Shown: positions 1 through 64,000 of the stretch, in pieces | Position numbering within the stretch: position 1 is the stretch's first letter | How the letters are laid out: every line of letters begins with the position of its first letter | DNA from: Amyelois transitella | Taxonomy: Eukaryota > Arthropoda > Insecta > Lepidoptera > Pyralidae | Direction: 5' to 3' | DNA: 64,000 nt | Assembly: GCF_032362555.1 (NCBI RefSeq) | Contig: NC_083531.1 | Coordinates: 3,906,001-3,970,000, forward strand | Program-made: the position numbers and the translations under genes | The notes under the pieces: generated by a model | Seen by the model: only the letters and a program-made list of their open reading frames with translations | Databases searched by the model: none | Told to the model about the DNA's origin: nothing

Positions 1-1368
1 TACGCAACGGATTTTGATGCGGTTTTTTGTAACAGGCAGAGTGATTCAAGAGGAAGGTTTTTATGTATAATAACATCTATTAAATAATTGATTTTTTCCG
101 AAATTTGCACCCGTGCGAAGCCGGGGCGGGTCGCTAGTTATATATACCTAATAATATTGCAGGCAGTTGGAACCAAAAGGTTACTCACAAAGTTTTATTA
201 GCAAAGGAATACCTTATCTTTATGCTATGAATTTTTATAATGGTATCAGTTACCTTCTCACCTCTCTGGAGAGGAGCCCGGGGTGCGCCTTTGACCATGG
301 ATCCTGGATTGGGTGAGTCAGGTGTTTACACGAAGCGACTCCCGTCTGACCTCCGCAACATTTGCATGGAAACAACCCGTATTGGATTGTGGTAACCGCT
401 AGATAAACTTAGTCGACATTTACTACATCCATGAGGAAGAGTGGTCTGATTCTAAAGTCACGAGCACGGCATTAATTTACAAATGCATTGAAAATTAAAA
501 AAAAAACATACATACATATACATAACATCACGCCTCTTTCCCGGAGGGGTAGGCAGAGACTACCTCTAAGCCCTACCTTTTAAAAAAAGTTTGAATAAAA
601 TCAAATTAGGTATGTATAAAAACGGTTATGTAGGTATAAATAAAAAGGTATATCAGTTCCTTGTAATTTTTAAGATATTTATTCAAAAAATTTTAAAAAA
701 TATCATATTCAAAATTTTTATTAATTATTATATGATACCTTCTTCATATCGCTTAATAATTGTCAAATATTTCGGTTTCACAACATTGGTTGACGTCAAA
801 TAAATTACTTAAATCTACGTTTATTGCCGCTTCCAAGGCGTCAGTGCAGAAGAAGCGGTAACAAACTGTACTGTTATTCACATACCTCAGTCCTGCCTAT
901 ATCTCGCTACGCCTTTCCAAAACCACCGATTTTCGCGTATTTTCTTTCTCCTGTACATACATACATAATATCACGTCTTTATGCCTTACGGGGTAAACAG
1001 AGCAAACGCTCTCGAAAAGACTGAAAATCCACTGATATTCAAATAGTAACAAGGAGCTACCCCATCGCCTTATAAGGTATCACAAATTTTCAGCCTTTCC
1101 CTTGATAGACTTTTACAATAGGCAATATTTGCCTCGGGCGTGCAAATAGGCAGCACCCATGTACTTACAATTGTTATTTGTATATTTTATATCATGACTA
1201 CGTAGGTAGGTATATGAATTGTTTAATAATCTAAGTTTAATGTGAAATTATTTTATATTTTAAGAATATCTTAAGTAGAATAAGGTGTGTTGACAATAAA
1301 AAGAAAAATTTTGTTACGAGTATTATTTTTTAAATATCCTGGAATGACGTTCTTTTTTCAATTTTTTT
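1..1368. other. Gene-free 3' flank made of repeats
   Basis: No credible exon seen. The first 140 bases match a repeat also present near 25.07-25.36 kb and end in a GC-rich segment finishing in CTAGT (about 110-139), the kind of 3' end seen on the Helitron-like repeats here. Then follow a tRNA-derived SINE fragment (about 240-440), a 3' fragment of the (TATG)n LINE in minus orientation (about 505-575) and a dispersed repeat with a TTGACGTCAA core (about 715-890). The short open frames here look like chance or repeat frames. Confidence 0.6.
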
Positions 1369-1374
1369 TTTATT
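1369..1374 (-). terminator. Poly(A) signal for terminal exon c of the MCFD2-like gene
   Basis: AATAAA on the minus strand, about 117 nt past the stop codon of the most distal alternative last exon. Confidence 0.5.
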
Positions 1375-1490
1375 ATGCATAAAAAACATTTTATACTATA
1401 TGTGATGACAAAAATATTAGGGAACAAAAATAAAACTGTCTCAACACTTAGTCTTATTATAATGTAGAAAATCAGTACAAAATAAATAAA

Positions 1491-1648
1491 TTATGTGGCT
1501 AATGGTCTTCCAGTCGCCATTTTGAATTCAGCGTAATCTATGAAACCGTCCTTATTAAAATCTGCTTGCTTCATAGCTCCCTCTACGATCTCCTCAAAGT
1601 CAGTATCTTTGTAAAGGACAGTCGTTTCTTGAACTTGACCATTGGGTT
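1491..1648 (-). CDS. MCFD2: Alternative last exon c (second EF hand) of MCFD2-like gene
   Basis: Acceptor TTATATTTCAG, then a phase-1 entry that completes the split codon G|AA from the common donor at 7355. It encodes 52 further residues and TAA. The EF loop is [12 protein letters not shown], with D1, N3, D5, G6, D9 and E12 all present. It resembles exon b more than exon a (GQV, YKD, E..E.A.K in common). Confidence 0.82.
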
Positions 1649-4600
1649 CTGAAATATAATCACATTATTAAAAGTGAATAGGCATTTACCTTTGTACTTA
1701 GAAAATTGTTTAGTTATCAAGTAACCGACAGACATCGTAAAGCCGATTTGGGATGCATGTTCTTGGTAATTTTAAGGAAGCGCTTCGATATTCTTAAACT
1801 CGGGTTTGAATCCCGGTCAAGGCATGATGAGAAAAGAAGTTTATGATTGGTCTGGGTCTTGGATGTTATTATAAAATATAGTATCGTTGAGTTAGTATAT
1901 ATAGTATCGTAACACAAGTCTCGAATCTACTACGAGGCTAAATCTGTGTAATTTGTCCCTTACATATTTATTTAATTAGTTCAGGAACAGAGAATAAAAA
2001 AGATCTAGGCAAAGAAATCTTCGTTTATTCGCCGGCGGATACATGCAATAAGTTTATTACGTACTAGAGGGATACTTTACGTACATACCTGCTGAAATAA
2101 TAACTAAATAGATTTGATATATGCTCATGTTCAACCAGTCGGTCCAATGCTTGAAAGGATAAAATGTAATAATAAAAACAAAAAAAATCACACAAAATTT
2201 TAATAAAAATAAATGACAGAAATGCAATTGGACAATAGATGGCGCTGGAATCATTTTTACATAGTACTGCCGTTCGCCGCTAGATGGCGTTTGACGGAAA
2301 TGGCCGTTTGCATGAAAATTATTATTTCTGTGATGCATCAGCTATTTTAGCTTTATAATTACTAATCACATATTCAGTGTAATCCACGTATCCGTCCTTA
2401 TTAAGGTCGGTATGTTTGAGAGCCTGCTCCAATACATCTTCTAATTCGTTGTCTTTGTATGCTCTATGGTTAATGTCCACTTGCCCTGAAAATTGTAAAA
2501 AATACGCCCATTTTCATCAGGTTTCTCAGCCCCAAGGTGGGAAAATAGAAATGTTTAATTTATCGAATAACTCTCTTAAATAGATGAGCTTGCTTGAAAA
2601 TAGTTCATGAATTTGATGAAGCGAAAGAGTTTGTAGCAAGTGGAAATATGTAGTCGCTGTCTACCTTCCGGGAAATTGGCAACCGACTATCAACCCATAG
2701 AGATTATAAGTGCGTATGATTTTTTAATTATTGACCTACATATTTTCCCCTCGTATAATGCCTATTTGGCAACTTACTAAAACTATACATTTTAACACAA
2801 GCAAGGTATCAAATGACAAAACAATACTTACCCCAGTTTCAAATAGGGCTTATCATAACATTTCACAAAAAAATGCGGCGTAGTCATAATACTAGCCGTT
2901 AATAATAATAAAAAAAAAATTGACAGGCACCTAATTCCAAGCGCGTATTTCATTTCAAAATGTAAATTCAGACGTCCTGAATTATTCAGTACCTAATTCA
3001 AACAATCCAAATAAAATTCGGGAAGTTTTTATAAGTATTTGTTTGAATAAGGTAGGTACTATATCATTTAGGATTTCGACGTTTGAAAATACTGTTACAG
3101 GCGTCCAAGCTAAAGCTCGCTTGATGTAAAGCAGTTAATGTGATCGGAACTAAAAACAATTGTAATATAAAATGCGTAACGACCACATAGCTTGGCAGAT
3201 TCACACAAATAAATAGGTAATTTTTTTTAGTTTAAATTTAACCCTTATTAATTTCATTGATAATTTATATATTATAAATACGGCTTTCCAAATACTAAAT
3301 TTAAAATTTGGTTCTGCAAATATTGAAGAAGGAAAATATACCAAACGAAAATTATATCGCACTTCAATGAAAGCTTTCTAAATCAAAGACAAAATATGTA
3401 GGTACCTAGGTACTCTATAACCTTTGTGTTATTCTGTGTCTTCAGCTAGCTACACATCAAATTTAATCGTTATCGGTTCAGAAGTATATGCGTAAAAGAG
3501 TAACCAAACCATACATACATAAACTCACAAACTTTCGCATTTATAATATTAATAATTGGATAGGACACACTGTTTGTTTGTCTGCACGGAATACACGCCA
3601 CTGCATCATTTAAGATTTGAATGAATTGTTAACTTTCTAAATTATACAATCAGAATTCCTTTCTCAATTCTTCTTTAATAAATTACAATAATACATCTTA
3701 ATACTTCTTGTAGCTCGAATTCCCTTTTTACAATGACCCCAAAAAAACGCGGCGAACTCAAACGTCAAAAAGCAAAATCGGTATTGCCAACACATGACAT
3801 TAATATACTATTTTTTTATAATGTTAACAGAATGGAGGGACGGACTAGGCCACAGTATATCAGACATGTATATATCAAAAGCAATTTTATATAATATGAA
3901 AAAGGACGAACACATGTGTTGAGAAAAAAAAACAAAATGTCAGTGTATAAATTTAATCAATGTTTAACACGTCACACAACCAACAAATTGATTCAGAAAC
4001 ATCCATAAATATACCACACAAATTCGTAATGCATACTTACTTTACTTTTACCACACAGAAAATTTTTTTAAATACGTTTATATTATATAAAAATATACAT
4101 ACATAATAAACTTTTAATAAATAGTTTAAAAAAAAGTTTATCTTAGACTTACTTGTTTGCTACGCGATTAGCTTATCATGAATTATTTGTATGATTCTTT
4201 TTTGTTTTGTTTAACTCCCGAAATATTCCCACATCAATTCATTTCAACATGTAAAGATCATGATGGGAACTTGACGAAATCAAGGAAACTTTTTTATATA
4301 ATCTCTATAAATATCTACTATTAAGAAATTACATTTGGTGGAGTGTGAAATAAAAGATTCTGTTGATAAAAAAAAAACACTTATTCAATGAGTTACCCAG
4401 TAAGAGTAAGTAGGTAAATGCTTTATTGTTCACTAAAGGAGTGACTAATCTAAACATTTGCAAGTAAATCTTTCAAGTTAAAATCTATAAGTCTGTTTAG
4501 CATAAAGATGGCATATTTCTGAATCAAGATCCCGACACAAAATGATAAAAAAACGACTCGACTCTCAGACAGACGTACAAATTACTCATCGAAAGCTGGG

Positions 4601-7600
4601 TATACACCGCGCCAACAATCGTTGGCGTTCGTGGGCCAGTGTGTACGCAACTTTTAAAATGTACCTAAATCAGAATTTTTATACCTTATCCTGATCCTGA
4701 TTGGCTGAAGAGCTGTCAAATAAGGTACTTCAAACTTGACAACCAAGTCCAAATTGGAATAATGACAGTTTATGATAAACTATATTTAGCAATGATTCAA
4801 AATATACATAGAAAATGGTTCAGTTTATTTACAAGTTGATTACACAAATGTTTTTCTTCATCAAGTTTATGTGAGAAAGTAAAAAAGAAATAGAAAAAAT
4901 AATCAATAATTTATACTAGGAACGTATAAAGTAGTTTAGAAAAGGAACAACTATATATCAATTTTTTTTTCAAAGAATTGCCGATAGACAGTATGTTGTA
5001 TATTTTTTTTTACAAGAACTTTAAAATATTTTAGTTACATACATAGTACCTACTCATCTGGTACTGTCTCAGTCATTATGATAGTCAATAAATTTTACTA
5101 AATATTAAAATGGCAAAAATTAAGTAATGGAAGATTGTATATAAGCAAAATACTAAATGCCCTTTCGAGAAACGCTTAAAATTAAATATAGAAGTTAAAA
5201 AACATAATGAATCATATTCGAGAAAATAAATACAATTAAATGGAAGCACTTTAGTAAAAATAAATTCGTCTTCACAGATCCAAAATTAAAACAAATCTAC
5301 ATACAACCTATAATTGTCTTTAAATGCTAGTAAATTTAAAAAAACAAATTAGAATGTACACCTTTACGCTTTTTTAGCGTAATATCGACTATTTAACAAA
5401 GTAATTCCGTACATTGCAATACAAAGATGATGTACATAAATTTTCTATCCACATTTGTGACCAAACAACATTCCAGATTTTGCGAATTGTCTTTTTTATA
5501 TTGACTTTGCATGTTCATTTTTAGATATTACAATTTAGATGTAACTAAGAATGTAAAGAGAAAATAAGAAAGTATAGTTAATTGCAATTCCGTAGCAGAA
5601 TTTTCATTTTTTATTTTGATTCAGGAAAGTCAACTACACGTTTTAGACTTACAAAAAATATATAATACTGCATTTTCATACCAATACAATATTTTCTGTC
5701 CGTAAATTTATTTGGCAGCAAGCTTTCGGACATTGCTGTGTTTAAAAAAAAATTAAAATTCTGCCACGGAAACGTCAACTTTCGCGCCAACATTTGACAT
5801 TGACATTTTAAACGTCATCGGAATGTCAGTTACGCTTTGCCCTCTTGTTTCTGGCTCTTCTGTTGCGCGCGGATGAACTCCGGATAATCGATATAGCCGT
5901 CTCGATTGTGATCGTCCATGTTTAAAATTGGATCGATCAAGTTGACTAGTTCGTCATCTTTGAAGATCTTTTCGCCGACAGGCGCTTGTCCGCCTTGGGG
6001 TTGCTGTTTGTGCCCTTGTTCTGGTGAAGACAAACACGAATGAATGATGGGCGAATGTGCTGTTTTTTTAACACTGGCCAAGTTTTAGCAATACCCTCAG
6101 AATTTTTGTAAATGAAAGGTAATATTAGTAAAGATACATAATAATATGATGTCCATATTATCTTTAAAATTTTAGAAATGTGCTGCGAAAATTTTGCCAG
6201 TGTTTACACAACACTTAGTAATGCATGTGTATATTTTAAATATTAACCAATAAATAAAGATTTTAATCCCTTTACCACCAAAATTAATGTATCATAATGA
6301 GAACATGTTCAAAGCATTTCCCCAACGTATAATAAAGCATATGACATACATTATTACCGAATCCCAAAAAAGTTTAGGCAACATAGAACAAGTTACAACT
6401 TACAAGTAAGTTAAGTCAATGTAGGTTTCAAATTGAAATAATTACATTTTAATTTATAATTTAATAGTTTTTATAGCTTCACCGGTGCTACGAGTGATTG
6501 CGATCGCTGCAATGATCAGTTTTAGTAGAAATAATATAACAGTTGAAGTAAATGTAATGGAATGTCTTCTTTAACATAACTTTTCCCTAATTTTGGGGAC
6601 AAGGACGCCAAGTTGGAAACATTCTGCGCGTTGAGGGAATATTTGCAGGTACATATTGCACCATTACGCTATTATTGCCTACTTATTGTCCGCTATTGTA
6701 CCATTACGAGCAAGATAGCAGGAGTCATTTTGTTTTTGGATCTTAAGTTTAACGGTACTTGTAATAAGGTCGTTATTATATTGAGTTTTACTACACCGTC
6801 GAATATTGCCGAGGCGTCTTACATTATAATTGTTAGTTCTGTAGAGGATATAAAAACTAAGACATAAAATTCATTACAATATAAGAGAACATGAGAGTGA
6901 GAGAGAGTGCCGTGTGGTTCCCAGCACCAATAGGAAAAAGAATAGGACAACTCCATCTCTTTCCTATGGATGTCGTAAAAGGCGACTAAGGGATAGGCTT
7001 ATAAACTTGGGATTCTTTCTTTAGGCGAGAGACTAGCAACCTGACACTATTTGAATCTCAATCCTATCATTAAGCCAAGCAGCCGAACGTGGCCTATTAG
7101 TCTTTTTAAGACTGTCGGCTCTGTCCACCCCGCAAGAGATATAGACGTGACCATATGTACGTATGGAGCTGCAAGTGGAATTGTTTGCCGGTTGACTGGA
7201 AGAGATCCCTTCACGGGATAAGTCCGCCATTGCGAGTGATTTGTTTGTTTATATGTATGTATGTAACGTGACCTATTAGTCTTTTTAAGACTGTCGGCAC
7301 TGTCCACCCCGTAAGGGATATAGACGTGACCATATATATGTAACAAAAACCTTACCATGCCAATGTATGAGCGACTTGATCAACTCGCAGCCGTCCAATT
7401 TGTTATTGTTGTCTGAATCGTGCATTTTGAAATAATGAAACTGCAACTCTTGCTCCGACATTTTGGAAGTGTCAATCGGCACGTCCATGTGTTCTTGTAT
7501 GTGACTGTGGAAGAAATAAAAAAATAAATAAAAAAAAAAAAATTGGATTCAAATTTATTCACAAGAATTTTTGCATGAGAGATAGCTGTGCCCGCGACTT

Positions 7601-10600
7601 CGTCCGCGTGGAATAGTTATTATGGGCATCATTGAAGCCCTCAAGGATGAATAATTCTCCCCGTTTTTTTTTTTCACATTTTCCATTATATCTTCGTTCT
7701 TTATAGTTGCAGCGTGATGTTATATAGCCTTAAGCCTTCCTCGATAAATGGTCTATTCGGCGCAGAATTTAAATTCAGACCAGTAGTTCCTTGGATTAGC
7801 GCGTTCAAACAAACAAACTCTTCAGCTTTATAATATTAGTAGAGATTTATATAATAGCGACCCGTCACGGATAAGCATTTATAAATTCAAAACTTTTATT
7901 CATTATTATGGGACACTTCAACATCACTTGATAATTATCATATCTTTCGGTTTCACAACATTGGTTGACGTCAAATAAATTATTTAAAACTAAGTTTACT
8001 GCTGCTACCAAAGCGTCTAAAATAACTACCTATTGATTGTATACTCACTCTCTTTCCTGGTTAATGTTGGCCACATTCAGGAGTTGAGGATCTGAAACAA
8101 AACAAAGAAAATAAGTAGAACCTTTGTACTAGAATAATAAATTCTCCTGAATATAATTTTGTGTACATAAATACCTAAATAAATAATTAAAGTTTTAAAA
8201 CGTGAGTTATCCTTTTAGATTCAAATTCTAATTAATTTTTTTTATTGCTTATCATAAAGTACATCAGTTGAATTACAGTAACTGCTTATAAATAGGTACA
8301 ATATGTACCCTGTTGCGCATCGCAATTTTAAAATAATATGGAACGGCGGGCAGGGTTATGTCGACTATTAGGTATGTTGAATATAACAATAATAAAATAA
8401 TGTCGCATTATTTTTGGAGTTAATACTAATAAGCAATTTAAAATAAATATAATTTACAAAATAAATTGAATTGATAAAATGATATATCATAATGAAAATA
8501 ATTCAAATTTTAATGTCAATATTTCTATCGTTTAAAAACTCGTCCGGTGTATTAGCATTAATCGGTCAAAAGTAGTTTTAAAACGTCGTAATAGAAAAAA
8601 AATATGATAAACTTCACTTAATTCATATAATCACATCCCTTGCGGGATGGACATCGCCGGATTCATATAGTGACAGGTTGCTAGCCCATCGCCTTAAAGA
8701 AGAATCCCAAGTTTATAAGCATATACATAAGTCGCCTTTTACGACAAATTTATTTGTCAAAACATATGTAGTAGGTACATAACAACATATCTATACATAA
8801 ATACATTTAACATGTTAAAAGTAAAATAGTGTTCCAACACGTTTTGCCGTCATGACAGTGTGCAAATGTTAAAAGTACATAATGTCAATACTTATAATGT
8901 TACCAGCTGTGCCCGCGACTTCGTCCGCGTGGAATAGTTATTTTGGGCATCATTGAAGCCCTCAAGGATGAATAATTTTCCCCGTTTTTTTCACATTTTT
9001 CATTATTTCTTTGCTCCTTATAGTTGTAATGTGATGTTATATAGCCTAAAGTCTTCCTCGATAAATGGTCTATTCAACGCAAAAAAATTTCAATTCGAAC
9101 CAGTACTTCCTGAGATAAGCGCGTTCAAACAAAGAAACAAACAAATTCTTCAGCGTTATAATATTAGTATAGATGAACAAATAAAAATGACACTCACCTC
9201 CATGATGCGCGTGCGCCTGTTGTTGTACAGGCACCTGTTGTACGGGCACTTGTTGTTGGGGCTGGTATTGTTGCGGTGGGGGTTGATATTGTTGTTGTTG
9301 TTGATACTGTTGTTGTGGGGGCTGGGTGAGAGGGAGTGATTTTTTAATAAATATTTGTATTGATAACACTGCTAACTTATATTTCATACTATACTATACT
9401 ATTATAGAATAGATTTATTTTCAAAATTGGATACAAAATATCACTTATTGACGTCACGTCACTAAAATCTAATTATAACTACTACCGCTTCTAAAGAGCA
9501 TGTGTAGAAGAAGCGGCGGAACAAACTACACTGCAGCATTTTCACCGGACGTCAATTTACAAATATAGAGATCTCTTAAATTGTAAATCTTGGACAAATG
9601 TCGACATTAAAAAACACGAATGAACGTTAAACTAATTATTTCATAAAACAAAACAAAAAATGTACAAGCCAAACACTTATGATTACTTATGATACTGTTG
9701 ACTCTGTCTACCCCGAACGGGATAAAGACCTGATTATATGTATGTATGTGCGGTGTGGTTTCACCACTCCATCTCTTTCTCATGGACGTCGTAAAAGGCG
9801 ACTAAGGTATAGGCTTATATACTTGAGATTCCTTTTTGGGCTAGCAACCTGTCACAATTTGACAGACAGTCAAATTGTGACTGTCTTTCAATGACTGTTG
9901 GCTCTGTCTGCCACGCAGGGGATATAGACGTGATTATATGTATGTATGCTAGTAGATACCACTCATATATACTTGTTTTATTTTGCCTACCTGTTGATGT
10001 ACAGGCTGGGGAGGTGGGGGCGGCGGTTGATAATTCTGTAAATGAATGAGAATATTACATCCTACTAATATTATAAATGCGAAAGTTTGTGAGCATGTCC
10101 TGATGTCAGTATAAATATAAATATATACGGGACAAATTACACTGATTGAGTTAGCCTCGAAGTAAGTTCGAGACTCGCAAAAACTACTGAACCGATTACT
10201 ATGAAATTTGGTATGTAGGTAGCTGAAGACCCAGAATAACATATAGGTAGGCTTCTTTTTATCCCAGAGTTCCAGCGGGATTGATAGGGTTTCCATGCGG
10301 ACGAAGTCGCGGGCGGCCTCTAGTAGTACATAAACTAGGTTTCTATTGTTACCGTGTGGTACCCGGCTCTTAAGAATAGGAGCACTCTTATCTGTTTATC
10401 CCATGGTGTAAAAGGCGACAAAGGGATAGGTAAATAAACTTGGGACTCTTCTTTTAAGCAATGGGCTAGCAACCTGTCACTATTTGAATCTCAATTCCAT
10501 CATAAAGCCAGCTGAACGTGGCCTCTCAGCCTTTTTGAGACTGTTGGCTTGTTGAATTTGGAATGCAGATAATAGAGTTAAGAGTTGCAGTTTATTTTTT

Positions 10601-11230
10601 AAACTAAGTAAAGGTAAACTAAATGCTAAGATCTTATGAACTTGAGGCATCACTTTAAAGTCAATGCTATTTTGTTAGAGCACTTTTGAGAGCTTTGAGA
10701 TTGTTACATTAATATTTTCTATTTCTTAGTATTTTAACTTTCACTTTCTTGTTTTTTAATAATAATTTTAATGCATTGGACCTCTATTTGCCTGGTGGCA
10801 AGTAAGATGAGGCCTAAGGTGGTACACGCAACCTCAAATAATACCTATACAGTCTTGCCTAGAAAATCCCCAAGTTGTATGTATCGGAAAAGAGAAGAAG
10901 AGTCTTAGGAAACTAAATTTTTCCACTTATCACAAACCCTGCATAAATCTTCTGCTTCATCTAAATTCATCAATCTTTTCAATGCAATATTAGATCAAGA
11001 ACACTGGAAACTGAAGAGCACAGGGTAAGATTGATATTGAGCTATCTCCAGAAACATGTACCTGTTACTCCCATAGTATAAACGGTTTTTTTTTTTACGA
11101 AAATTAAATATTAAAAAATTTTGTTTACCTGGTAGTTCTGTGGTGGGACACCTGGCGCTACTTTCTGCTGATATTGTTGAGAAATTGTGCACTGCAGTAC
11201 AGCGGCGAAGAGTAATATTGAACGCAACAT
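1491..11230 (-). CDS. MCFD2: MCFD2-like EF-hand secretory protein with three alternative last exons
   Basis: Common exons: 11129-11230, 9991-10035, 9198-9321, 8049-8091, 7356-7504. Alternative last exons: a 5830-6020, b 2322-2485, c 1491-1648. Every junction is GT-AG and phases close exactly, giving 217, 208 and 206 residues. Residues 1-17 are a signal peptide ([17 protein letters not shown]). Residues 18-90 are Gln/Pro-rich. Residues 91-155 carry the MCFD2-type run [14 protein letters not shown] with EF-hand loop 1 at 134-145 (D,D,N,K,D,E positions; Asn replaces the usual central Gly). EF-hand 2 comes from the last exon. In vertebrates MCFD2 is the calcium-binding partner of the cargo receptor LMAN1/ERGIC-53 in ER-to-Golgi transport. 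That role is inferred here. The long Q/P-rich segment is unlike vertebrate MCFD2. The start is the only ATG that gives a signal peptide in frame with exon 2. Confidence 0.88.
1780..1960 (+). repeat. tRNA-derived SINE (family B), degraded copy
   Basis: Contains the B-box-like GGTTTGAATCCCGG and the downstream text GTCTGGGTCTTGGATG shared with other copies (best one 21413-21645). Lies in the region between last exons c and b. Confidence 0.65.
2053..2058 (-). terminator. Poly(A) signal for terminal exon b
   Basis: AATAAA on the minus strand about 265 nt past the exon b stop, so this exon has its own plausible 3' end. Confidence 0.45.
2322..2485 (-). CDS. MCFD2: Alternative last exon b (second EF hand) of MCFD2-like gene
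   Basis: Acceptor TTTTACAATTTTCAG, then G|GG completing the codon split at the common donor. It encodes 54 further residues and TAA. The EF loop [12 protein letters not shown] has all calcium ligands, and the tail is basic (IADASQK end). Same phase and same domain as exons a and c, so only one of the three can be used per transcript. Confidence 0.82.
2486..5609. other. AT-rich stretch between last exons a and b
   Basis: No open frame or exon supported. It holds a piece of a Helitron-like repeat in minus orientation (about 3455-3560), a CGCCAAC/GTTGGCG hairpin with a 4-base loop near 4610-4628, and otherwise low-complexity AT-rich DNA. Confidence 0.5.
5610..5615 (-). terminator. Poly(A) signal for terminal exon a
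   Basis: AATAAA on the minus strand about 215 nt past the exon a stop codon. Confidence 0.5.
5830..6020 (-). CDS. MCFD2: Alternative last exon a (second EF hand) of MCFD2-like gene
   Basis: Acceptor TTGTCTTCACCAG, phase-1 entry (G|AA), 62 further residues and TAA. It begins with a Gln/Gly-rich linker, then the helix [13 protein letters not shown] and the loop [12 protein letters not shown] (residues 191-202) with all calcium ligands. Of the three it looks most like the second EF hand of vertebrate MCFD2, so it is probably the ancestral version (inference). Confidence 0.87.
6907..7165 (+). repeat. Family A short retroelement, full-length copy
   Basis: Family A is the commonest repeat in the window. 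Features of a full copy (about 255 bp): a 5' end GTGCCGTGTGGTTCCCGGCAC that can fold as a GTGCCG/CGGCAC hairpin, the middle GTCGTAAAAGGCGACTAAGG, a second hairpin CAGTCTT.TTC.AAGACTG, and a 3' end GGGATATAGACGTGACCATA followed by (TATG)n. Open frames inside it are not genes. A second 3' fragment lies at 7268-7341, just before the exon donor at 7355. Confidence 0.85.
7582..7850 (-). mobile_element. Lep1-like non-autonomous Helitron
   Basis: Family C: 5' A|TCTATACTAATATTATAAAG, an internal block near AATAGACCATTTATCGAGG, and 3' CGGACGAAGTCGCGGGCACAG-CTAG|T. Ends and A/T target match Helitrons. This copy is read on the minus strand. It is followed at 7880-8025 by repeat family D (TTGACGTCAAATAAATTA core). 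Confidence 0.8.
8905..9175 (-). mobile_element. Lep1-like Helitron beside MCFD2-like exon 3
   Basis: Same family as 7582-7850. Its 5' end stops about 17 bp from the GTGAGT donor of the exon at 9198-9321. Confidence 0.8.
9395..9580 (+). repeat. Dispersed repeat family D
   Basis: Contains ATCACTTATTGACGTCAC and GTAGAAGAAGCGGCGGAACA. An inverted copy lies at 16075-16262; related pieces at 715-890, 7880-8025 and 16990-17205. Class unknown to me. Confidence 0.6.
9692..9949 (+). repeat. Two adjoining family A copies
   Basis: A 3' fragment (9692-9747) runs straight into a second, partly deleted copy (9748-9949) with its (TATG)n tail. Confidence 0.75.
10055..10549 (+). repeat. Helitron-like family C2 followed by family A copy
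   Basis: C2 (10055-about 10325) begins TCCTACTAATATTATAAATG and ends CGCGGGCGGCCTCTAG|T. It is interrupted by a piece of SINE family B (about 10125-10170). A truncated family A copy follows at 10350-10549. Confidence 0.7.
10550..11128. other. First intron of the MCFD2-like gene, unique part
   Basis: AT-rich intron sequence with no exon or recognisable repeat seen. Confidence 0.4.
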
Positions 11231-12010
11231 ATTTTTTTACCTAAAAATATAACCTCTTTCGATTTAATTCACAAACAAAATCTAAAAGAAAAGCAATATA
11301 TACCTTTTAAATAAAACTTTATTCAAAACCTATTGATAATTTACTATGAAAATATTAAATAGATTAAATCAGAAGAGGAGTTTAAAACTTTCAATGTAAA
11401 CTTACATAGATGTAAGAAAACTATGGAAAATTAATTATACCTGTTATTATAGACACACTACGTGGACATAAGCGATAATAGCTTATCGAATATATCGTAT
11501 TGATAATACAAACGTAAGCGAAATGTTTCGCAAACGTTTTAGAAAACCACAAAAATTCCCAACAAGTTTACACGTCAGTCGTTTGGTTCGTGACTTTGAC
11601 GTTTCGTTTTGTTCACGGATGAGCCACGTGAGATGTTTTTGCGTTTTGTTCAATTCATTTGTGCAATATCCAATAATATAAATATAAATGAGTGTATTTG
11701 TTTGCCCGTCTTTCACGTTAAAACCCACTCAACCGATCTTCATGAAATCTTTAATAGAAACGGGTGGAGTGCGGAGAAGGTCATAGGACAAAGGGTATTC
11801 TCACGCTGGCGAAAGCTAGTCTGATTAAAATACTTTTGTTTTATTACAATCATCACGGTCGCATGAAACCTTATTCAGGATGGCAAACATTGTTTTTGAC
11901 TAACTTCAAAAAAAGGAGGAGATTCTCAATTCGCCCACTTATTTATGTATGTTATTCTGTGTTTATAATTAAAAAATAATATACCAATATTGCAAAAATA
12001 AGTAAATGTC
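11231..12010. other. Intergenic region between the MCFD2-like gene and shutdown
   Basis: Holds the upstream region of the MCFD2-like gene and, at about 11680-11820, a repeat-like stretch (CACTCAACCGATCTTCATGA) of the kind common in moth genomes. Overlapping short open frames on both strands have no support. Confidence 0.4.
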
Positions 12011-12016
12011 TTTATT
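12011..12016 (-). terminator. Poly(A) signal of shutdown
   Basis: AATAAA on the minus strand, about 225 nt past the stop codon. Confidence 0.45.
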
Positions 12017-12241
12017 TTTAAATCTTAACTTAATTCTAAACTATAGGTTAATGTAAGAGGTAATTAAATGGCACAAAAATTGTAAATACTAAAAAGGTTA
12101 TACCTTGACAAATAACTAAAATACTTAATTTATAACTAATATTCATTGGCTGCTGGAATATATGTAGAGTTCTTAATTATTTTTTGTCTTAAGATATTAA
12201 GGAATTATTTAGGTAATATTAAATTACAATAATATCTATGT

Positions 12242-15200
12242 CTATGACATCTTTTTAATAATGCTGACTTTTTTCCTTTTTCCCTCGCCGTCTTCTTGAA
12301 CAACCAATCCCTCAAAATCACTAACCAATCCTTTTATACAATCCACTTCGTCATTCGTCAACCCCGTTGGCAAATCGAATTTCGCATATTCGCTCCTCTC
12401 CGCCAAATCCTTGCACATTTCCCGGACGCCATTTTGGAAATCCTCATCCACGGCATAGACAACTTTTTCTTTCTTCTCCTCGGGCGCGGACTGGAACGCG
12501 TTCTGCCATATTTCTTTTTCTTTTTTCGCGGATCTTTTTAAATACTGATCCAAATCGGCCAGTGCCTTACCTATGTCTCTGTTCTTCGGTTCCAATTTCA
12601 AAGCCTTCCTGTAATAGACCAACGCCTCTTCGTGTTTACCTATCATATGATGCGCACGACCGTAATAAAACAAACCTTTGCAATGACTATCTAAATTGCT
12701 TATTCTATCTAAATTTTCACACATATTCATAGCATATTTAGGTTTATCTATTTTACAATAACACAAAGCTAAATTTATATATGCTGTTATTTTCAATTTT
12801 TTAATTTCCCCCTCCTCTGCTTCGGTTTCCGGGCGGGAGACGTTCAGCACTGATATGGCTTGTTGGTAATTTTTTATTGCCTTTTTAAACTTTTTCTTTG
12901 AAAACAAATCTTTGGCTGATGTATATAGGCCATTGACAGTTTTAATGGTCACTTCGAATTTCTTCTGTTGTTCCATTGGTAGGTCATTGAACCTGGAAAA
13001 AAAACCATTTACATGGTGAAAGATAGGAAGAGATATGTGTTAAGATGTTACCTATGCCTACTACTTCTTTTCTATCTCCTGGAGTTAGTTCTGGCTACAT
13101 TCTCACCTCTATGGAAAGGAGCTTGGAGTACTCTTTTACAACCACGGATCCTGGATTGGGTGAGTCTGGTTTCTTAACGAAGCGACTCCCATCTGACCTC
13201 CGCAACCTTTGCAGGGAAACTTAACTCATATTGGATCATGGTCACACATTCAGTTGACTGAATGTGTCCCTCACACAAGGTAGACAGAGCCTAACATATT
13301 ATTATAAATGATGGAATTGAGATTCAAATTGCTGTCCCAACGCCTACCCCTTAGTCGCCGTCTACGACATTTATGGGAAAAATATGATGGTGTGGTTCTA
13401 TTCTGAAGCTGGGAAAAAGAGACTTACCTGTCTCCAGCGTGCACATCACTAACGCTGTACAAAGATATCACGAACAAAGCCCTCTCGGGCCTTATCCTGG
13501 GGGGCACCCCCTGAGGCCCCCAGGCCGCTGCAGGCTCCAGCAGTAAGTGGAAGCGAGCTGTTGGGCCGTGGACCATGGTGAGGCCAATCTCTAGGCCCGG
13601 CAGGATCTTTCTCTTGCCTAGGCGTAGCGTCTGAAAAAAAAAATTATATGATCGAGTGTATGCATACATAGCTATGGTCTCGTCTATATCCCTTGCGGGG
13701 TAGACAGACAGTCTTGAGAAGACTGATAGGCCACGTTCAGCTGTTTGGCTTAATGATAGAATTGAGATTCAAATGGTGACAGGTTGCTAGCCCATCGCCT
13801 AAAAAAGAATCCCAAGTTTGTAAGCCTATCCCTTAGTCGCCTTTTACGACATCCATGGGAAAGAGATGGAGGCAGAAAAAAATTGGGGATTCTTCATCAA
13901 GGCGATGCGGTAGCAACCTGTTATTGTTTGAATCACAATACCATCATTAAGTCAACAGCTGAACGTGGCCATTCAGTCTTTTCAAGACTGTTGGCTCTTT
14001 CTACCCCGCAAGGGATATAGACGTGACCATATGTATGTATGTATAGCTTGTAAATTTACTTTATTTGAAGGAAGTATGCAGAGCAAGTGGAAAGATGTAG
14101 TCTCTGCTTACCCCTCCGGGAGAGAGGCGTGATTTTATGTATGTATGTATCTATATTAATATTATAAAGCTGAAAAGTTTGTTTGTTTGATTGTTTGTTT
14201 GAACGCGCTAATCTCAGCAACTACTGGTCCGAATCGAAAAATTCTTGCGTCGAACAGACCATTTATCGAGGAAGGCTTTAGGCTATATAACATCACGCTG
14301 CAACTACAGGGAGCATAGAAATAATGGAAAATGTGAAAAAATACGGGGAAAAATATTCATCCTTGAGAGCTTCAATGATGCCCATAATAACTATTCCACG
14401 CGGACGAAGATGCGGGCACAGCTAGTGTAATATACATACATAAATATAATCACGTCTATATTCCTTGCGGGGTAGACAGAGCAAACAGTCTTGTAAAGAC
14501 TGATAGGCCACGTTCAGCTATTTGGCTTTAAGATAGAATTGAGATTCAAATAGTGACAGGTTGCTAGCCCATCGCCTAAAAGAGGAATCCCAAGTTTATA
14601 AGCCTATCCCTAAGTCGCCTTTTACGACATCCGTGGGAAAGAGATGGAGTGGCCCTATTCTTTTTTGTATTGGTGCCGGGAACCACACGGCACTAGTGTA
14701 ATAATACTTGCTTAAACAGCTTCACTCACCATAGGCATGCCTCGATTCATAGTGAGAGTTGAATCAAAAGGAATATTAGTTTTCTCCCAGTAAGCGGCGA
14801 AATGGAGGGTCACTTCAGCGTCTACAGGCACTAGAGGCCCATCGCCTGAAAGAGAAAGAGAGAAGAGAGATGACATAAAGTCGCATACACCTTTTCCAAC
14901 ATACATACATACATGTGGACACGTCTTAATCCCTTACGGGAAGGGCCCATCACCTGAAAGAGAAAGAGAGAAGAGAGATGACATAAAGTCGCATACACCT
15001 TTTCCAAACATACATACATATAGTCACGTCTATATCCCTTGCGGGAAGGGCCCATCGCCTGAAAGAGACATGCCATAAAGTCGCACACACCTTTTTCAAC
15101 ATACATATGTACATATAATCACGTCATTATCCCTTGCGGGGTAAACAGTGCTGTGGAAGCGATGCTTCGGCTCGACCGCCACCAAAGGGAAGATCTTCCT

Positions 15201-18200
15201 GTAGGCTGGTGTGACGCCTGGGGAACCGCGCGACAGACGATGTTGTGTCGGAGGTTGTATATATAGCTCCAATCCGTGAAATCTTTGCTTGCGCGATTTA
15301 GGTTCTTCGCTGTTTTTGATTGATAGCGTCGCGTAATTTTATTTTTTATTCTTGTGACTTGTAGCGTATAGATTTCGTCGCAGTGCCAATAGTCTTAAAA
15401 AGACTAATATAAAAAAAATAATAGACTATGGTTCCCGGCACCAATAGAAAAAAGAATAGGACCACTTCATCACTCTCTAATGGATGTCGTAAAAAAGGCG
15501 ACTGAGGGGTAGGTTTAAAAACTTGGGATTCTTCTTTTAGGCGATAGGCTAGCAACCCGTCACTATTTGAATCTCAATTCTATCTTAAAGCCAAACAGCT
15601 TAACGTGGCCAGTCTTCACAAGACTGTTGGCTCTGTCTTCCCCGCAAGGGATATAGCAGTGACCATTTGTATGTATGTATGTAAGAAGCGGTAACATACA
15701 CACATACATAAAATCACGCCTTTTTCCCTTTTCACGCAGTCTTCACAAAACTGTTAGCCCTGTCTACCCCACAAGGGATATAGACGTCATTATATGTATG
15801 TATGTGCCGGGAACCACACGGCTTTACTTACTTACCCTCTTCTATAATCAGCATCTTAACCTCCCCGCTTGGTATACAATCTATCATCCTTTTGGCTAAT
15901 TCGTCAAAGGACAGGTACTCTGGAGACGAGAGCATCAGCTTGTCAGCTGAGTCTTCAATGTTCTTCAGAACATCTTCCTCATCACTACAAACAATATCGG
16001 TTGCAATTTTATTTATAATCAGTTCTACATTCATACATGTTTTTTAATGTAGACAATGTGCATTCGTCCACGATTTACATTTGAGAGATCTATATTTGTA
16101 AATTGACGTCCTATGAAAATGCTGCAGTGTAGTTTGTTCCGCCGCTTCTTCTACACATGCGCTTTGGAAGCGGTAGTAGTTATAATTAGATTTAAGTTAT
16201 GTGACGTCAATAAGTGATACCTTGTATCCAATTTTGAAAATAAATCTGTTCTATTCTATTCTATTTATTAACACACTTCTTTACTCCTGGCGTTACGTTC
16301 TGGTTGCATCATCCTCACCACTCTGGAGAGGAGCCCGGGGTGCGCCTTCGACCATGGACCCTGGATTTGGGTGAGTCAGGTGTTTACACGAAGCGACTCC
16401 CGTCTGACATCCGCAACATTTGCTAACTCGCGATCACTTTTTTAAGAAACACACTTATATTTTACAAAATTTTGTATAAGTTCCTCAAAATTTTATTGTT
16501 TGCCGGTTGACTGGAAGAGATCCCTTAATGGGATAAGTTCTTGCAAGTGATTAATTTCTTTTATAACTATGTAAACTTCTGTGTAATAAAGATATTACAA
16601 AAAAAAAACCAAACAAATGACGGAACCGATTTCGAAGCCCTAGATTTCGAAACTCTACGTACTTAAAAATGTTTCGACAGATCCTACAATAAAAATCAGA
16701 CCAATGGTTCGAAAATTATCGCGTCGCAATCATACATACCAAAAGAAATCCGTATGGTTAAGACCAGTCCATTTCTTTCCAATGGATGTCGTAAAAGGCG
16801 ACTAAGGATTGGCTTATAAACTTGGGATGCCTCTTGTAGGCGACGAACTAGCAACCTGTCACTTTTGAATCTCAATTCTATCATTTATTGCCAAACAGCT
16901 GAACATTGCCTATCAGTCTTTTCAACAAGTGTTGTGCTGGCACTGTCTACCCCGCAAATAATATAGATGTGATGTATGTATTTTCAATACTCAAAATCAA
17001 ATTCAAAATTCAAAATTTTTATTCATTACTATAGGATACTATACGAGTATATCGCTTAATAATTGTCAAAACGTATGGTTTAACAACATTGGTTGACGTC
17101 AAATAAATTACTTAATAACTAAGTTTACTGCCGCTTCCAAGGCGTCAGTGCAGAAGAAGCGGTAACAAACTGCACTGCAGCATTTTCTTCAACAACGTCA
17201 ACTTCACACTCAACATCCTACTACTATTATAAAGGCGAAAGTTTGTATGGATGTATGGATGTTTGTTACTCTTTCACGCAAAAACTACTGAACCGATTAC
17301 CATGAAATTTGGTATGTAGGTAGCTGAAGACCCAGAATAACACATAGGCTACTTTTTATCCCAGAGTTCCCGCGGGATTGATAGGGTTTCCATGCGGACG
17401 AAGTCGCGGGCGGCCTCTAGTGTTAAATAATATAATACCTGTCATCGTCCATGTCCGGGAAAAAGTCGTCATCCATATTGATTGACATTCCATTCTGCTT
17501 CTTCTTGAAATCCATGTCGAGGTGGAACTCCGTCGCTGTGGTCATCAGTTCACTGAAACCGTTCAGGAAACCCTTCATATCATATACTGCATTTTCTTTT
17601 GTAATTTTCAATGTGTTAAAATTTTTTTTGTAATGTTGCCGTGTGGTTCCCTGCACCGTTACAAAAAAGAATAGGACCACTCCATCTCTTTCCCATGGAT
17701 GTCGTAAAAGGCGACTAAGGGATAGGTTTACAAACTTGGGATTCTTTTTTAAGGCGATGGGCTAGCAACCTGTCACTATTTGAATCTCAGTTCTATCATT
17801 AAGCCAAATAGCTGAACGTGGCCATTCAGTCTTTTCAAGACTGTTGGCTCTGTCTACCCCGCAAGGGATATAGACGTGACCATATGTATGTAAAAAAAAT
17901 TAATTAAAGTGCTGTGAGGTCTACGTAGCAGACTTACACTTTTGCCACAGTTGCAGAATTAAATTGGAAACATGTAAAAAAAAAATTGACCCAATTCCTT
18001 TGTTCTCAAAAAATTCAATTGACAGATTTAAGTAATATTGAAATTCAAAGTGATTGCATTACAATAATAGATAGGACTATAAAAAAAGAAATAACTTCAT
18101 GCCAAGTTGATTGGTAGACCTTGCTCGCTTCACTTGCCCAGTCCATAAACTAAATAAATAAATCCCCGACAAATTACACTGATTGAGTTAGCCTCAGAGT

Positions 18201-19141
18201 AAGTTCAAAATTTGTGTTACAAGATACTAACTTAACAGCACTGTATTTTATTATAAATACTTACATAGATAAACAACCAAGACCCAGGCCAATCAGAAAA
18301 AGTTCTTTTTTCATCATGCCCTGACCGGGATTCGAACCCAGGACCTCCGTGTCACAGACAAGCATACTACCGCTAGTAAAAAAACTAACTAGAACAATGT
18401 ATTCATTTTAAAAACAGGTTGATTGCATGTTTTTGTAAATGATTTTTTCGTTTCAAATATCACTTATAATAATTGTCATATCTTTTGGTTTCACAACATT
18501 GGTCAGGTCAAAAGTAGCCTTATCTCTTTGTTTAACAGAGTTATAAATGTGACTGAAAAGAAAGAAGTATGCAGAGATTGCGGCCTGTGGAATGATGTAG
18601 TGGCTGCCCCACACTAAATAGAGATACTATGTATCTGTCTGTCTGTCTGCCTTCCATTCAAGGAGAGGCTTGAACCTGACAGTAATACACAACTTTTCAT
18701 AGAAACTTGGAAAAAGAAATTGTTGCCGAAACAATTGCATTAATTTAGATTTAAGTAACTTACATTCTTATGGCTAGTTAATATTATTGTTATTATCTTT
18801 TTAGCGGTACACAAAGCAAACAGTCTTGAACAGCCGGTAAGGCCACATTCAGCTGTAAGTACTTAATGTGGAGATAAAATTTACAGTCATAAGAAAACAC
18901 CAGTTTTAAACAACATCAATAATTATTATTCTTATGTATTCTATGCCACCACAGGCTGAGGCGAATAGAAAAAGTCACATTCAAGCGATAGCTCTTTTAA
19001 ACTTGAAGTAATTAAAACTTATTGTGGCCGCCGACGAGACAAAATAATTTCAGTTTTAACAGATTCCGCATTAAGGCTTGCGACTTACTTTAAATTGATG
19101 CCTTTTGAAAGCTGCACAGGTTCTTGAAACACGCTCTCCAT
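12242..19141 (-). CDS. shu: Shutdown/FKBP6-like inactive FKBP-TPR co-chaperone (piRNA pathway)
   Basis: Exons 19089-19141, 17439-17552, 15836-15984, 14730-14845, 13428-13630, 12242-12992. All GT-AG, phases 2,2,1,0,2, total 461 residues; FKBP6/Shutdown proteins are about this size. Residues 1-105 are acidic and divergent (MESVFQEPVQL start, DMDDD run). Residues about 106-212 are an FKBP-type fold. Its PGLEIGL segment has Leu where active FKBPs have the pocket Trp, so isomerase activity is unlikely. Residues about 231-346 hold three TPR motifs (AKDLFSKKKFKKAIKNYQQA; the third is near 315-346), the Hsp90-binding part. In flies and mammals this protein helps load piRNAs onto PIWI proteins. Exon 2 uses the acceptor GGTTTCAG at 17553, because an upstream acceptor at 17595 would give the wrong phase. 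Introns are full of repeats. Confidence 0.87.
13085..13300 (+). repeat. tRNA-derived SINE family F fragment in shutdown intron
   Basis: Shares TGGATCCTGGATTGGGTGAG-type text and GAAGCGACTCCC with copies at 240-440, 16285-16430, 39748-40155, 46135-46260 (minus) and 63775-64000. Confidence 0.65.
13660..14150. repeat. Family A copies in both orientations and LINE 3' fragment
   Basis: Minus-oriented family A (13660-13870) joined to a plus-oriented piece (about 13880-14042), then a 3' fragment of the (TATG)n LINE family E (14078-14149). Confidence 0.75.
14151..14429 (+). mobile_element. Lep1-like Helitron
   Basis: Complete-looking copy from A|TCTATATTAATATTATAAAG to GGGCACAG-CTAG|T, inside a shutdown intron. 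Confidence 0.8.
14436..14694 (-). repeat. Family A, full-length copy
   Basis: Complete from (CATA)n to GTGCCGGGAACCACACGGCA. Ends about 30 bp from the donor of shutdown exon 4. Confidence 0.85.
14836..15140. repeat. Three tandem units repeating the shutdown exon 4 acceptor
   Basis: Units of about 103-106 bp start near 14836, 14943 and 15047. Each contains GGCCCATCRCCTGAAAGAGA, which on the minus strand is a polypyrimidine tract, CAG and the first bases of exon 4. Only the first unit continues into the real exon. The units end in text like the family A 3' tail. Confidence 0.8.
15145..15300. repeat. Dispersed repeat family G
   Basis: Contains GGTTCCCCAGGCGTCACACC-like text on one strand. Other copies: 43730-43870, 44795-44950, 59325-59445. 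It may be part of a LINE; class not resolved. Confidence 0.5.
15427..15821. repeat. Family A copies next to shutdown exon 3
   Basis: A full plus copy (15427-15683), another 3' fragment (about 15735-15806) and an inverted 5'-end fragment GTGCCGGGAACCACACGG (15804-15821) that stops 8 bp from the exon 3 donor. Confidence 0.75.
16075..16981. repeat. Repeat cluster in shutdown intron 2
   Basis: Family D inverted copy (16075-16262), SINE F fragment (16285-16430), a LINE 3'-end-like piece with TTGCCGGTTGACTGGAAGAG (16497-16595, also at 7177-7245) and a diverged family A copy (about 16755-16981). Confidence 0.65.
17214..17420 (+). mobile_element. Helitron-like family C2, complete copy
   Basis: Runs from A|TCCTACTACTATTATAAAGG to CGGCCTCTAG|T. 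Nearly identical to 34502-34702 except for an 8-bp duplication. Its 3' end lies 12 bp from the GTATTA donor of shutdown exon 2. Confidence 0.8.
17637..17893 (+). repeat. Family A, full-length copy
   Basis: Complete copy with 5' hairpin and TATG tail, inside shutdown intron 1. Confidence 0.85.
18163..18620. repeat. SINE B copy and LINE E fragment
   Basis: Minus-oriented tRNA-like SINE with GGGATTCGAACCCAGGACCT (18163-18372), then a family D piece and a degraded LINE E 3' end (about 18525-18620). Confidence 0.65.
18621..19088. other. Rest of shutdown intron 1
   Basis: No exon or clear repeat apart from a family A scrap near 18800-18855. Confidence 0.4.
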
Positions 19142-19754
19142 GTTGTTGATTTTTTAGCCTATGTAGATAAGAATATGTATGTAGTAAGTTTCGTTCCTAA
19201 TTCTCTACAAATCTAAAAATCACAAATAAAACTCGATGTGGGCAAAAAAATCATGGCAAAAACAAAAACAAAATTTTGGGAATATTTTCCCGGCATAGTT
19301 TCCCGGTAAGACAACAAACTTTACTTGAGTGACATTGATAAAATTGTTGACATTGACACTGACGTAAGGTACTGTTTTATTTATTGAAAATTAAATTTAC
19401 ATGGCGGGGCCTGTGGGTAGCACAGGCGGATAGAACCAGCAAGTGTCAAAGTTAAGACTCGCGGTTCTTAAAGGCCAATGCACAGATATAACAGTGCCAT
19501 GCCGTAACGAATGACGCTATCCGCTGCATACAAAACGAATATAAGAATATAATTTTTCACTGAGACTGAGGGTTACGTTACGGCGTACGACACGTGCCAG
19601 CACTGTTATATGAGCAGATCGGCCATAACAGTCAGTCAGGGGTAGTGCATGAATTAAATTGAAATGGCACTTCCATTAAATCAAAAATTTCCTTGGCGTT
19701 GACATTGACGTGGAGGTAAAGTTGACAGTTGACTTACGGTTGACACCTTTGGTG
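19142..19754. promoter_or_regulatory. Shared divergent upstream region of shutdown and GTSF1
   Basis: About 0.6 kb between the shutdown ATG and the inferred non-coding first exon of GTSF1, and free of the repeats that fill the rest of the locus. It carries clusters of TTGACA/TGACATTGACA motifs (about 19329-19367 and 19696-19765). No clear TATA box. A bidirectional promoter is an inference from geometry. Confidence 0.6.
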
Positions 19755-19970
19755 GACTGTTGACAGATTTTCGTTCTCTCGTCGCTCACTCGCTGCCGGG
19801 TCGTGAGCACGATATTTCGAGTTGCGTTCCCAAAAGTTTGATTTCGCCACAGGTAGTTTTAGTTGCCTATATATTTAGTGAGATTAAGTTGCGGCAAACG
19901 TCCCTGGCATCTGTAATTCAAGAAAAGTATTTGTTGCAAACTGACTAAAAATCCCGACCTACTCTGAAAC
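19755..19970 (+). other. GTSF1: Probable non-coding first exon of GTSF1
   Basis: Unique sequence ending in the strong donor AAAC|GTAAGT at 19971. No coding frame joins it to the ATG exon, so it would be 5' UTR. The 5' boundary is approximate. Confidence 0.5.
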
Positions 19971-20812
19971 GTAAGTAAAATTTGTTTGAAATTTTTTATG
20001 ATAAATCTGTTTCCTCCGTTGGTGAATTCTTGTTTAAACGTTAGCCGTTTTCGCGGTATCTAAATATATTTCTACCCACAGCTACGAGAACCTAAAAGTT
20101 AAATCTGAAGAAATAGCTTACCGGTAAACTTACTAATAGCATAGAATTAAAAAGAACACTTCCATATAGGTATGTACATACATATTTTTCTTAAACATGA
20201 ATAATATTTTTGTTTAATAAAGTTGACAAAATGTACATTATTACAATTTCTAAACTATACTTATAATATATCTATCTAATTAAAATAAAGTTAAATTCTT
20301 AATAATACATAAATTAGGAGAATAGTAGACTATATATATACCTATATAGGTACTATAAGGGTAACCTATAATATAGGTACTAATAATTACTGTAGCTTTT
20401 GACTTAAGTCACCTATGTACATTCTTAGTATAACAATACAATCTTATCTCATATCTGAAAATTCTTATAAGAATCTGAATTTTTCATTTATATGTTTGCT
20501 TATATGTATGAATGTACTAAGTTAAATATCCATGTAGGCAAGTACTGGCATTATTTAACAGTCAGTTTGAAATTATATCATTAAAGACTGCTACTTCATT
20601 CTAAATGCAAAATGAATGGTTTTTGGATTAGATTAAAAGTTGACAGAATTTTTTGTTCAAAACTTTTTCTTTTGGCAGAATGTGTGTTTATACAAACAGT
20701 TAATGTGTCTTCAGTCTCTGTGTAAAATAAAAATAATGCCTTTTTTTAATTTTCTTGTTAAGTTTATACTTATGCTCCAATTAATAATTTATTTTTTATT
20801 TTCTGTTTTATT

Positions 20813-20907
20813 TGGCTAGCAATCTGTTGAATGTGGCCTCTCAGTTTTTCAAGACTGTTGGCTCTGTCTTCCCCGCAAGGGATATAGACATGACCATATG
20901 TATGTAT
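20813..20907 (+). repeat. Family A 3' fragment next to the GTSF1 start exon
   Basis: 5'-truncated copy whose TATG tail ends 21 bp before the acceptor at 20928. The acceptor therefore has an unusually A-rich upstream tract. Confidence 0.75.
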
Positions 20908-20932
20908 AATAAAAAACTTGATTTGCAGTGCC

Positions 20933-23900
20933 ATGGCTGAACCGAACCCCCACAAGCTGATCACCTGTCCGTACGAGATGTCCCACCAGGTGGAGCATTA
21001 TCGTATGCACATACACCTGCAGAAGTGTAGGAAACAACATCGCGACTGCAACAAAGTGTCGTGCCCGTTTGATTCCACGCATGTTGTGAACGAAGTTGAA
21101 TTGGATGTGAGTAACTTTCATTATTTATCTTCTATACTATAATATTATAAAGCTGAAGGGTTTGTTTGTTTGAACAATTGTTAATATCAGGAACTACTGG
21201 TGCGAATTGAATTCTTTTTTTTGCGTTGAATAGACCATTTATCAAGGAAGGCTTTAGGCTAAGTAACATCGCGCTGCAACTGTTAGGAGCGAAAAAATAA
21301 TGGAAAATGTGTAAAAAAAACGGGGTAAATTATTCATCCTTGAGGGCTTCAATGATGCTCATAATAACTATACCACGTGGACGGAGTCGCGGGCACAGCT
21401 AGTTAGTTATATAACTGACGGCCTCTGTGGAGCAGTGGTAGTGAGCTTGTCTTTGACACTGAAGGTTCCAGGCTCGAATCCCGGCCGAAGAAAATAACAT
21501 TTTCTAATTGGCCTGGGTCTTGGATGTTTATCTATGTAAGTATTCATTATGAAATATAGTATCGTTTAGTTTGTATCTAGTAACACAAGTTTCGATTATA
21601 CTTCGAGATTAACTCAATCTGTGTGATTTGTAATGTTTATATTTATTTTAGCTACATGCAGTTTTTCATCAAATCTTTATCATTTATTGTTGGAAAGTCT
21701 CAAAGGCTACATTCACCTGTATGGATTTTAATGAAAGAATTCGAAATTCAAATCACAGGTTGCTAGCACATCGCCTACAAGAGTATGCACAAGTTCATTA
21801 GCCTTTCCCTTAGTTGCCTTTTACATTATCCGTCTTGAAAAGACTGGTACGTAGGCCACGTACAGCTGTTTGGCTCAATAATGGAATTTAGACTCAAATA
21901 GTGACGGTTGCTAGCCCATCGCCTTAAAGAAGAATCCCTAGTTCATAAGCATATCACTTAGTCGCCCTTTACGACATCCATGAGTAAAAAAGAATAGGTC
22001 ACTCCATCTCTTTCCCATGGATGTCGTAAAAGGCGACTAAGGGATAGGCTTACAAACTTGGGATTATTTTTAGGCGATGGGCTAGCAACCTGTCACTAGT
22101 TGAATCTCAATTCTATCGTTAAGCCAAATAGCTGAACGTGGCCATTCAGTCTTTTCAAGACTGGGGGCTCTGTCTGCCCCGCAAGGGATATAGACGTGAC
22201 CATATGTATGTATGAGTAAGAGATGAAGTGGTCCTATTCTTTATTAGTGCCGGGAACCGCACGGCACTCGCCCAGGCATCATTTCGTAAAATCTATATAG
22301 GAGGTATATAGGACGTACGATTCCAGGAATTGTAATTAGGGCATCCGGTAACCTAGGTTACCTAACTGTATTGATTTATGTCGGGATGCGCCGTGTGAAG
22401 GGGAGGCAATGCTGCCCACTCTGTCATAATCTAGATTGTATATTTTTATTTATTATGCGTTCTATGTTGTGCGTCAAGATGCAACGATGCAATTTTTTAT
22501 GATGATTTTATAACTACCGTTTTTATTAATTTCATTTACCAATACATACATACATATCACTCACGTCTGTATCCTTCAAGGGGTAGACAAAGGCAACTGT
22601 CTTGAAAATACTGATAGGACGCCACGTTCGGCTTTTTGGCTCGATGATACCTAGAATTGAGATTCAAATATAGTGACAGGTTGCTAGCCCATCGCCTAAC
22701 AAAGAATCCCAAATTTGTAAGCGTATCCCTTAGTCGCTTTTTACGACATCCATGAGAAAGAGATGGAGTGGTCCTATTATTTTTTGTATTGGTGCCGGGA
22801 ACCACACGGCACTTATTCACATTTCTTTTAATGCGCAAAAAAGAGTTTACAAACAAACAAACAGTTATATAGGTATACGCAAAACTTCAAGGACATCGGC
22901 GTAGGAGATACGTGTGAAGGGACGACAAACAAACAAATAAACTTACGCAATTATAATATTATGGTTAGAATGTCGAAAATAAGAAGGACTATGTACTTTG
23001 TACAGTCTTCTTGTATCTTCTAAAATTAGCCTTAATGACCGCGTCATATAGTTTCATCCAGGGTTTTCATCCATCCAACTTGATGTGCGGTTGAGTGTAC
23101 CTTAATTATAACTTAAAAAAAATATAATTGTTTTCCAGTTTGTTTGTTTTTTCTTTGTGCCGTGTGGTTCCCGGCACCAATATTAAATAAAGAATAGGAC
23201 CACCCCATTTTATTTCCCATGGACGTCGTAAGAGGCGACTAAGGGATAGGCTTATAAAGTTGGGATTCTTTTTATAGGCGATGGGCTAGCGACCTGTCAC
23301 TATTTGAATCTCAATTCTATCATAAAGCCGAGCAGCTGAACGTGGCCTACCAGTTTCTTCAAGATTGTTGGCTCTGTCCGCCGCCCGCAAGGGATGTAGA
23401 CGTGACTATATAAATAAATATAAACTGGACAAATTACACAGATTGAGTTAGCCTCGTAGTAAGTTCGAGACTTGTGTTACGAGATACCAACTCAACAATA
23501 CTATATTTTATAATAAATACTTAATACTTATATAGGTAAACATCCAAGACCCAGGCCAATCAGAAAAAGTTCTTTTCCCATCACGCCCTGACCGGGATTC
23601 GAACCCGGGACCTCCGGTGTCACAGACAAGCGTATTACCGTGTCAAATATGAATGAATGAATGATTGTATGCAGTGGCGTAACTATACCATTCGTGGCCC
23701 GTGGCAAATTCATCGGATAGGTCCGTTCTAAAACTGGGTTACGACCCTTTTTTTACAAAAGCTTTGAATTTTTAATATTTTTTTTAACTTGTGTAGGAAA
23801 CTGAGTAGGTAACAAAAATAAATCAAAGACTAAAACTTTTTTTTACTAAACAAACATGTATGATAAATAAGAAATGTTCGGAGTTGGGATTCTCCTCTGA

Positions 23901-25558
23901 CCGGGGGCCCCTTCCGGCTGGGGGCCCGTGGCATTTCGCCGACTTGCCACCCTGTAGTTACGCCACTGCATCACGCATTATGATCAAGGACGAATCACTT
24001 TCCCGGTTTTTTTTCACATTTTTCATTATTTCTTCGCTCCTAAAAGTTGCAGCGTTATGTTATATAGCCTAAAGCCTTCCTCGATAAATGGTCTATTCAA
24101 CGCAAAAATAATTTTTCAATTCGAACCAGAAGTTCCTGAGATTAGCGCGTTCAAACAAACAAACTCTTCAGCTTTATAATATTAGTATAGGTGAATGTTT
24201 GTATGTTTCCAGTTCCACGTGACCGTCTGTCCGAAACGCCTCATGTTCGACAGGGAGGTGTACATAATGGACGATTATTACCAGCCGGCAGCTGCTGCGC
24301 CGGCGGCGCCAACTGTGGTGCCCTGCGAGGAGAACTGGGACGAGGTTAGTTGTTACATACATACAGACACACATACATACGTACATACATACATACATAC
24401 GTACTTACATACCTACATACATACAGACATACATACATACGTACATACAAACGTTCATACATACATACGGACATACATACATACATACAGTGCGGTGTGG
24501 TTCACGGCATCAATAAAAAAAAAGAGAATACTTGGGACCACTCCGTCTGACTCCTATGGATGTCGTAAAAGGCGACTAAGGGATAGGCTAATAAATTTTG
24601 GGATTCTTCGTTTAGGTGATGTGCTAGCGACTTGTCACTATTTAAATATCAAATCAATCATTAAGCAGCAATACAGTTGAACGCGGCCTACAAAAATAAT
24701 CCCAAGTTTGTCAGTCTTTCCCTTAGTCGCCTTTTACGTCATCCATGAGAAAGATAGGTGGAGTGGTCCTGTTTTTAAATGCAGGGAATATTTTATTTTC
24801 ACGGATATTTTCTTTTATTTGTAATAATACCACAACTTGAGCCCGCTGAAACAATTTCTCTAAGAGGGTATTAAGGGATCAGATTTTTTGTATTGAGATT
24901 ATTTCTATCGCGGGTAAACGCATTATATAGCATTATCATTACACTACATAGCATAAAGTAAAGTCGCTTCCCGCGTCTGTCTCTATGTATGGGCGTATGT
25001 TTACTTAGATAGAATCTCTATCAGAATTACCTTTTCCCTTAAAAGATACCTATTTAAAACTACACAATGGATTTTGATGCATATTTTTTTAATACATAGA
25101 GTGATTAATTATTATTATTAGACGAACGTATCTTGATTAAATTAAGGACGTCCTGGTAAAGGGTCAGGTCAAGAGTACCCGAAACCGCCGAGCTTGCATG
25201 AAGAGAGTTATGAATGTGGATGAAGCGGAGGAAGTATGCAGAGATCGTGGCAAGTGGAAAGAGGTAGTCCCTGCCTACCCCTCCGGGAAAGAGGTGTGAA
25301 TTTATGTATGTATGTATGTATAGAGTGATTCAAGAGGAATGTTTATATGTATAAATTTTTAACAGCGCGATGCCTTTACGGTACGCTATCTCTAGTAAAG
25401 TATACAATTTTTTTTTATAGGAAGCGACAACTTCGTATGATCCGAATCAGGCCAAAAAGGGGTCCCATGTCATCACCAAAATAAAGGGTGCTACCCCCTC
25501 TGAACGAAGAAAGGCGCGTATGGAAGGTGTGAAAAATTTCCGACCACTTGAGAACTAA
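20933..25558 (+). CDS. GTSF1: GTSF1/Asterix homologue, double CHHC zinc-finger piRNA factor
   Basis: Coding parts: 20933-21106, 24213-24344, 25421-25558 (all phase 0), 147 residues. Two U11-48K-type CHHC fingers follow the family spacing C-x5-H-x9-H-x3-C: C12, H18, H28, C32 and C44, H50, H60, C64. An Ala/Pro stretch and an acidic-aromatic C-terminal tail (ENWDEEATTSYDP) follow. Related proteins bind PIWI and are needed for transposon silencing, in flies at the transcriptional step; this role is carried over by homology. The second finger is split by a 3.1-kb intron between D58 and F59. The start ATG lies 4 nt inside its exon. Poly(A) signal at 25740. Confidence 0.93.
21132..21403 (+). mobile_element. 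Lep1-like Helitron in GTSF1 intron
   Basis: Begins TCTATACTATAATATTATAA about 25 bp after the finger-2 donor and ends GGGCACAG-CTAG|T. Confidence 0.8.
21413..21645 (+). repeat. tRNA-derived SINE family B, best copy
   Basis: The head GGCCTCTGTGGAGCAGTGGT has an A-box-like segment and GGCTCGAATCCCGG a B box; the body includes GGCCTGGGTCTTGGATGTTT. The head is tRNA-like but lacks a proper acceptor stem, so it is not a tRNA gene. Other copies (minus): 18163-18372, 23415-23640, 33985-34245, 36215-36412, 38935-39118, 63290-63430. Confidence 0.8.
21985..23412. repeat. Family A copies in GTSF1 intron
   Basis: Plus copies at 21985-22214 and 23156-23412 and a minus full copy at 22551-22814. Between 22815 and 23155 there is AT-rich sequence with no feature seen. 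Confidence 0.75.
23415..23640 (-). repeat. SINE family B copy
   Basis: Carries GGGATTCGAACCCGGGACCT. Followed by about 300 bp with a TE-like GC-rich block (CCGGGGGCCCCTTCCGGCTG, near 23890-23960). Confidence 0.7.
23990..24192 (-). mobile_element. Partial Lep1-like Helitron before GTSF1 exon 3
   Basis: 3'-deleted copy; its 5' end (ATATTAGTATAG) lies 20 bp from the exon 3 acceptor at 24212. Confidence 0.7.
24356..24492. repeat. (ACAT)n-type microsatellite
   Basis: About 135 bp of imperfect CATA repeats starting 12 bp after the GTSF1 exon 3 donor. Followed by a diverged family A copy (24488-24690). Confidence 0.85.
25107..25319 (+). mobile_element. LINE family E 3' end with target-site duplication
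   Basis: Contains ACGTCCTGGTAAAGGGTCAG and the frame CRDRGKW, a LINE-type C-terminus, and ends in (TATG)n. Flanked by the 11-bp direct repeat ATAGAGTGATT (25096-25106 and 25320-25330), so it inserted by target-primed reverse transcription into an older repeat (pieces at 25065-25106 and 25320-25360, also at 1-60). Other copies: 33448-33600, 55362-55555, 59155-59313 and, minus, 58568-58728, 61920-62117. Confidence 0.75.
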
Positions 25559-25739
25559 ATATTATGTTATAGTCAGGAAAAATCATAGAATTCGGAATAA
25601 TAGGAGACTGTAGAAGTGGCAAGTACTGGTGTAAGTATGTGACTTCACAACTAGTAGTATGTGACTGTACATATTGCATATCAATTCTGGATTCCCTTTT
25701 GACATATTAAAAGATGTAATTGAAATTTCTGGCCACTTG

Positions 25740-25745
25740 AATAAA
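25740..25745 (+). terminator. Poly(A) signal of GTSF1
   Basis: AATAAA 182 nt after the stop codon. Confidence 0.6.
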
Positions 25746-27496
25746 CTGAATGTTAATTATAAATTAATTAGTAAAAATATATCCGTATATATATATTTTT
25801 ATTAATCAAATATTTTAATAGTTTTTGACAAATCAGCAAACCGATCTCTTCCAGCCAACCTTACTACCTTACCTTACTTAGATACTATATTTTATAATAA
25901 CTATTTAAAAAAGCTAAACGCCCAAGATCCAGTTCAATCAGAAAAAGTTCTTGAACTTTAGAAGTGGCAATTACTGGTGAATGTGACGTCGCTAATAGTT
26001 GTGACGTCATGAAGTTTTCATATTGTGAATTATGATATTTATTTGACAGCTTTGCAACTGTGCAGTTGACCGTGTGCGATGCGATTGTATAGTTTCAAGT
26101 TCTGTGTCATTTCTATTGGCTTGCATTGTTCCGATTACTATGGGAAATGTGACGGGTTGAAAGTTTAAGTCCAACGTTTGAGCAACGCATTTTTAGGGCA
26201 TAATTTGGGCTATAGAATGACACAACACCGGCAAACAATTATAAAAGATTTCCTTTGTGAAGTGAAAACTTGTCTAAAAGAGCGTGAGTTATTATAAATT
26301 AACCTTATAATTTATGATATCTTTATGAAAAGTATAATTATTAATTGTCTTCCTTCTAGCTATAGTACTTAGCAAGTTTTTCATAACTCACTTTCATAAT
26401 TTTATAAATGTTAAAGTTATTATAAATTTTAATATTATGATTGGTCAATTTTTAGCCTTAAATTTGATAATTTTTTTTCAATTTTGGGTTTCAAATTTTT
26501 TTTTTGGGAATATTTTTCTTTTCACGATAAATTTTTCACAAAAAATTAATAATTTACTAATATTTGGTGAAATGTAGTATGTCTTACTGACATTTTAACA
26601 CCAATAGGTATGTTATCTGTATTCACAAATGAATATACCTAAATGCTCAATTTGTACGCTCGAAATGTTTTCTTATTAATTTGAATTGGCCTAAAGTGAA
26701 CTATTTAACTATGTATGCCATATGATTTTGACATGTGAAAATAACGGAGTCGTAAACATTAGCCCCAAAATGTGCTCAATTTCTGTCAAAATAATGCCAT
26801 TATTACTCCTAAGACCCAAGTCTGACAGACTCAGACAGACTTGATTGAACGTGTGTAATTATAAGGTGCAGTCTAGTAACAGCTAGTCGCTAGTCGTCGG
26901 TCGTTCAGTCGGTCAGACTTAGGTCTTACGTATTAAATCGCTGGTCCTAAATGAGGCGTTGTTTATGTCCAAAGGATGTTAAATATACAGATAGGATAGT
27001 TCCAAAAATTTTAACTTTAAGACGTTTGAAAAAACTTGTCATAAATATGGACTTGTGTGGCGAGGTAATGCCCAAGACAGTGCGACAAAAGACGTGTATG
27101 CAAACATCATATAGGTGTTTGCATACATATGTATGTCTTCCGCTGTTTTTAGACTTAAGAAAGTATGTAAGATTTTGTGAAGTTACCATAAGTATGTTGA
27201 CGAGTCATCAGGCAAAATTCTATATTTTTTAAGTCTTTTTCTCTATATCTTGTGATATAAGTTTACATCTTCTGAAAGAAGAAACTTTATGACTGATAGG
27301 TCGAAGTAACTACTGTACGTGTAAGTTCCTTGGTGTTACCCGAAATTCGTACGATGTCGCCGTCATTAGCTGTTTATATCAAATACACGGAAAATTCAGT
27401 GCGTATTTTATAAATTTATTTGGCCGCCTTGTATCGAGTATGTACTCTACTTCGTGTAATATACATACATTAGTTTGAATGTATTGATCTTATATA
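25746..27496. other. Gene-free AT-rich stretch after GTSF1
   Basis: No exon supported. A segment near 25968-26010 (GAAGTGGCAATTACTGGTG) imperfectly repeats part of the GTSF1 3' UTR (25611-25665). A run of related TAGTCG/GGTCG words lies near 26882-26925. Short open frames here have no recognisable domain. Confidence 0.4.
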
Positions 27497-27756
27497 CATA
27501 GCTGGGCACCGTTAATCAAATAGTTAACTTCGTTAATCGTTTATCCGCTACAAAAAAAGTTAGCTTCGTTAAACGTTAAAGCGTTACATTTGGGAAGAAT
27601 TAACGCAAGTTAACGTTAATCGTTAATCCGTTAATATGTGTAAAATTGCATTTTTATATCGTTGCGTTAGTGAACTTATAAAACTTGTTGGTTTAGGTTC
27701 TGGAAGTTAACAGGTTAGGAATAAAACAAAATACTTGTATAATTCAAATGTGTAAT

Positions 27757-28062
27757 TTAATTGTCGGGCATAAGGTGCATATTCCCCTTCATGAACATTA
27801 ACATGTTGAAGTTCTCGTCTGAAAGCGACGCTCGTTTTGGTGTTAAAATGTCTTTACCCGTGGAAAACAGACGTTCAACTGCAGCGCTTGAGGGTATAGC
27901 AGTATTGTATTTAATAAATAGATTTATAAATATTTGTTCCCCGAGGAATGCAGCATCGTTGAACGAGTCTATTGATTTCATGTCCAGCCACATTTTAACG
28001 AGACTTTGCGCTTTACTCTTTAAAGAGTTGGAGCTCTTTGGTTTTTCTATAGACTGAGTCAC
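27757..28062 (-). pseudogene. hAT transposase C-terminal fragment
   Basis: About 100 residues with the hAT dimerisation signature (SSAAVERLFSTGKDIL, then a LSDENFNMLMF helix). An upstream fragment at 28815-28994 (acidic DDDEEEDFF end) is separated from it by the nested insert and lies in a different frame. The catalytic N-terminal part is absent, so no active enzyme is encoded. Confidence 0.8.
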
Positions 28063-28064
28063 AG

Positions 28065-28814
28065 AATAGGCTATTACACTCTTTTTTGAAAACTGTTTTA
28101 AATCAATCCTGAGACTGTATTTTACCTATAGAATTTTTATTAAAATTTTTTGAAGCCGAAAAGTGCTCTAAAAACGATTTATTATTTATGATTTTGTATT
28201 TTCGCGCGAAAACGCCATCCGCCATGCTGTTTTGACTCGTGACGTCATACTTTTAGTAAACAATACGGCTCTACGTAAGACTAAAGTAAAAAGATTTTTG
28301 TAATAATGAATTACAATACATATTGTTGGTGTCTTGTTCCTGAATGCAAGAATACAAGTATAAAAACACCAGAAAAATCTTAATTCAGCAGAACAGAAAT
28401 CGGGATTGGACGCAAAAAATTTCGCCACCATCAACGTATTAATCCTCGGTAGATTTATATTGTCTGCTTTCACAAAACCGTCTTCCATGATTCTATTAAA
28501 TTATTAAAGAGTAAAAACACAAAAACGTGATAGAAATTTTAAAATTTCAAAATAAACAGAGCCTGACATCATCAATATGTTTTCGATTCGATATTTGTTT
28601 ACTAAAAGTATGACGTCACGTCAGTACCCAACATGGCGGATAGCGTTTTCGACTTTTGAAGAACAGATTAAAAAAGAGGATTTTTTAAATTGAATTATAA
28701 AATCCATATTGCACTTTTATGAATAATGATCGATGTTTTTCTTTTATTTTTTACAAAATCTATAAGATACGTGCATTTTTATATTTTTTTTTACATCGTG
28801 TAAAATAGCCTATT
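28065..28814. mobile_element. Nested element inside the hAT, with a THAP-like start
   Basis: Bounded by AATAGGCTATT in inverted orientation (28065-28075, 28804-28814), with internal inverted arms of about 60 bp (28202-28264 and 28590-28656) containing TGACGTCATACTTTTAGTAA. At 28308-28385 (+) a short frame reads MNYNTYCWCLVPECKN and stops after 25 residues. The C-x-C/P-x-C pattern suggests the start of a THAP zinc finger as in P-element-like transposases. Family call is tentative. Confidence 0.5.
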
Positions 28815-29348
28815 GAAAAAGTCTTCCTCCTCGTCATCATCGTTGTTACTCGCATTGCTCCCTCCGCCAGTTAAACTATCTCTGTCCTTCGAATTTTCCG
28901 CTGCTTCTTGTCTTAAAGCATCTTCTACCTTTTTTTCCATACCCTTTCTTACTGCATCCACTCTACTGCTGTCATACGTTTCCAGCCATATCAACCGGAA
29001 CTTTGGGTGAAATGCCGCGGCAAGTAGGCACTGTTCATCATTCAGGCAGGCATTAGATTAACGATTAACGGACTACTGCATATTAACGGAAGTTAACGTG
29101 TCCGTTAACATTTTTAAAAGTTAACTTAAAAGTTAATTCGTTAATCAAAATGTTAACTTCGTTAATTAACGATTAACGGATTAACGAGTTAATGCCCAGC
29201 TATGCTTATATAACAGCATGATCCAATGTAGGTTAAGATTCCTAACAAATTTTTTTTGTGCAAAAACCTGACTTGTCCAACCGGACCGAACTTTCTGGGT
29301 TAAAATAATAACTCCATTAATATAAAATAAATTTTCCGTCTTTGTGTG

Positions 29349-29952
29349 CATACATATAATCACGTCTATATCCCTTGCGAGGTAGACAGAGCCAACAGTC
29401 TCGAAATTACCAATAGTTTACGTTTAGCTGTTTGGCCTAATGATAGAATTGAGATTCAAATCTTTGCATACATGAGAAAAAAAAAAGAAAAGAATGCATA
29501 GATTTAATTGTTGTGAAAAAGGAAATTAAATTTGTACCTACTATGCGATATTTGGTAAAAATGTTAATCAAAAATTAATGTTTAAAAAAATCGAATTTCA
29601 TTCATTTATTTTTTTATGATATTAACACGAGAAGGTATCTTCCGTGTGTTAATTCGTTGTTCATTGTATCATTGTAAATAAATATTACATTATTGTAAGA
29701 TAATTGGTATTTTTATTTTGTTAGTGGTTTAAAATGATTTTAGGTTAACATAGGATGTAAATGATTTGATAAGCAGAAGGCACGAGCCTTTGGTCCACTT
29801 TGGTTTGCCAAGGACGCTGTAAAAGGCGATTAAGTGAATAAGCATAGATTATGATCTATATGCAGAAGTATGTAGAGATCGTGGCAAGTGGAAAGAGGTA
29901 GTCTCTGCTTACCCCTCCTGGAAAGAAGCGTGATTTTATGTATGTATGTATG
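29349..29952. repeat. Family A and LINE E fragments beside HGH1
   Basis: 5'-end-deleted family A (minus, 29349-29462), then AT-rich sequence, then a LINE E 3' end with TATG tail (29866-29952). Confidence 0.65.
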
Positions 29953-30028
29953 ATCTGAGCTAAGTTGTAACAGTAACAGTGATAAATGCTAGAACAACAA
30001 AATACTTTGAAATATAGTTTTAAAACAA

Positions 30029-30034
30029 TTTATT
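30029..30034 (-). terminator. Poly(A) signal overlapping the HGH1 stop codon
   Basis: The final codons GAA-TAA followed by AT create AATAAA across the stop. No other AATAAA occurs in the next 90 nt. Confidence 0.5.
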
Positions 30035-31112
30035 CAACAGCTTTTAAATAATCTTGGTCCATTTTCTCGAATTTCTCCTTCATATCATCAGGTACTTCTA
30101 CAGTTGACAAATCATCAGCACCAACCTCGTCTTCTTTTTGTATCAGAATGTCAACTACGTTCTCGCAAGCAAGTAGTGCTTGCGGATCTTTCTCCCATTT
30201 ATGATATTCTCTAAGAATGTAATACACTCCGTTCTCTCTTAATATCTCCCTTCCCTCCCTTTTTGTACAAAATTTAACTAATGTCTCTAATATCATCTTA
30301 CGGATGTCTATATCTGGATCACGTTTTTTTTCTTTCGGCAAATATTGTAACGCAATCGGAAGTTTGTCCATCTCTTCGTCATCATAATCCTCATCCCCCA
30401 TTAACGGATGTAAAAGGTAAGTGAGTAAATCCAATTCTGAACTAAGTAAATAATCATGATTTTCTGTATCAAATGATAAGTTCCTTACAGTTCCTATAGC
30501 ACCACCTCTTCGTATTACAGATTGCTCGAAATTACAAAACGGTAACAGTTTTATTAAAGGTACGTGTGGATTTTCTTCTAACAACCATTTCCTTATACGT
30601 GCACTTTGACTTAAATTACTGAACATTGGCGATAGGTAATGCAAATTTGAATTTTTATTGAATTCTAAGTTAACATACGCATTTAATAAATCATTTAGTT
30701 GTGGTATAAATGTGTCTAGGCAAACTTCTAAGCCTTCTTCGGATCTGGTTATGTTTGTTAAGATCATGCATGCAATATCAGCGTATCTTTTTTCCGGATT
30801 CAGCACATAACCTATAAGTAATTCTATTATATTCTTGTGGATTTTCGGCTTGTATTTTAGAAGTTCTGAAGCGCCTTTTGGTTGAGCCGTTAAGTTTACT
30901 AACACTGCAAGTGCGTTTTTAGATATCTCGTTGCTTTTATCTTCAATTAATTCAATAATGCACTGAATAGTCTGTTCGTTTTCAAGGAGTGTGTTTATGC
31001 CTTCTTCTTTCCCTGATAAACCGAGAAGGTAATCAAGTGAAACATATTTTAAGTCTAAACGGGAGTTCGGCTGTAAGAACTCCAACATTTCTGTAAGCGG
31101 ATCTTTAGCCAT
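30030..31112 (-). CDS. HGH1: HGH1 homologue, armadillo-type eEF2 chaperone
   Basis: Single-exon, 360 residues, close to the family's usual length. All-helical armadillo-like repeats run through residues about 20-230 (for example NALAVLVNLTAQPKGASELL). They are followed by an acidic loop (GDEDYDDEEMDKLP) and the conserved C-terminal HGH1 domain (ALQYLPKEKKRDPDIDIRKM; REGREILRENGVYYILREYH). In yeast Hgh1 helps fold elongation factor eEF2 with the chaperonin TRiC; the same job is expected here in the cytosol. The ATG opens the domain directly and no signal peptide is present. It is the only intronless conserved gene in the window. Confidence 0.95.
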   Translation of the reverse strand: MAKDPLTEMLEFLQPNSRLDLKYVSLDYLLGLSGKEEGINTLLENEQTIQCIIELIEDKSNEISKNALAVLVNLTAQPKGASELLKYKPKIHKNIIELLIGYVLNPEKRYADIACMILTNITRSEEGLEVCLDTFIPQLNDLLNAYVNLEFNKNSNLHYLSPMFSNLSQSARIRKWLLEENPHVPLIKLLPFCNFEQSVIRRGGAIGTVRNLSFDTENHDYLLSSELDLLTYLLHPLMGDEDYDDEEMDKLPIALQYLPKEKKRDPDIDIRKMILETLVKFCTKREGREILRENGVYYILREYHKWEKDPQALLACENVVDILIQKEDEVGADDLSTVEVPDDMKEKFEKMDQDYLKAVE

Positions 31113-31260
31113 AATTTTACAAAAATAAAATTCCGAGATTAATAACTATGCCGTCGAACAGCCTGTTGGAAAAAAACCAAATATCACATTGGCATGAAAA
31201 TGAAAGATGTCAATGTCATATGAATTGTCAGTCTTCTTTTTTCTAGACGAAGGTAAACCA
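31113..31260 (-). promoter_or_regulatory. HGH1 upstream region
   Basis: Unique sequence with repeated TGACAT/TGACAA words on the minus strand (about 31187-31212), like those between shutdown and GTSF1. The exact start site is not visible. Confidence 0.35.
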
Positions 31261-33317
31261 AAATTAATATTATTTCATCTGAATTAAGTTTGTGTATTAA
31301 TAAATAATATTTCATCTGCATAACTTTAACCTTTAAACATTATAATTAATCTGTGACTTTAACTAGCGAAAAAGCGCAGCTTATGATATAAAAAATTAAA
31401 TTTACATTTAAATATTTTAACCAATTTAAAATGGCTCGCGATATTTTTATATATATACCTATATCTGTGCTTAGCACGCCAAATTACCTTTATAAATAAT
31501 TTTTATTTGAGCCCAGAAAATGCCTACATATTTGAGTTGAACAGATTAAGTTTCTTGTTTACTGCTTCTTATGTTATGTAGTACTGTGCTATGTAGAGCA
31601 TAAAATATGCATTAATGTTGTTCATTAGTATGTATTGCTTGTATTGTAATATCCACACACTAATACTTATGAAAAAATACTCGCATCGCCATCTATTGTT
31701 GAGTAGCCACAACATTCTTTTTGGTAATCCCAGAACAAAAACCAACAGCTGAAAATGTGATGGGAAATGATTTTAAGTAAAACTTCAGTGCCATTTTAAG
31801 TTTATTTTGTAAATAGTGCTCCATTACATTTACAATAAACAAAATATTTACAATTACTCGAGTGGACGTATTTTATCATGGCAACTTACGCTACAAGTGA
31901 TTAGAAGATACGCTAGCTATATAATATATTTTTGATTTAAACATATTGAACTATTTCATAATACTTAGGGTACATTAACCATTGCTTGGCAAAACACATT
32001 ACTCTATACAGCTAAACCAGAAACAATATAAAGTGCTGACACTTTCTAAATATGTAACTACTAAAAGAGAAATTACATCATTTTGTCGAATGTGATTTTT
32101 TTACATTTAGTTTTCATGAGTTAACGGCGCCCTTTTTTAATAAAGCTAATATAACTATAAGCTAGAATAATTCAGTAGTGTAGTGTACAATAATTACTAA
32201 GCCATGACTCGTAATACGAATTATTGCACTGGCAGTTTATAAAATAAGGTGGGTGCATTAAAAATTCTAATAAGATTTTACAATTGAGAGACACTCGTTA
32301 ATATTATCCTATCACAGATGGCAGCACAAGTCAACTTTTAAAGAAACTTTTGAAGAAGACTAACGAATAATAATTTAAAAAAATAGCAATTTACTACATT
32401 TAAATGATTATAATTATTCGCAAAGCAGGTGCTATTCATATTAGTTTATAAATATACTTATTTTACTAATGCACTTAATAGAATACCTACCATTTTTTCG
32501 ACAAACGGTTGAAATATCTTTTAGAATTCTTATAACATTTTTTTTTAGAAAATCTGATAATCAATATTCAGGTAACATTATATTTCAATATTTGTGCATC
32601 TAAGTTGTAGAGAACTATATAAGTGATTTATTTGCGATAATGCAGTTTTAAGGTTATGTAGAATTAGAAGGTATAGACATAACATACATACATACATAAA
32701 ATCACGCCTCTTTCCCATATTCTTTATTTTTCTCATTCTTTCTCTTTTTTCATTAGACATAACATATTTTTAAAATAATTTTCATAGTTAGCTTAAAATG
32801 TTATTTTCAGTTTAGTTTTAAGAAAACTTACTTCAAGCACGCTAAACTGTTACTATTAAAAACGCACCTATAAATTACTATGTAGGATTATTTTAATTTT
32901 ACATAAATTATGAAAGCAACGAAAAAACTACTTCTTAACACTTCTGATATTATGATATTATCTGTGCAAAATTTCAATTTTGGTCGAGAAAGTATGGATT
33001 GAATTTCACTTATAAATATTTCCTAGTAGTCGCTAACTTTATGTTGAAATGGCTCTACAAGCAGGTTGCGAATGCTTTCTTATTTCTACTATTTGATACA
33101 AGATGGCGCTATAAGTAGTGATGTGCCCGCGTCTTCTTTCATAAAACAATAACATATTAAATTAATAAAACAGAATATTGATTCAAACGGATGAATAAAT
33201 GACCGAGCCGTTTCACATTTTTCAACGGCGCAGTGCTGCCCTCATTGAAATAAATCATTTTACTTAAAACAAAGTTGAAAAATAAGAAAGGCTCGTAATC
33301 TTATGATATAATTATTC
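31261..33317. other. Intergenic/3' UTR stretch
   Basis: AT-rich. It would contain the 3' UTR of the EB-module gene ending at 33318; candidate AATAAA signals on the minus strand lie at 32723-32728, 32627-32632 and 31801-31806. No other exon seen. Confidence 0.4.
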
Positions 33318-33394
33318 TTAATAACTTAAAACGGAATTTCTGATGCAGACTACGACGAAAATGGCGAACATCGAGGTTTTCAGAATGTCAGCAT
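33318..33394 (-). CDS. C-terminal hydrophobic exon of the EB-module gene
   Basis: Acceptor GCTAATGATTTCAG, entry G|AT, 25 further residues and TAA. Its phase and anchor-like character match the last exon of the neighbouring gene at 60296-60369, which supports both models. Confidence 0.72.
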
Positions 33395-36300
33395 CTGAAA
33401 TCATTAGCATGAGTGAATTATCATAATTAAGAATAGGATAATCGCTTTACCTTGATCAAATAAGAGACGTTCTAGCAAAAGGTCAGGTCAAGAGTACCTA
33501 CACGAAACCGAATGTGGAAGAAGCGAAAGAAGTGTGCAGGGATCGTGGCAAGTGGAAAGATGTGGTCTCTGCTTGCCCTCCAGGTAAGAGGTGATTTGTG
33601 TCATGTATAATCGCTTTAGAAATTAAATTAAATCTCTTTAAAAAATGAAGTTCCCATCATCACCACTACTTACATGTTTTTAAATAAAAAAGAGTCATCA
33701 AAATACATTTATTCTTAACTAGCGACTCGCCCCCACTTCGCACGGGATTCATTTAAAGATATAAACCTTCTTCAGAAAACCCCTTTACAACAATTCAAAC
33801 AGGGACGAAATCTGTCCACAACTTTCCGAGATTGTCGCATACATAGTGACAGAGAAAAAATTGTTTATAACTTTGTTTTAAAAAAAAATGATCAAACAAG
33901 AAAAATAATTGTCATAATTTTTTTAATAATAATAAATATGGGATCTTATTTGAGGGTATAAACGTGATTATGTGTATTGTATGTAAATAAATATATACGG
34001 GACAAATTACATACATAGATTGAGTTAGCCTCGAAGTAAGTTCGAGACTTGTTTGGTGTTACGAGATACTAACTCAACGATACCACCATATTTTATAATA
34101 AATACTTCTATATAGATAAACATCCAAGACCCAGGCCAATCAGAAAAAGTTAATTATACCCCCATTTTGCTCTGGCCGGGATTCGAACCCAGGACCTCCG
34201 GTGTTAAAGACAAGCGTACTCCCGCTGCGCCACAGAGGCCATCAATTTATATACTGAAAATACAATCACTTACCGCTGCACGTATGATCTTTCTCTTTAA
34301 ATCCGTTTTCGGAGTCGCACAGGCATATTTTGTCTTGCGGCGAGAATACTTTCATGTGTGGCGGGGATGCGCTGGTCACATTGGGGGCTCCGCAGATGAG
34401 ACCCTCGTTACATTCGTCGCTGTTCGAGCACACGTGGTATAGACCTGTAATCAGATTTAATACATTCATGCGTTAAAACCTGTTGTACATTTTACTTGCA
34501 TTATCCTACTACTATTATAAAGGCGAAAGTTTGTATGGATGTTTGTTACTCTTTCACGCAAAAACTACTGAACCGATTACCATGAAATTTGGTATGTAGG
34601 TAGCTGAAGACCCAGAATAACACATAGGCTACTTTTTATCCCAGAGTTCCCGCGGGATTGATAGGGTTTCCATGCGGACGAAGTCGCGGGCGGCCTCTAG
34701 TGTTTAAATAAACGAAATAATTGTAATATTATTTATAAATTGTTAATAATGTCGGCGTAAAACCTATATAAAAAAACAAAAAAATTAAATGTACGTATGT
34801 ACATACATATCTACATAGAATCACGTCTATATCCCTTGCGGGGTAGACAAAGCCAACAGTCTTAAAAAATTGAAAGGTCAGTTCTGTTGTAGGTGTATAT
34901 TTTATACTGCTGCGCGTAACCTTGAGTTCATCATCAAATGACGATAACTTTTTTTTAGTGAACCGATTTTGATGAAACATACTTAAATGTTTTCTGAGTT
35001 AAAACAAAGCAATTGGTGAAAGTTTTAAATCGGTTCAGTACTTTCGGAGATAAGCGTGATCATACATACCTACAGACAGACAGAGAAAAAGGTAAAAAAC
35101 AAATTTTTTTGCTCTCTATCATTCATTCTAAGTGTATATTTCAGTCAAAAATACTAAATGTACAGACCAAATATTGTTTTAATACTGTTTTATTATATGT
35201 ATAGAAATATCCTGTAGAAGGCTCGAATTAATGTTTACTTTCACAACCTTCTAACAAAATGAAACTAAAAATATATATAAATGTTTAATATAGAAAAGCG
35301 ACAACATGCGATTTGAACAAGAGCTATATGTGGAGTGACCGATCGGCTCGGCGATGTTCTCTGAAGCGGCGTCTTGCGCGCGCAGACATCGTTCTTCGTT
35401 TTCTTAATTTAAACGGCACGCCACAAACCCATACGGTTATGTTTAATACAAATTCAATACATATTCAATTCTGCTAGCTTATAATTCTAACCCGTTCATG
35501 CATGCATGTAATTTTTTAATTCTCTTTCCAAATAACTTCATAATCTGTGGTTTCGTTTTCTTTTTTTTTTCTTTCTAAATAACTAGCTAGCCGATGTTAT
35601 CAGTGTAAATGCCAGTATTATTTCTTGCGCGCACGAAAGCGGTCTAATTAGTGTTTCTCAAACTCTGAGCTTTGATAACCCGCACGCCAGTCGAAAGGTG
35701 CAAGGTGAATGTGTATTATATTATTATTGGAGGCCGCCCGCGACTACATCCGCGTAGAACCGTTATCATTACTTAACAATCAATCCCGCGGGAACTCCGG
35801 GATAAAAAGTAGCCTATATGTTATTCTGGGTCTTCGGCTAACTACATACCAAATTTCATCGTAATCGGTTCAGTAGTTTTTGCGTGAAAGAGTAACAAAC
35901 ATCCATACTGATATCCTGACATACTCACAAACTTTCGCATTTATAATATTTGTAGGATATAAGGATATTTATAATATAATAATTCTATTCAGCTGTACCG
36001 TGTTCTTCCTGGCATTAAGAAAGGCGATAAAGAGATAGGCTTCTAAACTTGGGATTCTTCTATCATGGGCTAGCAACCTGTCGCTCTTTGAATTTTATTT
36101 CCAACATTAAGCCTTACCTATAGCTGAAAGTGGCCTTTGTGTCTTTTCAAGACTTCAAGACTCTGTCTACCCCGTAAGTGATTCGTGATCATATGTATGT
36201 ATGTAATTTATAGCTGAAATATAAAAATACCTTGAAGTAAGTTCAAGACTTGTATAACGAGATACCTAACCTAGCGATAATATAATAATTTATATAGAAA

Positions 36301-39300
36301 AATATCCAAGACCCAGGCCAAACAAAGAAGTTTATTCCTTTTCATGCCCTGGCAGGGATTCGAATCTGGGACCTATTGTGTCACAGACAAGCGCACTACC
36401 ACATAGACCGAGAATACGACATATAGATATACCTGAACATTACACTCCATTTATAATATACTAGCTGTGCCCGCGACTTCGTCCGCGTGGAAAATTTATT
36501 TTGGGCATTATTGAAGCCCTCAAGGATTAATAACATTCCCCGTTTTTTCACCTTTTCCATTATTTCTTCGCTCCTAAATGTTGCAGCGTGATGTTATGTA
36601 GCGTAAAACCTTCCGCGATAAATGGTCTATTCAACACAAAAATAATTTTTCAATTCGAACCAGTAGTTCCTGAGATTAAAGCGTTCAAACAAACAAACTC
36701 TTCAGCTTTATAATATTAGTATAGATTTTCCTTTATCAAAGCTTTCTCGCGTGCATATTCACGAGTTTTGTGCACGAAAATTTGTAAACATTAATCTTCG
36801 TTATTTTATATGTTAATTATGAAAATATTCCTGATAATCGAACGAGATACGGTCAAAGGTTACTGTATACCTTTCATTATAATTGACCTTTACAATATAT
36901 TATTTTTTTGTTAGTGCCGTGTGGTTCCCGACACGAATACAAAAAAAAGAAAAAGACCACTCCATCTCTTTCCCATGGATGTCGTAACAGGCGACTAAGG
37001 GATATGCTTACAAATCGTGGAAAAGAGGCGTGATTTTATGTACCTATGTGTGTATGTATGTAATTTCCTAGTTTAAATGACTAGTCAGCCCTTCACTTTG
37101 TTCTTAGATACACACTATCACGTCCTTATCCCTAACGAGGTAGACAGAACTAACAAACTCTAAAAGACTGAAAGAAACACAAGACTGAAAGAAACACGTT
37201 CAGCTGTACAGCTTAGTGATAGAATTGAGATTCAAACAGTGACAGGTTGCAAGCACAGTCCTTAGTTAATTAGTCTTTCCCTTGATTGACTTTTACATTT
37301 TGCACGGGAAAAGAAGAAACTGGCACAAAGTTTCCTTCGCTACTACCTCGGTAGTCGAATATTCGTGAACGCATTTATTTTTACCAAAAATATAAGCATT
37401 GCGTGCGTAAAGTCAAAGGTCGATCGTGCGTCTCTTTCGCTCGTATGTTAATTATGTTTTCTCTTTCTAGAGAATCCGGAAATTCGTGAATAATGGGGGT
37501 TGAAGTTCAAATCGAAAGGTTGAGAATTGTTGTTGGGAAAAGGGATAAGGAATGCTTAGACGGTTTTGGTCATGTCGAGATGATGAATGATAGGTTACAT
37601 AATGTACATACATACATATAGTCACGTCTATATCCCTTACGGGGTAGACAGAGCCAGCAGTCTTGAAAGGACTGATAGGCCACGTTGACCGTTGGGTCTG
37701 TCTACCCCGCATGGGAAATAGACATGATTATATGTATGCATTAAACGAGAACTATACATACATATATATAATCACGTCTATACCTATCCCTTGCGGGGTA
37801 TACAGTGACAGGTTGCTAGCCCATTGCCTAAAAGAAGAATCCAAAGTATATACTTGGGATTCTTCTTTTCTCAGTTTTTTCATCAATCGCCTTATACGAC
37901 ATCCATGGGAAAGATATGGAGTGATCCTATTCTATTGGTGCCGGGTACCACACGGCACTTTCAGATAAGTAGATTAAAGGTTTCCACAGATCCACACTCA
38001 CTTTTAGCCTGAGACTCGCACTGGCCGTTCACGGGTGAGGAGTTGTCACCGCAAAGGCATCTCGTGGCCGGGTCGTAGTGCGTTCTCACGCAAGAGCTGC
38101 TGCTAATACCTGCACATTCGGCTTGTCTGGAGCACGGGCGAGCTGGAAGTGGAAAATTGAGGGTTAATAAAAAAAAAAGAAAATTGGTTGTCTGTAAAAT
38201 CGGTTTGATGACGATAGTTGAACGTGACAACGTCTTAAAAATTTCAAATTCAAACGTTTATTTGCCAACTATGAGTCATATAGTCTACCCCGCAAGGGAT
38301 ATAGACGTGAACATATGTATGTATGAGTCATATACAGGGTGACATTTAAAACAACTGCATAAATTTAACTGTTAAGTGTACTCATCTAAAGGATATTTAA
38401 AAACGTTAAAAGAAAAATATCGGTTCATATTTCAGAAAGTACGAAAAAAAAATTTCCCTCGTGCAATTTGATAGGATATATAATTTTGTTCGTATCATAG
38501 CAACTCGGTGAGTATTGCTATGTAATTATTTTACTTATATAAAACAATTTTGATTTAATTTGTTAATTTTTAAACTTTATACTTTAATAACAGTTTAGAT
38601 TGAATTTATTACTAGTAAAAAATATATATGTCTTAAGAAAATACTGATGGAATGGTAGCATTTTTCAAAAGAAAATTTAAATTTCATTTATTTATTAGAT
38701 TTGTATGTGTATAGAGAAGGAGGTATACGCTGCCGAACGCGAAGGCCGATTGTGCCTCTTTGTCGCTCGTTCCGCGCTCTCGCTCGCACTTCAGCCTTAC
38801 ATGGAACGCCTCAGAGCGAGGTAACGCCGCATGAGTCATGTTTTTTCGTGCGTACAGCGGGCTCAATCGAATTATAAGACGTTGTCACGTCAAAATGTGT
38901 ATGTAATGGTTAGAGTTATGCATAACTAAAGATTAATATAAATATGTACGGGACAAATTACACATATTGAGTTAGCCTCGAAGTAAGTTCGAGACTTGTG
39001 TTACGAGATACTAAATCAACGATCCTTTATTTTATAATAAATACTTATATAGATAAACATCCAAGACCCAGGACAATCAGAAAAAGTTCTTATCTGATCA
39101 TGCCCTGGCCGGGATTCGACTTACCACGGTGAAGGAAAATATAATGAGGTAACCTGCGATATGGGTTAAAAAAGGGTGCCGTGTGGATCCCGGCACCAGT
39201 ACAAAAAAGAATAGGACCACTCCATCTTTTCCCCATGGATGTCGTAAAAGGCGACTAAGGGATAGGCTTACAAACTTGGGATTCTTTTTTTAGGCGATGA

Positions 39301-42300
39301 GCTAGCAACCTGTCATTATTTGAATCTCAATTCTATCATTAAGCCAAATAGCTGAGCGTGGTCTATCAGTCTTTTCGAGACTGTTGGCCCTGTCTACCCC
39401 ACAAGGGATATAGACGTGACCATATGTATGTAATGTATTGAAAGAAAAAGGATATGTTCTCTTTCTGTTGAATGTTAAAAACATTTAAAAGAAAGAAACA
39501 GAGTATTTCTTCTCAGTTCCGCCGCTTACCAATAAGTTTATAACAATTAAATATGTATAGGTCACAAACACAACACAATAGTCATCTCCCTCTCACCTTT
39601 CTTACCCTGTTTGAAGAAGCTAAATTTGTAGATAATCTGTAGAAAGTTACACCACATAATAACTTGCCTGCGTCCTCCTAAGAATCAAGTAACAGGAATA
39701 GAAAAGGCTTACATGAATTGTCAAGATGAATGAAAGCAGACTTATTATGTCTTCCTCCTGGCTTTAGTCCCGGTTGCATCCTCGCTTAGAGAAGCGTTTC
39801 TCCCAGAGGGGAGAGGGAGCCCGGGGTAAGCCTTTGAACATGGATCCTGGATTGGATGAGTCAGGTTTCTACACGAAGCGACTCACCTCCGTAACCTTTG
39901 CACGGGAACCTAACCCGTATTGGATCATATGGTTACACATCCAGTTGCCTGAATGTGCAGTTTTTCTCAAGATTAATGATGGATTGGATAGATGGACGAT
40001 TACCTCACCGTATAATCAATCATCAAGTCATCAACCTCTTGTACATGATTCCAAAAATAGTTATAGGTACATGGCCGCGGTAGGATTCGAACCGGTGCCT
40101 TTATGCGCGGCCGCGTTTTGACAAGGCACCTTAACCATTCAACCACTGACGCTCTTATTGAAATGTAAGCAAGTAAATATATTATCTCTTTCTAAATGGC
40201 ATTTTTCAACAATCTTGCTAATGCTTTGTACGGCTTTGCATAGTATAAAAAATTAATCAATATATTTGTCTTTTGCTTCTTGTAGTCTTCATCAAATGTA
40301 AGAATCAATAGGTACGCAAAATATTGTATCCAATGATATGAACTTAGCGTGTGGTAGGTATTATGTAAATTTTCTTCATACCGAAAAAAGATAGCTATAC
40401 CATTTGCTTTTCAAGGAATCTTACTAGTAAAAATGTAATAGTTTTATTTCTGATACAGTTACTTATAGACATCCAGTTAAACAGGCCCTTTGAGTGTTGC
40501 AAACCTGAGTCTGGCTTTGTCTACCATATAAAGGATAAATACCCTTGTAATATATGTGTGCGTAATAAGAAATTTGGCATTTGATTACAAAACAAACTTT
40601 TTGTTTCAAAAGTATGTGCACAGATTAAACTTCAACAAAATAACTAATATTTAAATCGTTTAAAATCCTGGCATTTAAAAACGAATTCCTTGGCCATGTT
40701 CCGGAATACTAAAAAAACTATAAATGTCACAACGTCCAATTACAACCTTAGGTTGAGTGCCATTGGACATAAATTTAAAAAGTTCGAAGCATTCTAATTT
40801 AAAATTCAAATTGCAACAGATAGCGGCGTGTCCGGCACGGCAGCGCAGTGGCGGGAAACAGTGGCTAGTTTATGTGGAACCCTCGATTGCCCTATATAAC
40901 ATAGTTTCAAGGTGATTCTATGTGAGGTATAGAGTGAGAAAGGTCAACGTAAATTGGCTCGTAATAGTAAGGTGTAAATCTAGCTTGCTTCCGAGTTTTA
41001 TCTGACAGCCATCTTTGTTTGAAGAATGGAAGTGGGTTACCATGGGGTTACCATGAACGTGTTTTGTGCGTAATATATTTCGTTTAGATTAGGGAGTAGT
41101 TAATTAAGGGAAATAGGGCAGCATTGGTACTAATGAGGCCTACATAGATCTGTGACGAGTTAATAAAAAAACATCGATTTTATTATCGTCCAGTCAATTA
41201 AATTACAGATTCATATGTTTATGAAGTTCTTTATAATGGCTAAAGTATTCCCGCGTAAAAGGCTTATTTTTAATATACCTATACCTTTTTTGTAAACTCA
41301 ATAAAAGTCAATTTAAAAAAATAACGTTCCCGCCATTTAAGTTCGCGTGACATTTCGTAGTCAATTTACACAACAATAAATATATATCACATAGAAAAAT
41401 TGCGCCGTTTAAAAATGCAATTTGAGAACTCTGAAACAATAATTTGCTGCATTCTTACTTTTATTTCTTGGGTTTCGAATTAAAATTATTATGATAATTT
41501 GTTCGTGTTTGGTTAGGTGTGGTGTAGGTACTTATGTCGAGCCTCCATTTTGTTTAAATGTCAAGTTTAGCTTTTTTTGTGAAATAGTTGTGCATTATAC
41601 GATTTATATTTAGAAAGTGGAGCAAAGCCATGGCCTTTTTATTTTTTTTATTACAACGAAATGCATTGTTATAATAAAATACTTACGTATCTATTTAATT
41701 GTAACTTTCTCTTGAAATTTAATAACGTAAGTAGATTAAGTTCAGTTAATCTCATGAAAATACCAATCCCTTTAGGACTAGTGAAAGCCTAAAAAAGAAT
41801 TTTTATATTCCTACACAAGCAAAAACTTATAGCATTCGTAGTATAGCGTCTTTAGTACCTATCTTGCTTCGCGTGATCGTATCGATAAATCATTTTATAT
41901 CAATCGTCGGCCATCTTTTGTCATAGACACTGTATCACTTATTGTCATGGAATACAATACTTCTATTCATTTTGTTTCGTGTCTATGGTTCTGTAATCAA
42001 TCAATCAATAGAATATTGTTTCTATAAATAAATCTGTCACTGACTGACAGATTTGTTGAACAGTTGAAATTGAAAACTGAAATTTGGCATGTATGTCCTT
42101 TAGGGAGTGTAGGAGAACACTAAAGAGGTTTTTAGAAATTCTGTATCTTCAACTACCTACATACCAAATTTCATCGTAATCGGTTCAGTAGGATATGCGT
42201 GAAAGAGTAACAAACATCCATAACTACATACAGCATTATGCTGAGGGGATACCCTTTCGGGTATACCATTATCATTATCTTTTAAACGTGTATTCTTGTG

Positions 42301-45300
42301 TTTTTGTAATGGTTTTTTTTTTCAAATAAATGCTTTTTACTTTACATACATACTAACAAACTTTCGCCTTTTTAATATTATTTATTGGTAGGATTTTCTT
42401 GGCACAAATATAATAAACAATGCGGGCAGTAAATCTGAACTGTTTACCGGTCGCCTTGACTTTTTAATAATTTGCATAAATGTAGGCAAAAGACATTGCG
42501 AATTATTGTCTTCGGTTGACTAGTAATTTATCAGGGTTTGCTCGCTTTCATAGTATTATTATAGCTCGTAGTAATATTCATATGAAATTATTGAAGACAG
42601 TGACATACAGACAGACAGTGACAGGTTGCTAGCCTATCCTTAAGTCAGCTTTTACGATATCCACAGGAAAGAAACGGAGTGGTCCCATTCTTTTTTCTAT
42701 TGGTGCCGGGAACCACACGGCACAAAAAAGTTTAATTTGAAAGAAAACACTTTAACGCGTAACATAAAGTTAATTGCCTCATTTGAATACACGTTCCAAG
42801 ATGGCGGATCGATACAGATAATATATTCTAGAGGAAATGTTGGGGAATTTGTTAAAATTCCTTTTTTATTCAATTTCGATTTACTAAATGTAGGAACAAT
42901 GAGAATGTGATGTGTCGTTTCCGGAAGCGTTTAATGGGCGTATGCATAGATTTATTTTAGTTTTTAATGTATATTATTATATGTGTAGTAAACTTATTTT
43001 TGCAGTGAGCTTGCTTCTAGCTAGCTTCGCCACGCATAGAAATATCTAGCGCAATATATCAGTAAGTTACTTAGAGACTTGCTGTGTCATAGCCGTGCTA
43101 CGCAGCGCTACGCAGCGCTACCCCACGCATAGGAATATCTAGCGCAGTATAGCAGTATCTATATCTGCTTTGTGTTGTTTTGTATGTTTTACTCTTATGG
43201 TGCAATAAAGAGTTTTATCTATCTACTTAAGTGTAGGAGTGACTTGGTGCGTCGTAGCAGTGCTACGCAGCGCTACGCAGCGTTACGCCATGCATAGGAA
43301 TATCTAGCGCAGTATATCAGTAAGTTACTTAGTGACTTGCTCTGTCGTAGCCGTGCTACGCAGCGCTACGCCACGCATAGGAATATCTAGCGCAGTGTAT
43401 CAGTATTTTACTTAGAGACTTGCCGTGTCGTAGCCGTGCTACGCAGCGCTACGCCACGCATAGGAATATCTAGCGCAGTGTATCAGTAAGTTACTTAGAG
43501 ACTTGTTGTGTCATAGCCGTGCTACGCAGCGCTACGCCACGCATCTATACTAATATTATAAAGCTGAAGAGTTTGTTTTTTTTGTTTGTTTGTTTGAACG
43601 CGCTTATCTCAGGAACTACTTGTTCGAATTGAAAAAATCTTTTTGTGTTGAATAGACCATTTATCGAGGAAGCCTTTAGGCTATATAACATCACGCTGCA
43701 ACTATAAGCAGCAAAGAAATAGCGAAGAATCTATGGCGACATTTCAAACGACATACGAATTGGAGCATCAATATAACCTCCGACACAACATAGTCTGTCG
43801 CGCGGTTCCCCAGGCATCACATCAGCCTGCAGGAAGACGCCCGAAACATCGCTCGCGCTATAGAATTATTTAAAGGTTTTCTTTCTACTTAACTACCATG
43901 GAAGTTTAGATATCAAAATTTAAGCTTCTACTACCAAAAGTTATTTTTAAAAGATCAATATAAGTCAGTAACCTGACGAAGTTAATACAAAGAGTACCTA
44001 CACGTATATAGAGTGCACGCGATTAATAACATGAATATTATATTTTTTGTATTGGTGCCGGGAACCACACGGCACCAATAAAAAAAGAATAGGACCACTC
44101 CATCTCTTTCCCATGGACGTCGTAAAAGACGACTAAGGGATAAGCTTACGAACAAGGGATTCTTCTTTTAGGCGATGGGCTAGCAATCTGTCACTATTTG
44201 AATCTCAATTCTATCATTAAGCCAAATAGCTGAACGTGGCCATTCAATCTTTTCAAGAATGTTGGCTCTGTCTACCCCGCAAGGGATATAGACGTGACCA
44301 TATGTATGTATATTATAAATGCGACAATTTGTGAGTTCTTATTTAACTTTCATAGAATTTAGCACACACATAATTAGTTATGAATACTGAGAATGACATT
44401 CGGGCATTTTTCATACCGGTAAATTTACATTCCGTAAATAAATAAATGTATACGAGGTAAATTACGCAGACTGAGCCTAAAAGTAAGATCGTGACATGTG
44501 TTATGGTATACTAAATCAACGATACTAAAATTAAAAAAAGAATCTTAAATAAATACACTTCGAAGATCCAGGCCAATCAGAAAGAGTTCTTTTTTCACCA
44601 TAACTTGATCAATAATCAAACCAGGGACTTTTGGGTTTGGAGGCGACAATCAGTCATCTGCACTAAACAGTTGACAGCCCGTATATACATGTGGCGACAT
44701 CTATACGCCGCACGTCACAACATCCAATCACACAACAACTGTCAATCATCGCGAAGAAATTGACGCGCTCAGCCAATAGCAGCGAATAATCTAAATCGCG
44801 ATTACAAAGATTTCACGGATTGGAGCATAAATACAACCTCCGACACAACATCGTCTGTCGCGCGGTTCCCCATGCATAACACCTAGCCTGGCGGAAGATC
44901 TTCCCTTTGGTGGCGGTCGAGCCGAAACATCGCTCCCGCTACATACATATTTGGATTGGAAACTTTTTAAAAGGTGGCTAAGGGAAAGGCTGATAAGCTT
45001 GAGATTCACGAGAGAGATGGGCTAACAACCTGTCACTATTTAAATCTCTAATCCATCATTAAAAGCTGAACATCGCCTCATCAGTCTTTTCAAGACTGTC
45101 CGTTAAAATACATATTTCAACTCGCTTTTAACCATAAGAGCGCGCTCTACAACAGTATATTGTCACACTAACAGTACGATGTAACTCCATTTATAAATGC
45201 CAAGTGAAAATGATGGATTTCTATTATTAAGTTGTTATAACACGAGGAAAATTACAGTTTCTGGACGCAATATATCAAAATGATTTACAAACAGGTAAGT

Positions 45301-48300
45301 ACAATAGTTACGGTAAAATGGATATAATATTGTTAAGGCGGAGACAAAAGACTCAAAAAGACTGAAAGAAAACGTGCAGTTGTATAAATAAATTAATCAT
45401 AGTATTGAGATTCAAATACTGACAGGTTGCTAGCCCATCTTAGTCGCTTTTTAAGTCATCCATGGGAAAGAGGTCCTATTCTTTTTTGTATTGATGCCGG
45501 GAACCACACGGCACCTATCAAAACTAATGTTAAAAATTGGAAAGAAAACTTATTTGTTTGTTACCTCATAGATTATATACTGAATTAATCTACTTAAAAT
45601 ATCACGTATATATAATTAAGAGTCTGGAGAAAGACATAGGGTTCCTTTCATTACGACAAAAATAAAGTTTCCGTAGGATTTGCGAAAAAACTGTCAAAAT
45701 TTTTTTGGTGGCGCTTATTACGTCTATTTTTTGTTAGGTGGCGCTAAAATCGTACGGGTAAAAGCTAGTTTATTTATATTTAGTGAAAATAAACTGCTGT
45801 ACATAACAAACTATAAGTATAACATTAGACAATAAGCCATTAACAGGTTCCCACTGATACTTGTACCAATTACATTTTTCTTAGTAAATTACGTACATTA
45901 GTTTGAATGCAAGCTCTTACGGTGAGGGAAAACATTGTGAAGAAGCACAGTCAACTGAATGTCTAACTATGTTCCAATACAGGTTTTTTTTAATTATATA
46001 ACTACTAAAGCATTATGTTGGCAATATTTTTCTAAGATTGAGTTTACAAGATTTATTGTAGACAAATGTTGCGCCGATGGGCACCTGCTATTTGATACAA
46101 GTACCACATCTTTGCTATATGTCTAGTGTTCCAATATAGGTTAGGTTCCCCTGCAAAGGTTGCGGAGGTTAGATAGGAGTCGCTTCGTGTAAAAACCTGA
46201 CTCACCCAATCCAGGAGTCATAGGCGCACCTCGTGCTCCAGTGAGATGAGTAAGGAATAATTAGGTACATTCAAAATATGAGTTTTTGCATTAAATGTAA
46301 TTTATAATAGTATTTAGTGACGATATAAAAAACGAACTGTGACAAAAGAGATGAAAATAGTGAAATGAGAATATAATTTTTTTTTCTACAAGAATAAAAT
46401 TTAAGTGCTCAGTATTTTACATTATGTGAGTGCAGTGTGACATTATGGCGTCAGAAAATGTTAATTATTTTTGTTTTACTCCATGAAAATTTACCTGAAA
46501 ACAATATTAAGTTGTAGCTTTTAAAATTTAGCAAAATAATAATGCTTTGATTATTCTTTCAAATCTATTATCTTCAAAGTTGTATTCTTTTTATTTAGAA
46601 AATAAAAACACATTTTTTTTTAACTGGTAACAAATAAATAGGTATGTTATGACATTTTGTTCTAAATTTAGAAAATATAAAATATATGATTTAAAAACAT
46701 CTGTTAAACACACTTTAATAGCGGCCAGCACGCACGTACGTATGTCATAAAAAAAAACTTACCTGGTGGAGTCGTAGGTGCTATTTCTTTCGGTGGATCT
46801 TGGCTCTTGCCAAAGGTGGTGAGGGCTTCATACGACACCCCAGTCAACCCAGCCAGTATCAAGGATACGAAGGCTGACGCCGCTTGCCGCTTGCACCACA
46901 TCTCGATTCGCAAAAAAGTATCATTTTCTATTATTTGTGAGACGTGCAAATTTGCATTCTTTGTCGGTTTTATTCGATGTTCAAATTCGGAATTCGGGTT
47001 ATGAAAGTATTCCAATTTTAATTTGAATATGTGTCGTTTCGTATTAAAAATATAACTTTGTTAATTCGTGTCAAAGAACGTTTTATTCCTTTAAATAATG
47101 ATTTATTTGTTTTTAACAAATTGATTAAATAAGACACGGAAATTGTACCGAACCGCCATGTTTTTACGTAGATAATATTATTAACCTCAATTTGAAATTT
47201 ATGATTTTTTTTATACGAACAATGTTTTTATTCGCGCATTTTCAAGATGTGGTGTTAGTTGGCGCTTTAATAGGCGTCATTTTAGTAGGTTTTTTTTTTA
47301 AATAAAGACAAGTTTATAGTTCAAGAACCTATTTTCATTTTAAATGTCAAACCATTTAATTAATTAATTTTTTGATTTCTTTTTACGTCTTCATTTTTAA
47401 ATGATGTACTAGAAATACTCACTTGACCAGAAATGGCAAAACGAATAACCAACATTTACTAAACAATTATCATCTAACGTGACTCTACAAAGACGTGCAA
47501 TGACAAAGAAAAAAAAAATGATCTCACCAAATCTAACTGACACATTCAAATTGCACGTCTTCCCAATACATTGCAACTCTAATCTCTAGCGTTGGTGGCG
47601 GCCATCAAAATGATTGATATCGCCTTCAAATAATGTTCGTGTATGATATTGTATGAGAAGCTTTTCCCGCTAAATAGTAAATCTTACCCGGCGCTGGCGT
47701 CGTTGTGGGCGGTTTTGGCGGGTCTGTGTTCGCTTTTCCGAACGACGATATTCCGAAGGCTTCGGTCGACTGAATATTCAGCCACACAGCCAGAATTACG
47801 GTTAAAAGAGTCATTATTATACATTTGCACCACATTGTCACTGTAATTACGTATGATTAAGTTTTGTCTATGGTGTTGAAATAACGCCAATTATGTCAAT
47901 TGAAAACGGTGCTCGGTTATGCGAAATTGTTTTTTGTTTTGTGTGCTTAGTGATGGTAATTCAAAGCTTTGTTTGTTTACCTAATGTTGCTAGTGAATGT
48001 AACATTCTACTTTGTGGGAAGTTTGTTGAATAAATGTATGTAACTTTCAACTTATTGATAGTCGTTTTTTTTTTATTAGCCGCTTTGACGACAAATATTT
48101 CGTGTTTATTTGAAGGAGTGTTGATGAGTAAAGACACTGAAATATATTGTGTTACAAATTGAAACCATTTTGTAGTTTTATAAAAAAAAATGTTGATTAT
48201 TTGATGCATCATCCTTGTCCAATTAATAAAAATCTTGTCATTTATTATGTACACAGATAGTAAAAAAAACTATAAACAAAAAAATAAGATTTATAAAAAA

Positions 48301-49311
48301 TGCATTATTTACAAGGCAACAAATACCTGATTTGAATAAGGAACGATGTTCTATTAAAAATTTTGTGTAGGTGTTCGTATTTTAAAATTTTGAACAGGTA
48401 ACTAATATATTAGATATAACGCGGTCGAACGCGCGTTTTATACATAGATTGTAAATTTGTTTTTTTTTTTCTTACCCGGGGACGGAGTCGTAGTAGTTTT
48501 GCTCAATTGATTGTCAATGCGAACACCGCCGAATACTGGACTGAAACCTCCATTAGATTGATCGATTAGTAACAATACAATTAAGTAATACACAATTTTA
48601 CGTAGCATTTTTGAAAAAGTTTCACTATTCTCTTAGTTTTTCCTGAAATTAAGTATATTTTTTTATAAAGTGTATGTATATAACAAAAATATAATTTTTG
48701 TGTGGTTTAGGACGAACGGGGCTTTATCAATTCACATATAAAAATTTCGTTCGTACCAAATCCAATAATGCGTGTAGATTTTTAAGTTTATATTAAGGGC
48801 TAAAAATATAATGCATTTTAGTCAGATAAAAATATTTTACACCAATAAAATCACCTAACCGGTTTGTGAAAAAGTTATTAAAGTAAATTTTGTGATAAAA
48901 TCAGTGACAAAATAAGCATTAATGTGTTGTAATCCAGATATAAAAAAGGTTCAATGTATAAACATATTTCAGTGCCTTTAAGAGCCATGGCGTTTTTTTT
49001 TTTAAATAATGGGACATTGTAGAAAAATTTTGAATTTCGAAACATTCACATTAACAATAACAAACCAATTGAGTTCTCAAAACATTTTGCATTCAGTGTA
49101 CACTATAAATCGAAAGTGTTGGTGTCAGGCTCACTGTGTCGTGCTACTAGGTGTCCCATTAATTAAAAAAGTTACCAGGCGGTGTGGTCGGCGACGGCGA
49201 CGGAGGGCGTGTATTTGAGACCCCAAAGGTACTAAGCGCTTCGGAGGAGTCTCCCGTGAGCCACGCTAATAGCAGCGGCAGGATCAACACGGCTGCTTGG
49301 GTTCGGCACAT
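33318..49311 (-). CDS. Small EB/EGF-like Cys-rich surface protein with four alternative first exons
   Basis: Shared exons: module 1 38002-38142, module 2 34274-34444, C-terminal exon 33318-33394. Alternative first exons: 46763-46901, 47688-47835, 48476-48608, 49176-49311. All junctions are GT-AG and all in phase 1; products are 173-178 residues. Each module has six cysteines in the order C-x5-C, C, C-x-C, C (CSRQAEC..RCLC..C; CSNSDEC..ICLC..C), as in insect EB/EGF-like modules. The last exon encodes 25 residues, mostly hydrophobic (ILKTSMFAIFVVVCI), directly after the final Cys, suggesting a membrane or GPI anchor. Expected at the cell surface or secreted; function unknown. I know no fixed name for it. 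The intron before module 1 is 8.6 kb or more. Confidence 0.75.
33448..34245. repeat. Repeats in the last intron of the EB-module gene
   Basis: LINE E 3' end (33448-33600), a Helitron-type end with ACTAGCGACTCGCCCCCACT (about 33718-33760) and minus SINE B (33985-34245). Confidence 0.65.
34502..34702 (+). mobile_element. Helitron-like family C2, complete copy
   Basis: From A|TCCTACTACTATTATAAAGG to CGGCCTCTAG|T. Apart from an 8-bp indel it appears identical to 17214-17420. Confidence 0.8.
34797..37960. repeat. Repeat-filled intron between EB modules 1 and 2
   Basis: Family A pieces (34797-34880, 35995-36205, 36915-37018, 37085-37330, 37612-37682, 37757-37960), a common dispersed repeat with GAACCGATTTTGATGAAACA-like text (34900-35095), C2 Helitron minus (35730-35962), SINE B minus (36215-36412) and Lep1 Helitron minus (36460-36726). 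35340-35720 is unique, locally GC-rich, no exon seen. Confidence 0.6.
38221..38889. mobile_element. DNA element with inverted ends CGTGACAACGTCTTA
   Basis: CGTGACAACGTCTTA at 38223-38237 and its inverse near 38875-38889. It contains a copy of repeat H (AGGGTGACATTTAAAACAAC start, 38335-38452), a 40-bp family A insert, and a GC-rich 150-bp block (about 38720-38870). It encodes no transposase. Confidence 0.5.
38283..38322 (+). repeat. 40-bp family A insert with 12-bp target-site duplication
   Basis: Only the last 40 bp of family A (GTCTACCCCGCAAGGGATAT on to GTATGT), flanked by perfect ATGAGTCATATA (38271-38282 and 38323-38334). This is a severely 5'-truncated retrotransposition. Confidence 0.85.
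38935..40155. repeat. SINE B, family A and SINE F copies
   Basis: Minus SINE B (38935-39118), plus full family A (39178-39433) and SINE F (39748-40155). On the minus strand SINE F starts with a tRNA-like head (GGTTGAATGGTTAAGG as A box, GGTTCGAATCC as B box, about 40068-40155). Confidence 0.75.
40156..43000. other. Mostly unique AT-rich intron sequence
   Basis: No exon supported. It contains a GC-rich patch at 40820-40870 and a C2 Helitron-like piece split by about 110 bp (42123-42400). The splitting segment holds a GATACCC/GGGTATA hairpin (42243-42262). A minus family A fragment lies at 42615-42724. Confidence 0.45.
43013..43545 (+). repeat. 82-bp minisatellite with GCTACGCAGC core
   Basis: About five or six units with TAGCCGTGCTACGCAGCGCT, CACGCATAGGAATATCTAGC and CAGTAAGTTACTTAGAGACT. 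The best spacing is 82 bp over the last three units, and a unique stretch interrupts the array near 43160-43245. A Lep1 Helitron starts exactly at its end. Confidence 0.85.
43546..43722 (+). mobile_element. Truncated Lep1-like Helitron
   Basis: Intact 5' end inserted after ...CACGCA in a minisatellite unit; the 3' half is lost at a junction with repeat G (43730-43870). Confidence 0.75.
44020..44310. repeat. Head-to-head family A palindrome
   Basis: An inverted 5' end (to about 44075) fused to a plus copy (44064-44310) through a shared GTGCCGGGAACCACACGGCAC. Confidence 0.75.
44440..46260. repeat. Diverged repeats upstream of EB module 1
   Basis: SINE B (44440-44660), repeat G (44795-44950), family A pieces (44970-45100; 45415-45515), a dispersed repeat (45525-45775, related text at 56040-56180 and 57420-57555) and SINE F minus (46135-46260). 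No exon seen. Confidence 0.5.
46763..46901 (-). CDS. Alternative first exon S1 (signal peptide)
   Basis: ATG then MWCKRQAASAFVSLILAGLT, a hydrophobic signal peptide, then EALTTFGKSQ and a Pro/Thr linker ending TTPP, donor CCAG|GTAAGT in phase 1. An in-frame ATG at 47015 exists, but the signal peptide logic favours 46901. Very similar to S4 (EAL.TFG, TTPP). Confidence 0.75.
47688..47835 (-). CDS. Alternative first exon S2 (signal peptide)
   Basis: MWCKCIIMTLLTVILAVWLN, then EAFGISSFGKANT and a PPTTTPAP linker, donor CCGG|GTAAGA in phase 1. Confidence 0.75.
48476..48608 (-). CDS. Alternative first exon S3 (signal peptide)
   Basis: MLRKIVYYLIVLLLIDQSNG signal peptide, FSPVFGG, then TTTTPSP linker, donor CCGG|GTAAGA in phase 1. 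It is the most diverged of the four. Its open frame is only 44 codons plus the split one. Confidence 0.7.
49176..49311 (-). CDS. Alternative first exon S4 (signal peptide)
   Basis: MCRTQAAVLILPLLLAWLTG, then EALSTFG and an SPSPTTPP linker, donor CCTG|GTAACT in phase 1. An upstream in-frame ATG at 49335 would add eight residues. Confidence 0.75.
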
Positions 49312-52300
49312 CTTGAAAACCCGAGATATGTACATTTTTAATTTTTCGAACACATTATCTTATTTTTTTTTTTTTCAGAAATAATTGACATTTTTTTTTT
49401 GCCAACACTTTTTCGTTTACCAAGATTAATACTGGCCGGTAACATTGACAGAACAATTTTTAAGTTGTTTGTCCTAGGCTATGTTTTTCGAATTTGAAAT
49501 TGGCGCTTCGATAAAATTCCCTCGCATTCGGTATGTAGGTAATATTGAAAATTATTTAAATGTTGGACATTGAAAAATATTATAGAAAAAAATTCAGGTA
49601 TACATTTCTTGAAGAGACTAATTACATAAAAAAGTCATGTTTGACTCGCTTATCAACAAAAAAATATATGAAAATGACTTATATTTTTGTGAAAGAAAAA
49701 AATAGTCTATTCAAGAAAAAAAAAATACACGCAGGCAAAATATATAGGAAATCCGAAACTTGTAATTTTTTTATATAATCTTAAAAACATATACTTATGA
49801 AATACTTAAAATTTACATGCAACGACTACATTTAAAGTGTTGGAGGTACAGTCAACGATAAACGTGACAATAAGATACCATAAGATTATTATTCTCCAAT
49901 AAAATAATTTATATTATATACATATAGAGTCACGTCTTTATCCTTTGCGGGGTAGACGTAGTAGTAGGTTAGTCGCCTTTTACGACGTCCATGGAAGAGA
50001 GGAGTGGTCCTATTCTTTCTTTTTATTGGTGCCGGGAACCATTTTATAATATATTATAGATTAAAAATCTGTGTACGTACAAGTAGTTATTTTTCTTATT
50101 TTTTTATCGGAATGATCGCTTTTATACTAGCTTTTTTTGGAAAATAATTATAAAGCAAAGTTACTTAGCCGATAATGGTTCATTCGTAGCACCTGCTACG
50201 TCGTAGGCGTCGCTTCGTAGAGGTGCTACGAGGATCTTATTCGATCATATAATCTCGTATATAAATCAAAATTTTAAATATAACTGTTCCACTTATTCGT
50301 AGATATTTTATGTCAAACGATCTAAATTTATAATAAAAATATTAGTTTAATTTAATTGGATTTATAATTAGTCACATTTATAATTATTTACAATTATTAA
50401 TTTTAGTTTTGATTGTGATTAAAACTGCACGATATTAAAATATTTAATTTGGATATACCGTGTGGTTCCCGGCACCAAAAGAAAAAGAATAGGAGCACTC
50501 CATCTCATTTCCATGGATGTCGTAAAAGGCGACTAAGGGATAGGATTATAAACTTGGGATTATTCTTTTAGGCGATGGGCTTGCAACCTGTCACTATTTG
50601 AATCTCAATTCTATCATTAAGCCAAACAGCTGAGAGTGGCCTATCAGTCTTTACAAGACTGTTGGCTCTGTCTACCCGCAAGGGATATAAACGTTATTTT
50701 AAGTTATAAATTAAGCTATACTTAGTCTTATCGTGTACCCCAGGGTTTCAATAATAATTATGTATTCTTAACAATTCTTTTTCTTTACATTTTCCTGTCG
50801 TGGGCCTGCTGGAAGATAATTTCTATAGAAATAAATAGTGTCCTCATACTAAATTTATCTTTAGTTTAAGTTATTTTCTCATTTTTTTCATTGACGTAAA
50901 ATAAATATATTAATAACTAGCTGCCCCGGCAAATGTGTTTTGCCATAAATATAATTAAAGTGATTTCTAGTTAAAAAAATTTTAATGGTGGACCTTCATT
51001 TCTAGTTAAAAAAATGTTAATGGTGGACCCTTATCACTATGGGGTATGAAAAATAGATGTTGGCCGATTCTCAGACCTACTCAATGTACTCACAAAATTT
51101 TATGAGAATCGTTCAAGCCGTTTCGGTGGAGTACGGGAACGAACATTGTGACACGAGAATTTTATATATAAGATAATAAATAAACAGCTCTGTTGAATTA
51201 TTGCGGTAGCTGTCCTGACTGTCTTATTAAAATACTTAAAACCCGGAAGTACACACGCCTCCATAGAAAAATGACTTATAAAATTCATGCAAAGCAATAC
51301 TAAAGCGGTCAAGTTTTCCTGCAGGTGCCTGTATATACGAACTGGAAATCGCATGCCCTTTTACAAAAGTAAGAAAGAAAAATATACCTTGAAACTTTAA
51401 GATATACCTCCGTCTCTTTCTAACTGGTGCAGTTATAGAAAAATTATAGACAGACAGAGAGGGAGGAGGGGAGTGCTGTTGAAAAATTTAAAACTAAAAT
51501 GGAACATGTTTAAATTTTGCATTGCGATTTTTTTATTATTAAGGAGTATGGCTACCAGTTAGTATTTAAGCATAATACATTTCTTTAGGTCTGGAATAAA
51601 AGGTGAACAATTTTGGATAAATCCTTTTGTTGAAAAATTCATTTTGTAAAATATATAAAAGTTATTAACAAAATTATTTCAGCGTGACAACTATCATTTC
51701 ATTTTTCTTTTTCTACTCTAGACTATAAGTAAATTTGAAAATGTATTTAAAAAAATGATATCAAAATGCCGTGTGGTGCCCAGCACTTTTAGAATAGACC
51801 ACGATCTTTCCCGTGAATGTCGTAAAATGCGACTAAGAAAATGGCTATTAGACTTGGGATTCTTCTCATAACTGATGCTGTCACTATTTAAGTTTCAATT
51901 CCATCATTAAAGCATACAGCTGACCGTGGCCTTTCAGTTTTTCTAAGGCCGTTGGCGCTGTCCACCCCGCAAAGGATATAGGCGTGACTATATATGTATG
52001 TATGTATGTAAAAATATCAAAATTGTTTACGTACCTTTATATCTACCTAAATAAATGAACTATACTTTAAACATAATTCGTCTACAAATGAAGATTCTAT
52101 TCTATTCTACTTAGGTCGAAATTATACTATGTTGTGCAAGTTTGAAGCAGCGGTGAATAATATAAGGGAAAATTCAAAAATATTAAATGGTTAATTTGCT
52201 TTTTTTCTGCTTGTCCCTATTAAATGTTTAGTTATGTACCTCAATTTTCTTTAATATTGTTTAGATAATTAGCCGGGATGTAAAATAAAATACTTTGTGT

Positions 52301-52540
52301 TGGTAAAAATAAAGAAAACTATAATAAAAAAAACAACTTCAAACATAAAAATAATCCTATATTAAATTCGTCTAAATCATTGTTGTGAAAATTTACAATT
52401 GACGATCGTACTTTTTCGATATGTAAAATTATTACTTTTCTGTAAGCGGCCAGTGTGTAAATTAACAATAGATACATTTTTAAAGACATACTAAAAAAAA
52501 AGTTCTAGAAAATATATATTTGGATAGAGTCTGTTATCTG
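49312..52540. other. Intergenic, repeats and AT-rich DNA
   Basis: Family A pieces (minus 49918-50040; plus 50457-50697 and 51768-52010), a GCTACG/CGTAGC-rich patch (50185-50235) echoing the 43-kb minisatellite core, and a degraded repeat (50917-51177, CTAGCTGCCCCGGCAAATGT). No exon seen. Confidence 0.5.
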
Positions 52541-52621
52541 TTTAATATAAGCAAATTAACCAGCTAAAGCATATAGCACCATTTTCAGCTGTTATTCGAT
52601 AGTATTTAATTAAATATAATC

Positions 52622-52780
52622 ATGAAAGTAGTTACAGATAAAAAATACGGACTTTTTTATGACGTGTATAAACAATTTTTCGGCATAGTGGTAGTTTTAA
52701 CAGTCCTATATACAGGTACTGGATTGATGTGCATCGGTGCGAGAACCGGCGGTGACGACCTAGTAAGTAAACTAGGTTAA
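52622..52780 (+). CDS. Candidate 52-residue membrane micropeptide
   Basis: ATG to TAA, 52 codons: a charged N-terminus (MKVVTDKKYG), an aromatic stretch (LFYDVYKQFF), one hydrophobic segment (residues about 20-40, GIVVVLTVLYTGTGLMCIGA) and a short acidic/Gly tail. A TATA-like word (near 52547), an initiator-like TTTCAGC (near 52585) and AATAAA at 52861 would make a compact intronless gene. A perfect donor-like CTA|GTAAGT inside the frame means it could instead be a first exon. No homologue recognised. Confidence 0.4.
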   Translation: MKVVTDKKYGLFYDVYKQFFGIVVVLTVLYTGTGLMCIGARTGGDDLVSKLG

Positions 52781-52860
52781 GAATATACACTATTATTTAA
52801 TTTAGACCTTAAATAATTTTAATTTAATTTAATTTATGTGATATGGCATTTTATAGCTGC

Positions 52861-52866
52861 AATAAA
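52861..52866 (+). terminator. Poly(A) signal after the micropeptide ORF
   Basis: AATAAA 80 nt past the TAA. Confidence 0.4.
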
Positions 52867-53514
52867 GATTATTATTATTATTATAGTAATAAAGATGAAT
52901 ATAATTTCTGAATTGTTTTATTTTTAACTTGAATTGTATTCAATAAAAATAAATAATTTAAAAAAATTGAAGTGTAATATACTCGTATTTAATACAAATT
53001 TATTTAAATAAACTTTATTTATCAAATTCCCTACCCAAATGAATAAAAGCAAAAATGGTACTTAAAACTGTTACGCACTATACAGTAGGTAATATGCAAT
53101 TTATTTTGGCAAAAACGATTTCAAAACAAAATAAAAAAAAAATGGCGCTCATAATAAATTACACATTTAAAAAAAAAGAACACAAAAAAGTGCGAGAAGC
53201 GAGTGCGTTAATTTTATTTTTAAATTTCGCATTTAGAATTTTGACCAGAGACAAACTTTAGTTATTCTTTTTTAATTGGTTGATTTAACACTGTGTAGGA
53301 ACTATTTAGTTTAGTTACTGTTCGGTTGTTGGCTGCCTTGAGTGCGACGCGAAACTAAAACCGACTCAAGGTTCGGGGTTGCATGTCTAAGAAATGTACG
53401 GGGTGTGTGTAAATGGTGAAAGAGGTCGGTATAATATATTTTTTTATATTTTTTTTTATTTCACAGATTATATATTGCATAGATGGTCGAGCGGTTTATC
53501 TGTACCTATTCAAC

Positions 53515-54340
53515 ATACATATAATCATGTCATTCCGTGCGGGGTAGACGGAGCCAACAGTCTTAAAAAGACTAGCAGGCCACTTTCAGCTGTTTGGCTT
53601 AATGATAGAATTGAGATTCAAATAGTGACAGGTTGCTAGTCCATCGCCTAAAAGAAGAATTCCTAGTTAATAAGCTTTTTACAACATCCATGGGTAATAA
53701 ATGGATAAATCCTATTATTTTTTCTATTAGTGCCGGAAACCACGCGGTTTTCAACATACTCGTACAAATCTTAATCCCTTACTCCCTTGAGACAAAATCA
53801 ACACACTCGAAAAGACTGAACAGACATGCACGCTCAGCTGTATGGCTTAATGACAGAATTGAGATTCAAATAGTGACTGGTTCTAGCTCGTAACCTTTCC
53901 CTTGATTATCTTTTATTATGTGCACGGCAAAAGCAGCTGGCATACTTTATTTTTCTTGTATGGAAGAATATGCGCCATTCTTTTAGTCGACTTTTACGAC
54001 ATCTATGAAAAAGAAATGGAGTGTGTGTCTTTTCAAGAATATAAACTTAGACTAACCCGATTTTTTTTCTATTCTCAAACATATCACCGTCTCGGAGCCA
54101 CTGCCTCGAAAAAGACTCGAACTGGTTATTTTAAGCGAAGAAAAAGTACACAAGTGGAATTCCATTGTCTCTGCCTACCCCAATGGGAAACAGGCGTGAT
54201 GGTATATATGTATGCATGTATGGTACACACTATGTTTTTTCTTCGCTATACATACATACATAAAATCGCGCCTCTTCCCGGAGGGGTGGGCAGAGATCAA
54301 ATTTTTCCACTTGCCACGATGTCAGCATAATTATTTCTCT
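53515..54340. repeat. Family A and LINE E fragments
   Basis: Minus family A (53515-53757), a diverged A piece (53790-53930), then LINE E scraps in both orientations (54120-54320). Confidence 0.6.
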
Positions 54341-54558
54341 TCATCGACACTTCGCTATCATACCAGCAAAAAAGCATTTCTATTTTCAAACACCCTGTAT
54401 CAACAGTAGAATTAGGCTTACCTCCACCCCACTATATTATAATCATACGGCGTAGGTTACTATAGAAGATTTATATGTTGTATATATACTTATATATATA
54501 TAGAACGATGGCGTGTATGTTAACAAAGTATTATAAGGCGTTACACTCGCTGAAAACG

Positions 54559-54955
54559 AAAAGGCAACTGAGTTATCTTAGGAATGGTTTAGTTTAACGC
54601 GAGCGAGCGCCGGTGACCGAATCGGTAAGGTACATACATATGGTCACGTCTATATCCCATGCGGGGTGGACAGAGCCAACAGTCTTGAAAAGACTGAATG
54701 GCCACGTACATCTATTTGGCTTAACGATAGAATTGAGATTCAACTAGTGACAGGTTGCTAGCCCATCGCCTAAAAAAGAATCCCAAGTTTGAAAGCCTAT
54801 CCCTTAGTCGCCTTTTACGACATCCATGGGAAAGAGATGGAGTGGTCCTAATCTTTTTTGTATTGGTGCCGGGAACCACACGGCACTGCAAAGGCAACTG
54901 ACTTATCTTAGGAATGGTTTAGTTTAACGCTAGCGCCGGTGGTCAAATCGGTAAG
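54559..54955 (-). repeat. Full family A copy flanked by a 65-70 bp direct repeat
   Basis: The element (54632-54886) sits between two copies of AAAGGCAACTGASTTATCTT...AATCGGTAAG (54559-54629, 54890-54955), which differ at a few positions and by a 4-bp CGAG indel. Confidence 0.8.
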
Positions 54956-55361
54956 TTAACCGGTTCAAATACCTACATATTAAATTTTCAATGTAATGCA
55001 ACATAAAATATAAAATCTCTCTGGTTCACAATAATGGCCGAATGTATGTAAATCTCAGTTATTTCGTTAATTTATGTGTACCTATGTACCTAATATTTAT
55101 GTGGTCCGACAAGGCGACGCGATTTAAAAAAATATTACTTAATTATTAAAGTTTCTTAAATTACAATTTTATGATATTTATATATATATGTACGTAAGTT
55201 ACATATTTTTCAGTATGTAATCACAATTACTTAGTAAACTCTAAGCATCGATCATTATTGCATATTATAGTAATGACTTGGTAAGCTTAACACGTACTTA
55301 CTGAGAACTTGATACTATTATTGTAAGGTAAAGAAATTATCGAAATATTTGAAAAATAAAT

Positions 55362-55555
55362 TACGAACGTATCTTGATCAAATTAAGGACGTCCTGGCAA
55401 AGGGTCAGGTCAAGAGTACCCAAAACCGCCGAGCTTGCATGAAGAGAGTTATGAATGTGGATGAAGCGAAGGAAATATGCAGAGATCGTGGCAAGTGGAA
55501 AGATGTAGTCTCTGTTTACCCCTTCGGGAAAAAGGCGTGATTTATGTTTGTATGT
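55362..55555 (+). mobile_element. LINE family E 3' end
   Basis: Contains a LINE-type C-terminal frame (TYLDQIKDVLAKGQ..., CRDRGKWKDVV) and a short TATG-like tail. Not a host gene. Confidence 0.75.
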
Positions 55556-58500
55556 ACTTAAAGAAATTTACGAATTAGTTATTGCATATAAAGATTTTAC
55601 GAACAAATTAAAAAAAGAATGTTTCCCCTATTATTTGAAAGGCTGGACTGATATTTCTTCACACTTAGCAAGCATGAACCAAATTTATGTATATACCTGT
55701 TTTTAAATCTGGGATAATTACGTAATTATAGTCATTCAAAATTTCGAACAGTTTATTCATGAAGCATAGATACATCATCAATATGTCAGTCAGTGTGCTT
55801 TTTTATATTAAGACATTATTTGAATTAAGTCTAAATATAAAACGGTAGATCAATATTAATTATTGCCTTAAACAACTAAGTAGGCGTGTAAAGCAATTTA
55901 TTCACAAAGCAATCAACAAAAAGCAATTTCTTAACCTTTAATCGCATAAAAGGCGGGAAGAAAGCGCGGTAACATGACATTGACAGCTCGTATGCATAGA
56001 GGCGTATCGCTGTTTAAAAAAAAGTGCGCATTGACATGGCATCTATCACAACTAATGTTATTAATTCGAAAGTAAGTTTATTTGTTTGTTTGTTACCACT
56101 TCACGGGTTGTCTACTCAATTTAATCTTTTTGAATTATCACGTATAAATAATTAACAAGTCTGGAGAAGGGCATAGGGTACCTTTTATATATTTAACAGT
56201 GATATTCAGTCAGATAATATAATATTCGTTTAGACATATTTGACAAAAGGTGCCAGCTGACGTACATCTGATATACAGATAAACAAGTTCTAGACTAGAC
56301 TCATTCTTAGAGTACTTATCGACTTAATTATTCTAGTTAGTGTTTAGTCTTTGTGATTGCCTCAAAAAAATTTTAATGAAAAAAAAATAAAAGTTGCTAT
56401 GTCTCCAAATGCGCACTTTATTTTGTAACGGGAACTCTACGTGGTGTGCATAGACAACATGAGTGTCAGACATGTTGTTTCTACGGCAATTTTCTTTCCG
56501 TTAATTTTCTAACCTTTTTAATCTAGGCTTCTAGGTCACGGCATTTTCAATATAAATAAAATAAACATTTTCTTGGTAAATCTAATGAACTATTTCTTCT
56601 ACTCTCTTTCTACTTCTATTTCAAAATTATACATGCACACATACATAAAATCATGCCTCTTTTCCAGAGGGTAGACAGAGACTATCAATACTAAAATACC
56701 AAGACACCCTTTACGTAATTGAATTTACTATGGCTAGACAGCAAGCTCAGCCTGTTCCATTCCATGCAAGTGAAACAAAATTTAAAAAAAATATATCGTT
56801 CCTAAGCTCATAGCCTAAGTCTAAGGCATAGACAAACTTTGCTCGCTCTTTTCATTAAATCCGAAAAGGAACCTCAACCTTTGCATGAAGGTACCGCTTT
56901 ATCATTGGTCTAGCTCTGACTGAAGGCCAGTTTATTTAACGCTTTCCGCAGGGGCCCTGCGGACAGATCAGATACTGGCTGGAAAGAGATTCATGTTGAG
57001 TTTCAAGACACAGTCATGTTTCTAAAAAAAAACATTACGGAGTGCAGGCATTCAAAAAAAGGAATTCAATGAATACTTTCAGAGTGGGAATAAGTATATC
57101 TCCTCCTCATCCTTCTTCAGTCGAAAGCCTACAGCTGAGCATCGTGATGTGCCTGATCTTCAAGGTCTCTTTCCATCTTCAGCGATCTTTTGCCAGACCT
57201 AACGCATAAGCGGCCTTAGAGTCTCCTCCTCTGAACTAACTGAAATTATGATTTTAAGAACAATGCTATGACGTGATACCTTCCTTTAAAAAAGGCTAGG
57301 CAACTGTTTTTGAACAAAATCGGTCTCGGATGTTTTAATACCAATACCAAATAATATAAATGCGAATGTAAGTTTAGTTTAGTATTACCGCTTCGTCAAC
57401 TAAAATAATCTTTTTTAATTTTCGCGTAAGGTAATAATTAAGAATCTGGAGAAGAACACATCCCGGTAAAAAATATTAGTTCCCGTCGCATTTGTATTGT
57501 TTTGTAGGTAACGCTTTATTCGCGCGAGAAAACTACGGGTAAAATCTAGTGATGAATTACTTTGGGAAGATGAAAAGAACTACGACAATTGACTTTCGTC
57601 TAAAATCTTTATTACTCATCTTAACCTCGGTTTAGGCTACCAGCAGTTTGGCTTTATTCCCAAAATTCCAATTCAAATTCCGAATTAAACCAAGAAGGGC
57701 AAGCACGCACATGCCAAGAAACAAGGGCGATTAAAAAATAAAAACTCGAATTTCCATTAATTCAATACGTACCTTATTCTCTTTACCATAGAATCCAATT
57801 TGTATATTAAGTTTCACAGCTCGTTTTTTTAATTTACCGCGTTCGTGTAATGGCAAAGGTCGCGGTTCGTTCGTACGTAGAATTTATTGGTGTTATATGT
57901 AGCTGGGCCGGTCAAATAACAAAACATATACGACAAGGCATTTGTTATACAGAGTTGGAAGTTATTTATGTTGAATATGTAAAACGTTTGCGGCTACAAT
58001 GTAAATTATTACTTTCTTATCTTCGTTCTTTTTCATTTCAAATTCACTGACACCATGACATGTATGCAAAATACGCTGGTCAGTTGGAAAAGGTGCAAAA
58101 CGCCAATATTATTTGAGTTAGCACACTATTATCAGATACATTAGATACCATTCTTTTTAAAAAAAAAAGAAAGTCCCTTTCTCTAACAATAACTTGTAGG
58201 CTATGTTTGTTTGTCAAAAGAGCTTCGGTCAGTGCTAAAATTGTAAGAAAGCCTCACATACACATACACAAAGTCATCCATAAAGTGAACATGGTCATTG
58301 CAATTTTTTTCCATAAATTATTCAAAAACTCTTATATAACTCTTTATTCAAAAAAAGTATAATGCAAGTCGTCAGTTCTGCAGTATTGACTTTTGAACTG
58401 ACTTTTCACCAAATTGTCTTTCGATTTTAATTTAATAATAGATACTAGCGACCCGCTCCGGTTTCGCACGGAAAAATTTTTGGTTACCAAAACTGAATAT

Positions 58501-58567
58501 ATGTACTTAATTGTTTTTTGATGAATACTTAGTAGCAGTCCACACAGAAAAGCGGAAGTTTATGTTA
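55556..58567. other. Gene-poor AT-rich stretch
   Basis: Repeat pieces at 56040-56180 and 57420-57555. A plus frame at 57850-58050 (66 codons) has no domain or flanking signals and is not called. Confidence 0.4.
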
Positions 58568-60115
58568 TTTTAATACATCATAAAATCACACCTTTTTCGG
58601 GACAGGCAGAGACTACATCTTTCTGCCACGCTACGGTCCCTACATACTTCTTACGCTTCGTCCTCATTCATAACTCTCTTCATGCAAGCTCGTCGGTTTC
58701 GGGTACTTTTGACCTGACCTTTTGCTGACAGACAGTCAACAATTTCCAAAAGCCTGATAGGCCACGTTCAGCTGTATGGCTTAATGACAGAATTGAGATT
58801 CAGATAGTGACAGGTTGCTAGCTCATCGCCTACAAGAAGAATCCTAAGTTCACTTCTCTGTTATGCCGTGTGGTTCTCGGCATTTAAAAACAGGGCCACT
58901 ACCTCTCATTCCCATGGATGAAGTAAACGGCATCTGGGGATGGGCCAATGAACTAAGGTTTCTTCTTTTAGGCTTCTTTAAGGTTTCTTTTTTCAGTCTT
59001 TTCAAGACCGTCGGCTCTGTTTACTTCGTAAAAAATTAAGACGTGGTTATCTGGTTGAGCACATCTCTATGCCACAAGTCACACCAGTCAATAACAGCGA
59101 AAAGTCTAAATCGCGCAAACAAAGATTTCACATTTTCATTTCACATTTCACAATTTCGTCCTGGCAAAGGGTCAGGTCAAGAGTACCCAAAACCCAAGGA
59201 TGAAGCGAGGGAAGTAGATCGAAAGAATGCAGAGATCGTGGCAAGTAGAAAAATGTAGTCTCTGCCTACCCCTCCCGGAAAAAGGCGTGATTTTATGTAT
59301 GTATGTCTGTATGTAATGATTTCACGTAGTGGAGCATATATACAACCTCCGCCACAACATCGTCTGTCGCGCGGTTCCCCAGGCGTCACACCTAGCCTGG
59401 CGGAAGATCTTCCCGAACTATCAATCCTGCTACATGTATGTAGCTCTTCGGGAAGTGCAGTGAAGAATTAAAATTAAACTTAGTATCTATACTAATATTA
59501 TAAAGCTGAAGAGTTTGTTTGTTTGTTTGAACACGCTTATCTCAGGAAGTACTGGTTCGAATTGAAAAATTATTTTTGTGTTGAATATACCACTTATCGA
59601 GGAAGGCTTTAGGCTATATAACATCACGCTGCAACTATAAGGAGCAAAGAAATAATAGAAAATGTGAAAAAAAAACGGGGAAAATTATTCATCCTTGAGA
59701 GCTTCAATGATGCCCAAAATAACTATTTCACGCGGACGAAGTCGCGGGCACAGCTATATTATATATTCGTCGTCTTTTCTGTACGTATCGTGTCTAAACA
59801 CCTAAATTATTAAATGTAAATTTTATTTCTCATACATTGATGAATAGTAAGTACCTACCTACGTTCGCCGTTAGTGAAAATTTAAAAAATCTAATCGCTT
59901 TTTATATAGGTTAATTGGTTTGGGAAATTGTTTTTGACATTTAGCCATAAACAATTCTGAATTTATAGCAGTGTAATAGATGAACCGTGTGGTTCCCGGC
60001 ACCAATACAAAAAAGAATAGGACCACTCCATCTCTTTCCTTTTTTTCCATGGATGTCGTGAAAGGCGACTAAGGGATAGGCTAACAAACTTGGGATTCTT
60101 TTTTTAGGCGATGGG
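58568..60115. repeat. Dense repeat cluster
   Basis: LINE E minus (58568-58728), family A pieces (58740-58852 minus; 58864-59045 plus), LINE E plus (59155-59313), repeat G (59325-59445), Lep1 Helitron plus (59488-59755, 3' terminus altered), family A plus truncated (59985-60115). Confidence 0.7.
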
Positions 60116-60282
60116 TTTTATGAATATATGTCTATATACTTTGCGGGGTAGACAGAGCCAACAGTCTTGTAAAGACTTACTGGCTACGTCCGCCCGTCGG
60201 CTTAAAATAAAAGTAAATTTATCTCTGGATGTCAAATAAGTAATATGTTCTTGCTTTTACTTATATTGTCACCATACTTTCA

Positions 60283-60288
60283 TTTATT
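60283..60288 (-). terminator. Poly(A) signal of the second EB-module gene
   Basis: AATAAA only 7 nt past the TGA at 60296. Confidence 0.5.
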
Positions 60289-60295
60289 GTCATAA

Positions 60296-62996
60296 TCATC
60301 TTACGAATAAATATATCACTGTTATTATTAAACTAGTAACTCCCGCGGCGATGCTTGTGGCGGATGATACTGAAAATAAAAATAAAATAAAAATTATATC
60401 CCTTGCGGGGTGGACAGAGCCAACAGTCTTGAAAATACTGATAGGCCACGTTCAGCTGCTTGGCTTGATGATAGAATTGAGATTCAAATAGTGACAGGTT
60501 GCAAGCCCATCGCCTAAAAAAGAATCCCAAGTTTATAATCCTATCTATCCCTTAGTCGCCCTCTACGACATCCATGGGAAAGTGGTCCTATTCTATCCCT
60601 TAGTCGCCTTCTACAACATACACGGGAAAGAGTTGGCAGTGGTCCTATTCTCTTTTTATATTGGCATACATACATACATACATACATATGGTCACGTCTA
60701 GATATCCCTTGCGGGGTAGACAGAGCCAACAGTCTTGAGAAGACTGAATGGCCACGTTCAGCTATTTGGCTTAATGATAGGATTGAGATTCAAATAGTGA
60801 CAGGTTGCTAGCCCATCGCCTAAAAAAGAATCCCAAGTTTATATTCCAATCTATCCCTTAGTCGCTTTCTACGAAATCCACGGAAAAGAGTTGGCAGTGG
60901 TCCTATTCTCTTTTTATATTGGCATACATACATATGGTCACGTCTATATCCCTTGCGGGGTAGACAGAGCCAACAGTCTTGAAAAGACTGAATGGCCACG
61001 TTCAGCTATATTTTTATATTGACGCCGGCAACAAACAGCTGTTTATCTAATAGATACATATATTAAAAAAAATATATACAGGGTGACATTTTAAACAACT
61101 GCATCCTTTTAAACATAGACTATACCCATGCTTCTGAGCTGTTTGAGCCCAGTTTTATTTAAATTAAACGTCATCATTTTCACATTTAAAAACCCTCAAA
61201 AACTACGTCACACCCTTTATTAAAGACCAATACTACAAAAAGAAATTAAAACTAAACATGTAAATAAATGTCTGAAAAATAAATAATTTTCTAGTATCAA
61301 GATCAAGTAAAGTACAGAGTTGTCGAGATCGCTCAGCTGAATGAATTGTGTCGTTGACCTCTGAATCTTACGCGTCTCTTTTCCGCCGGCCGGGGTGATA
61401 TGACGTATTTAGAATCGTGGATTTTGATACTTTAATTTCTTTTCGTACTTTCTGAAATATGAACCGATTTTCTCTTTTAACGTTTTTAAATATCCTTTAG
61501 ATGAGTACACTTAACAGTTAAATTTATGCAGTTGAATTAAAAATCACCCTATATAATAATACTTACAACACGTATGCGACTGCTCAGAATACTCAAAGTC
61601 GAAGGCGCACTGACACAGACCATTCCTACATTCGGTCAGGTCCGAGTCTTGCGACAGGAAACATTCGCTTGTACGCTGACACGCCTCGAAAAGACCTGCA
61701 AATTTATCGTATTCCATCGTCTATTGATACAGAATACATACATACATCCCTTACGGGGTAGACAGAGCCAACAGTATTGAAAAGACTGATAGGCCGCGTT
61801 CAGCTGTTTGGCTTAATGATAGAATTGAGATTCAAATAGTGACGGGTTGCTGGCCCATCGCCTAAAAGAAGAATTCCAAGTTTATAAGCCTAGCCCTTAG
61901 AAGAATATATTATTATACAGAATACATGCATACATAAAATCACGCCTCTTTCCCGGAGGAGTAGGCAGAGACTACCTCTTTCCACTTGCCACGATCTCTG
62001 CATACTTCCTTCGCTTCGTCCACTTCATAACTCTCTTCATGCAAGCTCGGCGGTTTCGGGTACTTTTGACCTGACCCTTTACCAGGACGTCCTTAATTTG
62101 ATCAAGATACGTTCGTCTAAGTCTTCCCACTCCGACCTGATTGATACAGAATGTGTGTTTTAATTAGCTCTGCCCGCAACTTCGTCCGCGTGGAATATTT
62201 ATTTTGGGCATCATTAAAGCCGTGAAGATTGAATAATTTCCCCCGTTCTTTTCACATTTTCCATTATTTCTTTGCTCCTTATAGTTGCAGCGTGATGTTA
62301 TATAGCCTTAAGCCTCGATAAAAGGTCTTTTCAACACTTCTTCAAGAATTTATCAATTCGAACCAGTAGTTCCTGAGATTAGCGCGTTCAAACAAATAGT
62401 ATTAGTATACAGTTCATTGACTGTTAGATAATGCTTCTAGCATTAAGTCCGCCAATTGTGCTATACATTTGTATTTTGTGTTATAAAGTTTAAATAAATA
62501 GTTAAAAATAATACTCCCTCTCGTTCCCATGGATGCCGTAAAAGGCGACTAAGGGATAAGCTTAAAAACTTGGCATTCTTCTTTCAGGCGATGAGCTAGC
62601 AACCTGTCACTATTTGAAACTCAATTCCATCATTAAGCCAAACAGCTTAACGTGGCCCTGTCAGTCTTTTCAAAACTGTTGGCTCCGTCTACCCCGCGAG
62701 GGATATAGACGTGACCGTATGTATATATGTATGAATGTATGTATGTATGTATGTATGTATGTATGTATGTATGTATGTATGTATGTATGTATGTATGTAT
62801 GTATGTATGTATGTATGTAGGTATGTATGCATGTATGTATGTTAAATTGGCTTACCGATTCGAGCCCAGCACCTCCCATCTCTGTAATGATAATCGGTGT
62901 CGCACGCGCAGCTTCCAGCGAGACAAACGGAATTTTCTCCCAAACTCGGCACGCATTGAGCTGTCACGTTGCATGGCGATAAGATGTCCGTGACTC
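60296..62996 (-). CDS. Second EB-module surface protein, 3' part (5' end outside window)
   Basis: Exons 62856-62996, 61567-61695 and 60296-60369, all phase 1 with GT-AG junctions. Each of the first two encodes one six-Cys module (CNVTAQC..SCAC..C; CQRTSEC..LCQC..C) with the same spacing as in the 34-38 kb gene. The last exon (acceptor TTTTATTTTCAG) gives 24 residues, SSATSIAAGVTSLIITVIYLFVR in character: small residues, then a hydrophobic tail ending almost at the stop, typical of a GPI signal or a single membrane anchor. The 62996 acceptor needs one more base from an upstream exon beyond the right edge; no signal peptide exon lies in the window. Function unknown; likely a tandem relative of the gene at 33-49 kb. 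Confidence 0.75.
60395..61005 (-). repeat. Three tandem family A copies
   Basis: 60395-60655, 60670-60920 and 60925-61005. The junction text GTGGTCCTATTCTCTTTTTA occurs at both internal boundaries, so part arose by tandem duplication of about 250 bp. Confidence 0.75.
61079..61556. mobile_element. Short inverted-repeat element (repeat H)
   Basis: Ends AGGGTGACATTTTAAACAAC (left) and the inverse of AGGGTGATTTTTAATTCAAC (right), with TATA at both flanks. The right arm (about 115 bp) matches 38335-38452. No coding capacity. Confidence 0.6.
61738..62412. repeat. Family A, LINE E and Lep1 Helitron in EB intron
   Basis: Family A minus (61738-61910), a nearly complete LINE E minus fragment (61920-62117) and Lep1 Helitron minus (62162-62412). 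Confidence 0.7.
62515..62843 (+). repeat. Family A copy with expanded (TATG)n tail
   Basis: Copy body 62515-about 62720; the tail is an almost pure run of roughly 28 TATG units. It ends 7 bp from the donor of the EB exon at 62856. Confidence 0.9.
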
Positions 62997-63009
62997 CTGT
63001 TAAAGAGAA

Positions 63010-64000
63010 TTACATATATTGCAGAGTAGACAGAATCAACTGTCTTGAAAAGACTGACAGGCCACGTTCAGCTGTTAGGCTCTATGATGGAATTGAGTTT
63101 CAAATAGTGACAGGTTGCTAGCCCATCGTCTGAAAAAGAAGAATCCCAAGTTTTTAAGCGTATCCCTTAGTCGCCTTTTACGACATCCATGGGAACGAGA
63201 TGGAGTATTATTTTTAACTATTTATTTAAACTTTATAACACAAAATACAAATGCATTGAGCTGTCACGTTGTATGGAGATAAAAATAACGATACTATTTT
63301 TTATAATAAATACTTATATAGATAAATATCCAATACCCAGGCCGATCAGAAAAAGTTCTTTTCTTTCTGCCCTGGCGGGGATTCGAACCCGGGACCTCCG
63401 GTGTCACAGACACAGGCGCCACAGAGGCCGTTAATGATGGAATTGAAATACAATTTGTGTCAGGTTGCTAGACTATCGTACGCAAGAAGAATACATACAT
63501 ACATACATATGTTCACGTCTATATCCCTTGCGGGGTAGACAGAGCCAACAGTCTTGAAAAGTCTGAATGGCCACGTTCAGCTATTTGGCTTAATGATAGA
63601 ATTGAGATTCAAATAGTGACAGGTTGCTGGCCCATCGCCTAAAAAAGAATCCCAAGTTTGTAAGCCTATCCCTTAGTCGCCTTTTACGACATCCATGGGA
63701 AAGAGATGGAGTGGTCCTATTCTTTTTTGTGTTGGTGCCGGGAACCACACGGCAGAAGAATCCCAAGTTTATTAGCCTTCTTCCTCCTGGCTTTAGTCCC
63801 GGTTGCATCCTCGACATTCTGAACAGAAGCCTGGGGTATACTTTGACCATGAATCCTGGATGAGTCAGGATTTTACAAGAAGCGACTCCCATCTGACCTC
63901 CGCAACTTTTACAAGTAAATGTAATCCGTATTGAATCTATTATGGTTACACACTTAGTTGTCTGAATGTGAAATTTTCCTCACGATGTTTTCCCTCACCG
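63010..64000. repeat. Repeats at the right edge
   Basis: Family A minus (63010-63205), SINE B minus (63290-63430), family A minus full copy (63495-63754), SINE F running off the window (63775-64000). Confidence 0.75.

What the first reader, a model, noticed from the sequence alone, without database searches (positions are those of the whole stretch)
1491..7504. MCFD2-like gene with three interchangeable terminal exons, each a different calcium-binding EF hand
Seen: one donor (7355, phase 1) and three downstream exons with good acceptors, the same entry phase, all calcium ligands, a stop and a nearby AATAAA. Known: MCFD2 EF hands bind the cargo receptor LMAN1. Inference: the cell can swap the second EF hand and C-terminus, perhaps changing receptor or cargo choice or calcium response. 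Exons b and c look like a later duplication.
Basis: partly seen in the sequence, partly recalled or inferred. Interest (0 to 1): 0.8.

Follow-up and report, generated by a model that had tools for sequence, protein, structure and literature searches.

The report
MCFD2 gene with three alternative endings
An insect gene for a small calcium-binding protein that helps load cargo for export from the endoplasmic reticulum carries three different last exons, so the cell could probably choose which calcium-binding tail the protein gets.

Summary
A complete MCFD2 gene lies on the minus strand: five shared exons end in one phase-1 donor, and each of three downstream exons (a 6020-5830, b 2485-2322, c 1648-1491) restores the frame (217, 208, 206 residues). 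Each encodes an EF2 hand with all calcium ligands. EF1 and the four histidines that bind zinc in human MCFD2 lie in the shared part, so only the alpha3-alpha4 loop, EF2 and tail are swapped. No second EF1 exon was found in the window or 40 kb to its left. Synonymous differences are saturated while amino acids are kept: old, constrained exon copies. Acceptor c is weak; 'b and c are later' is not resolvable. No transcript or second insect sequence could be examined. Exon c ends 1.9 kb from the end of neverland, an ecdysone gene; in silkworm the gene model numbered next to neverland is labelled MCFD2 isoform X2 and is about 3000-fold higher in prothoracic gland than brain: a gland-specific ending, or neverland spill-over. 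Verdict: probably real alternative last exons; a new member of a known kind.

The parts
11129..11230 (-). exon 1, ATG and hydrophobic N-terminus ([14 protein letters not shown]...)
   Evidence: donor 98th percentile
9991..10035 (-). exon 2, Pro-rich
9198..9321 (-). exon 3, Gln-rich; ends in phase 1
8049..8091 (-). exon 4, ends in phase 2
7356..7504 (-). exon 5: EF1, the four zinc-type histidines, shared phase-1 donor
5830..6020 (-). alternative last exon a (63 residues; most like human EF2, 18/32); AATAAA 117 and 214 nt after the stop
2322..2485 (-). alternative last exon b (54 residues); ATTAAA 117 and AATAAA 263 nt after the stop
1491..1648 (-). alternative last exon c (52 residues); weak acceptor; AATAAA 116 nt after the stop

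Best explanation
This is the insect MCFD2 gene with three alternative last exons made by old tandem duplication of the EF2 exon. Pre-mRNA spliced to exon a and cleaved behind it gives the ordinary, human-like MCFD2. When exon a is passed over, transcription runs 3.5 to 4.4 kb further and the same donor joins b or c; the choice would be a contest between cleavage after exon a and splicing further downstream (inferred). All products keep the N-terminus, the histidine cluster and EF1 and differ in the alpha3-alpha4 loop, EF2 and tail, so they could offer the ERGIC-53 receptor co-receptors with different calcium response, receptor affinity or cargo contacts (inferred). Shown: exons, phases, open frames, homology, no second EF1 at the locus, constraint. 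Not shown: transcripts, regulation, binding.
For: Three full open frames from one donor. All three isoforms match human MCFD2 best: E 1.5e-22, 2.5e-18, 6.1e-21, and Pfam EF-hand_7 at 4.2e-11, 2.9e-11, 2.3e-10. One EF1 exon in the window and none in 40 kb to its left. Whole-genome search with isoform a: four places, namely exon 5, exons a and b, and an EF1-like exon on C14; with b: b, c, a and one hit at E 0.51; the tool scores only best candidates, so distant EF hands are not excluded. Codon usage of a, b, c at the 98.5th, 97.0th, 96.7th percentile of 336 control open frames. Second codon positions kept more than third: b-c 30 against 15 of 41, p 0.0017; a-b 25 against 13, p 0.014; a-c 23 against 12, p 0.025. 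Between a and b no ATG frame reaches a phase-1 donor above the score cut (0 candidates). Human MCFD2 also separates EF1 and EF2 by an intron: D122 in exon 4, the 210-244 deletion in exon 3 (PMC4183524, passages). Bombyx has an isoform X2 of its MCFD2 homologue (PMC5700172, PMC5336252, passages).
Against: No RNA evidence. Acceptor c is weak. Alone, exon a matches no Pfam family, b matches EF-hand_1 below its cut-off and c only just above; the pair with EF1 is what scores. No second insect sequence was available: three viral-contig scans and two genome-contig scans gave no relative; the five loci fetched held only short chance matches (best E 0.008). The silkworm X2 sequence was not seen.
Confidence: 0.75

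Rival explanations
1. Exons b and c (or c alone) are relics of exon duplication that are no longer spliced in; only exon a is used.
For: Acceptor c is weak; no RNA evidence; a 50-codon frame stays open by chance about 9% of the time under equal codon use; second-versus-third position bias in a-b and a-c is only p 0.014 and 0.025.
Against: Intact frames, phase, all calcium ligands and coding-like codon usage after saturated synonymous divergence; similarity between the exons lies in the coding part apart from short weak matches.
Confidence: 0.12
2. b and c belong to a separate transcript with its own promoter and start exon, not to the MCFD2 donor.
For: One hydrophobic ATG frame (2254-2089) between b and c ends in a strong phase-1 donor and could start a transcript ending in c; two shorter candidates also lie there (3 in all).
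Against: No candidate before b (0); no second EF1 exon in the window; neither exon has an early Met.
Confidence: 0.07
3. The three endings are real but functionally equal; they differ only in when or where the message is made or how its 3' UTR behaves.
For: All calcium ligands and the hydrophobic pattern of helix 4 are kept in all three (read by eye).
Against: Only 12 to 14 of 32 core residues are shared between any two of a, b and c, and loop and tail differ in length.
Confidence: 0.3

Closest known systems
Human MCFD2 (ERGIC-53/LMAN1 co-receptor)
   Same: Two EF hands, N-terminal HIxEH, THVH/IHWH histidines, EF1 and EF2 on different exons
   Different: Three alternative EF2 exons and a Gln-rich stretch before EF1 here; alternative endings of human MCFD2 were not examined
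Drosophila CG17271 (MCFD2 homologue by recall)
   Same: Also Gln-rich: 10 glutamines in the compared region (PMC3055267, passages)
   Different: Its sequence and isoforms were not available, so whether it has alternative last exons is open
Alpha-actinin genes with mutually exclusive exons that change an EF hand
   Same: Alternative splicing changes EF-hand motifs; the isoforms' calcium affinities were compared (PMC4435478, abstract; PMC9177970, passages)
   Different: Those are internal exons of a cytoskeletal protein (recalled); here last exons with their own stops in a secretory co-receptor
Insect serpin-1 genes with many alternative C-terminal exons
   Same: A shared body joined to one of several duplicated C-terminal coding exons; isoforms differ in targets (PMC10513286, passages)
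   Different: Protease inhibitors, not calcium-binding co-receptors; many more exons
EF1-like gene on C14 (MCFD2/CGREF1-type paralogue; name recalled)
   Same: EF1 49-50% identical, an EF2-like exon 1.2 kb away
   Different: Intron placed elsewhere (by eye); only one EF2-like match in the 30 kb fetched

Membership tests
MCFD2 | Best match to MCFD2 across the EF-hand pair | tested here: met
   four human MCFD2 sequences rank first for all three isoforms; the next protein scores E 9.1e-07, 2e-06 and 1.7e-05
MCFD2 | Two EF hands with calcium ligands | tested here: met
   ligands read from sequence
MCFD2 | Four-histidine zinc cluster (human H51, H55, H99, H101; PMC10944485 section 13) | tested here: met
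   all four aligned, all in exon 5; zinc binding itself not tested
MCFD2 | Secretory signal, no ER retrieval signal | tested here: inconclusive
   hydrophobic N-terminus and no KDEL-like tail, read by eye; no predictor run
MCFD2 | Calcium-dependent binding to ERGIC-53 | not testable with these tools
   exons of one ERGIC-53-like gene are present; binding needs protein
Tandemly duplicated alternative last exons | Homologous exons, same entry phase, own stop, one shared donor | tested here: met
Tandemly duplicated alternative last exons | Usable acceptor and poly(A) signal for each exon | tested here: inconclusive
   acceptors a and b strong, c weak; poly(A) hexamers present but common by chance
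Tandemly duplicated alternative last exons | Transcripts joining the shared donor to each exon | not testable with these tools

The most novel reading that the evidence does not exclude
The distal ending (c, or b and c) is a prothoracic-gland isoform switched on with the neighbouring ecdysone genes. In this genome a P450 that looks like Cyp307/spook (recalled) and neverland lie divergently about 24 kb apart, and exon c ends 1.9 kb beyond neverland. In silkworm the gene model numbered next to neverland matches MCFD2 isoform X2, had no fly homologue by BLASTX although fly CG17271 exists (so it probably lacks EF1), and is 3041-fold higher in prothoracic gland than brain. A cargo co-receptor would then gain a steroid-gland-specific calcium-binding tail through its place beside a steroid gene. 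The dull alternative is reads from a long neverland 3' end overlapping exon c.
Probability: 0.15. Interest if true: 0.65.

Novelty: new member of a known kind. Interest (0 to 1): 0.45.

Why it matters
MCFD2 is studied in blood clotting, where its EF hands contact both the receptor LMAN1 (ERGIC-53) and the cargo (PMC10317151, passages). A gene that keeps EF1 and the histidine cluster fixed and offers three EF2 modules is a natural experiment on what EF2 adds to receptor binding, cargo choice and calcium release. It could also explain an odd silkworm entry, an MCFD2 isoform among prothoracic-gland genes, as either a gland-specific ending or a mapping artefact from neverland.

Tried and rejected
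Second EF1 copy before b or c: none in the window or the 40 kb fetched to its left. Separate gene for b: no ATG frame reaching a phase-1 donor above the cut. A hydrophobic frame at 2992-2828 ending near GTAAGT was considered by eye; its donor phase (2) does not fit b or c. For c one odd candidate (2254-2089) remains, kept as a rival.

Relatives in viral and bacterial collections: none. Rfam scan of the window at gathering scores: 0 matches. ARAGORN: one tRNA-like hit with a stop anticodon.

A count of LMAN1-contact residues that change was dropped: one structure paper is not held, and the passages read of two others gave no residue list. Repeat map: 23,675 of 64,000 bases of the window are repetitive by comparison with itself and 101,572 bases of own-genome loci, against 645 of 6,000 at 1001-7000; 3566-6902 is the second-longest repeat-free gap. 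Weak support for constraint only.

Literature: all ten searches were read as listings (titles and starts of abstracts; several capped); none showed a paper on alternative EF-hand exons of an insect MCFD2. Only open-licence PMC papers were searched.
Full report
What is there. The window is bases 3906001-3970000 of contig C27 in a 327-Mb, 33-contig genome. On the minus strand a full gene model was built: exon 1 (11230-11129), 2 (10035-9991), 3 (9321-9198), 4 (8091-8049), 5 (7504-7356), then a (6020-5830), b (2485-2322) or c (1648-1491). All three combinations give one open frame, of 217, 208 and 206 residues. Cumulative phases at the exon ends are 0, 0, 1, 2, 1. Exon 3 also ends in phase 1, so an EF1-skipping join to a, b or c would stay in frame; transcripts would have to exclude it.

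What it encodes. From EF1 onward the three isoforms match human MCFD2 before anything else in the PDB, with E 1.5e-22, 2.5e-18 and 6.1e-21, and the EF-hand pair family of Pfam. Alone, exon a matches no Pfam family, b matches EF-hand_1 below its cut-off and c just above it. The alignment with human MCFD2 keeps HIxEH and the two histidines at the end of EF1. In human MCFD2 these are H51, H55, H99 and H101, described as a probable zinc site that hooks the N-terminal lid (PMC10944485, section 13). All four lie in exon 5, so splicing swaps what follows: the loop between helices 3 and 4, helix 4, the EF2 loop, the last helix and the tail. The three EF2 loops keep all ligands and are the only matches to a strict EF-loop pattern in 104 kb (EF1 lacks the glycine the pattern asks for). 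Human D122, mutated in a bleeding patient (PMC4183524, passages), corresponds to D in a and E in b and c. Two further patient sites, Y135 and I136 (recalled), correspond to Y, Y, F and I, V, I.

Chance or decay? Chance is excluded by the scores. For decay: over 41 aligned codons pS is 0.97, 0.84 and 0.76 for a-b, a-c and b-c, beyond correction, while pN is 0.41, 0.45 and 0.35. Second positions are kept more often than third in all three pairs (p 0.014, 0.025, 0.0017). Codon usage, against 935 codons of neighbouring genes (two long exons of this window and six neverland exons picked by eye), puts a, b and c at the 98.5th, 97.0th and 96.7th percentile of 336 control frames. The shared exons of this same gene reach only the 93.8th percentile, so the test is not sharp. 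Against: acceptor c has a poor pyrimidine tract and scores at the 86th percentile with a generic matrix typed from general knowledge. Poly(A) hexamers follow all three stops but are common by chance.

Order of duplication. Exon a is closest to human EF2 (18 of 32; b and c 12 of 32 each) and is the likely ancestor-like copy. b and c are only marginally closer to each other (14 of 32) than to a (13 and 12 of 32).

Are b and c tied to this gene? There is one EF1 exon in the window and none in the 40 kb to its left. The genome search with isoform a found four places: exon a, exon 5, an EF1-like exon on C14, and exon b. The search with b found b, c, a and a hit at E 0.51 on C31. The tool scores only its best candidates, so this excludes close copies, not distant EF hands. 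The same search with c did not complete. Before b no ATG frame reaches a phase-1 donor above the cut; between b and c there are three, one of them hydrophobic with a good donor. The single-gene reading is therefore strong for b and good for c.

Receptor. The genome has matches to L-type lectins at eight places on two contigs. The part of the C28 gene that I compared is nearest ERGIC-53 (E 4.8e-16, VIP36 2.5e-8), and that of the C22 gene nearest VIP36 (4.1e-23, ERGIC-53 5.7e-13). So three MCFD2 endings would face one ERGIC-53, as far as this search shows.

Neighbourhood. Left of the window, on the plus strand, one exon with a Rieske domain (1.8e-17) and one with a KshA C-terminal domain (4.6e-11) (the other five frames tested gave no match above cut-off) mark neverland (name from the domain pair and recall). 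Its stop codon ends 400 bases before the window and 1891 bases from the stop of exon c, tail to tail. Its first poly(A) hexamers fall 171-209 bases after that stop, well short of exon c, so overlap is not forced here. Further left, on the minus strand, lies a P450 (8.9e-56 and 1.1e-15) that I take from recall to be Cyp307/spook-like; the PDB comparison says only P450, steroid P450s (CYP17) first.

The silkworm lead. In PMC5336252 (section 12 read; passages) Bmb000191 is neverland residues 302-453. Bmb000190, the next number, is labelled MCFD2 homologue isoform X2, with 652.9 ppm in prothoracic gland and 3040.8 times brain. That neighbouring numbers mean neighbouring places is my assumption, which the present genome fits. 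The authors found no fly homologue for it at 1e-5, although the fly has CG17271 (MCFD2 homologue by recall). From ppm and read totals I work out about 4 brain reads, too few for constitutive MCFD2 exons. This fits a model covering a distal ending beside neverland. It may be a gland-specific isoform or neverland 3' reads; the paper's main text never uses the word strand.

How it would work. The three last exons compete. Exon a is nearest (1.3-kb intron) with a strong acceptor; b and c need transcription to pass a and give introns of 4.9 and 5.7 kb. Alternative last exons are often tissue-regulated (general knowledge). The function most in line with MCFD2 biology is tuning of the ERGIC-53 complex: missense changes found in patients lie in the EF hands and abolish LMAN1 binding, and the cargo contact involves them too (PMC10317151, passages). 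All of this paragraph beyond the coordinates is inference.

Verdict. Confirmed anatomy, probably real alternative endings, function open. EF-hand exchange by duplicated exons (alpha-actinin) and duplicated C-terminal exons (insect serpins) are known, so this is a new member of a known kind; the neverland link is the part that could raise its interest.

Noticed in passing
C27:3869406-3874980 and about C27:3899322-3905600 (L013, L016), left of the window: A P450 that looks like Cyp307/spook (recalled) and neverland lie divergently about 24 kb apart: probably two ecdysone-synthesis genes side by side, next to MCFD2. In D. melanogaster nvd and spok both lie in the pericentromeric region of chromosome 3 (PMC5788525, passages).
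   Followed up: partly
C14:1825442-1825591 (L008; L010-L012): An EF1-like exon about 50% identical to MCFD2 exon 5, with an EF2-like match 1.2 kb on: a probable MCFD2/CGREF1-type paralogue (name recalled).
   Followed up: partly
window 2254-2089, minus strand: ATG-started hydrophobic 55-codon frame behind exon b ending in a strong phase-1 GTATGT donor: an odd start exon for c, a 3' UTR donor, or chance in T-rich DNA.
   Followed up: no
window 12245-13039, minus strand: TPR-repeat protein exon (Pfam TPR_2 6.2e-13), the upstream neighbour of the MCFD2 gene.
   Followed up: no
window 30033-31145, minus strand: Long exon with DUF383 (3.5e-55) and DUF384, HGH1-type (name recalled).
   Followed up: no
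window 27760-28125, minus strand: Fragment of a hAT-family transposase (Pfam Dimer_Tnp_hAT 2.7e-6).
   Followed up: no
window 43272-43544: Tandem array of an 83-base unit, 3.3 copies, 93% matches, with GCTACGCAGC motifs.
   Followed up: no
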